Below, in pieces: positions 1 through 64,000 of a stretch of 64,000 nucleotides of DNA; position 1 is the first letter of the stretch; every line of letters starts with the position of its first letter. Location of the stretch: the NCBI GenBank assembly GCA_024685995.1, contig JAIBDY010000005.1:1-64000 (forward strand), given 5' to 3'. The notes under the pieces were generated by a model, which saw only the letters and a list, made by a program, of their open reading frames with translations, was not told where the DNA came from and ran no database searches. A program made the position numbers and the translations under genes. The stretch comes from Piscirickettsiaceae bacterium. Lineage in GTDB: Bacteria; Pseudomonadota; Gammaproteobacteria; Nitrosococcales; Methylophagaceae.

Positions 1-78
1 CAGTCTGGTTATTTATACCATTATGCCTTTGCAATGATTTTGGGTGTTTGGCTCTTGCTCACCTATTTTGTGGCTTGA
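1..78 (+). CDS. nuoL: NADH-quinone oxidoreductase subunit L, C-terminal end (partial)
   Basis: Twenty-five in-frame codons run from the window edge to a TGA at 76-78. They encode one hydrophobic segment ending LLLTYFVA, as expected for the last membrane helix of NuoL. The identification rests mainly on position: it lies 9 bases before nuoM, the normal nuoL-nuoM-nuoN order of complex I. The fragment is too short to prove identity alone. Confidence 0.75.
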   Translation, partial: QSGYLYHYAFAMILGVWLLLTYFVA

Positions 79-87
79 GAGTAAATT

Positions 88-1596
88 ATGTTTTTTGATT
101 ATCCTTTATTAAGTTTGGTGATTTGGCTACCAATTCTGGGTGGCATTGCCGTCTTATTGAATGGTGAGAATGCTTTGACCCGGCCATTGTCATTGATTGT
201 TTCGCTGGTGACATTATATTTGTCGGTGGGCTTGTATACCGGCTTCAATATGTCTACTCATGAAATGCAATTTGTCGAGTTAGTGCCTTGGATTGCCAGC
301 TATGGTATTCATTACCATCTTGGAATTGATGGTTTCTCGATGCCGTTGATCATTCTCACCGCTTTTTCGACGGTGGTCGTGGTGATAGCGGGCTGGGACG
401 TGATTCAAGATAGAGCGAGCCAATACATGGCTGCCTTTTTGATTATGGCGGGACTGATGATTGCTGTGTTTGCAGCGCTAGATGCCATCTTGTTTTATGT
501 CTTTTTTGAGGCTATGCTGATCCCCTTATTCCTTGTGATAGGGATATGGGGGGGACCAAACAGGGTCTATGCCACGATTAAATTTTTCCTATATACCTTC
601 TTTGGATCAGTGTTCTTACTGATCGCCTTACTGTATTTACGTCATGTTTCAGGTAGTTTTTCGATTCTTGATTTTCATGTGGTTGCGTTAACGCTAAATG
701 AACAAATATGGCTGTTTTTAGCTTTCTTGATCGCCTTCGCAGTCAAAGTACCGATGTGGCCAGTCCATACTTGGTTACCCGATGCACACGTCGAGGCTCC
801 AACTGGAGGTTCGGTTATCTTAGCGGCGATAACCTTGAAAATTGGCGGTTATGGTCTATTACGCTTTGCATTACCTATAACACCTGATGCCGCGATGACA
901 TTAGATTGGTTTGTTATTGCAATATCTTTGACCGCGATTGTCTATATTGGCTTTGTTGCCTTAGTACAATCTGATTTGAAAAAATTAATTGCCTATTCAA
1001 GTATCGCGCATATGGGCTTTGTGACATTGGGTATTTTTGTCATTTTCGGTATTTTTGCCAATTCTGCAACGGGCAGTGGGGCCGTATTAGCGGTCGAAGG
1101 TGCGATGGTACAAATGGTGTCGCATGGCTTTATTGCTGCAGCAATGTTCTTATGCGTTGGCGTATTGTACGATCGGATGCATACCCGTGAAATTGCGGCT
1201 TATGGTGGCGTGATCAATACCATGCCAGTGTTTGCGGGCTTTTCGGTGTTCTTTGCAATGGCTAATGCGGGCTTGCCCGGCACATCTGGCTTTGTTGGCG
1301 AGTTCATGGTTATTCTAGCGTCATTCCAAGCCAATTTCTGGTACGCATTTTTAGCTGCAACCACACTGATATTAGGCGCAGCTTATAGTTTATGGATGGT
1401 GAAACGTGTCGTTTTTGGCGATGTCAGTAATGACAATGTGGCTGAATTAAAAGACGTGAACCTACGCGAATTTTGGATGTTGGCGGTGCTGGCAATCATT
1501 GTGTTAGCGATTGGATTATGGCCAGCGCCGTTAATTGATGTGTTGCATGCGTCGGTTGAGCATTTATTAACCCAAGTTTTACAGTCTAAGCTTTAA
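88..1596 (+). CDS. nuoM: NADH-quinone oxidoreductase subunit M
   Basis: This is an inner-membrane, proton-pumping antiporter-like subunit of respiratory complex I. The 502-residue protein is almost entirely membrane helices and matches the family length. The conserved pump residues are visible: Glu141 in the FFEAMLIP helix, Lys220 in AFAVKVPMW, and the HTWLPDAH signature at about 227-234 followed by EAPTGGS. It follows nuoL by 9 bases and precedes nuoN by 16, so the three are one operon. Nothing looks damaged. Confidence 0.97.
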   Translation: MFFDYPLLSLVIWLPILGGIAVLLNGENALTRPLSLIVSLVTLYLSVGLYTGFNMSTHEMQFVELVPWIASYGIHYHLGIDGFSMPLIILTAFSTVVVVIAGWDVIQDRASQYMAAFLIMAGLMIAVFAALDAILFYVFFEAMLIPLFLVIGIWGGPNRVYATIKFFLYTFFGSVFLLIALLYLRHVSGSFSILDFHVVALTLNEQIWLFLAFLIAFAVKVPMWPVHTWLPDAHVEAPTGGSVILAAITLKIGGYGLLRFALPITPDAAMTLDWFVIAISLTAIVYIGFVALVQSDLKKLIAYSSIAHMGFVTLGIFVIFGIFANSATGSGAVLAVEGAMVQMVSHGFIAAAMFLCVGVLYDRMHTREIAAYGGVINTMPVFAGFSVFFAMANAGLPGTSGFVGEFMVILASFQANFWYAFLAATTLILGAAYSLWMVKRVVFGDVSNDNVAELKDVNLREFWMLAVLAIIVLAIGLWPAPLIDVLHASVEHLLTQVLQSKL

Positions 1597-1612
1597 AGGT
1601 GTTGTAACGATT

Positions 1613-3049
1613 ATGATGTTTGAAGTTGCGAATATGTCCTTTGCCTTACCGGAGCTATTTCTGCTGGCGATGGCGTGCACGATTTTATTGGTCGTGGCCT
1701 TTTTTAAACAATCTGGTGCCAGTTTGGCCTATATACTAAGCCAGCTGACAATGGTGGTGTCGACGGTGCTTGTGTATCGGGCGATGATCGGCAATGAAGG
1801 CTTGGCTTTTAGTGATAGTTATATAAAAGATGCATTGAGTAATGTGCTCAAAATTGCCATTTATATCATCAATATTGCTGTCTTGATGTATTCAACATCC
1901 TATTTAAAATCACGGGATTTATTCAAAGGCGAATATTACGTGTTAGCGGTATTCGCAACGCTAGGTATGTCTGTGATGGTGTCTGCACATCATTTCCTAA
2001 CGCTTTACTTGGGCCTCGAACTAATGTCGTTGTGTTTATACGCGATGGTGGCGATGCATCGAGACTCAAAAGTCGCGACTGAAGCGGCAATGAAATACTT
2101 TATCCTCGGTGCGTTAGCCTCTGGTATGTTGTTATACGGTATGTCGATTATTTACGGCGTGACGGGTAATCTCGCTATTTCGGCAATTGCGTCTGCGATA
2201 CAAACCGGAGATTTAAATAATACGGTATTGAGCTTTGGACTAGTCTTTCTTGTGATTGGTGTCGCTTTTAAATTAGGCGCTGTGCCATTTCATATGTGGT
2301 TGCCCGATGTCTATGAAGGTGCGCCAACCGCAATGACATTGTTTATTGCAACAACGCCAAAGTTAGCGGCATTTGCGATGATGATTCGGATCTTGGTTGA
2401 AGGTTTAGGTGAATTACAGCCCTATTGGCAAGATATGTTGATTATGCTGGCAGTGTTATCCGTTGTTTTGGGGAATATTGTTGCCATTGCACAAACCAAT
2501 CTAAAGCGGATGTTGGCATATTCGACTATCTCGCATGTCGGCTTTATTTTGCTGGGTATTATTTCGGGAACAGAAACGGGCTATGCGGGGTCTTTGTTTT
2601 ATGCACTGACCTATGCCGTCATGACCTTAGCCGCATTTGGCATGATTATTCTGATGAGCCGTCGTGGCTTTGAAGCAGAAGAGATAGATGATTATAAAGG
2701 CTTGAGTAGACGTCACCCTTGGTTTGCTTTGATGATGTTGATCGTGATGTTTTCAATGGCAGGTATTCCGCCACTAGTCGGGTTTTATGCCAAGTTAGCC
2801 GTGATCCAAGCCATTGTTGAAATTGGCTTAGTCTCCATCGCGGTGCTTGTTGTCGTGATGTCCGTTATCGGTGCATTTTATTATTTACGCATAATTAAAG
2901 TGATGTATTTTGATACAGCCGAAGAAGCAACCGTAATCGACGCGCCCACTGATATGCGGATGATGGTGAGTGTAAATGCGATGGCGGTATTGGCCTTAGG
3001 AATCTTGCCAGGTTCGTTAATGGCACTGTGTGTTAGCGTATTCTCGTAA
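1613..3049 (+). CDS. nuoN: NADH-quinone oxidoreductase subunit N
   Basis: This is the third antiporter-like membrane subunit of complex I. At 478 residues it is the usual length. It shows the family motifs YLGLELMSL (Glu136), the Lys220-containing AFKLGAVPFHMWLPDVYEGAP, and a second lysine segment in the NLKRMLAYSTISHVGF region. The reading begins at the ATG at 1613; an in-frame ATG eight codons in (MSFALPEL) is a possible alternative start. The gene closes the canonical nuo set and is followed after 9 bases by a small DUF2818 gene. Confidence 0.97.
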   Translation: MMFEVANMSFALPELFLLAMACTILLVVAFFKQSGASLAYILSQLTMVVSTVLVYRAMIGNEGLAFSDSYIKDALSNVLKIAIYIINIAVLMYSTSYLKSRDLFKGEYYVLAVFATLGMSVMVSAHHFLTLYLGLELMSLCLYAMVAMHRDSKVATEAAMKYFILGALASGMLLYGMSIIYGVTGNLAISAIASAIQTGDLNNTVLSFGLVFLVIGVAFKLGAVPFHMWLPDVYEGAPTAMTLFIATTPKLAAFAMMIRILVEGLGELQPYWQDMLIMLAVLSVVLGNIVAIAQTNLKRMLAYSTISHVGFILLGIISGTETGYAGSLFYALTYAVMTLAAFGMIILMSRRGFEAEEIDDYKGLSRRHPWFALMMLIVMFSMAGIPPLVGFYAKLAVIQAIVEIGLVSIAVLVVVMSVIGAFYYLRIIKVMYFDTAEEATVIDAPTDMRMMVSVNAMAVLALGILPGSLMALCVSVFS

Positions 3050-3058
3050 AGGGTTAAG

Positions 3059-3358
3059 ATGTCATCATTAGTGTTAATTATTATTGTTTTAGTTTTGGCT
3101 AATCTACCTTGGCTAACAGAACGTTTTTTTCTGTTTATCGCCATGCCAAAAGGCAAATCTGTTTCATTAAGATTGGTTGAGTTATTGAGCTTTTATTTGT
3201 TGAGTTTGGTGGTCGCAGCGATGGCTGAGATGCAATTTTCAGGGGATATCCATAAACAAGAATGGGAATTCTTTTGGTCGACATTTTTTGCCTATCTGGT
3301 GTTGTCTGTACCAGGCGTGGTCTATCGTTACCAATGGTTGCCCTTGTCGCGAAAATAA
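3059..3358 (+). CDS. DUF2818 family small membrane protein
   Basis: This 99-residue protein has an N-terminal hydrophobic helix (SSLVLIIIVLVLANLPWL), a basic loop, a central helix and a third helix near the C-terminus. DUF2818 proteins with this LANLPWLTERFF start and a late VVYRYQWL segment commonly sit directly after nuoN in beta- and some gammaproteobacteria. It lies 9 bases after nuoN and is probably co-transcribed. No function is established; an accessory or assembly role for complex I is inferred only from location. Confidence 0.8.
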   Translation: MSSLVLIIIVLVLANLPWLTERFFLFIAMPKGKSVSLRLVELLSFYLLSLVVAAMAEMQFSGDIHKQEWEFFWSTFFAYLVLSVPGVVYRYQWLPLSRK

Positions 3359-3566
3359 TTATTTTTTTGTTTGGAACGAAACAGCCTTTGCGCATTTGTC
3401 GTTCTTCCCGGATTTTCCTCAGCTGCTGTAGCAAGCTAATTGCACCAGAATAGCCACAGATTGGCGATTAAATGCGTTTATCAGTGCAAGGATAATTAAA
3501 CTAGTATAAAATTCTTTGGTTTATCTTTGTGTTTACGCACATTTCATTATTTTTAGAGACAGGAAA

Positions 3567-5660
3567 ATGGCCGCCGATTTATCTAAGTATAGAAACATTG
3601 GGATCTTCGCACACGTTGATGCGGGGAAAACCACTACGACTGAACGTATTTTAAAACTGACTGGTAAAATCCACAAAGTTGGCGAAGTTCACGATGGTGA
3701 ATCAACAATGGACTTTATGGACCAGGAAGCTGAGCGTGGTATTACTATCCAGTCAGCGGCCACAACTTGTGAATGGGCTGGTCACCGCTTAAACGTTATC
3801 GATACGCCTGGACACGTTGATTTCACAATCGAAGTCTACCGTTCATTAAAAGTCCTTGATGGTGGTGTCGGTGTTTTCTGTGGTTCTGGTGGTGTTGAAC
3901 CACAATCTGAAACTAACTGGCGTTACGCTAACGAATCTGAAGTATCACGAATTATTTTCGTTAATAAATTAGATCGTATGGGTGCCGACTTTTTCCGTGT
4001 TGTTAAACAAGTTGAAACTGTATTAGGTGCGCATCCGTTAGTGATGGTCTTGCCTATTGGTATCGAAGACGAATTCAAAGGTTGTGTTGACTTATTAACT
4101 CGCAAAGCCTGGATTTGGGATAATGAAGCAGATACAACTGCATTCCGTATCGAAGAGCCACCTGCTGAGATGGCTGATCAAATCGAAGAATACCGTGAAA
4201 TGTTAATCGAGACCGCGGTAGAACAAAATGATGACTTGATGGAAGCTTACCTAGAAGGTGAAGAGCCTTCGATTGAAGACATTAAAACATGTATCCGTAA
4301 AGGCACACTGAAAATGGACTTCTTCCCAACATACTGTGGTTCTGCCTTTAAAGATAAAGGTGTTCAAATGGTCTTGGATGCGGTCGTTGATTATTTGCCT
4401 GACCCAACTGAAGTTGATCCGCAACCAGAAGTCGATTTAGAAGGTAATGAAACCGGTAAAGTCGCGACGGTTGATCCTTCGAAACCATTACGTGCCTTAG
4501 CCTTTAAAATCATGGATGACCGATTTGGCGCTTTAACCTTTATTCGTATTTATTCTGGTGTAATTAATAAGGGTGATACCGTATTAAATACATTTACCGG
4601 TAAAACAGAACGTATCGGCCGAATGGTAGAAATGCATGCCGATGATCGTAATGAACTCGAAAGTGCGCAAGCTGGTGATATCATCGCTGTGGTTGGCATG
4701 AAAGACGTACAAACGGGTCATACATTGTGCGACCCTAAAAATGCGGCGACATTAGAACCTATGGTTTTCCCAGATCCTGTTATCTCTATTGCGATCGCGC
4801 CGAAAGATAAAGGCGGCTCTGAAAAAATGGGTATTGCTTTAGGTAAGATGATTAAAGAAGATCCTTCATTCCGGGTTGAAACAGATCAAGAAAGTGGCGA
4901 AACGATCATTAAAGGGATGGGTGAGCTTCATCTTGATATTAAAGTTGATATCTTGAAACGTACTCATGGTGTCGATGTGAGCGTAGGTGAACCACAAGTA
5001 GCTTACCGCGAAACGATTACACAACGTATTGAAGATAGTTACACGCATAAGAAACAATCTGGTGGTTCTGGTCAGTTTGGTAAAATTGACTATATTATCG
5101 AACCAGGTGAGCCTGGCAGTGGTTTCGAATTTGAATCAACAGTCACAGGCGGTACAGTACCTCGTGAATTTTGGAGCGCTGTCGAAGCGGGCTTCAAGAA
5201 AATGTTGGATCGCGGTGTCTTAGCTGGTTACCCATGTCTAGATTTTAAAGTCAATTTATACGATGGTGCTTTCCACGCGGTGGATTCATCAGCGGTTGCA
5301 TTTGAATTGGCAGCCATGGCGGCCTACCGTCAATCTATGCCTAAAGCGGGTCCACAATTAATGGAACCGATTATGAAGGTGGACGTCTTTACACCAGAAG
5401 ATCATGTTGGTGACGTCATTGGTGACTTGAACCGCCGCCGCGGTATGATTAAGTCACAAGATGCTGGTGTGACTGGTGTTCGTATTAACGGTGAAGTGCC
5501 ATTAAGTGAAATGTTTGGTTACATTGGCACACTGCGTACAATGACTTCAGGGCGCGGTCAATTCTCTATGGAGTTTTTGCACTACAGCCCATGTCCACGT
5601 AATGTTGCTGAAGAAGTGATTAAAGCAGCGAAACAACGTGAAGAAGATGCGAGAAAATAA
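3567..5660 (+). CDS. fusA2: Elongation factor G, second type (EF-G2/FusA2-like)
   Basis: This is a translational GTPase for ribosomal translocation or recycling. I chose the ATG at 3567 over the upstream ATG at 3516 because AGGAAA lies just before it and the protein then begins [23 protein letters not shown]; this gives 697 residues. G1 (AHVDAGKTT), G2 (RGITI), G3 (DTPGH) and G4 (NKLD) are intact, followed by domains II-V. The [20 protein letters not shown] start is what I recall for the vibrio/shewanella FusA2 type rather than the str-operon EF-G. It stands alone between a nuo operon and a terminator, not beside rpsL/rpsG/tuf. Its cellular role relative to the main EF-G is not readable from sequence. 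Confidence 0.93.
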
Positions 5661-5685
5661 TCGCTAATTTTCATTAGCATTATAT

Positions 5686-5718
5686 AAAAGGGCTGATTAT
5701 TATCAGCCCTTTTTTTTA
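5686..5718 (+). terminator. Rho-independent terminator after fusA2
   Basis: GGGCTGAT (5690-5697) pairs with ATCAGCCC (5702-5709) across a TATT loop. It is preceded by an A-run and followed by an unbroken T-run, 26 bases after the fusA2 stop. Confidence 0.93.
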
Positions 5719-6063
5719 TTTATGGCTTATCACTGTAGGCTTTTTGTTAGATTTTGAGTCATCTTTACGATATATTTATTGGCACCATACAATTATCTCA
5801 CCATCAATTTGTCAAAGTTGCTACAGCGAAGCTTAAGGGTGTCGAAGCATTAAGCTAAGTCGGATCTAAGTCATCACCTAACACTAGCTAAAATATTAAT
5901 ATCAAAATAGGCCATGATCAATCAGCTCAGAAACGGACCGATATAATGTGAGTACAGCTATGTATGAAATAGACTATAAACGCTGTTATCAAGTGCTATC
6001 GATGATAAAAGGAAATGGGGTTACACAAGCTATGTTGGACGTTATTAAGTTTATGGGGGATGC
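5719..6063. other. Gene-poor stretch upstream of the marC remnant
   Basis: No recognisable gene lies here. A 35-codon open frame on the plus strand (5960-6067, starting MYEIDYKRCYQVLSM) ends in a TGA that overlaps the first ATG of the marC remnant as ATGA. Such coupling is typical of a real operon, so this could be the decayed end of a gene formerly upstream of marC. I cannot identify it. Confidence 0.4.
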
Positions 6064-6485
6064 ATGATTGATTATGTTGCAACGTTTATTTTTTCTTTGC
6101 TGTCATTGACCCCATTGGTAGCTTTCTGTCTTTGTGGCGGTAACGCGTAACTTTGATGACGCTGGCAAACGGAGAGTTGCACTGATTGCCATTGTCGTGT
6201 CGACTGCGATACTGCTGTTTTTGTAATTGCTGGCGAATTGATTCTGTCTGTGATGGATATTCCATTATCTGCATTTCAAGTGTCTAGTGATCTCGTTTTG
6301 TTTTTATTCGCTTTGACGATGCTTCTCGGCGATAACAAGCCTGATGCTGACCGCTTCATGGATAAATCATCTTATCGGGAGTAGTGGTGCAAGTGTTATT
6401 AGTCGGGTCAGGGGACTTATTTTAACTTCAGTGGCGGCGTCCAATATTTTGAGTGGTATTAAATATATTTTGGCTTGTAATCCTA
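6064..6485 (+). pseudogene. MarC-family inner-membrane protein, decayed
   Basis: Translating in shifting frames recovers pieces in the order expected for MarC/UPF0056 membrane proteins. They are an N-terminal IDYVATFIFSLLSLT helix, then VTRNFDDAGKRRVALIAIVVST, then AGELILSVMDIPLSAFQVSS with LVLFLFALTMLLGD, and finally a C-terminal SGASVISRVRGLILTSVAAS. The pieces are separated by stops at about 6148-6150, 6223-6225 and 6382-6384 and by frame changes. The total is about 140 codons against roughly 200 in intact members; the block between the LLGD region and the ISR(V)xGLI region is missing. Several independent lesions make this a true pseudogene rather than a sequencing error. Confidence 0.85.
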
Positions 6486-6539
6486 GGCGCAATAACAATC
6501 AATGCCCTGAGGACAAATCACCCTTGTAGTGGGAATCAA

Positions 6540-7313
6540 ATGAAAAAATGGAGCTTTTTAATCATTATTTTTTGGGGTTATATTGTACCGGGCCATAGCC
6601 ACGAAAGTCAGTCCGCATCACGGCATCACGATGACTTGATGGAGGGTATGGCGATGTCGATGGCATCGAGTGAATCGATCAATATTGCGGTTTTAATTTA
6701 TGATAACGTGGTACTTCAAGACCTTGCAGGCCCGATCGAAGTGTTTTCTAAGGCTAAAAAACTGACGAACAATAAATATCATGTTTTTACCGTAGCAGCC
6801 AAGGAAGCTGTCATTTCAACCGAGCATGATTTGGTCAAGATTACGCCTGATTATACCTATGCTACGATGCCTGAAATCGATTACTTGATCGTGCCAGGGG
6901 CCAGTATGTCGGTGATCAATACCATGATGAAGCAAGATTCTCTCACTGCATTTATTAACCATGTCGATGATAAGCCTGATACGACCATTGTAACGATTTG
7001 TACCGCCACCTATTTGTTGGCTAAGACGGGCGCCTTAGACAATAGGAAAGCCACAACGCATTATTTTGTGGCGGATGATTTTTCACAACAATTCGAGGAG
7101 ACGGAAGTGATTAAAAATGTACGCTTTATTGACGAACAAAAATACATTACCTCTTCTGGTGTGACTTCTGGTATCGATGTAGCTCTCTATATTGTCGGGA
7201 AAAATAGTGGCGTCGGCTTACGCGATATGACTTCCAGAGCACTGCAATATACGTTTCACGAACACGAAAGCTGGCCAACTGCCCCCAACAACATGCGCTA
7301 TCAAGGACATTAA
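6540..7313 (+). CDS. Exported DJ-1/PfpI-family protein
   Basis: The chosen start at 6540 gives a 257-residue protein beginning with a signal peptide (MKKWSFLIIIFWGYIV). An upstream in-frame ATG at 6453 would read through marC remnant sequence and is unlikely. Residues about 46-230 form a class I glutamine-amidotransferase-like fold of the type found in AraC-type regulators and isonitrile hydratase: NIAVLIYDNVVLQDLAGPIEVF, YLIVPGAS, a nucleophile elbow with Cys154 (VTICTATYLLA), and SSGVTSGIDVALYIV. There is no helix-turn-helix, so it is a stand-alone, probably periplasmic, domain. Between the signal and the fold lies a His/Met-rich stretch (about 19-42). The next gene starts 2 bases after the stop. 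Function is unknown. Confidence 0.8.
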   Translation: MKKWSFLIIIFWGYIVPGHSHESQSASRHHDDLMEGMAMSMASSESINIAVLIYDNVVLQDLAGPIEVFSKAKKLTNNKYHVFTVAAKEAVISTEHDLVKITPDYTYATMPEIDYLIVPGASMSVINTMMKQDSLTAFINHVDDKPDTTIVTICTATYLLAKTGALDNRKATTHYFVADDFSQQFEETEVIKNVRFIDEQKYITSSGVTSGIDVALYIVGKNSGVGLRDMTSRALQYTFHEHESWPTAPNNMRYQGH

Positions 7314-7314
7314 T

Positions 7315-8313
7315 GTGTATAACGACGATGATTTAAATATGGCGATTGAAGCTGGCATTTTTTCAGTCGCCGATGTCGCGGCTTTTCGTCAGTCTGTCGA
7401 TGCGTCGAAACAGTCAAATTTAGTGGATGAAGAACACTTTAAGTTAATTGGCGGCTTCAATGATATTTTCATTGTGATCGCTTGTGGCTTAGTGTTGTTT
7501 TCTACTTTTTCAGTATTGAAAGACCTGAATACCAGCTTGGGTTATATGGTATTTGCCACGTTATCTTGGGGCTTGGCTGAGTTTTTTGTGTTAAAAAGAA
7601 AAATGGCCTTGCCTGCGATTATGTTGCTAATCGCTTTTGTCGGCAGCGTCGCTAGTTTATCGCATTCCTTACTCACCATGTCGACGTCACAAGGCGCTAT
7701 CATAGCTGCACTTTTGTCTGCCAGTGCCGCTTATATCCATTGGCAGCGATTTAAAGTGCCTATCACGGTTGCAGTGGCCGTCATTGCGGCGATAGGTTTG
7801 GTTATTTCACTGTTAAGAATGATATTTCCTGAGATAGACAATAATCTGTCCCCCATACTATTTTTATGTGGTTTGGCTGTGTTTAGTCTAGCCATGTTGT
7901 GGGATGCATCTGATACACAAAGACTGCGTTATCGATCAGATGTCGCCTTTTGGTTACATCTTTTAGCAGCGCCTTTGATTGTGCATCCAGTGTTTGCAGG
8001 CTTAGGCATTATTCAGGGCGATCAAAGCGTATTCAGTATGAGCTTGGTATTGTTATTGTATGTATTACTGTCGCTGATCTCGATTTGTCTAGATCGACGC
8101 GTGTTGATGGTGTCGGCGTTGATGTATGTTATTTATGCTTTATCGGGTCTGATCGATCGTTATGGTATGGTGGGGTCGAGCTTTGCGATGACAGGAGTTT
8201 TAATTGGAACGCTGTTGTTGTTGCTATCGGCATATTGGCACCGTGTTCGGGCTAGTCTAGTACAGTATTTACCGGACTTTATACAAAATTCTGTGCCGAA
8301 GTCTAAGGCCTGA
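7315..8313 (+). CDS. Polytopic membrane protein of unknown function
   Basis: The 332-residue frame opens with GTG at 7315, just after the preceding stop; an ATG at 7339 (MAIEAGIFS) is an alternative. The first 60 residues are soluble, and the rest holds roughly nine or ten membrane helices. The layout (a short helical N-terminal domain followed by many short helices with small residues) recalls DUF2157-type predicted membrane proteins, but I cannot name the family securely. It may be co-transcribed with the DJ-1-like gene. It ends in a basic tail (SVPKSKA). Confidence 0.7.
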   Translation: MYNDDDLNMAIEAGIFSVADVAAFRQSVDASKQSNLVDEEHFKLIGGFNDIFIVIACGLVLFSTFSVLKDLNTSLGYMVFATLSWGLAEFFVLKRKMALPAIMLLIAFVGSVASLSHSLLTMSTSQGAIIAALLSASAAYIHWQRFKVPITVAVAVIAAIGLVISLLRMIFPEIDNNLSPILFLCGLAVFSLAMLWDASDTQRLRYRSDVAFWLHLLAAPLIVHPVFAGLGIIQGDQSVFSMSLVLLLYVLLSLISICLDRRVLMVSALMYVIYALSGLIDRYGMVGSSFAMTGVLIGTLLLLLSAYWHRVRASLVQYLPDFIQNSVPKSKA

Positions 8314-10854
<2,541 letters not shown>

Positions 10855-10867
10855 GACATAATTATTT

Positions 10868-10904
10868 AAAAGCCAACGTAGCTTTGGGCTACGTTGGCTT
10901 TTGT
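10868..10904 (+). terminator. Rho-independent terminator after katG
   Basis: A 15-base arm, AAAAGCCAACGTAGC (10868-10882), pairs perfectly with GCTACGTTGGCTTTT (10888-10902) across a TTTGG loop. The symmetrical A- and T-runs mean it could also stop transcripts coming from rluD on the minus strand. Confidence 0.92.
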
Positions 10905-10966
10905 TTCTTTAGTGGGGGAAGGTCTATCGACAAGAGCCCATCAACAATAATGAATACTCGTCTCTG

Positions 10967-11929
10967 TTAACTGTTTTGTAGTCGATCGGTTTCTAAAACT
11001 GTCAAGATATCTAACATGTCTTGAGGCATATCAATCTGCCAAGAGACCGCTTGTTCGCTTCTTGGGTGGATAAAGCCCAATAAGCCGGCATGTAAAGCTT
11101 GGCGTTTAAAGCTTTGGAGCGCTTGTTGACACTGTTCGCTAGCCCCTTTAGGCAGACGCAAGCGGCCACCGTATGCGGGGTCTCCTAATAAGGGATAGCG
11201 AATATGAGCCATATGGACACGGATCTGGTGGGTTCTGCCCGTTTCTAATTTACATCGAATATGGGTATGGGCACGAAAGCGTTGTTCAACGCGATAATGG
11301 GTGACGGCGGGTTTACCGGTCCCCGTGACAGCCATGCGTTTACGTTCTATATGGTGCCGGCCGATGGGCTCCTCAACCGTGCCACCGGCTGTCATTACAC
11401 CCATGGCGATAGCTTGGTATTCGCGTTGAACAGTGCGTTCTTGTAGTTGTGATACTAAGCTATTATGCGCTTGCAGGGTCTTGGCAATCATTAACAGTCC
11501 TGTCGTACCTTTATCAATACGATGGACGATACCTGCTCTTGGAATCGCTTCCAACTCTGGCGCATGATGCAGTAGCGCGTTGACGAGGGTACCTTGCTGA
11601 TTGCCGGCACCTGGATGAACAACCATACCCGCTGGTTTATTGATGATAAGGACATCTTGATCTTCATGAATAATATCAAGCTTAATGGCCTGTGCTATCC
11701 AGCTATCGTCAACGGCTTCAACCTGAGCATGGATAAAGACTTGTTCGCCGCCCATAACACTATCACGTGGCCGACGCGTAGTCTGATCGACCTGTACATA
11801 GCCTGCTTTTATCCATTTTGTGATTTGACCGCGGGAATAATCGGCAAAGAGTTGGGCTAATGCTTGATCTAGTCTCATTCCAGCAGACTCATCTGGGATG
11901 ATACCGTGTAGTTCTATACTGTCTGACAT
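10967..11929 (-). CDS. rluD: 23S rRNA pseudouridine synthase D
   Basis: This enzyme isomerises uridines in helix 69 of 23S rRNA. The 320-residue protein has an N-terminal S4 RNA-binding domain (about 17-75, MRLDQALAQLFADYSRGQITKWI) and a RluA-type catalytic domain. The active-site motif reads GIVHRIDKGTTGLLM with Asp139, the same position as in E. coli RluD, and with Ile where Leu is more usual. The later GRTHQIRVHMAHIRYPLLGDPAYGG block is intact. No obvious ribosome binding site precedes the ATG. Confidence 0.93.
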   Translation of the reverse strand: MSDSIELHGIIPDESAGMRLDQALAQLFADYSRGQITKWIKAGYVQVDQTTRRPRDSVMGGEQVFIHAQVEAVDDSWIAQAIKLDIIHEDQDVLIINKPAGMVVHPGAGNQQGTLVNALLHHAPELEAIPRAGIVHRIDKGTTGLLMIAKTLQAHNSLVSQLQERTVQREYQAIAMGVMTAGGTVEEPIGRHHIERKRMAVTGTGKPAVTHYRVEQRFRAHTHIRCKLETGRTHQIRVHMAHIRYPLLGDPAYGGRLRLPKGASEQCQQALQSFKRQALHAGLLGFIHPRSEQAVSWQIDMPQDMLDILTVLETDRLQNS

Positions 11930-12232
11930 AAGGGCACGTAATTTTGAAAAGAAGGTGGATTATAACGTAGGCAGCATTTTACAGTCGATTTTCTAATTAG
12001 ATCAGGTTGTATAGTGTTGATGAAGGCTTGTTTAGCTTGTGATTATCTTTGTATCTGTACTCGCTGTTTCTTACCAATTTTGCAGCTAAAAGGGTGCTTA
12101 AAGTTAGAATTGCAATTTTATAAATATGTTGATAGGGTGGCAATTCTGATGATTTTATATATCAGCTAAAAGGACTTATGGCGGGTAAAAAGCCAATTGT
12201 CTGTATTTAAAATTATAATGAAGTGAGTTTTT
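11930..12232 (+). promoter_or_regulatory. Structured leader region of the cold-shock gene
   Basis: This 303-base AT-rich gap contains no gene. It holds an inverted repeat AGAATTGC (12106-12113) / GCAATTCT (12140-12147), a smaller palindromic stretch at about 12146-12165, and an 11-base direct repeat CAGCTAAAAGG at 12083-12093 and 12163-12173. A TATAAT lies at about 12216-12221, close to the start codon. A long folded 5' leader would fit the post-transcriptional control known for csp mRNAs, but the transcript start is not known. Confidence 0.4.
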
Positions 12233-12445
12233 ATGTCTGAACGAGTAGTAGGTAGCGTTAAATGGTTTGACGCAGCAAAAGGTTTCGGTTTTCTAGAGCG
12301 TGACGGTGGCGATGATGTGTTTGTCCACTTTCGAGCGATTCAAGGCGATGGTTTCAAAACTTTAGATGAAGGTCAACAAGTTGAGTTCACCGTCACTAAG
12401 GGTGATAAGGGCTGGCAAGCAGAAGACGTAACACCCGTTAAATAG
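12233..12445 (+). CDS. Cold-shock-domain protein (CspA family)
   Basis: This 70-residue single-domain OB-fold protein binds single-stranded RNA or DNA. RNP1 is seen as KGFGFL (about 20-25) and RNP2 as VFVHF (about 33-37), preceded by the family start [13 protein letters not shown]. The length is typical. Its last 8 bases overlap the 3' end of mutM on the opposite strand. Whether it is cold-induced or constitutive cannot be told from the protein. Confidence 0.95.
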
Positions 12446-13268
12446 ATATAGGCTGGCATAAAGGGCAATAATAAGTTGCCCTTTGTGTTTCCTTATAATG
12501 TTGTATCTTGCTTTTGCAATAAAAGCAATCTTCGCCTTTGCGCCCGTAAACATGGAGATGCTGAGCGAAATAACCGGGTTTACCATCACTTTTGGTGAAG
12601 TCTTTTAAGGTTGTACCGCCCGCTTTTATCGCCTTACCAAGCACTGATTTTATCTGTTCAGTCAATGCTTCACATTGGGTCAAGCTCAATGTGTTTGCCG
12701 TCGTTTTCGGGTGAATTCTAGCTAAGAACAGGCTTTCATTGGCATAAATATTCCCAACCCCAACCACAACGTGGCCATTCATAATCAAAGTTTTGACGCT
12801 ACAGCGTTTAGTTTGTGCTTGTTGCCATAAATAGTCGGCATCAAAATATTTTAGCAACGGTTCTGGCCCGAGGTGCGACAGTAATCTATGATTTTTTATC
12901 GGTTCACTCGTCCATAATATGGCACCAAAACGTCGGGGGTCGGTGTATCGAAGTAAGTGACCGTTATCGATTTCAATATCGATATGATCATGCTTACCGG
13001 GCTGACTACGTTCGACACTATCTAATACTCTCAGGCTACCTGACATGCCTAAGTGAATCATCAGCGTACCGTTATCACAAGTAATAAGTAAATATTTGGC
13101 GCGACGGCCAACCCGCTGAATTTGTTGCCCAGTTAAGATGTCAGCAAGGTGCTCGTCTATTGGCCATCGCAAGGAGAACTGGCGAATGGTCACAGCAAGA
13201 ATTGTGGCTTTTTCTAAGTATGGCTTAATGCCTTTACGTGTTGTTTCGACTTCGGGTAATTCAGGCAT
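12438..13268 (-). CDS. mutM: Formamidopyrimidine-DNA glycosylase
   Basis: This base-excision repair enzyme removes 8-oxoguanine and formamidopyrimidines and nicks the strand. The 276-residue protein begins [13 protein letters not shown], giving the catalytic Pro2 and Glu3 after Met removal. It has the RRAKYLL lysine loop, the LGMSGSLRV motif, [11 protein letters not shown], and a C-terminal zinc finger with Cys-x2-Cys and Cys-x2-Cys pairs (CFYC, CPLC). The 3' end overlaps the cold-shock gene tail to tail by 8 bases. Confidence 0.96.
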
Positions 13269-13274
13269 CGTTTG

Positions 13275-14144
13275 TCACTGTGAATGTAAAAGTTGTTGAT
13301 AAAAGTCGCGAGGAAATTGATAAGCCAAGCCTCGTACAGAATCTATAATCAGCAGAGCGTTATCACTTAAGTAAAGCGTGAACTGCACTGGTTCTATGCT
13401 ACCTTCGAACCAAAGGGATGCTGTATGTCCAGTTAGTTGTTCAAGTTTGCTGGCGATGGCCGGCAATGGCAACACTTGTAATGCATAGGCGTGTTGCCAA
13501 GCATCGACTAGGGCGATGAGTGTATCGCTAGGATACGCAGGGCGACTTGTCCAATGGCCTTTGGACAAGTTAAGCGTCTGTGTGATGCCGACCAGATGTT
13601 GCGATTGATAGCTAGGGAGTGAGAGTTTCGTGAGTTTCTGATACGGGAGTAAACGATTATCAATAAAGCTACTGGCATTAGTGTTTAGCAAGGGACTGAT
13701 TGTATCGTCGACTAAAGAAACTGTCTGATTATGTAGGACATAACGTTGCTGACTAATAGCCTCGATATTGCCAAAAATAAAATGCTGTTCGCCGAGTTGG
13801 AGTCGAGTGCTGTTGTTGTTAAACCCAAATTGCTCCAGGTTTTGCTGATCTGACATGGTTTGCTGACGACGAGCCTGCATGGTCAATAAGGACAGTAATA
13901 ACTGAATACGGGTTGGGTTTGCGTTGACCTGCAAAGGCTGGGTTAAGTGCCAAGCTTGATCATGTTTAACCAGCACTATATCTGGTCGTTTAACTTGCGA
14001 AATGATGATTCTATCAATACTTTTGGGGCTGACATTGCTGAGTGTTTTCGATGCGTGTTCCTCGGTAGGCACTTGGGTATTGAGCCAATAGAGAAAACCA
14101 AGCATGATTAGGAGAATGAGGTTGGTGAGGTAGCTGGTTTTCAT
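13275..14144 (-). CDS. DUF4340-type protein linked to the ABC transporter
   Basis: I start at 14144 because this ATG overlaps the TGA of the upstream gene as ATGA, giving 289 residues (MKTSYLTNLILL). One N-terminal membrane helix is followed by a soluble, presumably periplasmic domain with a repeated pattern like that of DUF4340 proteins (PKSIDRIIISQ, HLTQPLQVNANPTRIQLLLSLL). Members of this family sit beside GldG-like genes in many proteobacteria. It is the last gene of a minus-strand operon whose members overlap. The molecular function is unknown. Confidence 0.72.
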   Translation of the reverse strand: MKTSYLTNLILLIMLGFLYWLNTQVPTEEHASKTLSNVSPKSIDRIIISQVKRPDIVLVKHDQAWHLTQPLQVNANPTRIQLLLSLLTMQARRQQTMSDQQNLEQFGFNNNSTRLQLGEQHFIFGNIEAISQQRYVLHNQTVSLVDDTISPLLNTNASSFIDNRLLPYQKLTKLSLPSYQSQHLVGITQTLNLSKGHWTSRPAYPSDTLIALVDAWQHAYALQVLPLPAIASKLEQLTGHTASLWFEGSIEPVQFTLYLSDNALLIIDSVRGLAYQFPRDFYQQLLHSQ

Positions 14145-15496
14145 TGTCGACGACGAACCCACCAGAGAGTTATGCCGATCAACAGTAGTAATGCAGGCAC
14201 GACTATCAGAAAGCCTAAACCTATTAACAATGATGTCATTTTGTTGAGCTCGAGTTGATTATCAATAGTGGTTTTGACTGGAATGTTGATAAGCTTATCG
14301 TCTTTGGCAAGCCAGTTCATCATGGCGAGGCCGAGTTCTAGATTCGCAGCATTGCCAATAAAGCTATTTGATAGGAAGTCACCATCACCCACGACAGCAA
14401 TACGCTGCTGAACTTCGTCAGTATCGGATCCTATTACCCTTGTGATGAGGTAAGCTAAATCGAGTGGGCCTGCGGTATCTAATCCTAGCTCAAATTCTGC
14501 TTTTAAGTTTGTCTGACTATCGCTCCAGACATTTTCTGGCGTGGTTAATAAAGCTTGATATTGCCAAGTTGCATCAGGGTTGATAGCTTCAATTGCGGCA
14601 GCTTTGGGAAACAGAGTGACGCTAGATGTCGCTTGGGCAATCGGATGGTTTGCGTAATCAGTGATAAGGGTGAACTGTGGATCTGCAATCCCCAAAAGTT
14701 CGGTGTTGGGATCGGTTATAACACCGGGTACAAATTGGATACCAAGGTACTCGGATAAGGCTAACAAAGGTGGCTGATTCGAGGGTTCTGCTAGCCAAAG
14801 CAAGTTGCCGCCTGCTGAGAGATAGTTCTTAATAATGTCGACTTCGCCCGCTAACCAAGGTTTTTCTGGACTGGCGATAACGACTACGGCGGTATTACGT
14901 GGAATTTGTTGGTGTTGTACTAAGTTAAGCGACCTTAATTTAAAGCCTTTTTGCTTGAGGGTTTCAGCCCAGGTACTGAGATTGAAATTAGCTTGGTGAT
15001 CGGGTCTACGCTCACCATGACCTTCTATAAAGATAATCCATTTGTCTTGCTCACGAGAGACCGAAATCAGCGCATTAGTCAATGATTGTTCAGATAAGTC
15101 GTGAACACGTTGTTGCTGTTCGCCAAGCGTGATGACCATTTCACCTTGTTGCTGAATATTCAGTTCTCTCACTAATTCGGGCGAAAAGTCGGGATCGATG
15201 TAATCAATATTAAGTTGGGTACTCAGAGATTGGTAGCGATTTAGTAAGGTCGTTAAAACCGGTTTAAATTCACTGTTTGGACTGATAAATGCTTGGATTG
15301 TAACCGGTTTATCGAGCTGTTTAAGAAAGTCTTTTGTCGTGTTAGATAAGCTATGGCGATGATTTGCCGTCCAATCCAACTGGATATTGGTTTTAAGCGA
15401 GAACTGAGCTAGTAGAATGACTAATGCCAACATAAATAGATAGAACAAGACACTTTGTATCTTAAACTGACGTTGTGATTTTGACGTGATCTTCAT
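14141..15496 (-). CDS. GldG-like ABC transporter auxiliary protein
   Basis: The protein is about 451 residues from the ATG at 15496; an ATG at 15517 is also possible and neither has a strong ribosome site. A membrane helix near 13-35 is followed by a large extracytoplasmic domain of the ABC_transp_aux type (KDFLKQLDKPVTIQAFISP, IDYIDPDFSPELVRELNI, FIEGHGERRP, VVVIASPEKPW, YLSAGGNLLWLAEPS). A C-terminal helix ends in an arginine-rich tail (WWVRRRQ). It follows the permease gene by one base and overlaps the DUF4340 gene. It probably forms a complex with the ABC permease; the substrate is unknown. Confidence 0.82.
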   Translation of the reverse strand: MKITSKSQRQFKIQSVLFYLFMLALVILLAQFSLKTNIQLDWTANHRHSLSNTTKDFLKQLDKPVTIQAFISPNSEFKPVLTTLLNRYQSLSTQLNIDYIDPDFSPELVRELNIQQQGEMVITLGEQQQRVHDLSEQSLTNALISVSREQDKWIIFIEGHGERRPDHQANFNLSTWAETLKQKGFKLRSLNLVQHQQIPRNTAVVVIASPEKPWLAGEVDIIKNYLSAGGNLLWLAEPSNQPPLLALSEYLGIQFVPGVITDPNTELLGIADPQFTLITDYANHPIAQATSSVTLFPKAAAIEAINPDATWQYQALLTTPENVWSDSQTNLKAEFELGLDTAGPLDLAYLITRVIGSDTDEVQQRIAVVGDGDFLSNSFIGNAANLELGLAMMNWLAKDDKLINIPVKTTIDNQLELNKMTSLLIGLGFLIVVPALLLLIGITLWWVRRRQ

Positions 15497-15497
15497 A

Positions 15498-16238
15498 TTA
15501 ATTGAAACGCTGGGCATTAAGTCGGTGAATGGTTAATCCTAAGAAGAACAGGATGACAATGAAGTAGTAGGCAATATCTTTACTGTGGATGTCACCTTGT
15601 AATATTGGTTGGAAGTGGCTGATCAGCGATAACCAATTTAGTAAGCCGGCTTGTTCAACATTGCCAGCCCAGTCGATGATCCAGAGAAGGAATAACACGC
15701 TGAAAGTGCTGATAGCAGCGATCGTCGGTTGCTTGGTGAGGGCGGATAAAAATAAGCCAATAGCAGTGAAGCTGGCGGCTAATAAAAACAAGCCAAATGA
15801 AGCGGAAGCAATAAGGCGGTAATCAAGCGTGGTACTGAGCGACAATGATAACGGCATGACTGCGACGAGCATGAGTAAGATGAGGAAAAAGGTGACTGTG
15901 CCAATATATTTTCCGAGGACAATTTGTGTCGCTGATAGTGGTGCTGACAATAATAATGGCAAACTATTATTGCGATGTTCTTCAGCAACAAGTCGCATGG
16001 TGATCAAAGGGGTCAATAACAATAAGATAGTGGCCGTATTATTAAATAAGGGCAGGGCAATCAACTCTGTCACGCCAGGTGCGCCTGGAATGGCCGAGAT
16101 TTTGCCTTGGATTTGCATGAAATAATCGATATGCGTCAGGAAAAGGTAAGCCAATATAAGCTGACTGAGTGCCAAAATTAACCAAGCCAATGGCGAGATA
16201 AATAATCGATATAGTTCGTGCCGCGCGAGGATTATCAT
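15498..16238 (-). CDS. ABC transporter permease (GldF-like)
   Basis: I start at 16238, where ATG overlaps the TGA of the ATPase gene as ATGA. This gives a 246-residue protein beginning MIILARHELYRLFISPLAWL. It has six membrane helices typical of ABC-2 permeases, with the conserved motif TMRLVAEEHRNNSLPLLLSAPLS after the second helix. That motif, together with the neighbouring GldA-like ATPase and GldG-like protein, places it in the GldF/NosY-like group. A longer reading from 16340 would add 34 residues inside the ATPase gene and is rejected. Confidence 0.88.
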   Translation of the reverse strand: MIILARHELYRLFISPLAWLILALSQLILAYLFLTHIDYFMQIQGKISAIPGAPGVTELIALPLFNNTATILLLLTPLITMRLVAEEHRNNSLPLLLSAPLSATQIVLGKYIGTVTFFLILLMLVAVMPLSLSLSTTLDYRLIASASFGLFLLAASFTAIGLFLSALTKQPTIAAISTFSVLFLLWIIDWAGNVEQAGLLNWLSLISHFQPILQGDIHSKDIAYYFIVILFFLGLTIHRLNAQRFN

Positions 16239-17188
16239 GCTGACCTTTGTGCATTTTGTGGTGTGGGTTCTTGTTGGATGAGGTTCATAAAGACATCTTC
16301 CAAAGAGTGTTGCTCGGGTGAGATAGCGTTTAGCTGCCATTGCTGAGAAACAGCCGCTTCAAGGATAGCGGCAGTTGGGTTGCAGTCGGGTTGATATTGG
16401 ACTTTAAAGCGGGTATCGGTGTGCGGGGTCACCGCCGTGACGCCTTCAATTTTCTGTAGTGCCTCAATGGCTGGCGGGGCGTTGAGTGTTATCAGTAAAC
16501 TTGATGATTGCATCTGTTGTTGTAAGGCTTCGGTTGTGTCATTAAAGACCAGTGAGCCCTGATTAATGATTTTAACGCGATTACACAACATTTGAACTTC
16601 GGGCAAAATATGGGTCGATAAAATAACACTGTGTTCTTGTGCGATATCTTTGATTAATTGACGAATCTCTCGAATTTGAATTGGATCTAGGCCAGAGGTT
16701 GGTTCATCTAAGATGATCACAGCAGGCGTATGAATAATCGCTTGTGCGATACCGACACGTTGTTGATAACCTTTTGATAAATGGTTAATAAGACGCTTTC
16801 TCACATTGGCTAAACCACAACGTTCTATGGCAGTCTCTACGGCCTTATGTCGATTCTTAGACGGGATCTGATTGATGCGGGCACAGAATGTTAAGAATTC
16901 AATAACGGACAATTCTTTATAAAGCGGGGGTTGCTCAGGTAGATAACCGATGTGGGCTTTGGCTTGTTTAGCATTACTGAATAAGTCATAACCATTGATA
17001 ATGATCTCACCTTGGTTCGGCGCCAAATTTCCGCTCAGCATTTTCATGCTGGTACTCTTCCCCGCGCCATTGGGGCCCAAAAACCCCAGCACTTCTCCTT
17101 TATAGATATCAAAGTCAAGTTGGTTGACAGCCAACTGTGGGCCGTAATAGCGAGAAAGCGACTTTGCTGAGAGTAAAGGTGATGTCAT
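16235..17188 (-). CDS. ABC transporter ATP-binding protein (GldA-like)
   Basis: The 317-residue protein starts at 17188 (MTSPLLSAKSLSRYYG); an upstream ATG at 17251 lies inside the preceding gene. Walker A is GPNGAGKST, the Q-loop is YLPEQPP, the signature is LSKGYQQRVG, Walker B is VIILDEPTSGLD, and the switch His lies in ILSTHIL. The C-terminal tail of about 90 residues has the GVTAVTPHTDTRFKVQ type of small domain seen in ABC-2 ATPases. It energises the permease encoded just downstream. Confidence 0.93.
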   Translation of the reverse strand: MTSPLLSAKSLSRYYGPQLAVNQLDFDIYKGEVLGFLGPNGAGKSTSMKMLSGNLAPNQGEIIINGYDLFSNAKQAKAHIGYLPEQPPLYKELSVIEFLTFCARINQIPSKNRHKAVETAIERCGLANVRKRLINHLSKGYQQRVGIAQAIIHTPAVIILDEPTSGLDPIQIREIRQLIKDIAQEHSVILSTHILPEVQMLCNRVKIINQGSLVFNDTTEALQQQMQSSSLLITLNAPPAIEALQKIEGVTAVTPHTDTRFKVQYQPDCNPTAAILEAAVSQQWQLNAISPEQHSLEDVFMNLIQQEPTPQNAQRSA

Positions 17189-17192
17189 GGTG

Positions 17193-18416
17193 CTATTTAA
17201 TTGTATTGAGTGAATAGCTTGCCCAATCTGTTGCCGTGAGAAAGGCATCATTAAGCTGTGAAATACTTAATGTTTTTGGCATAGTGGTAACTGATCCACG
17301 CTCGTGTTGTTGAGTAAACAGCAGTAGTTGTCCGAGCTCTCCTTCATTGGTTTCTAAGGCACGTTTAATCGGCTCAGTGACGGGGATGGTTTTGAGTAAT
17401 TCTGTCATGGGTTTGTTAAACATCGCATCGGCAATCGAGAAAAAACCAAGCATAAAAGAAGTGTCAGGATTACAGGCAAACGCTGGCGCGATGATTTCAG
17501 CCATTTTCGCCCGTATTAATCCTATGGTTAACAGCTCTTTTGTTGCTGGCGAATCGATACTTGAAAAGGCAATAATGGTCGCCCAAGATTTGATGGCGTT
17601 GAGGCCCAAAAATAAGACCGCTTGCCGTAGTGAGTCGATGCGTCTAGGCAGGGAAAACGCGGCTGAATTAATACAACGTAGTAGCTTATAACTTAGCGTT
17701 ATATCATGTTTGATTAATTCTTCGACTTCATCAAAATCGATATCTGGCCGTTGTAACTCAGTTAAAATCCGTAGTGAGGAAATTTTATTCTCGGGCAATG
17801 GCTTATCATTGATAATGGTGGGTTTGCAGAAGAAAAAGCCTTGGTAATAGTCGAAGCCGAGATCTTTGCACAGTTGAAATTGTGCCTCCGATTCTACTTT
17901 TTCTGCCAAGAGTTTAACATTAAACTGCCTAAGAATTTGGACATGTTCAATCAGTTCTTGCTCGGATAAAGCCAGTAAATCAATTTTAATAATATCAGCA
18001 ACGGCAACTAAAGGTTTGAGGTCTTCACGAAAGATAAAGTCATCTAGTGCGATGGTAAAGCCTTGTTTGGAAAATTTTTTTACAGACTGAATGATTTCTT
18101 CATCGGCGACAATATCTTCTAGAACTTCTAATACAATGTGATCGTGATTAAACGGCAACGATATTGCGCCTGTTAGGAAAGTACGGGTTAAGTTGATAAA
18201 ACCAAGCTTGCCATCGAGTACGCGCTCAATCCCAAACTCTAAGAAGGTATGGTTAATAACTTGACTGGTCGCGATGTCACCATTGTCAGCATTGACGCCA
18301 GATTGGTTGGATTGGTTTGTTCGAAATAAAAGTTCGTAAGCAAAAACATCCAAATTATTGTCGAAAATAGGTTGCCTAGCGAGAAAGATGGAGTTAGACA
18401 GGCTATCTGAAGACAT
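17193..18416 (-). CDS. EAL-like plus HDOD signalling protein (YuxH type)
   Basis: The start at 18416 is supported by AAGGAA upstream and gives 407 residues. Residues 1-195 form an EAL-like domain: ARQPIFDNNLDVFAYELLFR, a weak TIALDDF loop followed by IFREDL instead of GTG, and KLLAEKVES. Several residues expected for c-di-GMP hydrolysis are absent, so it is probably a sensor or scaffold rather than a phosphodiesterase. Residues about 200-400 are an HDOD domain (ITLSYKLLRCINSAAFSLPRRIDSLRQAV). It ends 4 bases before the ABC ATPase gene, so read-through is likely. Confidence 0.88.
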   Translation of the reverse strand: MSSDSLSNSIFLARQPIFDNNLDVFAYELLFRTNQSNQSGVNADNGDIATSQVINHTFLEFGIERVLDGKLGFINLTRTFLTGAISLPFNHDHIVLEVLEDIVADEEIIQSVKKFSKQGFTIALDDFIFREDLKPLVAVADIIKIDLLALSEQELIEHVQILRQFNVKLLAEKVESEAQFQLCKDLGFDYYQGFFFCKPTIINDKPLPENKISSLRILTELQRPDIDFDEVEELIKHDITLSYKLLRCINSAAFSLPRRIDSLRQAVLFLGLNAIKSWATIIAFSSIDSPATKELLTIGLIRAKMAEIIAPAFACNPDTSFMLGFFSIADAMFNKPMTELLKTIPVTEPIKRALETNEGELGQLLLFTQQHERGSVTTMPKTLSISQLNDAFLTATDWASYSLNTIK

Positions 18417-18483
18417 GTTATTCCTTAATTTAAGCTCAGAGTATGTTGGTCGATAACTTCTCCACATGATAGCAATTTTTTAC

Positions 18484-18514
18484 AAAAAAAAACCTGCTCT
18501 AAGCAGGTTTTTTT
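18484..18514 (-). terminator. Terminator after rpmG, symmetrical
   Basis: AACCTGCT and AGCAGGTT form a stem with a short loop, flanked by an A-run on one side and a T-run on the other. On the minus strand it ends the rpmBG transcript 25 bases after rpmG. The symmetry would also let it act on the plus strand. Confidence 0.92.
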
Positions 18515-18539
18515 GTTCAAATAACGAGAAAAACTAACG

Positions 18540-18695
18540 TTATTTTATTTTGGCTTCTTTATACATCACATGCTTACGAACAACTGGGTCAAATTTTTTG
18601 ATTTCCAATTTTTCTGGCATGGTGCGTTTATTTTTATCTGTGGTGTAGTAGTGACCTGTACCAGCAGATGAGACTAATTTAATTTTATCGCGCAT
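18540..18695 (-). CDS. rpmG: 50S ribosomal protein L33
   Basis: This 51-residue basic protein reads [19 protein letters not shown] at its start and ends [11 protein letters not shown], matching gammaproteobacterial L33, the form without zinc-binding Cys pairs. TAA is at 18540-18542 and ATG at 18695, with GGAG upstream. It follows rpmB by 11 bases, the conserved rpmBG pair. Confidence 0.95.
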
Positions 18696-18706
18696 GTTCT
18701 ATTCTC

Positions 18707-18943
18707 CTAGACTTGTTCGCCGCGGGCACGGATATCACTCAATACAACGTCAATACCTTTTTTATCGATAATGCGTAGACCGTGATTACTGACGCGTAAC
18801 TTAACCCAGCGGTTTTCTGATTCAACCCAAAAACGATGTGGGTGAAGATTTGGAAGAAAGCGACGACGTGTTTTGTTGTGGGCGTGAGAAACATTGTTAC
18901 CGCTCATAGGGCGTTTACCCGTTACCTGACATACTCTGGCCAT
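18707..18943 (-). CDS. rpmB: 50S ribosomal protein L28
   Basis: This 78-residue ribosomal protein has the family start [33 protein letters not shown]. It carries no CxxC zinc-binding ribbon. It is the first gene of the rpmB-rpmG operon and ends 11 bases before rpmG. Length and sequence are typical. Confidence 0.97.
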
Positions 18944-19060
18944 TTTAGAACCTGCTCCTGATGAACATCTTAACTAATTAACAAGGGACGTGATTAACGA
19001 CCCATCTGAAACTACAAAGCCGAACTTTATACCATATATAAATTTGGATGTGTACTTGGA

Positions 19061-19576
19061 TTAACCTTTTGCCTGTGTAAGTCCCATTACATTGAGCTTC
19101 TCGCGTAATTGCTCAAAGTCGAGAGTTCCGATTTTGCGCATCACAATTTCACCATTTGGTGCAATGAGAAAGTGGGTTGGTGTGACCCGAACACGGTTAA
19201 AAGCCGTTGCAATTTCATCATTTTGGTCCCATGTTAGGGTGTAGGGCAGTTGTCGCTGTTGTCGCATCGCATTGATATGTTCTGGCGTGTCGTGAGCCAT
19301 AGCAACACCTATCATGGCGAGGCCTTTGTCGGCGTAATCCTGATAGAGCGTATTGAGCTCGGGCATTTCTTGTACGCAGCCAGGACAGTCTGTCGCCCAG
19401 AAAATCATCAGTACGGGTTGATTAGCGTATTGTGACAAAGAGTGCTCCATACCATCAATATCGTTGAAAGTGATATCCGGTGCCATTTGCACATTATGAC
19501 TTTTGATCCAAATGATGGCGAACAATAGCCCTGATAATACAATGGCAAAGAGTAGCGGTTTTTTGTAAGTTGTCAT
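19061..19576 (-). CDS. Membrane-anchored TlpA-like thioredoxin
   Basis: This 171-residue protein has an N-terminal membrane helix (residues 8-24) and a periplasmic thioredoxin fold. The redox motif is Cys64-Pro-Gly-Cys67 in FWATDCPGCVQEMPELN, and the cis-Pro is in RVTPTHFLI. The CPGC dipeptide and the AMIGVAMAHD segment fit TlpA/ResA-like thiol reductases. It lies after gatA with a 68-base gap, a place often held by gatB. It may reduce cytochrome c or other envelope thiols; the partner is not evident. Confidence 0.87.
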   Translation of the reverse strand: MTTYKKPLLFAIVLSGLLFAIIWIKSHNVQMAPDITFNDIDGMEHSLSQYANQPVLMIFWATDCPGCVQEMPELNTLYQDYADKGLAMIGVAMAHDTPEHINAMRQQRQLPYTLTWDQNDEIATAFNRVRVTPTHFLIAPNGEIVMRKIGTLDFEQLREKLNVMGLTQAKG

Positions 19577-19644
19577 TGTCTGTGTTCTCAGTTTTGAAAG
19601 TTAGTGTTGTGACACTCGGCAAACGTCATAAGTGCCATAGATTA

Positions 19645-21102
19645 CTATGACTTAAATTGCTCTGGACGTTGTTGGTGCCAATCCGTCGCTTGTTGATAGC
19701 GGTGGGCGACATTGAGCAAACGTGATTCATCAAAGTAATTGCCAATAATTTGTAAGCCAACGGGTAAACCTTCCACAAAACCTGCTGGAATAGAAATACC
19801 AGGCAAGCCAGCCAGATTAGTGCTGATGGTGTAAATATCCGCAAGATACATAGCAACAGGGTTATCAGTTTTATCACCAAGCTTAAAGGCCGTAGTAGGT
19901 GCTGTTGGCCCCATGATGACATCAACATCATTAAACGCTTGTTGGAAATCATCACTGATTAAGCGTCTGCACTGCTGTGCTTTGAGATAATAAGCATCGT
20001 AATAGCCAGCTGAGAGTGCATAGGTGCCTGTCATGATGCGACGTTTGACTTCATCGCCAAAGCCTTCACCGCGTGAACGTTGATAGAGGTCTAATAAGTC
20101 TTTGGGATCATCACAGCGGTGTCCAAATCGAACGCCATCCATGCGAGATAAGTTTGATGAGCACTCGGCCGGTGCTACGACATAGTAGGTCGGCACTGCT
20201 AAACTGGTATTAGGCAGTGTGATGTCTTTAATGACCGCGCCTAATGATTCATAAGTCTTGATCGCAGCTTCGATAGTTTTAGCGACTTGTGGATCTAAAC
20301 CTTCACCAAAATATTCTTTGGGCAAGCCTATTCGGAGGCCATCGATGCTGTCATTTAAGGTGACAGTATAATCCGGAACGGCGTGGTCTACGCTGGTGGA
20401 ATCACGCGGATCAAAGCCCGCTATTTCATTCATTAATAAGGCGGCATCTTCGGCGTTGCGAGCCATGGGCCCTGCTTGGTCTAGGCTTGAAGCAAACGCA
20501 ATCATGCCATAACGTGAGATACGGCCATACGTTGGTTTTAAACCAGTTAAATTACATAGTGAAGCGGGTTGGCGTATTGAACCACCAGTATCTGTGCCTG
20601 TTGCTATCGGCGCGAGACTGGCCGCGACAGCGGCGGCAGAACCACCAGATGAACCGCCAGGAACACGGTCATTATCCCAAGGGTTTTTAACCGCGCCGTA
20701 AAAACTGGTCTCGTTAGACGATCCCATGGCAAATTCATCCATATTGGTTTTACCCAAGGTGACCATGCCAGCGGTATTGATTTTTTCGACCACCGTAGCG
20801 TTATAAGGTGAGATAAAGTTATCCAGCATTTTTGATGCACAGCTGGTACGAATACCTTGGGTGCAGAAAATATCTTTATGAGCCAGTGGGATACCGGTTA
20901 ACTTCCCTGCCGTATTTTGTTGAAAACGTTGATCTGCAGCGCGGGCTTGTTCTAGGGCGCTAGCTTCACAGACCGTGATATAAGCATTGAGTTGCTGATT
21001 ATGATTGTTGATACGGTCAAGGTAATGTTGTGTGAGTTCAACACTGCTGAACTCACCATTATGTAATGATGTCGATAATTCGCTAAGAGAATGTGTATGC
21101 AT
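19645..21102 (-). CDS. gatA: Glutamyl-tRNA(Gln) amidotransferase subunit A
   Basis: This is the amidase subunit that releases ammonia from glutamine for tRNA-dependent Gln (or Asn) synthesis. The 485-residue protein has the amidase-signature triad: Lys76 (IPLAHKDIF), Ser151 in [14 protein letters not shown], and Ser175 in [14 protein letters not shown]. It starts 11 bases after gatC. The third subunit, gatB, usually next in line, is not here; a TlpA-like gene follows instead. GatB must be encoded elsewhere. Confidence 0.97.
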
Positions 21103-21113
21103 GTGATTGCCTG

Positions 21114-21401
21114 TTATTCGATAACTTGTGGGACCAGGTAAACACCTGCTTCAGTTTTAGGAGCGATTGCTTGGAATAATTCGCGCTGATTTGTCTCGGT
21201 AACCGTATCTGGACGTAAACGTTGGTTGGCGTCGAGTGGGTGAGCCATCGGGATGATGTCCGAGGTATCAACGGCACTGAGTTGTTCAACTAAACCAAAA
21301 ATATTCGTCAAATCTCGCGCATAATGGGGGATAGCTTGGTCATCTATGGCTAATCTTGCTAAGTGTGCAATCTTTTCTATATCTGTTTTATCTAAACTCA
21401 T
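21114..21401 (-). CDS. gatC: Glutamyl-tRNA(Gln) amidotransferase subunit C
   Basis: This small 95-residue subunit stabilises GatA. It shows the family pattern [12 protein letters not shown] near the N-terminus and RLRPDTVTE near residues 61-69. It is divergently placed from mreB, with 122 bases between the starts. It heads the gatC-gatA pair. Confidence 0.95.
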
Positions 21402-21484
21402 CGATGGTCTCGGTACGTAATTTTACTGTAAAGAGTGCAGTTTAAATGATTCGTCGCTTGCTCAACAGCCCATTGCATTGATAA

Positions 21485-22570
<1,086 letters not shown>

Positions 22571-22589
22571 CACTTTGCATTACACTATT

Positions 22590-22628
22590 AAAACCTTTGT
22601 AGATAAACCTATTTACGAAGGTTTTTTA
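22590..22628 (+). terminator. Hairpin with T-run between mreB and mreC
   Basis: AAAACCTTTGTA (22590-22601) pairs with TACGAAGGTTTT (22614-22625), with one G-U wobble, followed by further Ts. It probably ends a share of mreB transcripts so that mreB is made in excess of mreC and mreD, which is inference. Confidence 0.8.
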
Positions 22629-22691
22629 GTTTATGGGTATTAGACAATCAAACCGTTATTTACAAATAGTGCTTCACTTAATACCCGCTTA

Positions 22692-23624
22692 ATGCTGGCG
22701 TTATTGGCGTCGCTGACTTTATTTTTTCTTGATTCTAGGTTGAATTATTTCGCTTCAATGCGGAGTAGCATGTCGGCGGCGATTTACCCTGTTCAATTAA
22801 TCGCCTCATTTCCCAGTGACTTCAGTACTTGGGCCAGTGATTATTTTCAAAGTCGTTCAGAATTAGAAGAGCAGACGAAAGCGCTTGAAGCGATGAATTT
22901 GCTAAATAGTGTACGGCTGCAAAAATTACAAGCCTTAGAACGCGAAAATATGCGTTTACATGAGTTGCTGGGATCTTCGTTTCGTCTGCCTGAGCGGGTA
23001 TTGGTCGCGGAACTATTGACGATAGATTCAGATCCGTTCTCCCAACAAATCGTGATTAATAAAGGGGAACGATATAATGTGTTCGAAGGGCAACCGGTTC
23101 TGGACGCGAAAGGTGTCATGGGCCAGGTGACAGCCGTTAGCCGGTTTTCGAGCCGTGTGATTTTACTGACTGACCCGAGTCATGGGATTCCTGTACAAGT
23201 GAACCGTAATGGCTTGCGGGCGGTGGCAACGGGTCGAGGTTTGGGCAAACCATTGCAGTTAGAACATTTACCGCATAATTCAGATGTTCGTGTGGGGGAT
23301 TTGTTGGTAACTTCAGGGCTGGGCGGGCGTTTCCCGGTGGGTTACCCTGTCGGCACGGTGAGGTCGATTGATCATCCACCGGGTAAAGCTTTTTCTGATA
23401 TTACCGTTGAACCTGCAGCGCATTTAGAAACCAGTCGTGAAGTGTTATTGGTCCTGCCAAAAATAGATGAGGTTGGTATTGGCACCAGAGATGAGATTGC
23501 AGAACAAACAGAACAAACAGAACAAACAGAACAAACAGAACAAACAGAACAAACAGAACAAACAGAACAAACAGAACAAACAGAACAAACAGAACAAAAC
23601 CTTGGCATTGAAGGGAGGGAATGA
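22692..23624 (+). CDS. mreC: Rod-shape-determining protein MreC with EQT-repeat tail
   Basis: This bitopic membrane protein links MreB to periplasmic wall synthases. The 310-residue frame begins in the membrane helix (MLALLASLTLFFLDSRL), followed by a coiled coil (about 55-95) and the MreC beta domains (LLTDPSHGIPVQVNRNGLRAVATGRG, GDLLVTSGLGGRFPVGYPVG). The normal cytoplasmic N-terminus is missing from this frame. A 19-codon frame just upstream (22633-22692, MGIRQSNRYLQIVL...) resembles that missing part and overlaps the start as TAATG. The C-terminus carries ten tandem Glu-Gln-Thr repeats. The stop overlaps mreD. Confidence 0.9.
   Translation: MLALLASLTLFFLDSRLNYFASMRSSMSAAIYPVQLIASFPSDFSTWASDYFQSRSELEEQTKALEAMNLLNSVRLQKLQALERENMRLHELLGSSFRLPERVLVAELLTIDSDPFSQQIVINKGERYNVFEGQPVLDAKGVMGQVTAVSRFSSRVILLTDPSHGIPVQVNRNGLRAVATGRGLGKPLQLEHLPHNSDVRVGDLLVTSGLGGRFPVGYPVGTVRSIDHPPGKAFSDITVEPAAHLETSREVLLVLPKIDEVGIGTRDEIAEQTEQTEQTEQTEQTEQTEQTEQTEQTEQTEQNLGIEGRE
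23502..23597 (+). repeat. 9-base tandem repeat in the mreC 3' end
   Basis: The unit GAACAAACA is repeated ten times without error from 23502 to 23591, followed by a partial copy. It codes for (Glu-Gln-Thr)10-Glu-Gln. Since the unit is three codons, gain or loss of copies keeps frame, so the tail length could vary between strains. Confidence 0.98.
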
Positions 23625-24103
23625 TGGCAAAAGTGGATCAATCTCAAGGTGGTATTATCATTATCATCACCCTTGTTCTGGCGATGGTGTTAATGTTGAT
23701 CCCTTTACCGGATAGCTTACGTTTTCTACGGCCCGAGTGGGTACTGCTGACTCTGATGTATTGGGCGATGGCCTTACCTCGCCGTGTTGGTGTGGGATAT
23801 GCTTGGTTAGTTGGTTTGTTTATGGATGTATTGATGGGGGGTATCTTAGGGATATTAGCTTTTTCTTATGCTTTAGTCGTCTACCTCGTTTTACACTTTC
23901 ATTTACAACTCAGACAGTTTCCACTTTGGCAACAAGCGTTGAGTTTGATGTCATTGATCTTATTGGTGCATGTGATGACGGTGTTAATGACACCGATTAT
24001 GACAGGCTGGCATGCTTGGTTACCTGCAGTTGTGAGTACCTTGCTATGGCCTATTATCTATGTGTTCTTACGCGCTGTTAGACGTACTTTTCATGTCAGT
24101 TAG
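23621..24103 (+). CDS. mreD: Rod-shape-determining protein MreD
   Basis: This 160-residue inner-membrane protein has about five helices. The motif LRPEWVLLTLMYWAMALPRRVGVGYAWLVGLFMDVLMGGILG is diagnostic of the family in its spacing (RPxW, then GLxxDVLxG). ATG at 23621 overlaps the mreC stop as ATGA, with GGGAGGGA upstream. A second ATG follows at 23624. It works with MreC in the elongasome. Confidence 0.95.
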   Translation: MMAKVDQSQGGIIIIITLVLAMVLMLIPLPDSLRFLRPEWVLLTLMYWAMALPRRVGVGYAWLVGLFMDVLMGGILGILAFSYALVVYLVLHFHLQLRQFPLWQQALSLMSLILLVHVMTVLMTPIMTGWHAWLPAVVSTLLWPIIYVFLRAVRRTFHVS

Positions 24104-24110
24104 TGTCTAA

Positions 24111-25964
24111 ATGTCGACGCGATATACCTTAAAAGATCATTTTAGAGAAAGTCGTTTAGTCAATGACCGCTTGATTTTTGCTGCTATCTTAGCGGGTATC
24201 CTATTCGCGATCATTATGACGCGATTGACCGTGTTGCAAGTCGTTGAACATGAGCACTTTACGGTTTTATCTAATAAGAACCGCATCGATATTGAACCTT
24301 TGTCACCTCAGCGTGGCTTAATTTATGATCGTAACGGTGTCGTGTTGGCAGAAAATATTCCAACATTTAGTTTAGAGTTGGTCCCCGAAAAAGTGACTTC
24401 GCTTGACGAAACGCTGGCCGCGTTAGCGACATTATTTATGTTGTCGAATGATGATGTTGCAGAAATAGAAGCAATAATTAAACAGCAGCGTCGATTTCGT
24501 CATGTCGTCATAAGAGAACGTTTAACAGAACAAGAAGTGGCTATTTTCTCTGCTAACCGGCATAAGTTTCCCGGTGTTGATGTGGTCGGCCGCTTGATTC
24601 GGCATTATCCGCATGGGGCATTATTTGCTCATACCGTCGGGTATGTGGGCCGCATCAATGAGCGAGATCAAAAAAATATTGATGAAAAAGCTTATAAAGG
24701 CACGTTGCAAATCGGAAAAACCGGTGTTGAAAAAGAATACGAAACCTTGTTGCATGGTCAGGTTGGTTATCAACAGGTTGAAACGAATGTGTCCGGGCGT
24801 GTTGTTCGTGAGTTGAGCAGTGAGCCATCGGTATCTGGCCAAGGCCTATTTTTGCATCTGGATATTAATATGCAACGCGTGGCGTCAGAAGCCTTGGGTG
24901 AATTTAATGGCGCGATTGTCGCTATGGAAGCTAAAACGGGCGGCATTTTAGCGATGGTCAGTAAACCGGATTTTAACCCTAACTCCTTTGTTTCAGGCAT
25001 CAGTACAACGGAATATGGGGCATTGCGAGATTCGCTTGATAGGCCTTTATTTGATCGGGCTTTACGAGGACATTATCCTCCCGGTTCGACGTTAAAACCT
25101 TTTGTTGCATTGGCGGGGCTAGAGCTGGGGATTCTTACGCCGCATAGCAAAACATTTTGCCCGGGTTGGTATACCTTGCCGGGTAAAGACCATCGTTATC
25201 GATGTTGGAAGTCGCATGGCCATGGACATGTTGATTTAAAACAATCCTTGGCACAATCTTGTGATGTCTATTTTTATGATTTAGCCAATAGCTTGGGTAT
25301 TGACCAATTGCATGGTTTTTTAGATTTCTTCGGCTTCGGTCGTCGAACAGGGGTTGATATACCGAGTGAAAGTAGCGGCTTATCACCTTCTAGCGAATGG
25401 AAAAGATCGGCACGAAATCAAGTGTGGTATCCAGGCGAGACATTGATTTCAGGTATCGGGCAAGGGTTTAATCAAACAACGCCTGTTCAGTTGGCTCAGG
25501 CAACCGCTATGTTAGCGATGCGTGGCGTACATGTCGGACCACAAGCGGCGAGGGCAATACGAGATAATGAAGCGGACGAGTTAACACTCTTACCGACCAA
25601 AACATCTGATAGTTTACCAATAGTCAACAATCAACATTGGGAAGCGGTCATCGATTCGATGGTCGAAGTTACTTCTGGTGAACGAGGTACGGCCCGTTCA
25701 GTAGGTGAGGGGCTACCGTTCAAAGTGGCAGGTAAAACCGGTACGGCCCAAGTGTTTGGCATCAAGCAAGATGAAAAATATGACGCAGAAACACTAGCTA
25801 AAAAATTACATGATCATGCCTTGTTTATCGCTTTTGCACCTGCGGACAACCCAGAATTGGTTGTCGTTGTGGTAGCGGAAAATGGCGGGAGCGGGAGTCG
25901 AATAGCGGCACCTATGGCTCGTCAAATGATTGATCAGTATTTTGGTATTGTCGCCGATGAATAG
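24111..25964 (+). CDS. mrdA: Penicillin-binding protein 2 (elongasome transpeptidase)
   Basis: This monofunctional class B PBP cross-links lateral-wall peptidoglycan. The 617-residue protein has one membrane helix (about 22-43), the pedestal domain (PQRGLIYDRNGVVLAENIPTF) and a transpeptidase domain. The active sites are Ser326 in PPGSTLKPF, SCD near 384, and KTGTAQ beginning at about residue 542. A HYPHGALFAHTVGYVGRI segment matches PBP2. It begins 7 bases after mreD and overlaps rodA by 8 bases. Confidence 0.97.
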   Translation: MSTRYTLKDHFRESRLVNDRLIFAAILAGILFAIIMTRLTVLQVVEHEHFTVLSNKNRIDIEPLSPQRGLIYDRNGVVLAENIPTFSLELVPEKVTSLDETLAALATLFMLSNDDVAEIEAIIKQQRRFRHVVIRERLTEQEVAIFSANRHKFPGVDVVGRLIRHYPHGALFAHTVGYVGRINERDQKNIDEKAYKGTLQIGKTGVEKEYETLLHGQVGYQQVETNVSGRVVRELSSEPSVSGQGLFLHLDINMQRVASEALGEFNGAIVAMEAKTGGILAMVSKPDFNPNSFVSGISTTEYGALRDSLDRPLFDRALRGHYPPGSTLKPFVALAGLELGILTPHSKTFCPGWYTLPGKDHRYRCWKSHGHGHVDLKQSLAQSCDVYFYDLANSLGIDQLHGFLDFFGFGRRTGVDIPSESSGLSPSSEWKRSARNQVWYPGETLISGIGQGFNQTTPVQLAQATAMLAMRGVHVGPQAARAIRDNEADELTLLPTKTSDSLPIVNNQHWEAVIDSMVEVTSGERGTARSVGEGLPFKVAGKTGTAQVFGIKQDEKYDAETLAKKLHDHALFIAFAPADNPELVVVVVAENGGSGSRIAAPMARQMIDQYFGIVADE

Positions 25965-27090
25965 TAATGTATTAATTGATAGAAGGAACCCGCAACGCTG
26001 GAGCCTCACGATGGCATTACGAACTATCCATGTTGATGCCATACTCTTGTTTGGTTTGCTTATCGTGTTGGGTGTTGGTTTGCTGGTTCTATATAGTGCG
26101 GGAGATCAAAATACCGGTTTACTGATAAGACAGTTGATCCGGATGGGTACCGCCTTTTTGGGGTTAATGGTGTTGGCCAATATTCATCCCGATCGTATGC
26201 GTGATTTAGCCTATTGGGTATATGGTGCGGGACTGGTTTTATTAATTGCCGTATTAGTTGTTGGTCATGAAGGTAAAGGTGCCCAGCGATGGTTAGATTT
26301 AGGATTTTTTCGCTTTCAGCCATCTGAATTAATGAAGATTGCTGTCCCACTATTGGTGGCAGCTTATCTGGCTGAGCGTCCTTTGCCGCCCACAGTATCA
26401 CGCTTAACAATCTGTTTAATGATGGTTTTGATTCCTGCTTTGCTGATTGCCAAACAACCGGACTTAGGAACGTCGATACTGATTGCGAGCTCGGGACTGA
26501 TCGTGATTTTTTTGGCGGGTATTTCGTGGCGTTTAATTTTCGGTTTTTTGGTCACAGCAGCGTCCGCCTTACCTGTTTTATGGTATGTGATGCATGACTA
26601 CCAAAAACAGCGCGTATTGACTTTTTTGAATCCAGAAAGCGATCCTTTAGGCGCAGGCTACCATATCATTCAGTCTAAGATTGCTATCGGGTCTGGAGGG
26701 GTGTTTGGTCGTGGCTGGCTAGAGGGAACCCAATCTCAACTGGCTTTTTTACCAGAACGCTCGACTGATTTTATTTTTTCAGTGATTGCTGAAGAATTTG
26801 GCCTTGTCGGGGTGGGGATGTTGTTATTATTGTATTTAATCATTGCGGGCCGTGGTTTATATATTGCGAGCCAAGCACAGACCAGTTTTGCGCGATTACT
26901 CGCTGGGAGTATTTCACTGACTTTTCTTGTCTACGTACTCGTTAACGTCGGGATGGTAACAGGCTTATTGCCTGTGGTGGGCGTACCATTGCCGTTAGTT
27001 AGTTATGGTGGCACCTCAATGGTGACGTTATTAGCTGGCTTCGGTATCCTGATGTCTATTCATACTCACAGAAGGATGATGTCACCTTGA
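25957..27090 (+). CDS. rodA: Peptidoglycan glycosyltransferase RodA
   Basis: This SEDS-family lipid II polymerase is the partner of PBP2. I take the ATG at 25957 (377 residues); it overlaps the mrdA stop. The protein has about ten membrane helices. It contains the SEDS motifs KGAQRWLDLGFFRFQPSELMKI, KQPDLGTSI (including the catalytic Asp region) and PLPLVSYGGTSMVT. The last codons overlap mltB as TTGA. Confidence 0.96.
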   Translation: MNSNVLIDRRNPQRWSLTMALRTIHVDAILLFGLLIVLGVGLLVLYSAGDQNTGLLIRQLIRMGTAFLGLMVLANIHPDRMRDLAYWVYGAGLVLLIAVLVVGHEGKGAQRWLDLGFFRFQPSELMKIAVPLLVAAYLAERPLPPTVSRLTICLMMVLIPALLIAKQPDLGTSILIASSGLIVIFLAGISWRLIFGFLVTAASALPVLWYVMHDYQKQRVLTFLNPESDPLGAGYHIIQSKIAIGSGGVFGRGWLEGTQSQLAFLPERSTDFIFSVIAEEFGLVGVGMLLLLYLIIAGRGLYIASQAQTSFARLLAGSISLTFLVYVLVNVGMVTGLLPVVGVPLPLVSYGGTSMVTLLAGFGILMSIHTHRRMMSP

Positions 27091-28061
27091 AACCATTAAT
27101 ATTGTTTGCCGTTTTATCGATTACATTCTCACCAGTAACGTATGCCAATACTGACTTACCTGGTTTATCGTCATTTATTGATGAGATGCATGATGAGCAT
27201 GGTTTTGATAAAGCTGAGTTAGCTAAGACTTTTGAGCAGGTGGAGGTGAAAGACGCGATTTTAAAAGCGATTGCGAGACCGGCCGAGAAAAGTAAACCTT
27301 GGTATGATTATCGTGAGATTTTCCTGACCGATAAACGAATTAAGGGTGGCGTCGCCTTTTGGCAGGACAATGCCGTTGCATTAGCTAAAGCAGAACAGCA
27401 GTATGGCGTTCCTGCTGAAATTATTATTGCAATTCTCGGTGTTGAAACTAGTTATGGTGGCAATGTGGGCAGTTACCGTGTAGTTGATGCACTCTCGACA
27501 TTGGCCTTTCGTTACCCGCCTAGAAGTCCTTTCTTTCGCAGTGAGCTCATGCACTTCTTGTCTTTGACGCGTGAAGAAGGTATGCCGATACTTGATCCCA
27601 TAGGCTCTTATGCTGGTGCGATGGGCTTGGGACAGTTTATGCCAAGTAGTTACCGTGCTTATGCGGTGGATTTTGATGGTGATGGCAAGCGCGATATTTG
27701 GACGAACCCGACCGATGCCATAGGTAGCATTGCGAATTACTTGAGCCGTCATGGCTGGATTGCGGGCGAGAGTATTGCACATAAAACGACAGTGATGGGC
27801 GATGTGCCCGTTGCCTTATTAGAGAAAGGCACCAAACCGAGTATTAACCGTGAACAATTACATGATGTGGGCGTGCCGACGGTACAGCTTCCTGCGGGTG
27901 CTGATCAGTTAGCATTGATTTCTTTAACGCAGAAAGCGGGTGAAGAATATTGGTTGACGCGTCAAAACTTCTACAGCATTACCCGTTATAATCATAGTCA
28001 GATGTATGCCATGGCGGTAACGCAACTAGCTGAGGCCATTCGCCAACAAATTGAACCGTGA
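27087..28061 (+). CDS. mltB: Lytic murein transglycosylase B
   Basis: The start is TTG at 27087, overlapping the rodA TGA, because the reading gives a proper signal peptide (MKPLILFAVLSITFSPVTYA). The 324-residue protein cleaves glycan strands with formation of 1,6-anhydro-MurNAc. The catalytic Glu is in ILGVETSYGGNVGSYRV, and the later AGAMGLGQFMPSSYRAYAVDFDGDGKRDIW block is intact. I see no lipobox Cys, so it is probably a soluble periplasmic form. It overlaps rlpA. Confidence 0.93.
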   Translation: MKPLILFAVLSITFSPVTYANTDLPGLSSFIDEMHDEHGFDKAELAKTFEQVEVKDAILKAIARPAEKSKPWYDYREIFLTDKRIKGGVAFWQDNAVALAKAEQQYGVPAEIIIAILGVETSYGGNVGSYRVVDALSTLAFRYPPRSPFFRSELMHFLSLTREEGMPILDPIGSYAGAMGLGQFMPSSYRAYAVDFDGDGKRDIWTNPTDAIGSIANYLSRHGWIAGESIAHKTTVMGDVPVALLEKGTKPSINREQLHDVGVPTVQLPAGADQLALISLTQKAGEEYWLTRQNFYSITRYNHSQMYAMAVTQLAEAIRQQIEP

Positions 28062-28912
28062 TGATGACATTCAAGAACATAAAGCAAGGTTTCGTTATTG
28101 CCGGCTTAATGCTGTTAGCGGCTTGTGGCGGTAGTGTGTTTGAAAAAGGGGATAGTGCCCCGCGTAACCCACCTGACTTGTCGAGTATTCCAGATGCGGT
28201 GCCGAAAGCCGAACGAATAAGACCACAAAATCAAAAAAGCTATGTCGTCTTTGGCAGACGTTATTATCCGATGCCAACTAATGCGGGTTATCGGGAAAAA
28301 GGCATTGCATCTTGGTATGGTAAAAAGTTTCATGGACGTGATACGGCGACCGGTGAGCCTTATGATATGTACCGCATGACCGCGGCTCACAAAACCTTGC
28401 CTTTACCGAGTTATGCTGAGGTGACCAACTTAGCTAATGGTCGTAAAATTGTGGTAAGAGTGAATGATAGAGGGCCTTTCCACGGTGGTCGTATTATCGA
28501 TCTGTCGTACGCTGCCGCAACGAAATTAGGCATCATCGGCCGTGGTACTGGGCAGGTCGAGGTGAAAGCGATCAATGCCACCGATTACACTGTCACTCAA
28601 TCACGGCCTCAACCGCCTGCGGCGGCTGTCAAGGTCGCAGCCACGGGTCAAACTGGCTATGATGCGCAAAGAATAGGACCAGGTGTGTATTTGCAAGTGG
28701 GGACTTTTAGCTCTATCGGCCGGGCCGAAGATCTTAAAGATAAGTTGGCAGGACACCTTGATGAAACGGTGTTTCTGATGCCAGTATATCGCCCTCAAGG
28801 CGCATTATATCGTGTTAGAGTAGGGCCTTTAGTGAGTGTCGAAGCCAGTGAAGCGATGGCGGCAAAATTGAAATCGATCGGTGTGGCCGACAGCCATGCT
28901 GTGGTTGAATAA
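28058..28912 (+). CDS. rlpA: Septal-ring lytic transglycosylase RlpA, lipoprotein
   Basis: The frame opens GTG-ATG-ATG at 28058; the ATG at 28061 or 28064 is more likely used. It is a lipoprotein, with lipobox LLAACG near residue 20-25. A double-psi beta-barrel domain (IASWYGKKFHGRDTATGEPYDMYRMTAAHKTLPLPS, VRVNDRGPFHGGRIIDLSYAAA) gives transglycosylase activity in characterised homologues. The C-terminal SPOR domain (YLQVGTFSSIGRAEDL, YRVRVGPL) binds denuded glycan strands at the septum. Confidence 0.94.
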   Translation: MMMTFKNIKQGFVIAGLMLLAACGGSVFEKGDSAPRNPPDLSSIPDAVPKAERIRPQNQKSYVVFGRRYYPMPTNAGYREKGIASWYGKKFHGRDTATGEPYDMYRMTAAHKTLPLPSYAEVTNLANGRKIVVRVNDRGPFHGGRIIDLSYAAATKLGIIGRGTGQVEVKAINATDYTVTQSRPQPPAAAVKVAATGQTGYDAQRIGPGVYLQVGTFSSIGRAEDLKDKLAGHLDETVFLMPVYRPQGALYRVRVGPLVSVEASEAMAAKLKSIGVADSHAVVE

Positions 28913-28933
28913 TTTATTTTTAGAGAATATTGA

Positions 28934-30079
28934 ATGTTAAAAACAGTACAAAGTCTTTTATTGCTTGGTTTAGCTTTAGTCAGTATGGCGTCGCATGCAG
29001 CCATCACACCGACGCCTAAGGCACCAGATGTCGCAGCGAAGTCTTATATTTTGCAAGACTTTGCCAGTGGCGAAGTGATTGCTGCATTGAATGCCGAACA
29101 GCGGCTACCGCCAGCGAGTATTACAAAGTTGATGACCGCGTATGTGGTGTCACATGAATTAGCGTCAGGTAATATTGCACTAGACGATAAAGTGCTGATA
29201 AGCGAGAAAGCCTGGCGAATGGTAGGGTCGCGTAGCTTTATCGAAGTCAATAGTAAAGTGACGGTTGAAGTGTTACTTCGGGGTATGATTATACAATCAG
29301 GTAATGATGCTGCCGTGGCCTTAGCTGAGCATATCGCGGGTAGTGAAGACACATTTGCCCAGATGATGAATCAATATGCCCAACAACTGGGTATGCTTGA
29401 TACTAATTATCAAAATGCGACAGGTTTGCCTGATGCTGAACATTACACAACGGCAAAAGATATTGCGATATTATCCGCGGCGGTGATTAGAGACTTTCCC
29501 GATCATTATGCTTGGTATGCTGAAAAAGAGTTTACCTATAATGGCATTACGCAACATAACCGAAATAAATTATTGTGGCGGGATAAAAGTGTTGATGGTT
29601 TAAAAACGGGTCATACAGAAGAAGCGGGTTATTGTTTAGCAGCATCAGCAGAGCGTAGTGGTATGCGTTTAGTCTCCGTTGTATTGGGTACCCGTAGTGA
29701 AAATGCACGGGCTCAAGAGATACAAAAGTTATTCAATTATGGTTTTCGCTTTTTTGAAACCCATGAGCTTTATCAAGTCGGACAACAAGTTACGGAAAGT
29801 AAGGTTTGGAAAGGGACGGGTAATGTAGTCGGTATAGGCTTATCTGAGCCGATGGCAGTTACGGTGCCTAGAGGACGTTATAAAGAGTTAGTCGCGACCA
29901 CGCATATTCAACAACCTGTGATAGCGCCGATCACTAGCGGTCAAGTCCTCGGTACAATTGATATCCATTTAGCGGGGGAACTAGTGGCGACGCAGAGCCT
30001 CGTGGCATTAGCCCCCGTCACACAAGGTAGCTGGTGGCGCCGGTTATTAGATACCTTGTTGTTGTTGATTTGGGGCTAA
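28934..30079 (+). CDS. dacA: D-alanyl-D-alanine carboxypeptidase (PBP5/6 type)
   Basis: This periplasmic enzyme trims the terminal D-Ala from wall pentapeptides. The 381-residue protein has a signal peptide (cleavage after SHA, about 20-22). The three penicilloyl-serine motifs are Ser62-x-x-Lys65 (PPASITKLMTAY), Ser122-Gly-Asn124 and Lys224-Thr-Gly (DGLKTGHTEEAGY). A beta-rich C-terminal domain and an amphipathic end (WWRRLLDTLLLLIWG) fit membrane-surface anchoring. It is followed 3 bases later by an aminotransferase that makes D-Ala or D-Glu. Confidence 0.96.
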   Translation: MLKTVQSLLLLGLALVSMASHAAITPTPKAPDVAAKSYILQDFASGEVIAALNAEQRLPPASITKLMTAYVVSHELASGNIALDDKVLISEKAWRMVGSRSFIEVNSKVTVEVLLRGMIIQSGNDAAVALAEHIAGSEDTFAQMMNQYAQQLGMLDTNYQNATGLPDAEHYTTAKDIAILSAAVIRDFPDHYAWYAEKEFTYNGITQHNRNKLLWRDKSVDGLKTGHTEEAGYCLAASAERSGMRLVSVVLGTRSENARAQEIQKLFNYGFRFFETHELYQVGQQVTESKVWKGTGNVVGIGLSEPMAVTVPRGRYKELVATTHIQQPVIAPITSGQVLGTIDIHLAGELVATQSLVALAPVTQGSWWRRLLDTLLLLIWG

Positions 30080-30082
30080 GTC

Positions 30083-30937
30083 GTGAACGATGTGTTTTTG
30101 AATGGCGATTTTCTCGCGGCAGATCAAGCCAAAGTGTCGGTATTTGACCGCGGATTTTTGTTGGGCGACGGCGTCTATGAAGTCATTCCTGTCTACGCCG
30201 GACACTGTTTTCAACTCGCGGGCCACTTTCAACGACTACAAAATAGTCTTGATGGTGTGAAGATGACGAATCCCTATTCCATTGCGCAGTGGCAGTCGCT
30301 TTGTGAGGAATTGGTGGCTCGTAATGGCGGCGGCGATCAGGCATTGTATCTTCAAGTTACGCGTGGGGTAGCACCACGAGATCATGTCTTTCCTGACAAT
30401 ACGACACCGACTGTGTTTGCAATGAGTAACCCAATGCAGCCCGTGCCCGAGAAGTATAAGCAACAAGGGATCTCGGCGATAACGGTTTTGGATACGCGAT
30501 GGCAAAAATGTCATATCAAAGCAATTACTTTATTGCCCAATAGTTTATTAAAACAACAGGCCAAAGAGGCGGGTGCGGATGAAGCCTTGCTGATTCGTGA
30601 TGGTTATTTAACAGAAGGCTCCGCTAGCAATGCTTATGCGGTTATTGATGAGGTCATTTATACAGCGCCAAAAGATGAAAAAGTGTTGCCAGGGATTACT
30701 CGGGATGTTGTTTTGGCGATTGCGAAGAAAGCTGGCATGCCTTTGGTAGAAGAAGCCGTGGCGGAATCGTCATTAGCATCCGCGGACGAGCTTTGGGTGA
30801 GTAGCTCAACCAAAGAGGTGCTGCCCATCACACAATTAAATGGTGTTCCGGTCGGCCAAGGCGTACCTGGGCCGGTTTGGCGACAAATGGATGTTCTTTA
30901 TCAACAAGTTAAATATGAGGGTCGAGACGATGGTTGA
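30083..30937 (+). CDS. dat: D-alanine (D-amino acid) transaminase
   Basis: This fold-type IV, PLP-dependent aminotransferase interconverts D-Ala and D-Glu. The start is GTG at 30083. The 284-residue protein shows SVFDRGFLLGDGVYEVIPVY at its N-terminus, the catalytic Lys in the HIKAITLLPNSLLKQ region, and LTEGSASNAYAV, all typical of the D-amino acid branch rather than branched-chain transaminases. Its place between dacA and ybeD-lipB is common in gammaproteobacteria. It probably supplies D-amino acids for the wall. Confidence 0.88.
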   Translation: MNDVFLNGDFLAADQAKVSVFDRGFLLGDGVYEVIPVYAGHCFQLAGHFQRLQNSLDGVKMTNPYSIAQWQSLCEELVARNGGGDQALYLQVTRGVAPRDHVFPDNTTPTVFAMSNPMQPVPEKYKQQGISAITVLDTRWQKCHIKAITLLPNSLLKQQAKEAGADEALLIRDGYLTEGSASNAYAVIDEVIYTAPKDEKVLPGITRDVVLAIAKKAGMPLVEEAVAESSLASADELWVSSSTKEVLPITQLNGVPVGQGVPGPVWRQMDVLYQQVKYEGRDDG

Positions 30938-31199
30938 ACCTAGAGAGACCTTAATTGAATTCCCTTGTGACTTTGATATTAAAGCGATGGGAGAAACCAG
31001 TGCTGAATTCGATGCCACAGTGGTGAGTATTATTCGTGAACACGTAGAGGATATTCATGAAGGTGCGATTGCGACAAAACAGAGTTCGGGTGGCAAGTTT
31101 ACTTCGGTGACCGTTACGGTTTATGTCACGAGTCAAGTGCAATTGGATACGATTTATCAAGCTTTAAGCAGTCACGACTTGGTTAAATACGTACTGTAA
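30930..31199 (+). CDS. ybeD: YbeD/DUF493 family protein
   Basis: This 89-residue ACT-like small protein starts at 30930 with GAGG upstream, overlapping the end of dat; an ATG at 30915 is possible. The family pattern ETLIEFPCDFDIKAMG and SSGGKFTSVTVTVYVTSQVQLDTIYQAL is clear. YbeD genes sit between dacA and lipB across gammaproteobacteria. A regulatory role in lipoate synthesis is suspected from context, not shown. Confidence 0.92.
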   Translation: MVEPRETLIEFPCDFDIKAMGETSAEFDATVVSIIREHVEDIHEGAIATKQSSGGKFTSVTVTVYVTSQVQLDTIYQALSSHDLVKYVL

Positions 31200-31207
31200 G
31201 CCTCGGC

Positions 31208-31804
31208 ATGATTGTTAAAAATTTAGGCTTGGTTGACTATGCGTCCACTTGTCAGTCCATGCAAGATTTCACGGCGCAAAGACAAGCAGACACTGAAGAC
31301 GAATTATGGTTGTTGGAGCACACTCCAGTATTTAGTCAAGGTAGCAATGGCAAAGCGGAGCATCTTTTAAATGTTGGTCAGATTCCGGTGGTGCAGTCAG
31401 ATCGGGGTGGTCAAGTGACGTATCATGGTCCCGGTCAGTTGATTGCTTATACCTTGTTTGATTTAAAGCGTTATGGTATCGGCGTCCGAGAGATGGTGGC
31501 ACGGCTGGAAAAAAGTGTGATCAACGTTTTAGCTGATCAGGGGCTGGCCGCTTATTCAGATCGTGATGCGCCGGGCGTCTATATTGCGGGTGATAAAATT
31601 GCCTCTTTGGGCTTAAGGGTGAAACGCGGCGCCTGTTATCATGGTATCAGTGTCAATGTTGATATGGACTTGTCTCCTTTTCTGGCGATTAACCCTTGCG
31701 GCTATCAAGGTATGAAAATGGTCGACTTGAAGCAATTAGGTTGCGATCTAAGCATGGCGGAAGTCAAGCAGCAGTTTGTGAAAGCGTTGACGGCGCAAAT
31801 GTAA
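31208..31804 (+). CDS. lipB: Octanoyl-[acyl-carrier-protein]:protein N-octanoyltransferase
   Basis: This enzyme transfers octanoate from ACP to lipoyl domains, the first step of lipoate synthesis. The 198-residue protein has LLEHTPVFSQGSNGK, the RGGQVTYHGPGQLIAY motif, the Lys in DKIASLGLRVKRG, and a conserved Cys in NPCGYQGMKM. It starts 8 bases after ybeD and is followed 16 bases later by lipA. Confidence 0.96.
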   Translation: MIVKNLGLVDYASTCQSMQDFTAQRQADTEDELWLLEHTPVFSQGSNGKAEHLLNVGQIPVVQSDRGGQVTYHGPGQLIAYTLFDLKRYGIGVREMVARLEKSVINVLADQGLAAYSDRDAPGVYIAGDKIASLGLRVKRGACYHGISVNVDMDLSPFLAINPCGYQGMKMVDLKQLGCDLSMAEVKQQFVKALTAQM

Positions 31805-31820
31805 TTTTGAAGGTTTTTGA

Positions 31821-32777
31821 ATGGCTGAAATAATAGCAACAAAACGAGATGTCAGTGCGTTGAGAGGTGAGTCTAAGGTATCTCGGATCCCGATTAAGGT
31901 TGAACCGAGTGCGCCTAAACGCAAACCCGAGTGGATTAGGGCAAAAGTACCCAGTAATCCGGAGGTGATACGGCTGAAGGCTTTATTGCGTGAACATAAT
32001 TTGCATACGATTTGTGAAGAAGCCGCCTGTCCAAATCTAGGGGAATGTTTTACCCACGGCACTGCGACCTTTTTGATCATGGGCCAAATTTGTACACGAC
32101 GATGCCCATTCTGTGATGTGGCACATGGCAAGCCGGATCCTTTAGACGAAAATGAGCCGGCCCATTTGGCCAAAACCATTGCCGCGATGCAGTTGAAACA
32201 TGTTGTGGTTACATCCGTCGATCGGGATGATTTGAGGGATGGTGGTGCGGCGCATTTTAGAGAATGTATTAAACAAATTCGCCAACAATCGCCAGAGACC
32301 AATATCGAAGTATTAGTGCCCGATTTTCGGGGGCGAATGAATGTGGCATTAGAAGTATTAGCCGATAACCCGCCGGATATTTTTAATCATAACTTAGAAA
32401 GTATTCCACGTTTATATAAAGCGGTGCGTCCCGGTTCTGATTATCAATGGTCGCTCGATTTAATCAAAAACTTTCAAGCGCAACACCCTGACGTGCCAAC
32501 GAAGTCGGGCTTGATGTTAGGGTTGGGGGAGTCAATGGATGAGATTAAACAAGTGATGCAAGATTTACGTGATCATGGCTGTCGCATGTTGACACTTGGC
32601 CAGTATTTACAACCGAGCCGCCATCATTTGGCCGTCGATCGGTTTGTCACCCCTGCTGAGTTTGATGAGCTAGCGCTAGTGGCAAAAGAAATGGGCTTTG
32701 AGCATGTGGCCAGTGGCCCAATGGTACGATCTTCTTATCATGCAGACTTGCAGGCACAAGGTGAGCATGTTTCTTAG
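31821..32777 (+). CDS. lipA: Lipoyl synthase
   Basis: This radical SAM enzyme inserts two sulfurs into octanoyl groups. The 318-residue protein has both clusters: the auxiliary-cluster cysteines Cys65, Cys70 and Cys76 ([13 protein letters not shown]) and the radical SAM triad Cys91, Cys95 and Cys98 (CTRRCPFC). The RSSYHA motif with its ligand Ser is present near the C-terminus. It completes the dacA-dat-ybeD-lipB-lipA run. Confidence 0.98.
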
Positions 32778-32846
32778 TTAGATATAGCTAGTCTTTGTTT
32801 TTATTCCATAAAGTCAGTTATAGCGTATGCGAGCTGTAGTTTGCCG

Positions 32847-32852
32847 TATAAT
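32847..32852 (+). promoter_or_regulatory. Possible -10 element for citrate synthase
   Basis: TATAAT lies 45 bases before the citrate synthase ATG. No good TTGACA-like element stands 16-18 bases upstream, so the promoter assignment is tentative. Confidence 0.45.
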
Positions 32853-32896
32853 GCTCGGATGAATTTGAACCGAAAAAATAGAATTGAGGTCATAGT

Positions 32897-34057
32897 ATGA
32901 GTGATTTTTTACCTGGGCTACAAGGCGTTGCAGCGACTAAGTCCGCGATTTCTTATATTGATGGCGAGAAAGGATTACTGTCCTATCGAGGTTATCCATT
33001 GGAAACGCTAGCAGCCAATAGTAGCTTTGAAGAAACAACCTTGTTGTTACTCGATGGTGAATTACCTTCTTCGTCAGACTTAGCTGGCTTTACTAGAAAG
33101 CTAAGAAGTCACTACCGGATTAAATATCATATCCGTGAAATGATGCGCCATTTTCCGGCTACCGGTCATCCGATGGATATGCTGCAAACTGCGGTGTCGA
33201 GCCTGGGCATGTTTTATCCGGGTACAGAGTGTTTAACTGACTCTGATGTCTGTGAAGACATGAACTACGTTCGTAATATGACGGTCAATATCATTGCGCA
33301 AATGGCACCACTGGTCGCAATGTGGGAGCATATGCGCCAAGGCTATGATCCTATCGAACCGCGGGAAGATTTATCCGTTGCCGAAAATTTATTGTATATG
33401 TTTACCGGCGCTGACCCCGATCCAATGTTGGCAAAAATCATGGATGTTTGTTTGATTTTACATGCTGAACATACCTTGAATGCCTCTACTTTTTCAGCAT
33501 TAGTCTCTGGTTCAACTTTAGCAACTCCATATAGCGTGATTTCTGGCGCGATTGGTACTTTGTCAGGCCCATTGCATGGCGGTGCGAATTTTAAAGTCGT
33601 TGAGATGTTAAAAGAGATTGGCAGTGCAGATAAAGCAGAAGCATGGATTGATAATGCCTTGGCCAATAAAGAAGTGATTTGGGGTATGGGGCATCGCGAA
33701 TATAAAGTAAAAGATCCGCGCGCCACAATTTTGCATAATCTAGTCGCCGATCTGATTGAAGATCGTGGCGGTAGTTTAGATAGTACTTTTGAAACGGCAA
33801 TGAGAGTCGAAGAAATCTGTAAAGACAGACTGGGGCATAAAGGTGTTTACCCTAATGTCGATTTCTATTCGGGTATCTTATATGCTGAAATGGGGATCCC
33901 GGCGGATCAATTTACGGCCTTATTTGCCGTTGCGCGTTCGGCTGGTTGGTTAGCACATTGGCGTGAACAGATCTCAGATAATCGTATTTACCGACCTACG
34001 CAAATATATACAGGTAGTGGTATACGTGACTATACGCCAATCGCACAGCGGGGCTAG
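32897..34057 (+). CDS. gltA: Citrate synthase
   Basis: This enzyme condenses acetyl-CoA and oxaloacetate. The 386-residue protein carries the two active-site His regions (GPLHGGANFKV; GMGHREYKVKDPR) and the Asp region (NVDFYSGILYAEMG). The length and the LPGLQGVAATKSAISYIDGEKGLLSYRGYPLE start fit the shorter citrate/2-methylcitrate synthase branch rather than the E. coli type of about 427 residues. No prp genes are nearby, so citrate synthase is the better call. It stands alone. Confidence 0.93.
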   Translation: MSDFLPGLQGVAATKSAISYIDGEKGLLSYRGYPLETLAANSSFEETTLLLLDGELPSSSDLAGFTRKLRSHYRIKYHIREMMRHFPATGHPMDMLQTAVSSLGMFYPGTECLTDSDVCEDMNYVRNMTVNIIAQMAPLVAMWEHMRQGYDPIEPREDLSVAENLLYMFTGADPDPMLAKIMDVCLILHAEHTLNASTFSALVSGSTLATPYSVISGAIGTLSGPLHGGANFKVVEMLKEIGSADKAEAWIDNALANKEVIWGMGHREYKVKDPRATILHNLVADLIEDRGGSLDSTFETAMRVEEICKDRLGHKGVYPNVDFYSGILYAEMGIPADQFTALFAVARSAGWLAHWREQISDNRIYRPTQIYTGSGIRDYTPIAQRG

Positions 34058-34059
34058 CG

Positions 34060-35067
34060 TTAGCAGATAACGGTTTTACTACTTTTACCTTGCTGTTCAC
34101 GGACCAGTCGTGGCACAAGGTAGCCCGATAGCTTGGCTCGTAATTGTTGAATTAGTACTCTTCCTATGTCTTCGCTGACATCAAAATGACTTGCACCTGC
34201 AACTGGGTCTAATAAATGGAGATAATAAGGTAGGACGCCGATTTCAATTAAGCGCTCGCTTAATTGCGTCAGATCATCCACCGTGTCATTGATACCTTGC
34301 AGTAGTACGGATTGATTCAGGACTTGGACACGCTGCGCTGCCAAAGACTTGATGGCTATCTCGACTCCAGAGTCGAGTTCATTAGCATGATTGGCATGGA
34401 TCACCATAATGACTTGAAAGCGCGTTTGAGCGAGCCAAGATAACAGTTGTGAGTCAATACGATCTGCCAGCACGATAGGGAGTCGGGTATGGATTCTGAG
34501 ACGTTTGAGGTGGGGAATTGCTTCCAAGTCAGATACCATGCTGGCCAGCTTTTGATCACTTAAAGCAAGGGGATCGCCACCGCTTAAGATCACTTCGTTA
34601 ACGGTGGTATCTTGTGCTAATGCGTCTAATGTTTGCTGCCATTGACTGGCAAGTGGATTACTGTCGTTATAAGGAAAATGTCGCCTAAAACAATACCGGC
34701 AATGTATTGCACAAGCCCCTGTCGTTAATAATAATGCGCGTCCATGGTATTTTTGGAGCAAGCCGGGGCTGCTGACAGCCAAATGATCACCTACGGGGTC
34801 AGAGACAAAATCCTGATGCACAATGCCTTCATCAATCAGCGGGAAAACTTGTCGTAATAAGGGATCCAGAGGGTCACCGTGGCGCATTTTGTCGATATAA
34901 CTTTGTGTTACACGCAATGGAAATTGCTTTAAAACACTCTGATCAATGGCGGTCAGACGATCTGTTAAACCTAGCTGTGCCAATAGTTCTTCGGGGTCTT
35001 TTATCGCATTGGCTAGTTGCGCTTGCCAGCGCTTGCTTGGTAACACGGTTGGTGTTTGAGGTATCAT
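34060..35067 (-). CDS. epmB: EF-P (R)-beta-lysylation protein EpmB (lysine 2,3-aminomutase type)
   Basis: This radical SAM, PLP-dependent enzyme makes (R)-beta-lysine for EF-P modification. The start is ATG at 35067 ([14 protein letters not shown]), giving 335 residues. The cluster cysteines are Cys119, Cys123 and Cys126 ([15 protein letters not shown]). [11 protein letters not shown] and [14 protein letters not shown] are typical of the family. It is divergent from efp, with 52 bases between start codons, and its stop lies 2 bases from that of citrate synthase. Confidence 0.94.
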
Positions 35068-35119
35068 ATTGCGCCTAACTATTGAAACAGACGATGATCG
35101 TCCCCTAAAAGAGGTTGCC

Positions 35120-35689
35120 ATGGCAAGTGTAAGTACAAATCAATTTAAATCTGGACTCAAATTTATGCTTGATGGCGATCCTTGTAACATTCTCGAAAAT
35201 GAACTGGTCAAGCCGGGTAAAGGCCAAGCATTTAACCGGGTTAAGTTTCGTAACTTAAAAACGGGACGGGTCAACGAGCGGACATTTAAATCGGGCGAAA
35301 GTGTTGAGAGTGCGGATGTCGTGGAAGTCGAATTAGAATATTCCTATACCGATGGCGAGTTTTGGTATTTCATGGATCCTGTTTCTTATGAACAACATGC
35401 TGCAGACGCCAATGCGATTGAAGACTGCAAAATGTGGTTAAAAGAACAATATGTTTATACGGTGACACAATGGAATGGCACGCCATTGCTAGTGTCTGCT
35501 CCCAACTTTGTCAACTTGGCTGTGACCGAGACCGATCCGGGTTTGAAAGGGGATACTGCGGGGACAGGCGGCAAGCCAGCGACATTAGAAACCGGTGCCG
35601 TGGTCAGAGTCCCATTATTTATGAATGTGGGTGATGTGTTACGTATAGATACCCGAAGTGGGGAATACGTCGAACGCGCGAAAGACTGA
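35120..35689 (+). CDS. efp: Elongation factor P
   Basis: This factor relieves ribosome stalling at polyproline stretches. The start at 35120 (AGAGG upstream) gives 189 residues in the three-domain EF-P layout. Lys34 in [10 protein letters not shown] is the residue that receives beta-lysine in E. coli-type EF-P. Domains II and III ([14 protein letters not shown]-like [28 protein letters not shown]) are complete. It is flanked by both modification enzymes. Confidence 0.97.
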
Positions 35690-35776
35690 GTAAGCAGTTA
35701 ACTCTGTTATAGCTGTCTTATCTTGCTGCTTGGATGATTTACCCTTTAATCCTATTTAAGCGATTGAACACTTTTT

Positions 35777-36748
35777 ATGGACAATGATTGGTGCCCATCA
35801 GCGAGTCTTGATACCTTGAAAAGGCGGGCACAGCTATTGGCTGATGTCCGTCTTTTTTTTGCACAAAAAGCGGTGCTAGAAGTTGATACGCCCATTTTGT
35901 CGATAGCGGCACCAACTGCACCTTATTTAGATAGCTTTCAAACCGACTTTATCCCGCTCGGCCTAGGGCAAAAGCAGACTTATTATCTGCAAACCTCCCC
36001 AGAGTTTACGATGAAGCGCTTATTGGCAGCGGGATCAGGATCTATCTATCAAATCGCCAAGGTATTTCGTAATGGTGAGCAAGGTCGTGTACATTCGCCA
36101 GAATTTACCATGCTGGAGTGGTATCGCTTAGAGTTGTCTCTTGATGAATTGATGGGGGAAGTCTCCAAGTTATTGACTTCAATAGCTGGTTTTCCTGATG
36201 CTGAACGCTTGTCTTACCATGATGCTTTCAAAAAATACTTAAACGTAGATGTGTTTGACTGTTCGCGTGACGACCTCAGTTCGCTTGCTTTTACACATAT
36301 TGCTAGTTTAGCAACGGGCTTTCAATTAGATCGCGATGGTTGGCTTGAATTGTTAATGAGTGAAGTGATTGAGCCGTGCTTAGCGAGTCGAAACAAGCCG
36401 GTTTTTATTTATGATTTCCCTGCGTCACAGGCGCAATTAGCCAAAGTGAAATTAGATGCGCATGGCCATCGAGTCGCTGCCCGATTTGAACTTTATGCTG
36501 GTGGTGTAGAATTAGCCAACGGTTATGATGAGTTACTCGATGCAGACGAATTGCTTTACCGTTTTGAACTAGATAATCAGTACCGCCGACAAATAGCTAA
36601 ACGAGAAATGCCCATAGATAAAAAGTTACTCGCCGCGATGCAATCGGGCTTACCGCAATGCACTGGTGTAGCATTAGGCTTGGATCGCTTATTGATGTTA
36701 TTACTCGATGCTCCAGCTATTTCGGTTACTCAAAGTTTATCTCTGTGA
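35777..36748 (+). CDS. epmA: EF-P lysyltransferase EpmA (PoxA/GenX)
   Basis: This LysRS-like enzyme without an anticodon-binding domain attaches beta-lysine to EF-P Lys34. The 323-residue length fits the truncated class II synthetase. Motif 2 (VFRNGEQGRVHSPEFTMLEWYR) and motif 3 (GVALGLDRLLMLLL) are present, as is TPILSIAAPTAPYLDSF near the N-terminus. It lies 87 bases after efp. Confidence 0.96.
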   Translation: MDNDWCPSASLDTLKRRAQLLADVRLFFAQKAVLEVDTPILSIAAPTAPYLDSFQTDFIPLGLGQKQTYYLQTSPEFTMKRLLAAGSGSIYQIAKVFRNGEQGRVHSPEFTMLEWYRLELSLDELMGEVSKLLTSIAGFPDAERLSYHDAFKKYLNVDVFDCSRDDLSSLAFTHIASLATGFQLDRDGWLELLMSEVIEPCLASRNKPVFIYDFPASQAQLAKVKLDAHGHRVAARFELYAGGVELANGYDELLDADELLYRFELDNQYRRQIAKREMPIDKKLLAAMQSGLPQCTGVALGLDRLLMLLLDAPAISVTQSLSL

Positions 36749-36861
36749 AAATACCGTTGAATTGTCTGACAGAGTGAGTTGATGATCACTTAAGTCGGAC
36801 TACTTTTTACGCACATTTAAAACTGTTATATGGATTCGTTTTTCATATCACAGCTACAAGG

Positions 36862-36949
36862 AAAATGGACTGCTAGTTTAATGAATGGAAAGATAAGGTT
36901 TTAACCTGTGCTTTTACACTATCCCATTAAATGATACGCAGTCCTTTTT
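36862..36949 (+). repeat. Nested inverted repeat with a 3' T-run
   Basis: Three inverted repeats lie inside one another. The outermost is GGACTGC (36867-36873) with GCAGTCC (36938-36944). The middle pair is TTTAATG (36877-36883) with CATTAAA (36925-36931). The innermost is AGGTT with AACCT around 36896-36907. A T-run follows the outer arm. It could be a large terminator, a small structured RNA or a miniature element; the sequence does not decide. Confidence 0.6.
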
Positions 36950-37033
36950 AATTTGTTTATCAGGAAGTTTTCTTTTTAAACAAACTAACGTGGTCGCTTA
37001 GGCCTGTATGAAACTAAAACTAAGGATGTTTAC

Positions 37034-37462
37034 ATGAAGTCGGTTAAAAAGTTGGCAGTCGTTGCCACTATGGTATTTGTAACGGGGTGTGCTTCGGGAT
37101 TAAATTCAATGCAACAAAGAGAGTATGCTGCATTTGAAAACGATGGTGTACTTATTGAAGAAAAGAACCCATCAACTGGCGTCGCTCTTGGCTTCTTACC
37201 TGGCGGGGGCTCATTTTATGCCCGCGAACCAGGTTTGGGCGTGGTCAACTTGCTGATGTGGCCGTTATCTATTTTATGGGATCCAATTAGTGGTAAGGAT
37301 GGTGCGATGGCGATAAATTACGACATGACGAAACATTATCTGAAAGTAGAAAAAAAGAAAGCGCTGGCTGGGCTTGATGAAAAACTATTGCTCGAGAAGA
37401 TCGATAATAAAGAATATGTTTCTGCTAAGAGAAAACTGGATGAAAAATACGATTATCAGTAA
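37034..37462 (+). CDS. Predicted lipoprotein of unknown function
   Basis: This 142-residue protein has a clear lipoprotein signal: MKSVKKLAVVATMVFVTGC with Cys19. The mature part has a glycine-rich hydrophobic segment (ALGFLPGGGSFYAREPGLGVVNLLMWPLSILWDP) and a lysine-rich C-terminus. That glycine-rich segment resembles small membrane-associated proteins, but I do not recognise a named family. It stands alone and ends before a terminator. Confidence 0.75.
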   Translation: MKSVKKLAVVATMVFVTGCASGLNSMQQREYAAFENDGVLIEEKNPSTGVALGFLPGGGSFYAREPGLGVVNLLMWPLSILWDPISGKDGAMAINYDMTKHYLKVEKKKALAGLDEKLLLEKIDNKEYVSAKRKLDEKYDYQ

Positions 37463-37526
37463 ATAGGTCAAGCATGCATCTATTTAAGAAGGTAAACCTT
37501 GAAACCAGAACACGGTTTTGAGCGGA

Positions 37527-37557
37527 AAAGGGCGCTTAATTAAGTGCCCTTTTTTGT
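37527..37557 (+). terminator. Rho-independent terminator after the lipoprotein gene
   Basis: GGGCGCTTAA and TTAAGTGCCC pair, with one wobble, preceded by AAAA and followed by six Ts, about 67 bases after the lipoprotein stop. Confidence 0.9.
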
Positions 37558-37715
37558 TTAAGCATTCAGTATCTTTGATGACATGACGTCTGATTTTAGT
37601 AATAAGTTCCACATAATCTATTTTTATTATGTGAATTATGTCACAAATTTTATTTCTAGTGCTGTCTTTTGATATACTCCTGCATCCTCAATTTGGGAGC
37701 AACTTAGGAGAGATA

Positions 37716-39025
37716 ATGAAAAAGTTAAGCCTATCAATTGCATTAGCATTGACAGCATTAGGAGCCAGCGGCGTGAGTTCTGCCGTCACTATGGAGGAGT
37801 TAGCTGCTAAATTGGATGCTTTAGCACTAGAAAACGCTGAACTAAAACAACGCGTATCAATAGCAAGCAGCGTTTACTATTAGAAAGAAAAAAATCGGGC
37901 GATTTAGCGGCTGATTCAGTTTATTTCAGTGGTGCCGTGACCGCGATTGCTGATTACCAAAGAAGCAACAGATCAAGCAAGTTTGGCTATTTAATGCGTC
38001 ACCCTACCTCGAGTAACCAACGCACAAAAGATGTCTCAGAAGCGGTACTACACTCTGCTCAACTAGCATTAACAGCAAACTTAGGCGAATGGGTCACGGG
38101 TTATGTAGAGTTATTATACGATCCAGAACAAAGCTTTGGTGCGGGTACTTTGACAGATGTTAACCGTAACCAAGTCCAAGTTCGTCGTGGTTATGTGATG
38201 TTGGGTAATCTAAAAGAATCTCCATTCTATGCTTCACTAGGTAAAATGGCTGTGCCATTTGGTTTGACAGATACAGTGAACCCATTCACAGCCTCTACCG
38301 TTTGGCATGCTTTTGGTGGTTTGGCTTATGGCCTTAATGGAGGTTACACTCAAAACGGCTTGAACGTTAATGTGATGGCTGTACAGGGTGGTGCTCAATT
38401 TCGCGGGGCGAATGTCCCTGTTGATGACAGCAATGTACCCAGTAAACTCAATAATGTTGCAGTCGACGTAAACTATACCTTTGCTGTCGCGACTGATATG
38501 AACTTATTGATGGGTGCCTCTTACTTGAAAGGGAGTGCATATTGTCAAGAATTCCCAATCACGCATTTCAATTCATGCCAAGATGAAAATGGCGCTTATG
38601 ACGTTTATACGCGTTTGAGCGGTCAAAATTGGCAAGTGAAGGCCGAAGTTGCTCAAACTGAAGATAAATGGTCGGGTACGTTTAATCCAAGTATTCCTCA
38701 ATTTGGTCCTTCGAAAGTCACTAGCTGGGATATTGGTGCACAATACAACACCAGCATCTTAGGGTTACCAACCGATTACTCTATCGAGTTTAGTCGTTTC
38801 GATACTGGCCCAAGCGGTTCTCCATGGGAAAAACAAGACCAATGGGTATTGTGTATGGCAACATACATTACGCCTAGTGCTAAATTGTTTGGTGAATACA
38901 TCCACACTGAAGGTTATGCGCCGCTTAACTTCTTAACGGGTGGTAACTTAGGTAATGGTGTCACGCATAGTGATGTCGATGCACGTTCTGATGTTTTACT
39001 ATTCGGTGCAAATGTTGCTTTTTAA
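37716..39025 (+). pseudogene. Outer-membrane porin, interrupted by one frame change
   Basis: ATG at 37716, with TTAGGAGAG upstream, starts a signal peptide (MKKLSLSIALALTALGASG) and a short coiled coil (MEELAAKLDALALENAELKQRV), then hits TAG at 37881-37883. The -1 frame is open from 37841 to 39025 and supplies the rest: LLLERKKSGDLAADSVYFSGAV, then about 360 residues of beta-barrel ending in the Phe expected for outer-membrane assembly. Joining the frames gives an intact porin of about 435 residues. The N-terminal coiled coil plus barrel recalls LbtU/DUF3573-type porins, a tentative call. A single one-base indel in 37841-37880 explains everything. Confidence 0.82.
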
Positions 39026-39050
39026 TTAAAAGCTACACGAGTTATCAACG

Positions 39051-39079
39051 AAAAAGGGGCCTACTTGGCCCCTTTTTTT
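39051..39079 (+). terminator. Rho-independent terminator after the porin
   Basis: AAAAAGGGGCC pairs with GGCCCCTTTTT across a TACTT loop, 25 bases after the porin stop. Its right arm touches the 3' end of the convergent haemoglobin remnant, so it may serve both strands. Confidence 0.93.
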
Positions 39080-39473
39080 ATAGCTCTAAGTTGTCTTTAC
39101 GATGTTGTTGCATCGCTCGAACCATATTGGCAAATTGCGAATGAAGGGCGGTTTGCAAAGGTTGTGATATTTCAAGCTCGCTCAGCGCTTTATCCATACA
39201 GGCTAGTCACAATGCGGCATGATAGTCATTGAGATCAATATTTCGATGTCTTAATTCTAACCGCGCGATACTCGGTGGCATGGGCGTTAGCTGTTTTGGA
39301 CCGCCCAACCAGTGATTGAGCACGCGAAACAACTTCTTCTTGGTCGTCAGCAGTTTTAGAGGATGTAATAGCCGTAAGTCGTGGAAATCGGGGTCTCTAT
39401 CCATGACATCATAAAACGTATCTGCCAGTTGCTTGACCGCTGTGATATCACCGAGTTGATTAAATAAGCTCAT
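39078..39473 (-). pseudogene. Group II truncated haemoglobin with an in-frame TGA
   Basis: The first 88 codons (MSLFNQLGDITAVKQLADTF..., FYDVMDRDPDFHDLRLLHP, VLNHWLGGPKQ, RLELRHRN) are a group II truncated haemoglobin N-terminus, including the likely proximal His in ELRHRN. A TGA at 39207-39209 follows HAAL. Without any frame change, the reading continues LACMDKALSELEI ... MVRAMQQH to TAA at 39078-39080, restoring the usual length of about 131 residues. In the family the codon at the stop is the conserved Trp of the WLxCM motif (TrpG8), so TGG has become TGA. The truncated product would lack helices G and H. It begins 15 bases after the TRAP permease. Confidence 0.85.
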
Positions 39474-39487
39474 ACCTTATCACATTG

Positions 39488-40789
39488 CTATTGCATTAAA
39501 TTAGGTAACCAAAGAGTGATTTTTGGGAAAGCAATGATCAAACCCAAAATCACGATTTGAATGGTAATAAAGGGTACGATACCTTTGTATATAGCCTGTA
39601 ATTTCAGCGTCGGTGCACTGGCTTTTAAATAAAAGAGCGAAAAGCCAAATGGCGGAGTAAGAAAGGAGGTTTGTAGGTTTAATGCGATTAAAATGGCAAA
39701 CCACAACGGATCTAAGCCAAGATGGATGGAGATCGGTGCGATAATCGGCACGACGATAAAACAAATCTCGATAAAGTCTAAGAAGAAACCAAGCAGAAAT
39801 ATCAATAACATGCTGAGTAGTAAGAACGTCCACTTTCCTCCCGGTAAGGCGCTGAATATCTCGAAGATGAGGTTATCACCGCCCATGCCGACAAACACTA
39901 AGCCAAAAGCTGTTGCACCGATAAGAATTAAAAAGATCATGCTGGTACAACGTGTGGTTTGTTGTAGCGCTTGATTGAGACTTGTTAAGGTCAGTTTGCC
40001 ATGAAGGGCGGCTAATATCATGGACCCTAATGCCCCAACAGCGGCCGATTCTGTTGGCGAGGCTACCCCGAAAAAGATTGAGCCTAGGACGGCGAGAATC
40101 AACACCAATGGTGGGACAAGGCTTTTGATGACCTTCATAGCGAGATGGGCATTATCATTCAGGTCAGGTGTTATAGCCGGTGCATGTTCTGGATGTTGCC
40201 AAGCAACATAACTGATATACAGAATATACGCGACGACGAGCATCATGCCTGGGACTGCTGCACCCATGAATAGCTGACCGACGGGCACCCCTATAACATC
40301 CCCCAATAAAATTAAAATAATGCTGGGGGGAATAATTTGGCCCAATGTGCCCGATGCGGCGATGGTGCCGCCCGCTAAAGTAGGCGCATAACCATGTTTG
40401 AGCATTGCTGGTAGCGCGATGACAGCCAAGGTGACGACAGAGGCGCCAACAACCCCAGTTGTGGCAGCAAGTAAGGCACCGACAACGACAACAGAGATAG
40501 CAAGGCCACCACGAACACGACCAAATAAACTTCCCATCGTTTCGAGTAAGGCTTCGGCTATGCCGGATTTTTCTAAAATGACACCCATAAACACAAATAG
40601 TGGTACTGCCAGCAAGGTGAAGTTGGTCATAATGCCCCAAATCCGCAGCGGTAACAGATCAAAGAAGCCAAGCCCCAAGAAGATACTGCCAAAAGCGAGG
40701 GCAACAGCGCCAAGCGTGAAAGCGACGGGAAAGCCCGTAAGCAGTAACAGAAATAATACGGCGAACATGACCAAAGCCCAAATTTCCAT
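39488..40789 (-). CDS. TRAP transporter large permease subunit (DctM type)
   Basis: This secondary-transport membrane subunit of a TRAP system imports an organic acid or similar solute. The 433-residue protein has about twelve helices with the motifs GFPVAFTLG, ATTGVVGASVVTLAVIALPAMLKHGY, ASGTLGQIIPPSIILILLGDVIGVPVGQLFMGA and TPPFGFSLFYLK. These fit the branch labelled mannitol/chloroaromatic TRAP. Its ATG overlaps the stop of the small permease as TAATG. No periplasmic binding protein gene (dctP type) lies beside it, so the substrate cannot be guessed. Confidence 0.93.
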   Translation of the reverse strand: MEIWALVMFAVLFLLLLTGFPVAFTLGAVALAFGSIFLGLGFFDLLPLRIWGIMTNFTLLAVPLFVFMGVILEKSGIAEALLETMGSLFGRVRGGLAISVVVVGALLAATTGVVGASVVTLAVIALPAMLKHGYAPTLAGGTIAASGTLGQIIPPSIILILLGDVIGVPVGQLFMGAAVPGMMLVVAYILYISYVAWQHPEHAPAITPDLNDNAHLAMKVIKSLVPPLVLILAVLGSIFFGVASPTESAAVGALGSMILAALHGKLTLTSLNQALQQTTRCTSMIFLILIGATAFGLVFVGMGGDNLIFEIFSALPGGKWTFLLLSMLLIFLLGFFLDFIEICFIVVPIIAPISIHLGLDPLWFAILIALNLQTSFLTPPFGFSLFYLKASAPTLKLQAIYKGIVPFITIQIVILGLIIAFPKITLWLPNLMQ

Positions 40790-41304
40790 TATTTGGGCTC
40801 CTGTTCTGTTAAGGTCAGGAGGTGTCTAAGACATTCGGCAATACCTTGCAGTATCAGGAGGCCGAATGCGACCAAAATACTGCCTTTGAGCAAGTAACGA
40901 TAAGGCAGGCCACCAGGGTCGGGAGAGCCTTCTTGGTAGTAATAGGCATTTTCTACAAACGGCCAAGCCGTCATCAGGATTAAGGCACAAAACGGCAGGA
41001 GTAATAGCAGGGTGCCGAGGATGTTGATCAAGGCGCGGTGTTTGTCGGATAAAAACCGACTATGGTAGAGGATGTCGACGCGAACATGCTCATTATGCTT
41101 CAGTGTATAAGCGGCGCCCAATAAAAAAATCAGGGCAAATAAGTGCCATTCTAATTCTTGTAAAGCCACCGACCCTTGCTGGAAAAGGTAACGCATTGTG
41201 ACGTCGTAACAAATGAGTAATACCGTTGCCAATACGAGCCAAGATGTGGCTCGGCCAATATTTTCATTCAGTGCGTCTATGGTCTTGATAATGGTCTTGA
41301 TCAT
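40789..41304 (-). CDS. TRAP transporter small permease subunit (DctQ type)
   Basis: The protein has four helices and is about 171 residues from the ATG at 41304; an in-frame ATG at 41358 would add 18 residues and neither has a strong ribosome site. The motifs VTMRYLFQQGSVALQELEWHLFALIFLLGAAYTLKHNEHVRVDILY are diagnostic of DctQ. It pairs with the large permease, to which it is translationally coupled. Confidence 0.9.
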   Translation of the reverse strand: MIKTIIKTIDALNENIGRATSWLVLATVLLICYDVTMRYLFQQGSVALQELEWHLFALIFLLGAAYTLKHNEHVRVDILYHSRFLSDKHRALINILGTLLLLLPFCALILMTAWPFVENAYYYQEGSPDPGGLPYRYLLKGSILVAFGLLILQGIAECLRHLLTLTEQEPK

Positions 41305-41459
41305 AATGTCGATGGTGGTTAATATTCCGTGAGCAGGCAGTGTCCCATAAATCAGCATGAAGCTCTAGTGATAAAGTGTTATCACTGCGGATAACATGGT
41401 GTGATTAAACAAGAAATGGTAAAGTGCTGGTCGAGATTGCCCATTTAGGATGCCGTATT

Positions 41460-42230
41460 ATGCTTACTGTTATTTCACCAGCGAAAACGCTTGATTTCGA
41501 ATCGAAGCCGATCACTAATAGTCATACCCAACCGATGTTTTTGACACAATCACAAGCGTTGATTAATGAGTTGCAACAGTTGTCTGCACCGGGTATTGCG
41601 ACCCTGATGAAATTGAGTGATAAATTGGCTGGTCTCAATATGGCCCGTTTTCAAACTTGGAAAACGCCGTTTAATTTAGACAACGCTAAACAAGCGGTAT
41701 TGGCTTTTAAAGGTGATGTCTATTCTGGCCTAGATGCCGAAACAATGGATGAGGCAGGTTTGGATTTTGCCCAACAACATTTACGCATTTTGTCTGGCTT
41801 ATATGGCGTCTTGAAGCCGTTAGATTTGATCCAGCCTTATCGTTTAGAGATGGGCACGCAGTTTGCTAATTCGAAGGGCAAGAATTTATACCAATTTTGG
41901 GGTGGTCAACTTCGTGAAGCAATTGAACATGAAGCGTCACAATCCGGTGCGGTACTGGTTAACTTGGCATCAAATGAATATTTTAAAGCGCTCGAAGCCA
42001 AAAAACTCAACACACGGATCATTACACCGGTGTTTAAAGACGCGAAAAACGGTCAATACAAGATCATTAGTTTCTATGCTAAAAAAGCCCGTGGTTTAAT
42101 GAGTCGTTATATTATCGATCATCGTATTAATGATCCCGAACAGTTAAAATCATTTGATAGCGAGGGTTATAGATTCAGTGCAGAAATGTCGAGTGGTGAT
42201 GACTGGGTGTTTATCCGCGATCACGATTAA
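41460..42230 (+). CDS. yaaA: Peroxide stress protein YaaA (DUF328)
   Basis: The start at 41460 ([17 protein letters not shown]) gives 256 residues, the family length. Conserved blocks are [18 protein letters not shown]-like [40 protein letters not shown] and the [16 protein letters not shown] block. In E. coli YaaA is induced by peroxide and limits iron-driven DNA damage. The stop is directly adjacent to the stop of the next gene on the other strand. Confidence 0.95.
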
Positions 42231-43022
42231 TTAAGCCTTGGCTTGTTTTGGGCTTTGCTCTATTTCGTCGGCCAGTTCAAATGTAGCGAGTAATGGCGCA
42301 TGATCTGACAACCTTCGCCACAGGTCATAGCGAGGCCGGTCACAGGTCTTTGGCTGTACTTTTCGATAATAGACCCGGTCCATTTTTAGAATAGGCAACC
42401 ACGCCGGCCAAGTTCTCGCATGTTTATTATGTAGTGTTTGATGGGTTTCTTTCAGGTTCAAATGCTCTGAAAAGTATTGTTCTGCTTTTTCGCTCCAATC
42501 ATTAAAATCACCTGCGATGATCAGCGGTGCATTTTCGGGTACATGGGCTTCGATGCGCTCACAAAGAATCCGAAACTGTTGTTTGCGTTCTACATTGATC
42601 AAGCCTAGGTGAATGCAGATAATGTGCAATTCTTCACTGATATTGGGTAAGTTAATGACACCGTGTAATAGGCTGCGACTTGCCCAAGAGACAGCTGAGA
42701 CATTGATATTTTCCCAGCGAATGAAAGGGTGTTTACTGAGGATCGCATTGCCATGGTGACCTAAGCTATAGAGCGCATTTTTGGCATAAGCGACATGTGG
42801 CCAACCACCTTCAGCAATAAAGTCAGCGTGAGAACTTTCTGGCCAATCATGGTGTGTGATTTCGTGTTGTTTATGCTCGCCTTGGACTTCTTGTAATAAC
42901 AAAATATCAGCGTCTGCCTTGATTAAGGCATCACGGAGGCGAGGCAATATAAAACGGCGATTGCCGGTACTAAAACCCTTATGAATATTATAGGTGAGGA
43001 TCCGTAATACGTTTTCTGACAT
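42231..43022 (-). CDS. Endonuclease/exonuclease/phosphatase family protein
   Basis: This 263-residue protein has the metal-dependent phosphodiesterase fold shared by exonuclease III, DNase I and inositol phosphatases. Seen motifs are LTYNIHKG, ADILLLQEVQGE (metal-binding Glu), IICIHLGLI, IIAGDFNDWS and the terminal SDHAPLLATFEL (Asp-His). The HKGFSTGNRRFILPRLRDAL start resembles the YbhP/YafD-like group. I see no signal peptide or transmembrane segment. The substrate (nucleic acid, lipid or sugar phosphate) is open. Confidence 0.88.
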   Translation of the reverse strand: MSENVLRILTYNIHKGFSTGNRRFILPRLRDALIKADADILLLQEVQGEHKQHEITHHDWPESSHADFIAEGGWPHVAYAKNALYSLGHHGNAILSKHPFIRWENINVSAVSWASRSLLHGVINLPNISEELHIICIHLGLINVERKQQFRILCERIEAHVPENAPLIIAGDFNDWSEKAEQYFSEHLNLKETHQTLHNKHARTWPAWLPILKMDRVYYRKVQPKTCDRPRYDLWRRLSDHAPLLATFELADEIEQSPKQAKA

Positions 43023-43262
43023 AAGATACTGTTTGCCTAAAGGATTACAGAATTACTTTACCAGATGAAGGCGCCGATGGGGTGAACATAATTCGATCAA
43101 CGTGAACGATGCAGGTTTTAATCGCTGGTCTAACACTAAAGCACAATAAGATTTTGAGCGTGATGCGTAAAATGGATGAAAAGTGACAGTCAGTTGATAA
43201 GGTACATGAAGAAATTATGATTTTCCTCTTTATGGTTAGCACTATCGTTGCAAGTCAATAGG

Positions 43263-43302
43263 TAAAAAAAAGCTTGATGATCCAATAAGGACCATCAAGC
43301 TT
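43263..43302 (-). terminator. Terminator of the molybdoenzyme operon
   Basis: On the minus strand AAGCTTGATG pairs with CATCAAGCTT, with an inner GTCC/GGAT extension, and a run of T follows the stem. It lies 25-64 bases after the reductase stop. Confidence 0.92.
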
Positions 43303-43326
43303 CATTTGAGACGAATGACGTCGCTT

Positions 43327-44451
43327 TTAAACGGCAGAAACTCGAAGTGTTTTCTGTATTAAGTCGTTTGTAGGCGAAATCGCATCATGTGGACAAGCAT
43401 CAATACAAGCGTAACAACGAATACATTCGTCACTATTGATGACTAAGGTATTGTAGTAGGCGCCCGATGTTTGACCGGGACTGACGCGCTGTAATGATGT
43501 GATACCTGTTTCTCGGTAACTAAACATACTGCTTTCAACAATACAATTTGCTACCGGTTTGACGAGTAAGCATTCATCACAGACAGTACATTTTGAGTTA
43601 TTGATGACAGGTGCCGGTGATCTGGCATCTTCAAATTTATCATAACCAATATCGTCTTCATCTAAACCAGCAGCTTTAAGAATCAACGCACCATGATCAA
43701 TCATGGCAGGAGGACCACAGAAGAACGCTTTCATATTGGTGATATCAATTTTATTGGTATCAAGAAAGTTTTCTTTAAAGTACTGGGTGACTAAGCCACG
43801 GGCACCATGCCAATCTGTATGGTCTGGTTCTTCAGACAAAACAGGCACAAAAGTAAATTTATAGTCTGGATGCCATTGCGCAGCAATCGCTTCCATTTCA
43901 GCCAAAAGATACAAGTCTTCTTGGGCACGAGCACCATAAAAGAAGAAGCAATCACGCTCAAGTTTTCTACTCGCTGCTTGTTCAACAATGGCGTTGATTG
44001 CACTCATGCCACTACCACCGGCAATACAGACAATCGTTTTATCGGATTTATCCAGTCTAAACTTACCCATCGGTCCGCCGACGATGACTTTTTGCCCAAC
44101 ACGGTTAGGTTGTACTAACCAGTTAGACATTTCACCGCCCGGCACTAGGCGAATAAAGAATGTCACTTCATTCGGGTTCTCGAGACAAGGGGCTTTAGCA
44201 AATGAATAAGCGCGTGGTTTATCAATGCCTTCCACTTCTAAGATGCCATATTGACCGGCTTGTGCTTCTACGAAGCCAATACCGTCATAGGTGACCGTTA
44301 ACTCGAATGTATCGTGGGTTAACTTCTCAAGCGACGTGATAACGCCTGTATGACGTTTTACACGTGACGTATTAATTTCACGATTGGGTACAGGTAAACC
44401 ACTTTCATTGTCAAAAGGATCATTAAAGTGTTTGAGTAATGGATTGGTCAT
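43327..44451 (-). CDS. NAD(P)H-flavin reductase fused to a double [4Fe-4S] ferredoxin domain
   Basis: This 374-residue fusion protein has a ferredoxin-NADP reductase-like half and a bacterial ferredoxin half. The FAD part has RAYSFAKAP (80-88), the nucleotide part has CIAGGSGMS (142-150) and FFCGPPAM (244-250). The C-terminal part has two cysteine quartets: Cys288/291/294/303 (CTVCDEC then eight residues) and Cys343/346/349/353 (CIRCYACIDACP). It should pass electrons between NAD(P)H and an iron-sulfur partner, most likely the molybdoenzyme whose TGA overlaps its ATG. The first quartet lacks the normal CP ending and has a longer last gap. Confidence 0.88.
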   Translation of the reverse strand: MTNPLLKHFNDPFDNESGLPVPNREINTSRVKRHTGVITSLEKLTHDTFELTVTYDGIGFVEAQAGQYGILEVEGIDKPRAYSFAKAPCLENPNEVTFFIRLVPGGEMSNWLVQPNRVGQKVIVGGPMGKFRLDKSDKTIVCIAGGSGMSAINAIVEQAASRKLERDCFFFYGARAQEDLYLLAEMEAIAAQWHPDYKFTFVPVLSEEPDHTDWHGARGLVTQYFKENFLDTNKIDITNMKAFFCGPPAMIDHGALILKAAGLDEDDIGYDKFEDARSPAPVINNSKCTVCDECLLVKPVANCIVESSMFSYRETGITSLQRVSPGQTSGAYYNTLVINSDECIRCYACIDACPHDAISPTNDLIQKTLRVSAV

Positions 44452-46748
44452 TATGAAAATACTCCTTTATGAATTTCTTTTGCGGCTTCAAGAATTTCTT
44501 CATCAGTAGCTTCAATCCCTTTGTTTCTAGGATCTTCACGCCATTTCTTAATAAAGCCTTGTTCTCCGCCCCAACCAGCAAGGATTTTTTTCTTAGCTGC
44601 TTCTGAAACGGGTTCAATTTCTACCAAACAGGAGTAGAACGTTGGGCTATTACCAAAGTCTGTCAACATCTCAGAATTCAGGGCATTGATATTGACACCA
44701 CCATAGGTGTTACTACCTTTGAATTGTTTCTGAGTATTACAAACACCTTCAAGTAATTTCTCGATAATGACCGCGTGGGCAAATGTTTCGCCACGATCGT
44801 TATAAAGTCTACAAAGGTCACCATCAACGATGTTACGGCGCATCGCATCAGCCGGGCTGAGTTCGACAGTGGGACGTGACATCATGGCATGTAAGCGAGG
44901 TACAGATTGGAAAGAATCACCAATAAAGTTGTGTGATGCACAACTCAATACTTGCAGTGGGTACTGTTCACGTTTTGGATCTTCTTGCCCCTCGATTTCA
45001 GGTACATAACTAGGTAATGGATCGACACCTTGCTCTTTTAATGCTTCAGAGTAGATTTCAATTTTCTTACTTGGTGTTGGCCAGCCATTTTTGAGGAAGT
45101 TACGGCGATCCGTAGATGTGTTCGCGCGTGCCCAACCATTTTTCTTGAGATCTTCGTATTTGATACCTTCCATCAATGGGTTGACGGTATCATCGACTAA
45201 GATGTCACGAATGATTTCTTCATCTGTTTGGGTGAAGGCATTATCATCATCGGTCACATAGCCCATTTTATCGGCTAATTTACGGAACAACTCTGAGTTA
45301 CGAACACTTTCACCTAACGGTTCAATGACAGGCTCATTCATGCTGAAGTACCAGTTGCCATATGTTGCAACCAGGTCCATACGTTCTAGTTGGGTATCAG
45401 CAGGTAAGACGATATCGGCATAATTACAGGTGTCAGTCCAGAAGGTTTCATGCACACCAACGAAAATATCATCACGACTCAAACCATTACGTACCCCGTT
45501 ACTATTCGGTGCACAGTTAGCAGGATCGGAATTATAAACAAAGACTGATTTGATCGGTGGATCGAGTTGTTCTCCATCAGCACCAATGTTTTCATCTAAG
45601 GCGCGACCAATTTGAACCATGCTGATTTGACGTTTAGAGGCACGATCACCCAAATCTGGACGATGAAGTTTACCTAAATCATGGCTTAACCACATTTCTT
45701 CTAGGTTACCAAAGCCTGCGCCACCACATTTTTCACGCCATGAACCGGTGATACAAGGCAGGGTCAGAATCGCACGGCACATTTGACCGGCATTTTGATG
45801 ACGGTTAAGGCCATAGTTAGCACGAATAACAGTTTTCTTAGTATTGGCATATTCTAGCGCCAGTTTTTCAATGTCAGCCGCAGGCACACCGGTAATTTTT
45901 TCAACTTTATCAAGCGGGTAATCAGGCAGTTTATTCTCGAGTAGATCTTCCCAGCCTAATGTTTGTTCTTTCAAAAACTCAATATCGTGCAAGCCAGCGT
46001 CAACAATTACTTTCATCATACCTAAGGCTAACGCTGCATCGGTACCAGGTCTTGGTTGGATATGCCAGTCTGCCATCATGGTTGTGCGGGTTTCGCGAGG
46101 ATCGATAACAACCAATTTTGCGCCGCGTTCTTGTGCTTCGCGAATGAAAGGAATGGCGTGTACACCAGTACTGACTAAGTTAGTCCCCCAAAGGATGATT
46201 AAGTCTGCTTCCTGAGCCGCTTCATGAATCGAGGTGTCGGCATGCGCCATACCATAAGTATGTAGGCCAGCCCACATTGCAGCGAAGATACAAATAGATT
46301 GCTCTAATCGTGCTGCTTCCATTTTGTTCCAAAAACGACTATCCATAGTCCAGTAACCGACCATGCCCATTGTGCCGGAATAAGAATAAGGTTGAACCGC
46401 TTCAGAACCGTATTGTTCGATAGTCTGTTTAAAGTTATCCGTAATGGTGTTTAAAGCTTCGTCCCAAGAAATGCGTTCAAATTTTGCATTAGGGCCTTTA
46501 GGGCCGACACGTTTGTGTGGGTATAACACGCGATTATCGTTATACACAAAATCAAGGTAGTGATTGACTTTGTTACATAGATGGCCACGTGTAATGGGGT
46601 GTGTTGGATCGCCTTGTACTTTAATGGCTTTACCTGTCGTGTCGTCACGTGTGACAAGCATTGAACATGAATCGGGACAGTCATGCGGGCAGACAACATG
46701 GTGTACTGAAAACCCTTCTTTTACTTCAATTTTATTACTTAAGCTCAT
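44451..46748 (-). CDS. Molybdopterin oxidoreductase of the DMSO reductase family
   Basis: ATG at 46748, with AGGAGG about ten bases upstream, gives 765 residues. A longer reading from 46787 lacks such a site. There is no Tat signal, so the enzyme is cytoplasmic. The N-terminal [4Fe-4S] ligands are Cys20, Cys24, Cys28 (CPHDCPDSC) and Cys58. Cys153 in SICIFAAMWAG lies where the family has its Mo or W ligand. Other marks are WDEALNTI, LILWGTNLVSTGVHAIPFI, DPRETRTTMMADWHIQPRPGTDAALALG, and the C-terminal dinucleotide-binding part (VELSPADAMRRNIVDGDLCRLYNDRG, FKGSNTYGGVNINAL). It is not close to formate dehydrogenase, Nar/Nap or DmsA by eye. Substrate unknown. Confidence 0.9.
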   Translation of the reverse strand: MSLSNKIEVKEGFSVHHVVCPHDCPDSCSMLVTRDDTTGKAIKVQGDPTHPITRGHLCNKVNHYLDFVYNDNRVLYPHKRVGPKGPNAKFERISWDEALNTITDNFKQTIEQYGSEAVQPYSYSGTMGMVGYWTMDSRFWNKMEAARLEQSICIFAAMWAGLHTYGMAHADTSIHEAAQEADLIILWGTNLVSTGVHAIPFIREAQERGAKLVVIDPRETRTTMMADWHIQPRPGTDAALALGMMKVIVDAGLHDIEFLKEQTLGWEDLLENKLPDYPLDKVEKITGVPAADIEKLALEYANTKKTVIRANYGLNRHQNAGQMCRAILTLPCITGSWREKCGGAGFGNLEEMWLSHDLGKLHRPDLGDRASKRQISMVQIGRALDENIGADGEQLDPPIKSVFVYNSDPANCAPNSNGVRNGLSRDDIFVGVHETFWTDTCNYADIVLPADTQLERMDLVATYGNWYFSMNEPVIEPLGESVRNSELFRKLADKMGYVTDDDNAFTQTDEEIIRDILVDDTVNPLMEGIKYEDLKKNGWARANTSTDRRNFLKNGWPTPSKKIEIYSEALKEQGVDPLPSYVPEIEGQEDPKREQYPLQVLSCASHNFIGDSFQSVPRLHAMMSRPTVELSPADAMRRNIVDGDLCRLYNDRGETFAHAVIIEKLLEGVCNTQKQFKGSNTYGGVNINALNSEMLTDFGNSPTFYSCLVEIEPVSEAAKKKILAGWGGEQGFIKKWREDPRNKGIEATDEEILEAAKEIHKGVFS

Positions 46749-46849
46749 GAGAAATGAACCTCCTGTAGTTATACCTGTGTGACTCATAATGTGTAGGCGT
46801 CTTATCTAGGGTGCGCTGTAGCATTCAATAAATCACTTAATGTTAAATA

Positions 46850-46886
46850 GAGATAAGCATGACCCCTTGCAGGCCATGCTTATCTC
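46850..46886 (-). other. Intercistronic hairpin between porin and molybdoenzyme genes
   Basis: A perfect 12-base inverted repeat, GAGATAAGCATG (46850-46861) and CATGCTTATCTC (46875-46886), lies in the 150-base gap between the two genes. No T-run follows on the minus strand, so it is not a standard terminator. It may protect the porin part of the transcript from decay or mark a processing site. Confidence 0.75.
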
Positions 46887-46898
46887 ATTGCTCACTAT

Positions 46899-47681
46899 TT
46901 AAAAGCTTTTTGACACACTAGCAACTAAATGACGTTGCCAGATTTCGGTTGTGTCTGTGCTGGCATCAACGTTGGTATCATGGTAGCTCAGGCTAGCTTT
47001 CCATCCATCTCTGAAAGACTTAGTGACACCGACATTGGCATACATCCAGTCGCCTGGTTGTACGAATTCAGGATCACTGAACCATTGATAACCGACTGTA
47101 CCATTAACTGCCCAACCATTACCTAATTGATAAGTTGGTGTGATGGCGGCTGAATAACCTTGTACATCATCGCCTTTATCCGTTTTTGTACCGAACCAAG
47201 CATCCAGTGTTGGAACGAACTCTACATAGATATTGAGGTTTTCTGTGACGTCTTTATTCGCAGTTAACCAAAGCTCTGTGTAGTTTGGTTGATAATCACC
47301 ATCAGATTTGTGGTAGATGTAGTGCCAAAGGAACACATTGTAGTTAATGCCCGTGTCGCCGATGGTGCCGAACTTACCGATATAAGGACCTGACTCAGCA
47401 TAAATCTCTGGCACAAGGTCAAATTTGTTAGTGGCCATCCAGTAACCAGCATAGATACCGGTGTCTTCATGTGTCCATGTCACTAGACCTTGTAGCGAAG
47501 GTACTTCGGTATTTTGTGTTTCAGAGTTACCTCTGAACATACGTTCGTTACCAAACTCGACCCAACCAGTGAAATTACCACCTAGAAAGTCAGGCTCTGA
47601 AGCTGCATCAGTTGCCATCGCAGAAAGCGGGCTCAATGCTGCTAGTGTTGTAATTACGATTTTCTTTAATGTTTTTCTCAT
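46899..47681 (-). CDS. TorF-like putative porin (TIGR02001 type)
   Basis: This 260-residue outer-membrane beta-barrel has a signal peptide (KTLKKIVITTLAALSPLSAMA), amphipathic strands such as NFTGWVEFGNERMFRGNSETQNTEVPSLQGLVTWTHEDTGIYAGYW, and a C-terminal Phe. The FRG...PSLQG...GIYAG pattern is the family hallmark. A strong GGGGAGAGAGGAAA site precedes the ATG. Its place between an AmiS/UreI channel and a molybdoenzyme suggests that it admits the enzyme substrate through the outer membrane. Confidence 0.87.
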   Translation of the reverse strand: MRKTLKKIVITTLAALSPLSAMATDAASEPDFLGGNFTGWVEFGNERMFRGNSETQNTEVPSLQGLVTWTHEDTGIYAGYWMATNKFDLVPEIYAESGPYIGKFGTIGDTGINYNVFLWHYIYHKSDGDYQPNYTELWLTANKDVTENLNIYVEFVPTLDAWFGTKTDKGDDVQGYSAAITPTYQLGNGWAVNGTVGYQWFSDPEFVQPGDWMYANVGVTKSFRDGWKASLSYHDTNVDASTDTTEIWQRHLVASVSKSF

Positions 47682-47733
47682 TTTCCTCTCTCCCCAAGAA
47701 TGAGTGATGTAACGTTGTTTGTGATTTAGTTAA

Positions 47734-48261
47734 TTAAGCGAAAGGCCACATGTTGCCGAAAGGCCAGTATCCGTAGAGGTACATCCAACCTGTGATCGCG
47801 ACTTCTATACCAACGAAGAAGGTTAAAAAGATGGTGACGCCCATGACATTGGTGTTGCCTTTTGCCAAGACAAGGTAAAACAAATACCAGAGAATACCGA
47901 AGGTAACCCATTCAAATGCCCAGCCTAGATCACCGCCAGTGAAGGCTTTGATGGCGAAAGGGATAGTGGTGATGGCGACCAGCACGCAGTAGTAGCCTAG
48001 TGCACGTTGATCTTCTGCACCACGTAATGCGTTGACACCAATCCAAAGATAAGTAATGGCAAATAATAAGCCACTTCCTGCTGTTGGGATGTCGTTTTGT
48101 ACCAATCCAAAGAATAATGCGGCGATAAAACCGATAATACCGACGATGAGATTAAATACCCCAACGTCTTTCGATTCAACTTTGCCTTGTAACCAAATAG
48201 CATTGACAATCAGTACAAAACCGATGAAAAGCAGTGGTACGCCTATAAAGTGACCTGTCAT
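47734..48261 (-). CDS. AmiS/UreI family transporter
   Basis: This 175-residue inner-membrane protein has about six or seven helices. The pattern matches AmiS/UreI channels for urea and short-chain amides: GVPLLFIGFVLIVNAIWLQGKVESKDVGVFNLIVGIIG, FAITYLWIGVNAL, and EWVTFGILWYLFYL. AAGGG precedes the ATG. It is the first gene of the four-gene operon. No amidase, formamidase or urease gene follows, which is unusual, so the solute could be a small neutral molecule other than urea. Confidence 0.9.
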   Translation of the reverse strand: MTGHFIGVPLLFIGFVLIVNAIWLQGKVESKDVGVFNLIVGIIGFIAALFFGLVQNDIPTAGSGLLFAITYLWIGVNALRGAEDQRALGYYCVLVAITTIPFAIKAFTGGDLGWAFEWVTFGILWYLFYLVLAKGNTNVMGVTIFLTFFVGIEVAITGWMYLYGYWPFGNMWPFA

Positions 48262-49544
48262 AATAATAAACCCTTATATTTATGTTAATTTTTAGTTTAA
48301 ATTTGATTTACAGCTTTATGGAATCTGTTTAAGTAAAGAGGAGCCTGACGCTATTTATCTCGAAGTTGAAGCCAATACAGAACAAGAGATGACGGTATCG
48401 TCGCGTTTTGTATTGAGTGAGATAAATGACATCAGCTCTATGACCGACGTTATGAACCGGATCTACAGTTGACTATTTCTTGATGAGAAATAGTTAAACT
48501 TGTGTTGTGTAAGCAGCCTTTTTTCATAAACTTAAAGTTCCTTAAATAAACCCAATTTCCTGTTTAACGAAACTTACAGAGTAAAACGCTGTCTACTTCC
48601 ATGTATCTTAAAGCGCCCTAACAGAGTAATTGTACCTAGATAAAAATATGTGTTTTTTTTGCGACACAATCTTTGTCTGAAACCGAAGCTAGTCCTTTTC
48701 ATATTGTTTAAATATACGTAATAACCCTTGTAAAGAGATCGCTTTCCGGAAAGGTACACACTGCGCTTACCTACCAAACCGACTAAAAACAAGGCTTTAA
48801 CTACGCATACCGCTACATTCACCTCTTTATATGGTGTTGTTTTTTTGCCTAAAAATACACTATTTTGTATGTTTGATTAGGTCTTTAGGGCCTCAATATT
48901 GGTCATATCCCCTCAGTTTGCGCTCATAATTCTAGCTAAATCTCACTATTTTGCTAAAAGTAGCTTTAATGGTTGTGTTTTTACAACACAAAGTGGGTGG
49001 GCACGTGTTTAGTTGGAGAGATATTTATGTAAGTTGTTAATAATTAAGGTTTTATTTTTAGACTCTGTCTTGCTGGTGTTTGCGAGGTGTTGAGTCAAAA
49101 AGGCAATTTGATGTCGATAGTGTTGATTTAGTCCGTCGCTTTCTATTGTTGTTTTTATGCAACCATTTCAATAGGACAAGCCTCCCTTTAAGGATATTGT
49201 TTCAATGGTCATCGTAGTCGATAGACTTTTCCAACTTTGTTTTGTCCGCGCTGAGTTTATTTAAGGGCGATCTTATCGGGTATATTTTAGGTATCTACAG
49301 GGGGGGGCAGTGCGTAGTGTGTTGTTGACGCCGATTTTTATGTGATTGATGGGTTTAAGTAAACGATTAAGATAACAAACGGGCTCTACTTTGCTTTAAG
49401 TCGTGTTATTGCTGTGAGCTGTTGTATTTCACAACCTGTTAAGTCAATCAGGTAGCTGAGTCGTACCAGAGAGGACAGGTTCAATAAAAGCACCTCGGTT
49501 AACATAATTAACCGAGAGCTTCTATTAAGAAAGCGAATATGCGA
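48262..49544. other. Long gene-poor region upstream of the molybdoenzyme operon
   Basis: About 1.28 kb without a convincing gene. A plus-strand frame at 48296-48472 (59 codons; PDAIYLEVEANTEQEM then EINDISSMTDVMNRIYS) has a protein-like composition and may be a decayed gene end. A minus-strand 82-codon frame at 48574-48822 looks random. TTGTGTT/AACACAA (48973-48991) forms a hairpin, and an eight-G run stands at 49300-49307. No clear sigma-54 or FNR site was found. The operon promoter should lie here. Confidence 0.5.
49491..49519 (-). terminator. Hairpin downstream of the osmC-like gene
   Basis: CTCGGTTAA (49494-49502) and TTAACCGAG (49508-49516) form a perfect stem with a five-base loop. On the minus strand it lies just after the OsmC-family stop and is followed by GTGCTTTTATT, a weak T-run, so it is probably a modest terminator. 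Confidence 0.6.
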
Positions 49545-49988
49545 TTAAACTGCGGTCATTGAAATCGTGACGGGCGTTGAATTGGTGATATTGTCACTGA
49601 CGGGACACCTGGCTTCTACGGCTTCTAGGAGTTGTGCAATTTTATCGGCGGGTGCATTGCTTTTAACTTGTATTTGGATTTCGATCTCGTGATAACCCGC
49701 ACGCGCATTCATATCTGTACCGGCAAATTTGGAGGGGTCTAATTTACCGGTAACGTTGATTTCAGTTCCTGCCACGGGGATCCCCATTTCATTGGCAATG
49801 AAAAAAGTCATAAAATTCAAACAGCCCCCGTGGGCCGCGAGGATGAAATCTAACGGGCTGGGCGCACCATTTCTACCCCCTAGCGCTTCGGGTTCATCCA
49901 TAAAAATTTTAAAGGCGTTAGATTCTGTCACACTTCGGGCCATAGATTCACCGATTGTTTTGACCGTGCCGACGTAGGATGTAGCCAT
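49545..49988 (-). CDS. OsmC/Ohr-family protein
   Basis: This 147-residue protein belongs to the family that reduces organic hydroperoxides through two cysteines. The conserved Cys pair is in AHGGCLNFMTFF (about residue 56) and ARCPVSDN (about 131). The GGRNGAPSPLDFILAA start of the first helix is typical of OsmC-like rather than Ohr proteins. GGAGAT precedes the ATG. It is divergent from htpG with 315 bases between. The true substrate is uncertain for this subgroup. Confidence 0.88.
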   Translation of the reverse strand: MATSYVGTVKTIGESMARSVTESNAFKIFMDEPEALGGRNGAPSPLDFILAAHGGCLNFMTFFIANEMGIPVAGTEINVTGKLDPSKFAGTDMNARAGYHEIEIQIQVKSNAPADKIAQLLEAVEARCPVSDNITNSTPVTISMTAV

Positions 49989-50303
49989 GATTATCTCCTT
50001 GGGTATGTAAAAAATAAATAGGTATCAAATCTTGACACTACGCTGAAAAAAATGATCGATATATAGGTAATAATACATAGCCCACCGATTCATAAAAAAT
50101 GTCGGATTATCAATAATCTATTTGGTTTTAATAAGGCATTAAGACTCTATCTCCATTAGTGTACAAGACGATGTTGTCTATATCGGGATAGTGAGCCTGA
50201 CTTCCACCGTTCATCGTTTCGTTTATTTTTGCCCTTGAACTTTAAAACTCTGCCCCCATTTTGAGACTTTAGACAAATAAAGCCAGATGGAGGCAGTATT
50301 TCA
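49989..50303. promoter_or_regulatory. Intergenic region between osmC-like gene and htpG
   Basis: This 315-base divergent region holds the regulatory signals of both genes. Apart from the heat-shock promoter annotated separately, I see no gene and no other clear site. Confidence 0.5.
50234..50261 (+). promoter_or_regulatory. Sigma-32 heat-shock promoter of htpG
   Basis: CTTGAA (50234-50239) and CCCCATTT (50254-50261) are separated by 14 bases. This matches the known RpoH pattern CTTGAA - 11 to 17 bases - CCCCATnT. The start codon lies 42 bases further on, after a GGAGG. Confidence 0.9.
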
Positions 50304-52214
50304 ATGACCGTTGATGCACATAAAGAAACTTTAGGTTTTCAGACTGAAGTCACCCAATTATTGGATCTGATGATCCACTCGCTCTACAGCAATAAAGAAA
50401 TTTTTATGCGTGAGCTGATTTCTAACGCAGCAGATGCGTCTGATAAATTACGTTTCGAAGCACTTTCTGATGATGCACTGTATGAAGATGATGCGACGCT
50501 AAAAATCAAAGTCGCTTTTGACGAAAACGCGAAGACCATCACCATTACCGATAATGGTATTGGTATGAATCGCCAAGAAGTGATTGAGAATATCGGTACC
50601 ATTGCGAACTCGGGTACCAAGAAATTCTTCGACAAAATGACCGGCGATCAATCCAAAGACTCACAATTGATTGGTCAGTTTGGTGTCGGTTTTTATTCGG
50701 CCTTTATTGTGGCTGACAAAGTCACATTGAAAACACGTCGAGCGGGACTAACAGCAGAACATGGCGTGGAATGGCAGTCGGAAGGCAAAGGTGAATTCAC
50801 CATTGAAACGATAGAAAAACCAAGCCGTGGTACCGAAGTCACATTACATTTGCGTGAAGATCAGGCTGAGTTTTTGAACGGTTGGCGTTTAAGAAACTGT
50901 ATCACCAAATATTCGGATCATATTGACTTGCCGATCATGATGGCGAAAGAGCCTGTACCGGATGAAGACGGTAAAATTGATGAAAGCGTTGTACTTGAAG
51001 ATGAAACGGTGAATAAGGCTACGGCGTTATGGACCTTATCTAAAGGTGAAATCAGCGAGGAGCAATACCAAGAATTTTACAAACAAATTTCGCATGACTT
51101 CCAAGATCCATTAACGTGGAGTCACAATAAAGTTGAAGGAAAAACGGAATATACCTCTTTATTATATATTCCTTCAAAAGCGCCGTTTGATCTTTGGGAT
51201 CGTGAACGTACACACGGCTTAAAACTGTATGTGAAACGGGTGTTCATCATGGAAGATGCTGAACAATTAATGCCACGTTACCTGCGTTTTATTCGGGGTG
51301 TGATTGATACCAATGATTTGCCATTAAATGTGTCGCGTGAAATCCTACAAGGTAGTAAAACCATTGATAGCATTCGGGCAGCCTCGGTCAAAAAAGTGCT
51401 CAGTGAATTAGCCAAAATGCAAAAAAATGATGCTGAGAAATACGCGACATTCTGGCAAGAGTTTGGCCAAGTGATCAAAGAAGGCCCTGGCGAAGACTTT
51501 GCTAATAAAGAAGCTTTGGCGAAACTGATGTTGTTCTCAAGTACAGAAACCGGTAGTCAAGAACAGACGGTATCGTTGGCTGATTATGTTAGCCGAATGA
51601 AAGACAAGCAAGATAAGATCTATTTCATTACCGCCGAAAGTTTTGCTGCTGCAAAAAATAGCCCCCATTTAGAAGTGTTCCGTAAGAAAGGCATTGAAGT
51701 TTTATTGCTCGCGGAGCGTGTCGATGAATGGTTGACTAATTCATTGACAGAGTTCGATGGCAAATCGCTTCAATCTGTAGCGAAAGGTGACCTCGATTTA
51801 GGTGAGCTGGCTGACGAAGAAGAGAAAAAAGCACAAGAGGAGACGGATAAAAACTTTGCTGATTTAGTCGAACGCATTAAAGCGAGCTTAGATGATAAGG
51901 TGAAAGAAGTGCGTATCACCCATCGTTTAACAGATTCGCCAGCATGTCTGGTTGTCGATGAGATGGATATGAGTGCGAATCTTGAACGTATGCTAAAAGC
52001 AGCGGGTCAACAAGTCGGTGGGACTAAGCCTATTTTTGAAATCAATCCAGAACATCCGATGGTGGTGCGCTTGAAAGATGAATCAGATGAAGGGCGCTTC
52101 GGTGATTGGTCATCGATCTTATTTGATCAAGCACTATTGGCCGAAGGTGGGCAATTGGAAGATCCAGCCAGTTACGTCAAACGCTTAAATACCTTGTTGT
52201 TACAAGTTGCTTAG
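50304..52214 (+). CDS. htpG: Chaperone protein HtpG (Hsp90)
   Basis: This is a cytosolic ATP-dependent chaperone. The 636-residue protein has the GHKL ATPase domain ([33 protein letters not shown]), the middle domain with the catalytic-arginine loop region ([11 protein letters not shown]), and a C-terminal dimerisation domain. GGAGG precedes the ATG. Transcription should be heat-induced through the sigma-32 promoter upstream, and a terminator follows. Confidence 0.98.
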
Positions 52215-52286
52215 TTGGAACGCATAATGATTCTGTGGTGATGTGGTGTTTGTATCACGTTATTGACTGAACCAGAAAGCAAACAA

Positions 52287-52320
52287 TGCTGGTCATCGAA
52301 AGGTGACCAGCATTTTTTTT
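52287..52320 (+). terminator. Rho-independent terminator after htpG
   Basis: ATGCTGGTCA pairs with TGACCAGCAT across an eight-base loop and is followed by a T-run, about 75 bases after the htpG stop. Confidence 0.94.
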
Positions 52321-52409
52321 GACAAACTGTGCGCAAAAACATGGCGCTAACGACACGTTTTCAGTCAGGAGTGGAGGCTAAAGCGAGCACAGAAAAATCA
52401 GTACACTTT

Positions 52410-52442
52410 ATTATATAAGGTATATGATATACCTTATATAAT
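52410..52442. promoter_or_regulatory. 33-base near-perfect palindrome upstream of the dehalogenase-like gene
   Basis: The left arm (TTATATAAGGTATAT, 52411-52425) is the exact reverse complement of the right arm (52427-52441) about one central G; a further A/T pair extends it to 52410-52442. It lies 186 bases before the gene start. A dimeric repressor operator is the simplest reading. No regulator gene is adjacent. Confidence 0.7.
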
Positions 52443-52534
52443 TGAATATGATTGATAATCGCCTGAAGGCTGACTGAAATGAGCAAGATGGTGTATCGAT
52501 CTGGTTCGGCGATACAGGACACTTTACTTGTAAA

Positions 52535-52594
52535 CGCTTAGTCCTAACACCAGTCTGGACTAAGCGCGAGATAAACCACCCTAAAGATAAGGTG
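52535..52594 (+). other. Two hairpins in the leader of the dehalogenase-like gene
   Basis: CGCTTAGTCC (52535-52544) pairs perfectly with GGACTAAGCG (52557-52566). A second hairpin, CCACC and GGTGG around 52576-52594, follows directly. Neither has a T-run. Together they could form a structured 5' leader just upstream of the GGGAGG ribosome site. Confidence 0.6.
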
Positions 52595-52627
52595 GCGAGC
52601 TAGGGGACTAGGCGGGAGGTTTCAAGC

Positions 52628-53569
52628 ATGAATACAAGCAATAATATATCAGCGACATTTTCATTCGAATCTCACTTTGTGGACATAAATGGCAGTAAAC
52701 TACACTATGTGGACGAAGGCGAAGGGGATCCGATACTTTTTTTACATGGCAACGGTTGCTCGTCCTATATATGGCGTAACATCATTCCTCATGTCAGCCC
52801 GGTAGCGCGATGTATCGCCCTTGATTTGGTTGGGATGGGCAAGTCGGATAAACCTGATATTGCGTACCGCTTTGTGGATCATTACGCCTATGTAAAAGGA
52901 TTTATTGAAGCCTTGGGCTTCAATAACCTTGTTCTAGTGCTTCACGATTGGGGGGCGGCATTGGGCTTTCACTATGCAATGAATTATCCCGAAAAAATTA
53001 AGGGGTTGGCGTTTACCGCCGATGCCATGTTTACCCCCATTGGCAGTTGGGATCAGTTTACTCAACAACAGAAAGCGCTTTTTCAAGCGTTCCGAACACC
53101 AGAAACGGGTTGGGACATGGTGGTTAATCAAAACCTGTTTATGGACAAGGTCATCCCTGGTGGCATAGTGCGTAAACTGTCGCAACAAGAGATGGATTGT
53201 TACCAAGCTCCTTTTTCCGATCCGGCTAGCCGCACACCGTTGTGGCGGTGGCCACAGGAGTTACCCATCGAAGGTGATCCCGCGGATGTGACCGAGATTG
53301 TTGAATGTTATGGCAGCAAACTGAAACAGTCCGATCTGCCCAAGCTATTACTACATGCCACACTGCCTCAGGACGTACGACCTGTACCCATGTCGGGCGT
53401 AATTGACGCCTCGTTGACCAATGCCAAGAAGCATCCAGCAGTCGACTGGTGTGCTGAGCATCTTAAAAACACAACGGCAGTGAATATTGGTATCGGTATT
53501 CATTACGTCCAAGAAGACGATCCACACCAGATCGGCCGAGCGCTAAGTCAGTGGCTTAGTACGTTGTAG
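52628..53569 (+). CDS. Haloalkane-dehalogenase-like alpha/beta-hydrolase
   Basis: This 313-residue protein looks like the DhaA/LinB (HLD-II) group. The halide-stabilising Asn42 is in LHGNGCSSYIW, the nucleophile Asp107 with halide-binding Trp108 is in LVLHDWGAALGFHYA, and the catalytic His292 is in GIGIHYVQEDDPHQIG. The cap region has LFQAFRTPETGW and PLWRWPQELPI as in DhaA. The usual catalytic Glu after strand 6 (MEFIRP-type motif) is not conserved: the segment reads TADAMFTP, with two extra residues. Asp132 may replace it. GGGAGG precedes the ATG. Alkyl halides are the likely substrates by family, but activity is unproven. Confidence 0.85.
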   Translation: MNTSNNISATFSFESHFVDINGSKLHYVDEGEGDPILFLHGNGCSSYIWRNIIPHVSPVARCIALDLVGMGKSDKPDIAYRFVDHYAYVKGFIEALGFNNLVLVLHDWGAALGFHYAMNYPEKIKGLAFTADAMFTPIGSWDQFTQQQKALFQAFRTPETGWDMVVNQNLFMDKVIPGGIVRKLSQQEMDCYQAPFSDPASRTPLWRWPQELPIEGDPADVTEIVECYGSKLKQSDLPKLLLHATLPQDVRPVPMSGVIDASLTNAKKHPAVDWCAEHLKNTTAVNIGIGIHYVQEDDPHQIGRALSQWLSTL

Positions 53570-53717
53570 CACTAATACGAGACCCGATTAGGAATGGCCG
53601 ATGACTCGGCAACACTGCGTGTTAGGCTTGATGTGTAAGCAGGCCGTCATTGATGGAGCAGATAAGGTAAAATATTGGGCATGGCACGATATCCAGTATT
53701 TTTTTTTGGAAAAATTT

Positions 53718-54653
53718 ATGAGTGAAAGTAGTGAGTATGGCGAAGCCTTGCCGTTCCAGTCTGATAATTTACAACGCTTTATTTTTGATAATGCCGAAAT
53801 CCGCGGTGAGTGGGTGCATCTGCATGAAACATGGCAACAGGTGATATCTCGCCGTGCGTATCCAGAAGCGATACAAAACTTGTTGGGTCAAATGATGGCT
53901 GCAGCAGGCTTATTAGCCGCCACGGTTAAGATGGATGGCCGTTTAGTATTACAAATCAAATCGACAGGGCCTGTGAGTTTGATGATGGTCGAATGTACGA
54001 GCCAACATACTTTACGTGCGTTTGCACAATGGGATGAAGCGGAAATTGAAATTGCAACCGATGCGAGTCTAGCGGATCTCACCGGTGAAGGGACACTGGC
54101 GATCACGATTGAAGTGAATGGCGCGAACAAACCTTATCAAGGTATTGTCAGTTTAAATGGTGGTTCTATTGCGGAATTGCTAGAAACCTATTTTAGACAA
54201 TCTGAGCAATTGGATACCCGGGTTTGGTTGGCAGCAAATGCCCAATCTGTGGCTGGTTTATTAATACAACAATTACCTTCAGCCGAGCAAAATAATGAGC
54301 AAGAAGAGGAGTCTTGGTCTCGGATCAGTCAATTGTCAGCGACGGTGACCGGTGCTGAATTATTGGATTTGGGGGCCGGCACCTTATTACATCGTTTATT
54401 TCATGAAGAAGAATGCCGCCTTTTGACGTCGACCGAATTGACGTTTTCGTGTAGCTGTTCGCGCCAACGTGTTGCCAATACGATTAGTTTATTGGGACAG
54501 CAAGACGCGATGGACTTGGTTGAAGAACAAGGTAATATTGAAGTGGCTTGTGAATTTTGCAATGAACACTATTATTTCGATAAAGCCGATGTCGTATTGA
54601 TTTTTACAGAAGCGGGTATTAGTACGATTTTTGATTCCAAAACGTTACACTAG
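53718..54653 (+). CDS. hslO: Redox-regulated chaperone Hsp33
   Basis: This is a holdase chaperone activated by oxidation and unfolding. The start at 53718 (MSESSEYGE) gives 311 residues; the longer reading from 53601 adds an atypical extension. The zinc-binding redox switch has Cys245-x-Cys247 (FSCSCSRQR) and Cys278-x2-Cys281 (ACEFCNEHYYF). The core shows AYPEAIQNLLGQMMAAAGLLAATVK and DGRLVLQIKSTGPVSLMMVE. It precedes sqr by 30 bases. Confidence 0.95.
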   Translation: MSESSEYGEALPFQSDNLQRFIFDNAEIRGEWVHLHETWQQVISRRAYPEAIQNLLGQMMAAAGLLAATVKMDGRLVLQIKSTGPVSLMMVECTSQHTLRAFAQWDEAEIEIATDASLADLTGEGTLAITIEVNGANKPYQGIVSLNGGSIAELLETYFRQSEQLDTRVWLAANAQSVAGLLIQQLPSAEQNNEQEEESWSRISQLSATVTGAELLDLGAGTLLHRLFHEEECRLLTSTELTFSCSCSRQRVANTISLLGQQDAMDLVEEQGNIEVACEFCNEHYYFDKADVVLIFTEAGISTIFDSKTLH

Positions 54654-54683
54654 AGGACGTGTTGGTCGCTTAAGGGAGTTAAT

Positions 54684-55955
54684 ATGGCGCATATCATTAT
54701 TATAGGTGCAAGTACGGGCGGATTGCCCTCTGCCTATGAGATACGTGCCTTGTTGGATGACAGTCATCAAGTGACCGTGGTGTCGGATACGCCGATTTTT
54801 CACTTTGTGCCAAGTAATCCTTGGATTGCGACGGGCTTTCGCAATCGATCAGACATTAGCCTAGAGATTGATCACTATTTGGCAGCCAAAAATATCGCGT
54901 TTTCAGCTGCTGGTGTCGTTGCCATACGGCCTGAACAAAACCAATTACGCTTGGGTGATGACACGGTTTTGGATTATGATTATTTGATTGTGGCCACGGG
55001 GCCAAAACTGGCTTTTGATGAAATCGAAGGCTTAGGGCCTGCGGGCTATACCGAGTCGATTTGTACGCTAGAGCATGCCGAACAAGCCCATGTCGCTTGG
55101 CAAGCCTTTATGCAAAATCCTGGACCCATTGTGGTGGGCGCTGTGCAAGGCGCATCGTGCTATGGCCCAGCTTATGAGTATGCCTTGATGATGAGCCATG
55201 CATTGCGTCAAGCGAAAATCCGTGATCAAGTACCGATGACCTTTGTGACGGCAGAACCCTATATTGGCCATTTGGGGATGGCGGGTGTTGGCGATTCAAA
55301 AGGGCTGATCGAGTCCGAGTTTCGAAAGCATGATATCAAGTGGATCACCAATGCTCGAATCACCGAAGTCGAGGATGGGATACTGCATGTTGAACAAGTG
55401 GACTCACAAGCAGAACTCGTTAAAATGCATGCTTTACCTTTTAATTACGCCATGATGTTACCGGCTTTTAAAGGCGTCGACTGTGTCGCTAATTTGGGTG
55501 GCGAAGTGGTTAATCAACGTGGTTTTTTAAACGTTGATCAATATCAACGCTCGCTCATTTATTCCAATATTTTTGGGGTTGGTGTTTGCATTGCGATTCC
55601 GCCGATAGAAGAAACGCCATTACCTGTCGGGGCACCCAAAACAGGGTATATGATTGAAAGCATGGCAACGGCCGCAGTACAGAACATCAAGGCTTATATT
55701 GATGGTCGCGAACCCGAGACGATTGCGACATGGAACGCGGTTTGTTTGGCCGATCTGGGTGGCACTGGCGCTGCCTTTATCGCGCTGCCTCAAATCCCAC
55801 CACGCAATACAGCGTGGACGAAAAAAGGGAAATGGGTGCGTTGGGCTAAAATCGCTTACGAAAAATACTTTATTCACAAAGTGAAAGTGGGATCGCCAGA
55901 ACCGGTCTATGAAAAATCGATACTAAAATTATTGGGCGTGAACAAAACGAAATAA
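54684..55955 (+). CDS. sqr: Sulfide:quinone oxidoreductase, type I
   Basis: This membrane-associated flavoprotein oxidises sulfide to polysulfide and reduces quinone. The 423-residue protein has the N-terminal FAD fold (IIIIGASTGGLPSAYEIR) and all three cysteines of the Acidithiobacillus-type enzyme: Cys127 (ESICTLEHA), Cys159 (GASCYGPAYEY) and Cys354 (NAVCLADLGGTG). VGVCIAIPPIEETPLPVGAPKTGYMIES and the C-terminal KKGKWVRWAKIAYEKYF amphipathic region also match. AAGGGAG precedes the ATG. It could detoxify sulfide or support chemolithotrophic energy gain. Confidence 0.93.
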   Translation: MAHIIIIGASTGGLPSAYEIRALLDDSHQVTVVSDTPIFHFVPSNPWIATGFRNRSDISLEIDHYLAAKNIAFSAAGVVAIRPEQNQLRLGDDTVLDYDYLIVATGPKLAFDEIEGLGPAGYTESICTLEHAEQAHVAWQAFMQNPGPIVVGAVQGASCYGPAYEYALMMSHALRQAKIRDQVPMTFVTAEPYIGHLGMAGVGDSKGLIESEFRKHDIKWITNARITEVEDGILHVEQVDSQAELVKMHALPFNYAMMLPAFKGVDCVANLGGEVVNQRGFLNVDQYQRSLIYSNIFGVGVCIAIPPIEETPLPVGAPKTGYMIESMATAAVQNIKAYIDGREPETIATWNAVCLADLGGTGAAFIALPQIPPRNTAWTKKGKWVRWAKIAYEKYFIHKVKVGSPEPVYEKSILKLLGVNKTK

Positions 55956-56023
55956 CAGATTTATTATATTGTTATTATATTGCTATTAAAAGAAACGCAC
56001 ATTGTGCCTAGAAAGGTGGAAAT

Positions 56024-56503
56024 ATGAGTGAAGATGGAATTTGGGATGATGGCGAATGGATAAGCTGGAGTGAAATAAATGGCTATCTGTATGAATCGCA
56101 ACTTAAACCTGAATTTCCAGAGGCAGACATCAAGATAGTCAGCGTATTTGAAGAGTTAGTCGTCACGGCGACTGACTATAAAGAGTTAACGGGACGTTAT
56201 CTACAGATTTGGGGTGAGCTCGGAGAACTGTACGCAGAGATAAAATATGGCTTGAATCGGCATCGACCTGGGTCGGTGGGCTCCGATGGCAAGCTCGGGA
56301 ATGATTTCGTTGAAGTTAAAACCATCTCTCCAGAAAAAAATAATGAAATAGTCCAAGTCAAACGTTCTGGCAATTTCAATAAGTTACTTGTGGTTAAAAT
56401 TAGCGAAAAATTTGATTTTGAATCGCGGCTAATCGATCGCAAAAAACTCAAAAAAGGCACGGGTAAGTATGCTAAAGCATCATGGAATGGAAGCACGGAC
56501 TAG
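56024..56503 (+). CDS. Small protein with a possible PD-(D/E)xK nuclease core
   Basis: This 159-residue acidic protein is not one I can name. The centre reads GELGELYAEIKYGL, then GSDGKLGNDFVEVKTISPEKNNEIVQVKRSG and KLLVVKIS. An Asp followed by Glu-Val-Lys on a beta strand, preceded by a Glu helix, is the layout of restriction-endonuclease-like folds. A GGTGG site precedes the ATG. No methyltransferase or toxin-antitoxin partner is adjacent. The nuclease idea is inference. Confidence 0.6.
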   Translation: MSEDGIWDDGEWISWSEINGYLYESQLKPEFPEADIKIVSVFEELVVTATDYKELTGRYLQIWGELGELYAEIKYGLNRHRPGSVGSDGKLGNDFVEVKTISPEKNNEIVQVKRSGNFNKLLVVKISEKFDFESRLIDRKKLKKGTGKYAKASWNGSTD

Positions 56504-56835
56504 CACATAAGGTAGTTAATGGTGCGGGCAAACTGAGTTATCAATCGACAAGCAAGCCTTCTTTTTCCAGCGCTGCAATTAGGCCCTGTTATGTGGTGAT
56601 GCTTGCTATAACCATATCTTGATATTAAGTGTGAATTGGGTCATGCCTCTCAACAATAAAACCTAATCTAGGTAAATTAAAAATTTATGTGAGCCATATT
56701 CCAAATATGCCAATAAGTTGTGTAAGTGTTTGATTAGGCTCTCTTCTATCTGTACAATCTGCAACTTATACAATGTTACTTAAGCTAATAATAAGTCGTT
56801 AAGACGGCGTAGATTTTTCTTTTAAAGAAGGCAAA
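56504..56835. other. Gene-poor stretch before the cytidylyltransferase
   Basis: No gene is recognised in these 332 bases. A 15-codon minus-strand tail (stop at 56541-56543; QGLIAALEKEGLLVD) looks like the end of a lost protein, bounded by another stop. The base composition is AT-rich near the next gene, where a promoter is expected. Confidence 0.4.
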
Positions 56836-57564
56836 ATGATAACGAAAAATGGGACTCAACAGCGTATCACAGCCGTAATACTGACGGGCGGATCGGGTTC
56901 AAGAATGCAACGTGAAGGCGTGCCAAAGCAATTTATTGAAATTATTGGGAAACCAATTTTCATTCATTGTTTGGAAATCTATCAGAATATGTCTCTTGTT
57001 GATGAAATCGTGCTAGTGATTGATGAAAAATATAGACCTCTTTATAACGAAGAATTAAAAAAATACCCTACCCCGAAGTTGAAACAAATTGTTTCCGGTG
57101 GAAAGTATCGTCACGAATCGGTGCAAAATGGTGTAAATGCAGTATCGCATGACGAAGGGTTGATTATCATTCAAAACGGCGTGAATCCAACGACATCACC
57201 AGAAACCATTAAGTTGTGTATCAATAGGGCGACCACGTTTCCAGCAGTGTCTGCCTATGTACCCGCATTCCATGCCGTCTTTCTAAGTAATGAGGACGAT
57301 ACCTTAGACAAAGTCTATGATCGTAAAATGCTCAGTTATACCGTTGATCCTCAGGTGTATGACACTTCAGTGATTAAGGAGGCGTTAAGCGAAGTCGGCG
57401 CATCAGAAAAAGATTTGCCCATCGTGGAGTTAGTGAAGGAAGCTGGTCATCAGGTCTCGTTGATTTTGTCAGATATGTCCAACCATAAAATAACCAATAG
57501 TCATGATCTCGCTTATGTCAGTGATGTCTTAAGAACGCGCCGCCAAGTACATGAAAACATATAG
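56836..57564 (+). CDS. IspD/TarI-like cytidylyltransferase
   Basis: This 242-residue nucleotidyltransferase has the signature ILTGGSGSRMQREGVPKQFIEI and shares the IspD/TarI fold (IIIQNGVNPTTSPETI; HDLAYVSDVLR). True IspD has a charged QDAVRPF-type motif where this protein has QNGVNPT. With a CDP-glycerol-type transferase 14 bases downstream, a role in making a CDP-activated polyol for a surface polymer is more likely than isoprenoid synthesis. No TarJ-like reductase is present. Confidence 0.82.
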   Translation: MITKNGTQQRITAVILTGGSGSRMQREGVPKQFIEIIGKPIFIHCLEIYQNMSLVDEIVLVIDEKYRPLYNEELKKYPTPKLKQIVSGGKYRHESVQNGVNAVSHDEGLIIIQNGVNPTTSPETIKLCINRATTFPAVSAYVPAFHAVFLSNEDDTLDKVYDRKMLSYTVDPQVYDTSVIKEALSEVGASEKDLPIVELVKEAGHQVSLILSDMSNHKITNSHDLAYVSDVLRTRRQVHENI

Positions 57565-57578
57565 CTGCTGTCGTTAGA

Positions 57579-58715
57579 ATGATTGTTCGAAAAATAAAAG
57601 GACTTGTTCGAAAAATCGATAATAGCCTGATGAAGCGGTTGAGACGACGACGCTATATCGTCTTTAATGGTTCTTGTGCGATGAACTTTATTAATTTTCA
57701 GCCGATTTATGACCGACTAGTACAAGATGAGAATGTTGTTGTTTATGTCATGAATAGTGCAAATGATGACAATTTTTATACTCAATTTGGCATTCCATCA
57801 GAACAATTTCTTTCTCAAAAAGCAGCCGTATGGAAAAAGTGGGATCTTTATGTGGCGACAGACTTTTATCATGTTCGCTTCAAGCGAAAATTGAAAAGTA
57901 TCTTTATTAGTCATGGCGTCAGCCAAAAAAAGAATTTTGATAACGATAAAGCGTTTCTTAGTGGTAACAAGTTGCTCAAATTCGACAAGATCTTTTTTTC
58001 TTCTCAACAATTATATGATGATTTTCTGTTCGAGTTGGAAACCGAAGCCAGTCGACGAGCGGTATTATGCGGTTACCCACGACTCGATTATTTAGTGCAA
58101 ACGTCAGCGGATAAGACCGATGTGCGTCGAGAATTAGGTATTAACGATCAGCGCCCAATCATTATGTTCGCACCGACTTGGGGAGAATATGCTGCATTAA
58201 ATGCATTTGGAGAGGAAATTATCCAAGCACTGTCAGAACTTGACGCACATATTATTTTGAAATTTCATGACCATGCATTTAGTGATAAAGCGGTGAGAAA
58301 GAACAGAGTTGACTGGGCCCAACAACTTGAAGCTTATAAAAATGTGTCGAATGTCTATGTTATCCGGGACCGCGACAGTTACCCTTACATGAAAGCCTCC
58401 GATCTGATGGTGGCAGATTATGGTTCTATTGTGTTGGAATATCAGCTATTAAATAAACCGATAGTGTTTTTTAGCATAGAAAAGCATAACAATAGCGTTG
58501 TTAGTAATAAGGCGCTGTTGTCTTTATTAGAGCGCGCTTGTGTCACGATTTCTCAACCTTCTGACTTGAAAAGTGCGGTTAAGACTGGACTTGAAAAACC
58601 AGAACATGCTCGTAACCACTTTAAAACCGAATTGTGCGAACAATACTTTCTTAATGTCGGCCAAGCCACTGCTATAGCCGTTGATAATATTAATCTGTTA
58701 TTAGAAGAGGTATAA
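57579..58715 (+). CDS. CDP-glycerol glycerophosphotransferase family protein
   Basis: This 378-residue transferase resembles TagB/TagF-type enzymes that add polyol phosphates. The marks are ISHGVSQKKNF, GYPRLDYL, IIMFAPTWGEYA, LKFHDHAF, and KASDLMVADYGSIVLEYQLLNKPIVFF, the last being the nucleotide-binding region with Asp and Ser. A basic N-terminus (VRKIKGLVRKIDNSLMKRLRRRRY) suggests membrane-surface attachment. In Gram-negatives such genes decorate capsules or LPS with glycerol or ribitol phosphate. It forms a two-gene unit with the cytidylyltransferase. Confidence 0.88.
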   Translation: MIVRKIKGLVRKIDNSLMKRLRRRRYIVFNGSCAMNFINFQPIYDRLVQDENVVVYVMNSANDDNFYTQFGIPSEQFLSQKAAVWKKWDLYVATDFYHVRFKRKLKSIFISHGVSQKKNFDNDKAFLSGNKLLKFDKIFFSSQQLYDDFLFELETEASRRAVLCGYPRLDYLVQTSADKTDVRRELGINDQRPIIMFAPTWGEYAALNAFGEEIIQALSELDAHIILKFHDHAFSDKAVRKNRVDWAQQLEAYKNVSNVYVIRDRDSYPYMKASDLMVADYGSIVLEYQLLNKPIVFFSIEKHNNSVVSNKALLSLLERACVTISQPSDLKSAVKTGLEKPEHARNHFKTELCEQYFLNVGQATAIAVDNINLLLEEV

Positions 58716-58812
58716 GCACCGGATATGTTTATATTAAGGTGATTGCAATAGCCTAAGCCTAGAGCGATATCTAAGCCAATTGGTGTGATTAAGCAACAAT
58801 AAACTTGTTTTC

Positions 58813-59184
58813 TTAATGACAGTTTTGATTGAGCCCCAATTCTTTTTGTTTTTTCTTTGTTAAACCCAAAGAGACGAGGCGATGAGAATCTAATAGATAT
58901 TCTTTGAGTTCTTCGTCTGATATATCCGGTTCTTGGTGTTTTTGTAGCCATTTGAAACCGCGAGAAGCAAGGTAAGGCGCGGGTCTAAAGCCCGGTTCGT
59001 CTTTTAAAATATCGAAGTTTAGCGCCGAAGTTTTAAAGGTAAACGCTGGTTTATTGCCTTTTTCCCAGCCACCGATGGCAAACACTTTGCCGCCCACCTT
59101 CCAAACATGTGAGCCACCCCATTGAATGACGTAGGTTGTCGCGGGTAACGAGCGGCAAAAGTCATTGTATTCATCATAGGTCAT
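58813..59184 (-). CDS. MmcQ/YjbR family protein
   Basis: This 123-residue single-domain protein of the MmcQ/YjbR (DUF419) group has a CyaY-like fold in solved members and is often annotated as DNA-binding. The motifs VIQWGGSHVWKVGGKVFAIGGW, PAFTFKTS and PGFRPAPYLASRGFKWLQ are clear. No operon partner is evident. Its cellular role is not established. Confidence 0.87.
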   Translation of the reverse strand: MTYDEYNDFCRSLPATTYVIQWGGSHVWKVGGKVFAIGGWEKGNKPAFTFKTSALNFDILKDEPGFRPAPYLASRGFKWLQKHQEPDISDEELKEYLLDSHRLVSLGLTKKKQKELGLNQNCH

Positions 59185-59447
59185 CTTAGGCCTGCGCTAT
59201 TGATATTTTAGTCATTTAGTCAGTAAGGATACTTTACTCGATGAAAGCCTCGTGTCTTTACCAGATTTATGATGAAGTCTGGTTTGTACAGCAGTCTTTA
59301 GTCTTTAAGTCGGTCTTGTGTTTCTCTGCGGGCGTTTAAGACGAATAATATCTTTTGATGATTATTAATGCATTTATATTTCAGTTAGGTATAGTTTTAG
59401 GCCATAGGATTGTGTTGCTAGACTTATAAAGACGGACGAATAATGAC

Positions 59448-62400
59448 ATGCTTAAAGTGGTATATAGTAATGATATGGTGCAGTTGGCATCAAGGCTAGC
59501 AGAGCAACAACAATCGACACCATTGCCGCCACTAGAAGCGGAGACTATTATTGTTCAGAGTAATGAGTTGTCGCGTTGGTTGTCGTTGTATCTAGCCACA
59601 CAGCATGGTATTGCGAGCCATATCGATTTTCCTTACCCCTCTGCTTATATCTGGGCTTTATTTCGGCGCGTGTTGCCAGATATTCCAAAAGAATCGGCCT
59701 TTGGTAAAGAGGCGATGGCATGGCAAATTTTCGATTTATTACCTAGGTGTGCCCCACAAGCCGACTTTGAAGTCGTGGCCACGTATTTGGGGCCACAAGA
59801 CGATCCGGTGAAGCGTTATGGTTTAGCCCATCGTATCGCCGATAGTTTTGACCAATATTTGATGTATCGTCCGGATTGGATCAAAGCATGGGAGAATGAA
59901 TCTGGTACTTTGCCACATTGGCAAGCCAAGCTATGGAAGCTGTTAACAGCTAAAGTGTCACAACCTGCTCTACATCGCGCGAATCTATTAGATCAGTTAA
60001 CGGACTATTTGCGTCAATGTAGGCAACGCCCTGTTGGCTTGCCACGACGGTTAGCTATTTTTGGTGTTTCGGCCTTGCCACCAGTGTATTTAGAACTGTA
60101 TACGTTAATGGCCAAATTTTGCGATATCACCTTGTATTTTTTATCGCCAAGCGAAGGCTACTGGGGGGATTTGTTAGACCCTAAACGTCAGCATCAACAA
60201 GCGCTTAAAACGGGTGAAGCGTTGGATTATTCAGCAACGGGCCATCCATTATTGGCAAGTTTAGGCAAGCAGGGTCAAGAGTTTTTCGAGCAAATACAAG
60301 CCTGTGAGCATGAATCTGAATCATGGTTCGCAATACCCGATAAGCCACACCTATTAGGTTATTTACAACGTGATATTTATGAATTGTATGACCCTAAATT
60401 CTCAGGGCAAAAGCAAGCGATTGCTGAAGATGATGATTCTATCCAATGTCATGCTTGTCATAGTGCCTTACGTGAGATTGAGGTATTGCATGATCAGTTA
60501 TTGGCGTTATTTGAGCGTCACCCTGAATTAGCACCGACCGATGTGGTGGTGATGACGCCGGATATTGATGTCTATGCGGGGGCGATCGATGCGGTATTTG
60601 GCTGTGCACCTAAACCGCAGTTCATTCCGTATGGTATTTCAGGAGGAGGTGGTCAGCAACAAAGTCCGGTATTATCGGCTTTTAATCAATTATTGGCGTT
60701 GCCAGAGTCGCGTTTTGAAGTAGATAGTATTGTCGATTTATTGGCATGTCAGGCGATACAAAACCGATTTTCTCTTGATCAACTGGCGCTGGATCGTATA
60801 CGGCAATGGTGTCGAGACACTAAGATACATTGGGCGCTATCGGCTGAAGATAAAGCGGCGATGGGGTTGCCTGCAAACGAAGCCCATAGTTGGCGAGCCG
60901 GCCTTGATCGCTTGTTATTGGGCTATGCCATGCCATTATCTAATGATGATGGTCAATGGACTTTGTTTGATGACAAACTGGGATTTGACGGGATCAGTGG
61001 TGACGGTGCCAATACGATGGCACAGTTGTGCGCCTTTGTAGATTGTTTGGATCGGTTTAGACAGAGTTTAAAGCGGCCGCGGACGGCAAAACACTGGCAG
61101 CAGCAATTATTGCTATTATGCGATGCTTTTTTCTCCGTGGACCATGAGAGTCAGCAAGATCAGGCCGAGCTGCTCAATATCAGCAAAACCTTGGATAATT
61201 TTGTTGAATCGACAACGTTGGCGGATTTTGAGCAGGCGATGTCAATTGAGTTAGTACGTGAGTGGTTGAAAGGCCATTTGAGTGCAGAGCAAACTGAAGC
61301 TCGCTTTATGGGCCATGGCGTAACGTTTTGCGGCATGGTACCGATGCGTAGCATCCCTTTTGATGTCGTCTGTTTGATTGGTATGAATGACGATAGTTAC
61401 CCCCGCCGACAGCCAAAACAAGGCTTTGATTTACTGTCGAGTGATTTTAGGCAAGGTGATCGATCTCGACGAGATGATGATCGCTATTTGTTTTTAGAAG
61501 CGATTTTATCGGCAGGGCAACATTTATATATCAGTTATGTCGGTGCGAGCATTGTTGATAACACGCCCATTCCACCGTCGGTCTTGGTCAGTGATGTGCG
61601 CGATGTGTTGCACCAAGGCTTTAGGATGGTCGATGGCAGGGATATTTGGCAACAAGTGTCAACCATGCATCCACTTCAAGCGTTTAGTCGGCGTTATTTT
61701 GATCAAACAGCCAACGTTGTGGGGAATTTATGGAGTTATCAAGCGGCTTATTGTCCGCCAACTAAGCTGACAAATACCAAACCCACACTGTGGTTTGAAC
61801 ACGCACTGGCAGAGCCCGATACATCATGGCGACAATTGAGTTTAAACCAGTTAATTCAGTTTTATCGCCATCCGGGCCGTTATTTATTACAACAACGCTT
61901 AGGTTTAACGTTGGAAGCGGATGACGAACAATTGGACCCACGAGAGCCTTTTTCCATCGATGGTTTGACAGGCTGGCAGTTACGTCAACAGTTGTTGTCC
62001 CATCGTCTGCAAGGAGAGTCCTTGGCCTCAGCATTGCCGCTGATTACCGCTAGCGGAATTTTACCTCAGGGGGAGGTAGGCCAGCAGTTATTCCGCGACC
62101 AAGTCGATAAAGTGGATGCTTTTGCGGAGGCCTTGCTGGTGGATTATCCAGAACAATTTGTGGATCCGGTTTCGTTCGAGTTATCGCTGGCAGATTTCAC
62201 CTTATTGGGCCAATTGGAAGGCTGTAGCCACCAAGGGTTATTTCATTACCGTCTTGCTAAAGCCAAAGGCGGCGAGTTGCTCGCAATTTGGTGTCGTCAT
62301 TTGGTATTGAATTGTGTAAAACCCAAAGGTGTGGGTTGTGAAAGCCGTTGGATCACAGAAGATAACGATATGCGTTTCATGCCTGTTGAGGAGCCAGAAG

Positions 62401-62690
62401 CATTATTAACCGAGCTATTAAGGTATTACTGGCAAGGTTGTCAGCAACCTTTGCCTTTATTTGCCAATACCAGTTTTGCTTATGCCAAAGTGGTGTTAGC
62501 TGGCGGCAAAGCGAACCCCGACAATGCCATGAGGGCAGCATGGGAAGGTAATCAATACCAATCTGGCGAAGCGGACGATTTGTATTATCAACAACTCTAT
62601 CAACATGCTCCGTTAGATGAGGAGTTTAAAGCATTGGCATTGGCAATTTATCAACCGATTCATGCGCATTTGGGGTCGGGTAAATGGTAA
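59448..62690 (+). CDS. recC: Exodeoxyribonuclease V subunit gamma
   Basis: This subunit of the RecBCD helicase-nuclease recognises Chi. The 1080-residue protein starts [18 protein letters not shown] and continues [45 protein letters not shown], typical of RecC. Conserved later blocks are [62 protein letters not shown] and [18 protein letters not shown]. Length is near the E. coli value (1122). The stop overlaps the recB start. Confidence 0.96.
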
Positions 62691-64000
62691 AGAAATTTAA
62701 TGCTGCTAAGGTGACACTGACCGATCTTAATTTAATTGAGGCCAGTGCAGGGACGGGTAAAACCTATACTTTAGCCGAGCTGTATTGTCGTTTACTACTA
62801 GAAAGAGATCTGACAGTGGATCAAGTTTTAGTGGTGACCTATACCCGTGCCGCAACCGAGGAGTTGCGTGAGCGTTTACGCCAGAAATTAGTTGATGCTC
62901 GAGATGGTTTACTGGTGAAAGAGGAACAAGTATCACCAGCTTGTCAAAAGCTTAATTTAGCAATTCAAAGCTTTGATGAAGCGGCCATTTTCACGATACA
63001 TGGCTTTTGCCAACGAGTATTGAGTGACTTTGCATTTGAAAGTGGTTTGGCCTTTGATGTCGCATTGGTGGGCGATGATCAAGCCCTATTACAATCAGCA
63101 GTGGATGATTTCTGGCGACGACATATTACAACGGCGGATCATACTTTAGTGCGCTATTTGTTAGCTAAAGGTGAAAGTCCTGACCGTTTATTACAATCAA
63201 TTAGACCGTTACTGGGTAAACCTTATTGTCATTATTTGCCTATCCCTGAGTTGGATGCTGCACAGTATTATCAGCAAGCGCAGACGCAATTTGAAAAGCT
63301 GAAAGTGCTATGGGCGACAGAACACGAAGCTGTGATTGCTACCTTACAGAATAAAACCTTATTGAATGGCAATATGTACCGTACTACTAGTGTTGAAAGG
63401 TGGTTATTGTCGTTGACTGAGCTGTTATCACAGGAAAACGTGCCACTGACCTTCTTTGCTGATTTTGACCGTTTTACGCCGATCAGACTACAAGCTGCGA
63501 TTAAAGGCGATCAGCCGCTACCCAAGTTACAGTTTTGGCTTGCCAGTGAACAGTTTTTGGACGTCATTAACCAACTGAAAACGGCGCAAGCTGTGCAATA
63601 TCAACAGTTGCGATATCAATTATTGCAAGAACTACATAGCACGGTGAAAAAGCAAAAACAGCAACAACAACTGCAATCTTATGATGATTTGTTATTGAAC
63701 TTACAACAAGCATTGGACGGGGAGGGAGGTGATTGGCTGGTGAAACGATTACGTCAACAATATCCTGCGGCCTTGATTGATGAATTTCAAGATACCGATC
63801 CGGTGCAGTACGCCAGTTTTAGTCGTATATATGTTGATAGTGGTCTGCCCGTATTTTTAGTTGGCGATCCTAAGCAAGCGATTTATAGTTTCCGAGGTGC
63901 CGATATTTTCACCTATTTAGCAGCAAAATCGTCAGTACAAACGCAATATACCCATACTTTAGATACGAATTGGCGGTCGCACCCTGACCTTGTTCAAGCG
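62684..64000 (+). CDS. recB: Exodeoxyribonuclease V subunit beta, N-terminal part (cut by window end)
   Basis: An open frame begins at ATG 62684, overlapping the recC TAA by 7 bases, and is still open after 439 codons at the window edge. It is a superfamily 1A helicase: Walker A is ASAGTGKT (about 20-27), [12 protein letters not shown] is motif Ia, [11 protein letters not shown] follows, Walker B is [13 protein letters not shown], motif III is [19 protein letters not shown], and motif IV is [10 protein letters not shown] at the very end. The C-terminal nuclease domain lies outside. RecD should follow. Confidence 0.96.

Follow-up and report, generated by a model that had tools for sequence, protein, structure and literature searches.

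Organization of the locus

The 64,000-nucleotide stretch of DNA analyzed here (the window) carries, between positions 43263 and 48261, four genes that ORF and sequence checks place on the minus strand. In order of transcription, the genes and signals of this region are as follows.

UreI, 47734..48261, minus strand: AmiS/UreI inner-membrane channel, first gene of UreI-TorF (PF02293)
TorF, 46899..47681, minus strand: TorF/Gcw_chp-family porin of the outer membrane, second in UreI-TorF (TIGR02001; likewise behind UreI in G016, G018, and G022)
Stem-loop in the TorF/MOP gap, 46850..46886, minus strand: perfect 16-bp stem, terminator- or attenuator-like (RNA folding; window and G016)
MOP, 44451..46748, minus strand: molybdopterin enzyme of the DMSO-reductase superfamily, 765 aa from the probable start (Pfam, Shine-Dalgarno, tree, model)
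FNR, 43327..44451, minus strand: BenC/MmoC/NqrF-type FAD/NAD(P)H reductase whose C-terminus carries a fused 2x[4Fe-4S] ferredoxin (Pfam/NCBIfam, PDB relatives, MOP overlap, adjacency)
Intrinsic terminator 3' of FNR, 43269..43303, minus strand: 15-bp stem, then a T run

These assignments agree in outline with the four genes and family names of an earlier note on this DNA. UreI matches the PF02293 AmiS_UreI profile at 119.6 bits (cut-off 25) over positions 3-165 of 166, which places it in the AmiS/UreI family, and it matches the H. pylori urea channel weakly; TorF scores 105.3 bits against the TIGR02001 porin model (cut-off 47.15). MOP contains PF00384, PF01568, and PF04879 above their cut-offs, and these three domains together with the cluster cysteines make it a member of the MopB/DMSO-reductase superfamily, while FNR contains FAD_binding_6, NAD_binding_1, and Fer4 domains, the fused ferredoxin spanning approximately residues 277-374. 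The longest MOP ORF has its first ATG at 46787, but the true start is probably the ATG at 46748, which is immediately preceded by an AGGAGG Shine-Dalgarno sequence and lies near the point where many relatives begin. The 765-aa protein so defined has Cys153 as its molybdenum ligand, the residue named in the earlier note, and this cysteine and the [4Fe-4S] cysteines C20, C24, C28, and C58 are invariant in 26 sequences. Inspection of the MOP N-terminus found no twin-arginine motif, as had also been proposed, and the reported gene overlap is present: the MOP stop codon occupies 44451-44453 and the FNR ATG starts on its final base (TAATG).

The locus is two separable modules

The same note described a four-gene operon closed by one terminator. 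The terminator behind FNR is real, but the 16-bp stem-loop follows TorF, and its counterpart in the genus-mate G016, again between TorF and MOP, has a 13-bp stem and a T-rich tail; an Rfam search gave no match. Among the genomes examined, all four genes occur together only in the window genome and G016, so that co-occurrence does extend beyond the window genome, but to one further genome. UreI-TorF is present without MOP in G018 and G022, and MOP-FNR is present without UreI in G003, G010, G011, and G012. Because each pair exists alone elsewhere, an obligatory four-gene operon is ruled out, and the locus consists of two independent two-gene modules, MOP-FNR and UreI-TorF.

The closest annotated relatives of UreI adjoin formamidase or dimethylformamidase genes. 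Comparator systems are those of Halocatena and Paracoccus aminophilus, whose channels likewise belong to PF02293 and serve small solutes that are polar but neutral; the partner of the channel in the window is a TorF porin. Neither urease nor formamidase turned up in the window genome (82% complete) or its relatives, in keeping with what had been seen at the locus itself, and such an enzyme was thus rejected as a hidden partner of UreI. We predict that UreI-TorF takes up small, neutral, polar solutes as a module in its own right. The module may share a substrate with MOP-FNR, though this is not required, and the proposal that one substrate crosses both membranes to reach MOP is not supported, given the separate occurrence of the modules and the amide-hydrolase context of the nearest UreI relatives.

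Phylogenetic placement of MOP

In our tree MOP forms its own clade with support of 100/100, outside the formate dehydrogenase, YdeP/Fdh4A, nitrate reductase, and acetylene hydratase clades, whose diagnostic residues it lacks; the distinctness holds against the reference families included in the tree. The earlier expectation that MOP lies outside the characterized clades is therefore upheld with these references, and our literature searches found no description of the MOP clade. MOP has Cys-Ile at the metal and neither the Cys/Sec-His pair nor the RGxNNVQG motif, both of which are present in FdhF, in HDCR FdhF, and in the window genome's own FDH-type protein. It scores 68.8 bits against the YdeP/Fdh4A model TIGR01701 (cut-off 582.15), and E. 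coli YdeP groups with the formate dehydrogenases in the tree, and Fdh4A or another formate dehydrogenase was rejected on residues, score, and tree together. The best NCBIfam score for MOP is to TIGR02166, a model of the DmsA/YnfE type, at 300.6 bits against a cut-off of 777.7. The structure model of MOP has a pLDDT of 85.9 and a pTM of 0.85. In a fold search, acetylene hydratase and the nitrate, formate, and DMSO reductases all gave TM-scores of ~0.7-0.8, and the search is thus non-discriminating.

The nearest reference branch is that of YnfE/YnfF (91/90, with long branches), among the DmsA/YnfE-type S-oxide and selenate reductases. DmsA differs from MOP in its serine ligand, its Tat export, and its membrane-bound DmsBC partners; MOP has a cysteine ligand and no adjoining DmsB/C. 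The serine ligand likewise sets the TorA/BisC-type S- and N-oxide reductases apart from MOP. The logic of MOP resembles that of assimilatory nitrate reductase (NasA/NasC), in which a flavoprotein delivers electrons from NAD(P)H to a soluble molybdoenzyme of the cytoplasm with a cysteine ligand, but the nitrate reductase has a Cys-Met motif where MOP has Cys-Ile, MOP lies outside the NapA and NasA branch, and the window genome has a separate NasA-like gene as well as the separate FDH-type gene. Cytoplasmic NAD(P)H-linked members of the DMSO-reductase family are well known, among them the assimilatory nitrate reductases and the NAD+-dependent formate dehydrogenases, and the earlier generalization that enzymes of this family go with quinol-linked subunits was too narrow. 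The sister clade of MOP (Agrobacterium vitis, Thioclava, Methylophaga pinxianii) comprises uncharacterized molybdopterin oxidoreductases of ~700 aa with 34-41% identity to MOP, which share the invariant molybdenum-ligand cysteine and have separate NAD(P)H-type reductase genes adjoining. Unlike MOP, they lack a ~60-aa C-terminal extension, their partner genes encode a small ferredoxin and an FAD-dependent oxidoreductase and are accompanied by moaA or moeA, and their hosts are not sulfur specialists.

Electron supply to MOP

FNR adjoins MOP in most relatives, across lineages with differing neighbors, and is the predicted dedicated electron donor of MOP on the basis of this conserved pairing. In family f143, a GltD/DsrL-type flavoprotein whose gene overlaps MOP carries a fused ferredoxin domain of the FNR kind; this domain is 44% identical to the FNR ferredoxin over 76-77 aa (E ~1e-20), whereas true DsrL ferredoxins match at only ~1e-3. 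The f143 partner shares the broad domain order of DsrL, the NAD(P)H:acceptor oxidoreductase that serves dissimilatory sulfur metabolism (PMC7596348), with an N-terminal Fe-S region, FAD/NAD(P) domains, and a C-terminal 2x[4Fe-4S] region, but it is only 23-26% identical, its ferredoxin is FNR-like, and it sits with a molybdoenzyme rather than with DsrAB. The MOP clade thus has partners built on several NAD(P)H-reductase scaffolds that are unrelated to one another. Because the same ferredoxin adaptor occurs on a second, unrelated flavoprotein, and because the sister clade carries a ferredoxin and an FAD-dependent oxidoreductase, NAD(P)H wiring of MOP is strongly supported. The earlier proposal that conversion takes place in the cytoplasm, with electrons linked to NAD(P)H, is supported as well. 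In evolutionary terms, the fusion of a dedicated ferredoxin to two unrelated flavoproteins speaks for a soluble enzyme coupled to NAD(P)H.

Distribution and genomic context

MOP-FNR occurs in ~30 marine gammaproteobacterial genomes with changing neighbors, the majority of which are unrelated housekeeping genes. The clade is functionally unassigned and highly conserved (71-86% identity across families), and its hosts are uncultured marine sulfur oxidizers and sponge-associated bacteria. Outside the window genome's family, dsrA was found in 25 of 29 MOP-positive genomes compared with 5 of 20 controls, as raw counts that ignore kinship; SoxB was above its cut-off in 17 of the 29 and in all four near-complete MOP-positive genus-mates of the window genome (4/4). 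MOP-positive genomes are therefore mostly sulfur oxidizers, an association that likewise ignores kinship.

Sulfur genes also lie close to MOP in places. A TsuA/YeeE-like transporter is directly 5' of MOP in L021 and L024-L028, two genomic contexts within one MOP lineage, with SoxY nearby in L024. Upstream of MOP in L034 are SfnG, above its cut-off, and an MsuE-type FMN reductase, and downstream in L029 is an NtaA/DmoA-family monooxygenase. These neighborhoods belong to a single MOP subclade, with the genes several positions distant, and may be lineage-specific; SfnG and DmoA are absent from the MOP-positive members of the window genome's family and from the 1.1 Mb relative G079, which excludes them as general MOP companions. 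In G079, MOP is the only recognizable superfamily member in the readable 93% of the genome (72 kb of one contig and two small contigs being masked), and it is combined with dsr, AprA, serine-cycle, H4MPT, and Fhc genes. A methylotrophy enzyme was rejected, since methanol dehydrogenase is absent from the MOP-positive genus-mates of the window genome. Hyphomicrobium grows on DMSO and DMS via the serine cycle (PMC13352529).

Candidate substrates

Our best explanation, which we offer tentatively, is that MOP-FNR may be an NADH-dependent cytoplasmic reductase whose substrate is a small oxidized compound of sulfur, in the likeliest case DMSO or dimethylsulfone as a methylated S-oxide, with UreI-TorF a separate module. 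MOP-FNR would act as a soluble two-component enzyme, in which NADH would reduce the FAD of FNR, and electrons would pass through the fused, clade-specific 2x[4Fe-4S] ferredoxin and the MOP [4Fe-4S] cluster to the Cys153-ligated molybdenum, where reduction of the S-oxide would make its sulfur and methyl carbon usable. What we infer is that the cofactor is bis-MGD, that the donor is NADH and not NADPH, that the reaction runs reductively, and that the substrate is a sulfur compound, specifically DMSO or dimethylsulfone. A sulfur compound is favored by the dsrA/SoxB association, the TsuA/YeeE-like transporter, and SoxY, and an S-oxide by the L034 and L029 neighbors, by the C1 and sulfur gene set of G079 with MOP as its sole readable superfamily member, by the YnfE/YnfF position in the tree, and by the growth of Hyphomicrobium on DMSO and DMS. 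It is weakened by the serine ligand of the DMSOR/DmsA-type S-oxide reductases, by the absence of SfnG and DmoA from G079 and from the MOP-positive members of the window genome's family, by the confinement of the SfnG/DmoA context to one subclade, by the predominance of housekeeping neighbors, and by an association that ignores kinship.

The same sulfur context would serve a soluble, NADH-linked PhsA/PsrA-type counterpart acting on inorganic sulfur (thiosulfate, polysulfide, or tetrathionate) and feeding sulfur assimilation or Dsr/Sox, a reading that we consider unlikely. PhsA/PsrA have a cysteine ligand to molybdenum, as MOP does, and the transporter, SoxY, and genome association also fit; however, MOP is far under the PhsA equivalog cut-off (171.7 vs 694), its neighbors at the locus include no ferredoxin-like B or membrane C subunit of the PhsB/PsrB kind, the YeeE link is limited to one lineage, and UreI would not serve an anionic substrate.

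Slightly less likely still is an oxidative role, in which MOP-FNR would be a dehydrogenase that reduces NAD+ while oxidizing sulfite or a C1 compound, for example formate. The H4MPT/Fhc genes of G079 end at formate with no other superfamily enzyme in the readable part, and DsrL from sulfur oxidizers, which the f143 partner resembles, reduces NAD+ (PMC7596348). Against this stand the residues and tree position that separate MOP from formate dehydrogenases, the FDH-type gene elsewhere in the window genome, and, for sulfite, the AprA of G079, which weakens the case for MOP as a missing sulfite-oxidizing enzyme.

Cooperation of all four genes on a small nitrogenous solute (an amide, an N-oxide, or an N-hydroxy compound) entering by UreI appears improbable. 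UreI-TorF is directly 5' of MOP in the window genome and G016, AmtB immediately follows FNR in family f40, and glnK-amtB and glutamate synthase genes are near some relatives, but each module occurs without the other, a terminator-like hairpin separates them, and the nitrogen genes vary by lineage and may be chance neighbors.

The suggestion of an acetylene-hydratase-like non-redox enzyme, with FNR merely keeping the cluster and metal reduced, can be dismissed as very improbable, because although Ahy of Pelobacter acetylenicus (PDB 2e7z) is the solved structure nearest MOP in sequence (phmmer 185 bits, profile 300 bits) and shares its N-terminal [4Fe-4S] cluster and cysteine ligand, its catalytic Asp13 aligns with proline throughout MOP and the sister clade, it sits by itself on a long branch of the tree, MOP has an NAD(P)H reductase of its own, and interchangeable reductases suggest stoichiometric electron flow.

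For the methylated S-oxide reading, a fuller version, which as a whole we hold to be unlikely, would have MOP-FNR represent an unrecognized class of soluble NADH-wired molybdoenzymes with an exchangeable ferredoxin adaptor, by which marine sulfur-oxidizing, partly C1-metabolizing hosts would reduce DMSO or dimethylsulfone in the cytoplasm, two lineages having joined to it a channel and porin that admit the solute. Were a methylated S-oxide the substrate, the marine DMSO pool would seem to have a sink in the cytoplasm, and the MOP-FNR pair is small enough for expression and assay.

Gene organization and two separable modules

The molybdoenzyme of the DMSO-reductase superfamily (MOP) and its flavin/2x[4Fe-4S] NAD(P)H reductase (FNR) form a real, conserved, and uncharacterised system, and the earlier note's proposal that they act as a single pathway unit with the AmiS/UreI-type channel (UreI) and the TorF-like porin (TorF) is not supported. 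The presence of all four genes is confirmed, each on the minus strand, and the names assigned previously match curated models:

43327-44451, minus strand, FNR
44451 (end) to 46748 (best start), minus strand, MOP
46899-47681, minus strand, TorF
47734-48261, minus strand, UreI

The MOP stop and FNR start share one base (TAATG). From the sequence, 46748 is the most plausible start for MOP, because AGGAGG lies upstream and many relatives start nearby, and this start would number the Mo ligand Cys153, in agreement with the earlier assignment. The terminator described 3' of FNR is a strong one, and a perfect 16-bp stem-loop that was overlooked lies immediately 3' of TorF, with a counterpart (13-bp stem, T-rich tail) in the genus-mate G016; given the stem-loop after TorF, the UreI-TorF and MOP-FNR transcripts are probably separate or unequally expressed. 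On the upstream side of UreI, on the same strand, lies an OsmC-related gene (49545-49988, minus; OsmC_like_Se 90.4 bits, under the cut-off of 95), and a distant OsmC-related gene (31%) is also upstream of MOP at locus L034.

A scan of genome contigs gave 34 loci coding for relatives 71-86% identical to MOP, almost all of them from MAGs of marine Gammaproteobacteria; FNR directly follows MOP at most of them, and the remaining neighbours vary by lineage. Among the loci scanned, UreI and TorF adjoin MOP only in the window and in G016, the sole other genome with the four-gene arrangement (L036, L042, and L064 represent a single genome). Each pair is found without the other: UreI is absent genome-wide from G003, G010, G011, and G012 of the window's genus, all of which have MOP-FNR, and MOP is absent from G018 (L062) and G022 (L063), where mobA-, moeA-, and ttcA-like genes immediately precede UreI-TorF. 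The chromosomal site of MOP-FNR is constant in relatives lacking UreI-TorF (close to YaaA/TRAP genes and to either htpG or an HlyD-like gene), and thus the core has stayed in place while the channel pair beside it was acquired or lost. No FmdA-type formamidase, and no convincing urease, is encoded in any UreI-positive genome. The nearest annotated UreI relatives are in Halocatena, with two formamidase genes adjacent, and in Paracoccus aminophilus, with dimethylformamidase adjacent.

Relationships of the molybdoenzyme

MOP carries all three molybdopterin-oxidoreductase domains, its cluster and Mo-ligand cysteines are invariant in 26 aligned relatives, and a confident AlphaFold2 model (pLDDT 85.9, pTM 0.85) places its fold about equally close to nitrate, formate, and DMSO reductases and acetylene hydratase. 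In a maximum-likelihood tree it forms its own clade (100/100), grouped (99/99) with a sister clade of uncharacterised enzymes of ~700 aa and apart from formate dehydrogenases, YdeP/Fdh4A, Nap/Nas, and acetylene hydratase; the closest reference is YnfE/YnfF, across long branches and in a tree without PhsA/PsrA/TtrA. Every NCBIfam score is far under its curated cut-off, and MOP lacks both the Cys/Sec-His pair and the RGxNNVQG motif of formate dehydrogenases. The suggestion of an acetylene-hydratase-like activity is not supported, with Pro at the position of acetylene-hydratase Asp13 and the two enzymes separate in the tree. A C-terminal helical extension of ~60 aa (residues about 706-765; window 44454-44633) is found in MOPs linked to FNR or to dihydrolipoyl dehydrogenase and is missing from family f143 and the sister clade. 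At L020:8016-10316, where FNR is absent, a paralogue of MOP has a diverged active-site stretch after the Mo-ligand Cys (SICTYAATEATTQTY), which perhaps reflects changed specificity or decay.

Electron transfer partners

FNR consists of an FAD-NAD(P)H half resembling BenC/MmoC/NqrF and, at the C-terminus, a 2x[4Fe-4S] ferredoxin. A different partner occurs in f143 (G390, G294), where the gene upstream of and overlapping MOP (57% identity) encodes a GltD/DsrL-type flavoprotein with a scaffold unrelated to that of FNR, and the C-terminal ferredoxin of this flavoprotein is, other FNRs aside, the closest relative found of the FNR ferredoxin (44% over 76-77 aa, E about 1e-20, versus only about 1e-3 for DsrL ferredoxins). 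At two loci without FNR (L029:283-4301 and L034:6272-10307), the gene directly upstream of MOP encodes a dihydrolipoyl dehydrogenase with a lipoyl domain, and in the sister clade the partners are a ferredoxin and an FAD-dependent oxidoreductase, accompanied by moaA or moeA. Because independent NAD(P)H modules converge on one enzyme group, soluble NAD(P)H coupling is very likely, with no direction of electron flow implied. The genome containing L034 (G427) also has a second MOP copy, with FNR (L007).

Genomic distribution and candidate substrates

Of 369 genomes sampled across the class, 10 have a close relative of MOP (E 1e-270 or better). Outside the window's family, and with relatedness ignored, dsrA exceeded its cut-off in 25/29 MOP-positive versus 5/20 MOP-negative class genomes (27/29 of the former when split or truncated genes are included), and SoxB did so in 17/29 MOP-positive genomes, the two sets of 29 being overlapping and non-identical. 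Within the window's genus, again ignoring relatedness, SoxB is present in 4/4 near-complete MOP-positive genomes, and methanol dehydrogenase in 0/6 MOP-positive genomes versus 14/17 others. The genus (G000-G022) seems to be split into lineages with and without methanol dehydrogenase, with MOP and close UreI confined to the latter, where SoxB is frequent. In the 1.1-Mb genome G079, MOP is the sole superfamily match in the readable 93%; its dsrA was found by database search, and from reading the sequence it presumably also has other dsr genes, AprA, and serine-cycle, H4MPT, and Fhc genes.

A sulfur compound is the best-supported substrate class, based on this genome association together with a YeeE/TsuA-like transporter gene upstream of MOP in two genomic contexts, SoxY near a MOP locus, and, around the dihydrolipoyl-dehydrogenase-linked subclade, genes for SfnG, an FMN reductase of the MsuE type, and a member of the NtaA/DmoA family. 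Methanesulfinate is the product of SfnG acting on dimethylsulfone. In Hyphomicrobium, use of DMSO and DMS goes together with the serine cycle (PMC13352529), and in Hyphomicrobium denitrificans sox/hdr genes are linked with dmsAB and mtoX (PMC11237559). Given these precedents and the SfnG/MsuE/DmoA-type neighbours, our first guess is that MOP reduces DMSO or dimethylsulfone, though the Cys ligand and the lack of SfnG and DmoA in the window's family count against it. The substrate may alternatively be thiosulfate or polysulfide, or MOP may be a C1 or sulfite dehydrogenase. Another candidate substrate is a nitrogen compound, in keeping with family f40 (L107 and L108, two genomes), where FNR is followed, 47-72 bp further on and in the same orientation, by a gene for an AmtB-type ammonium transporter.
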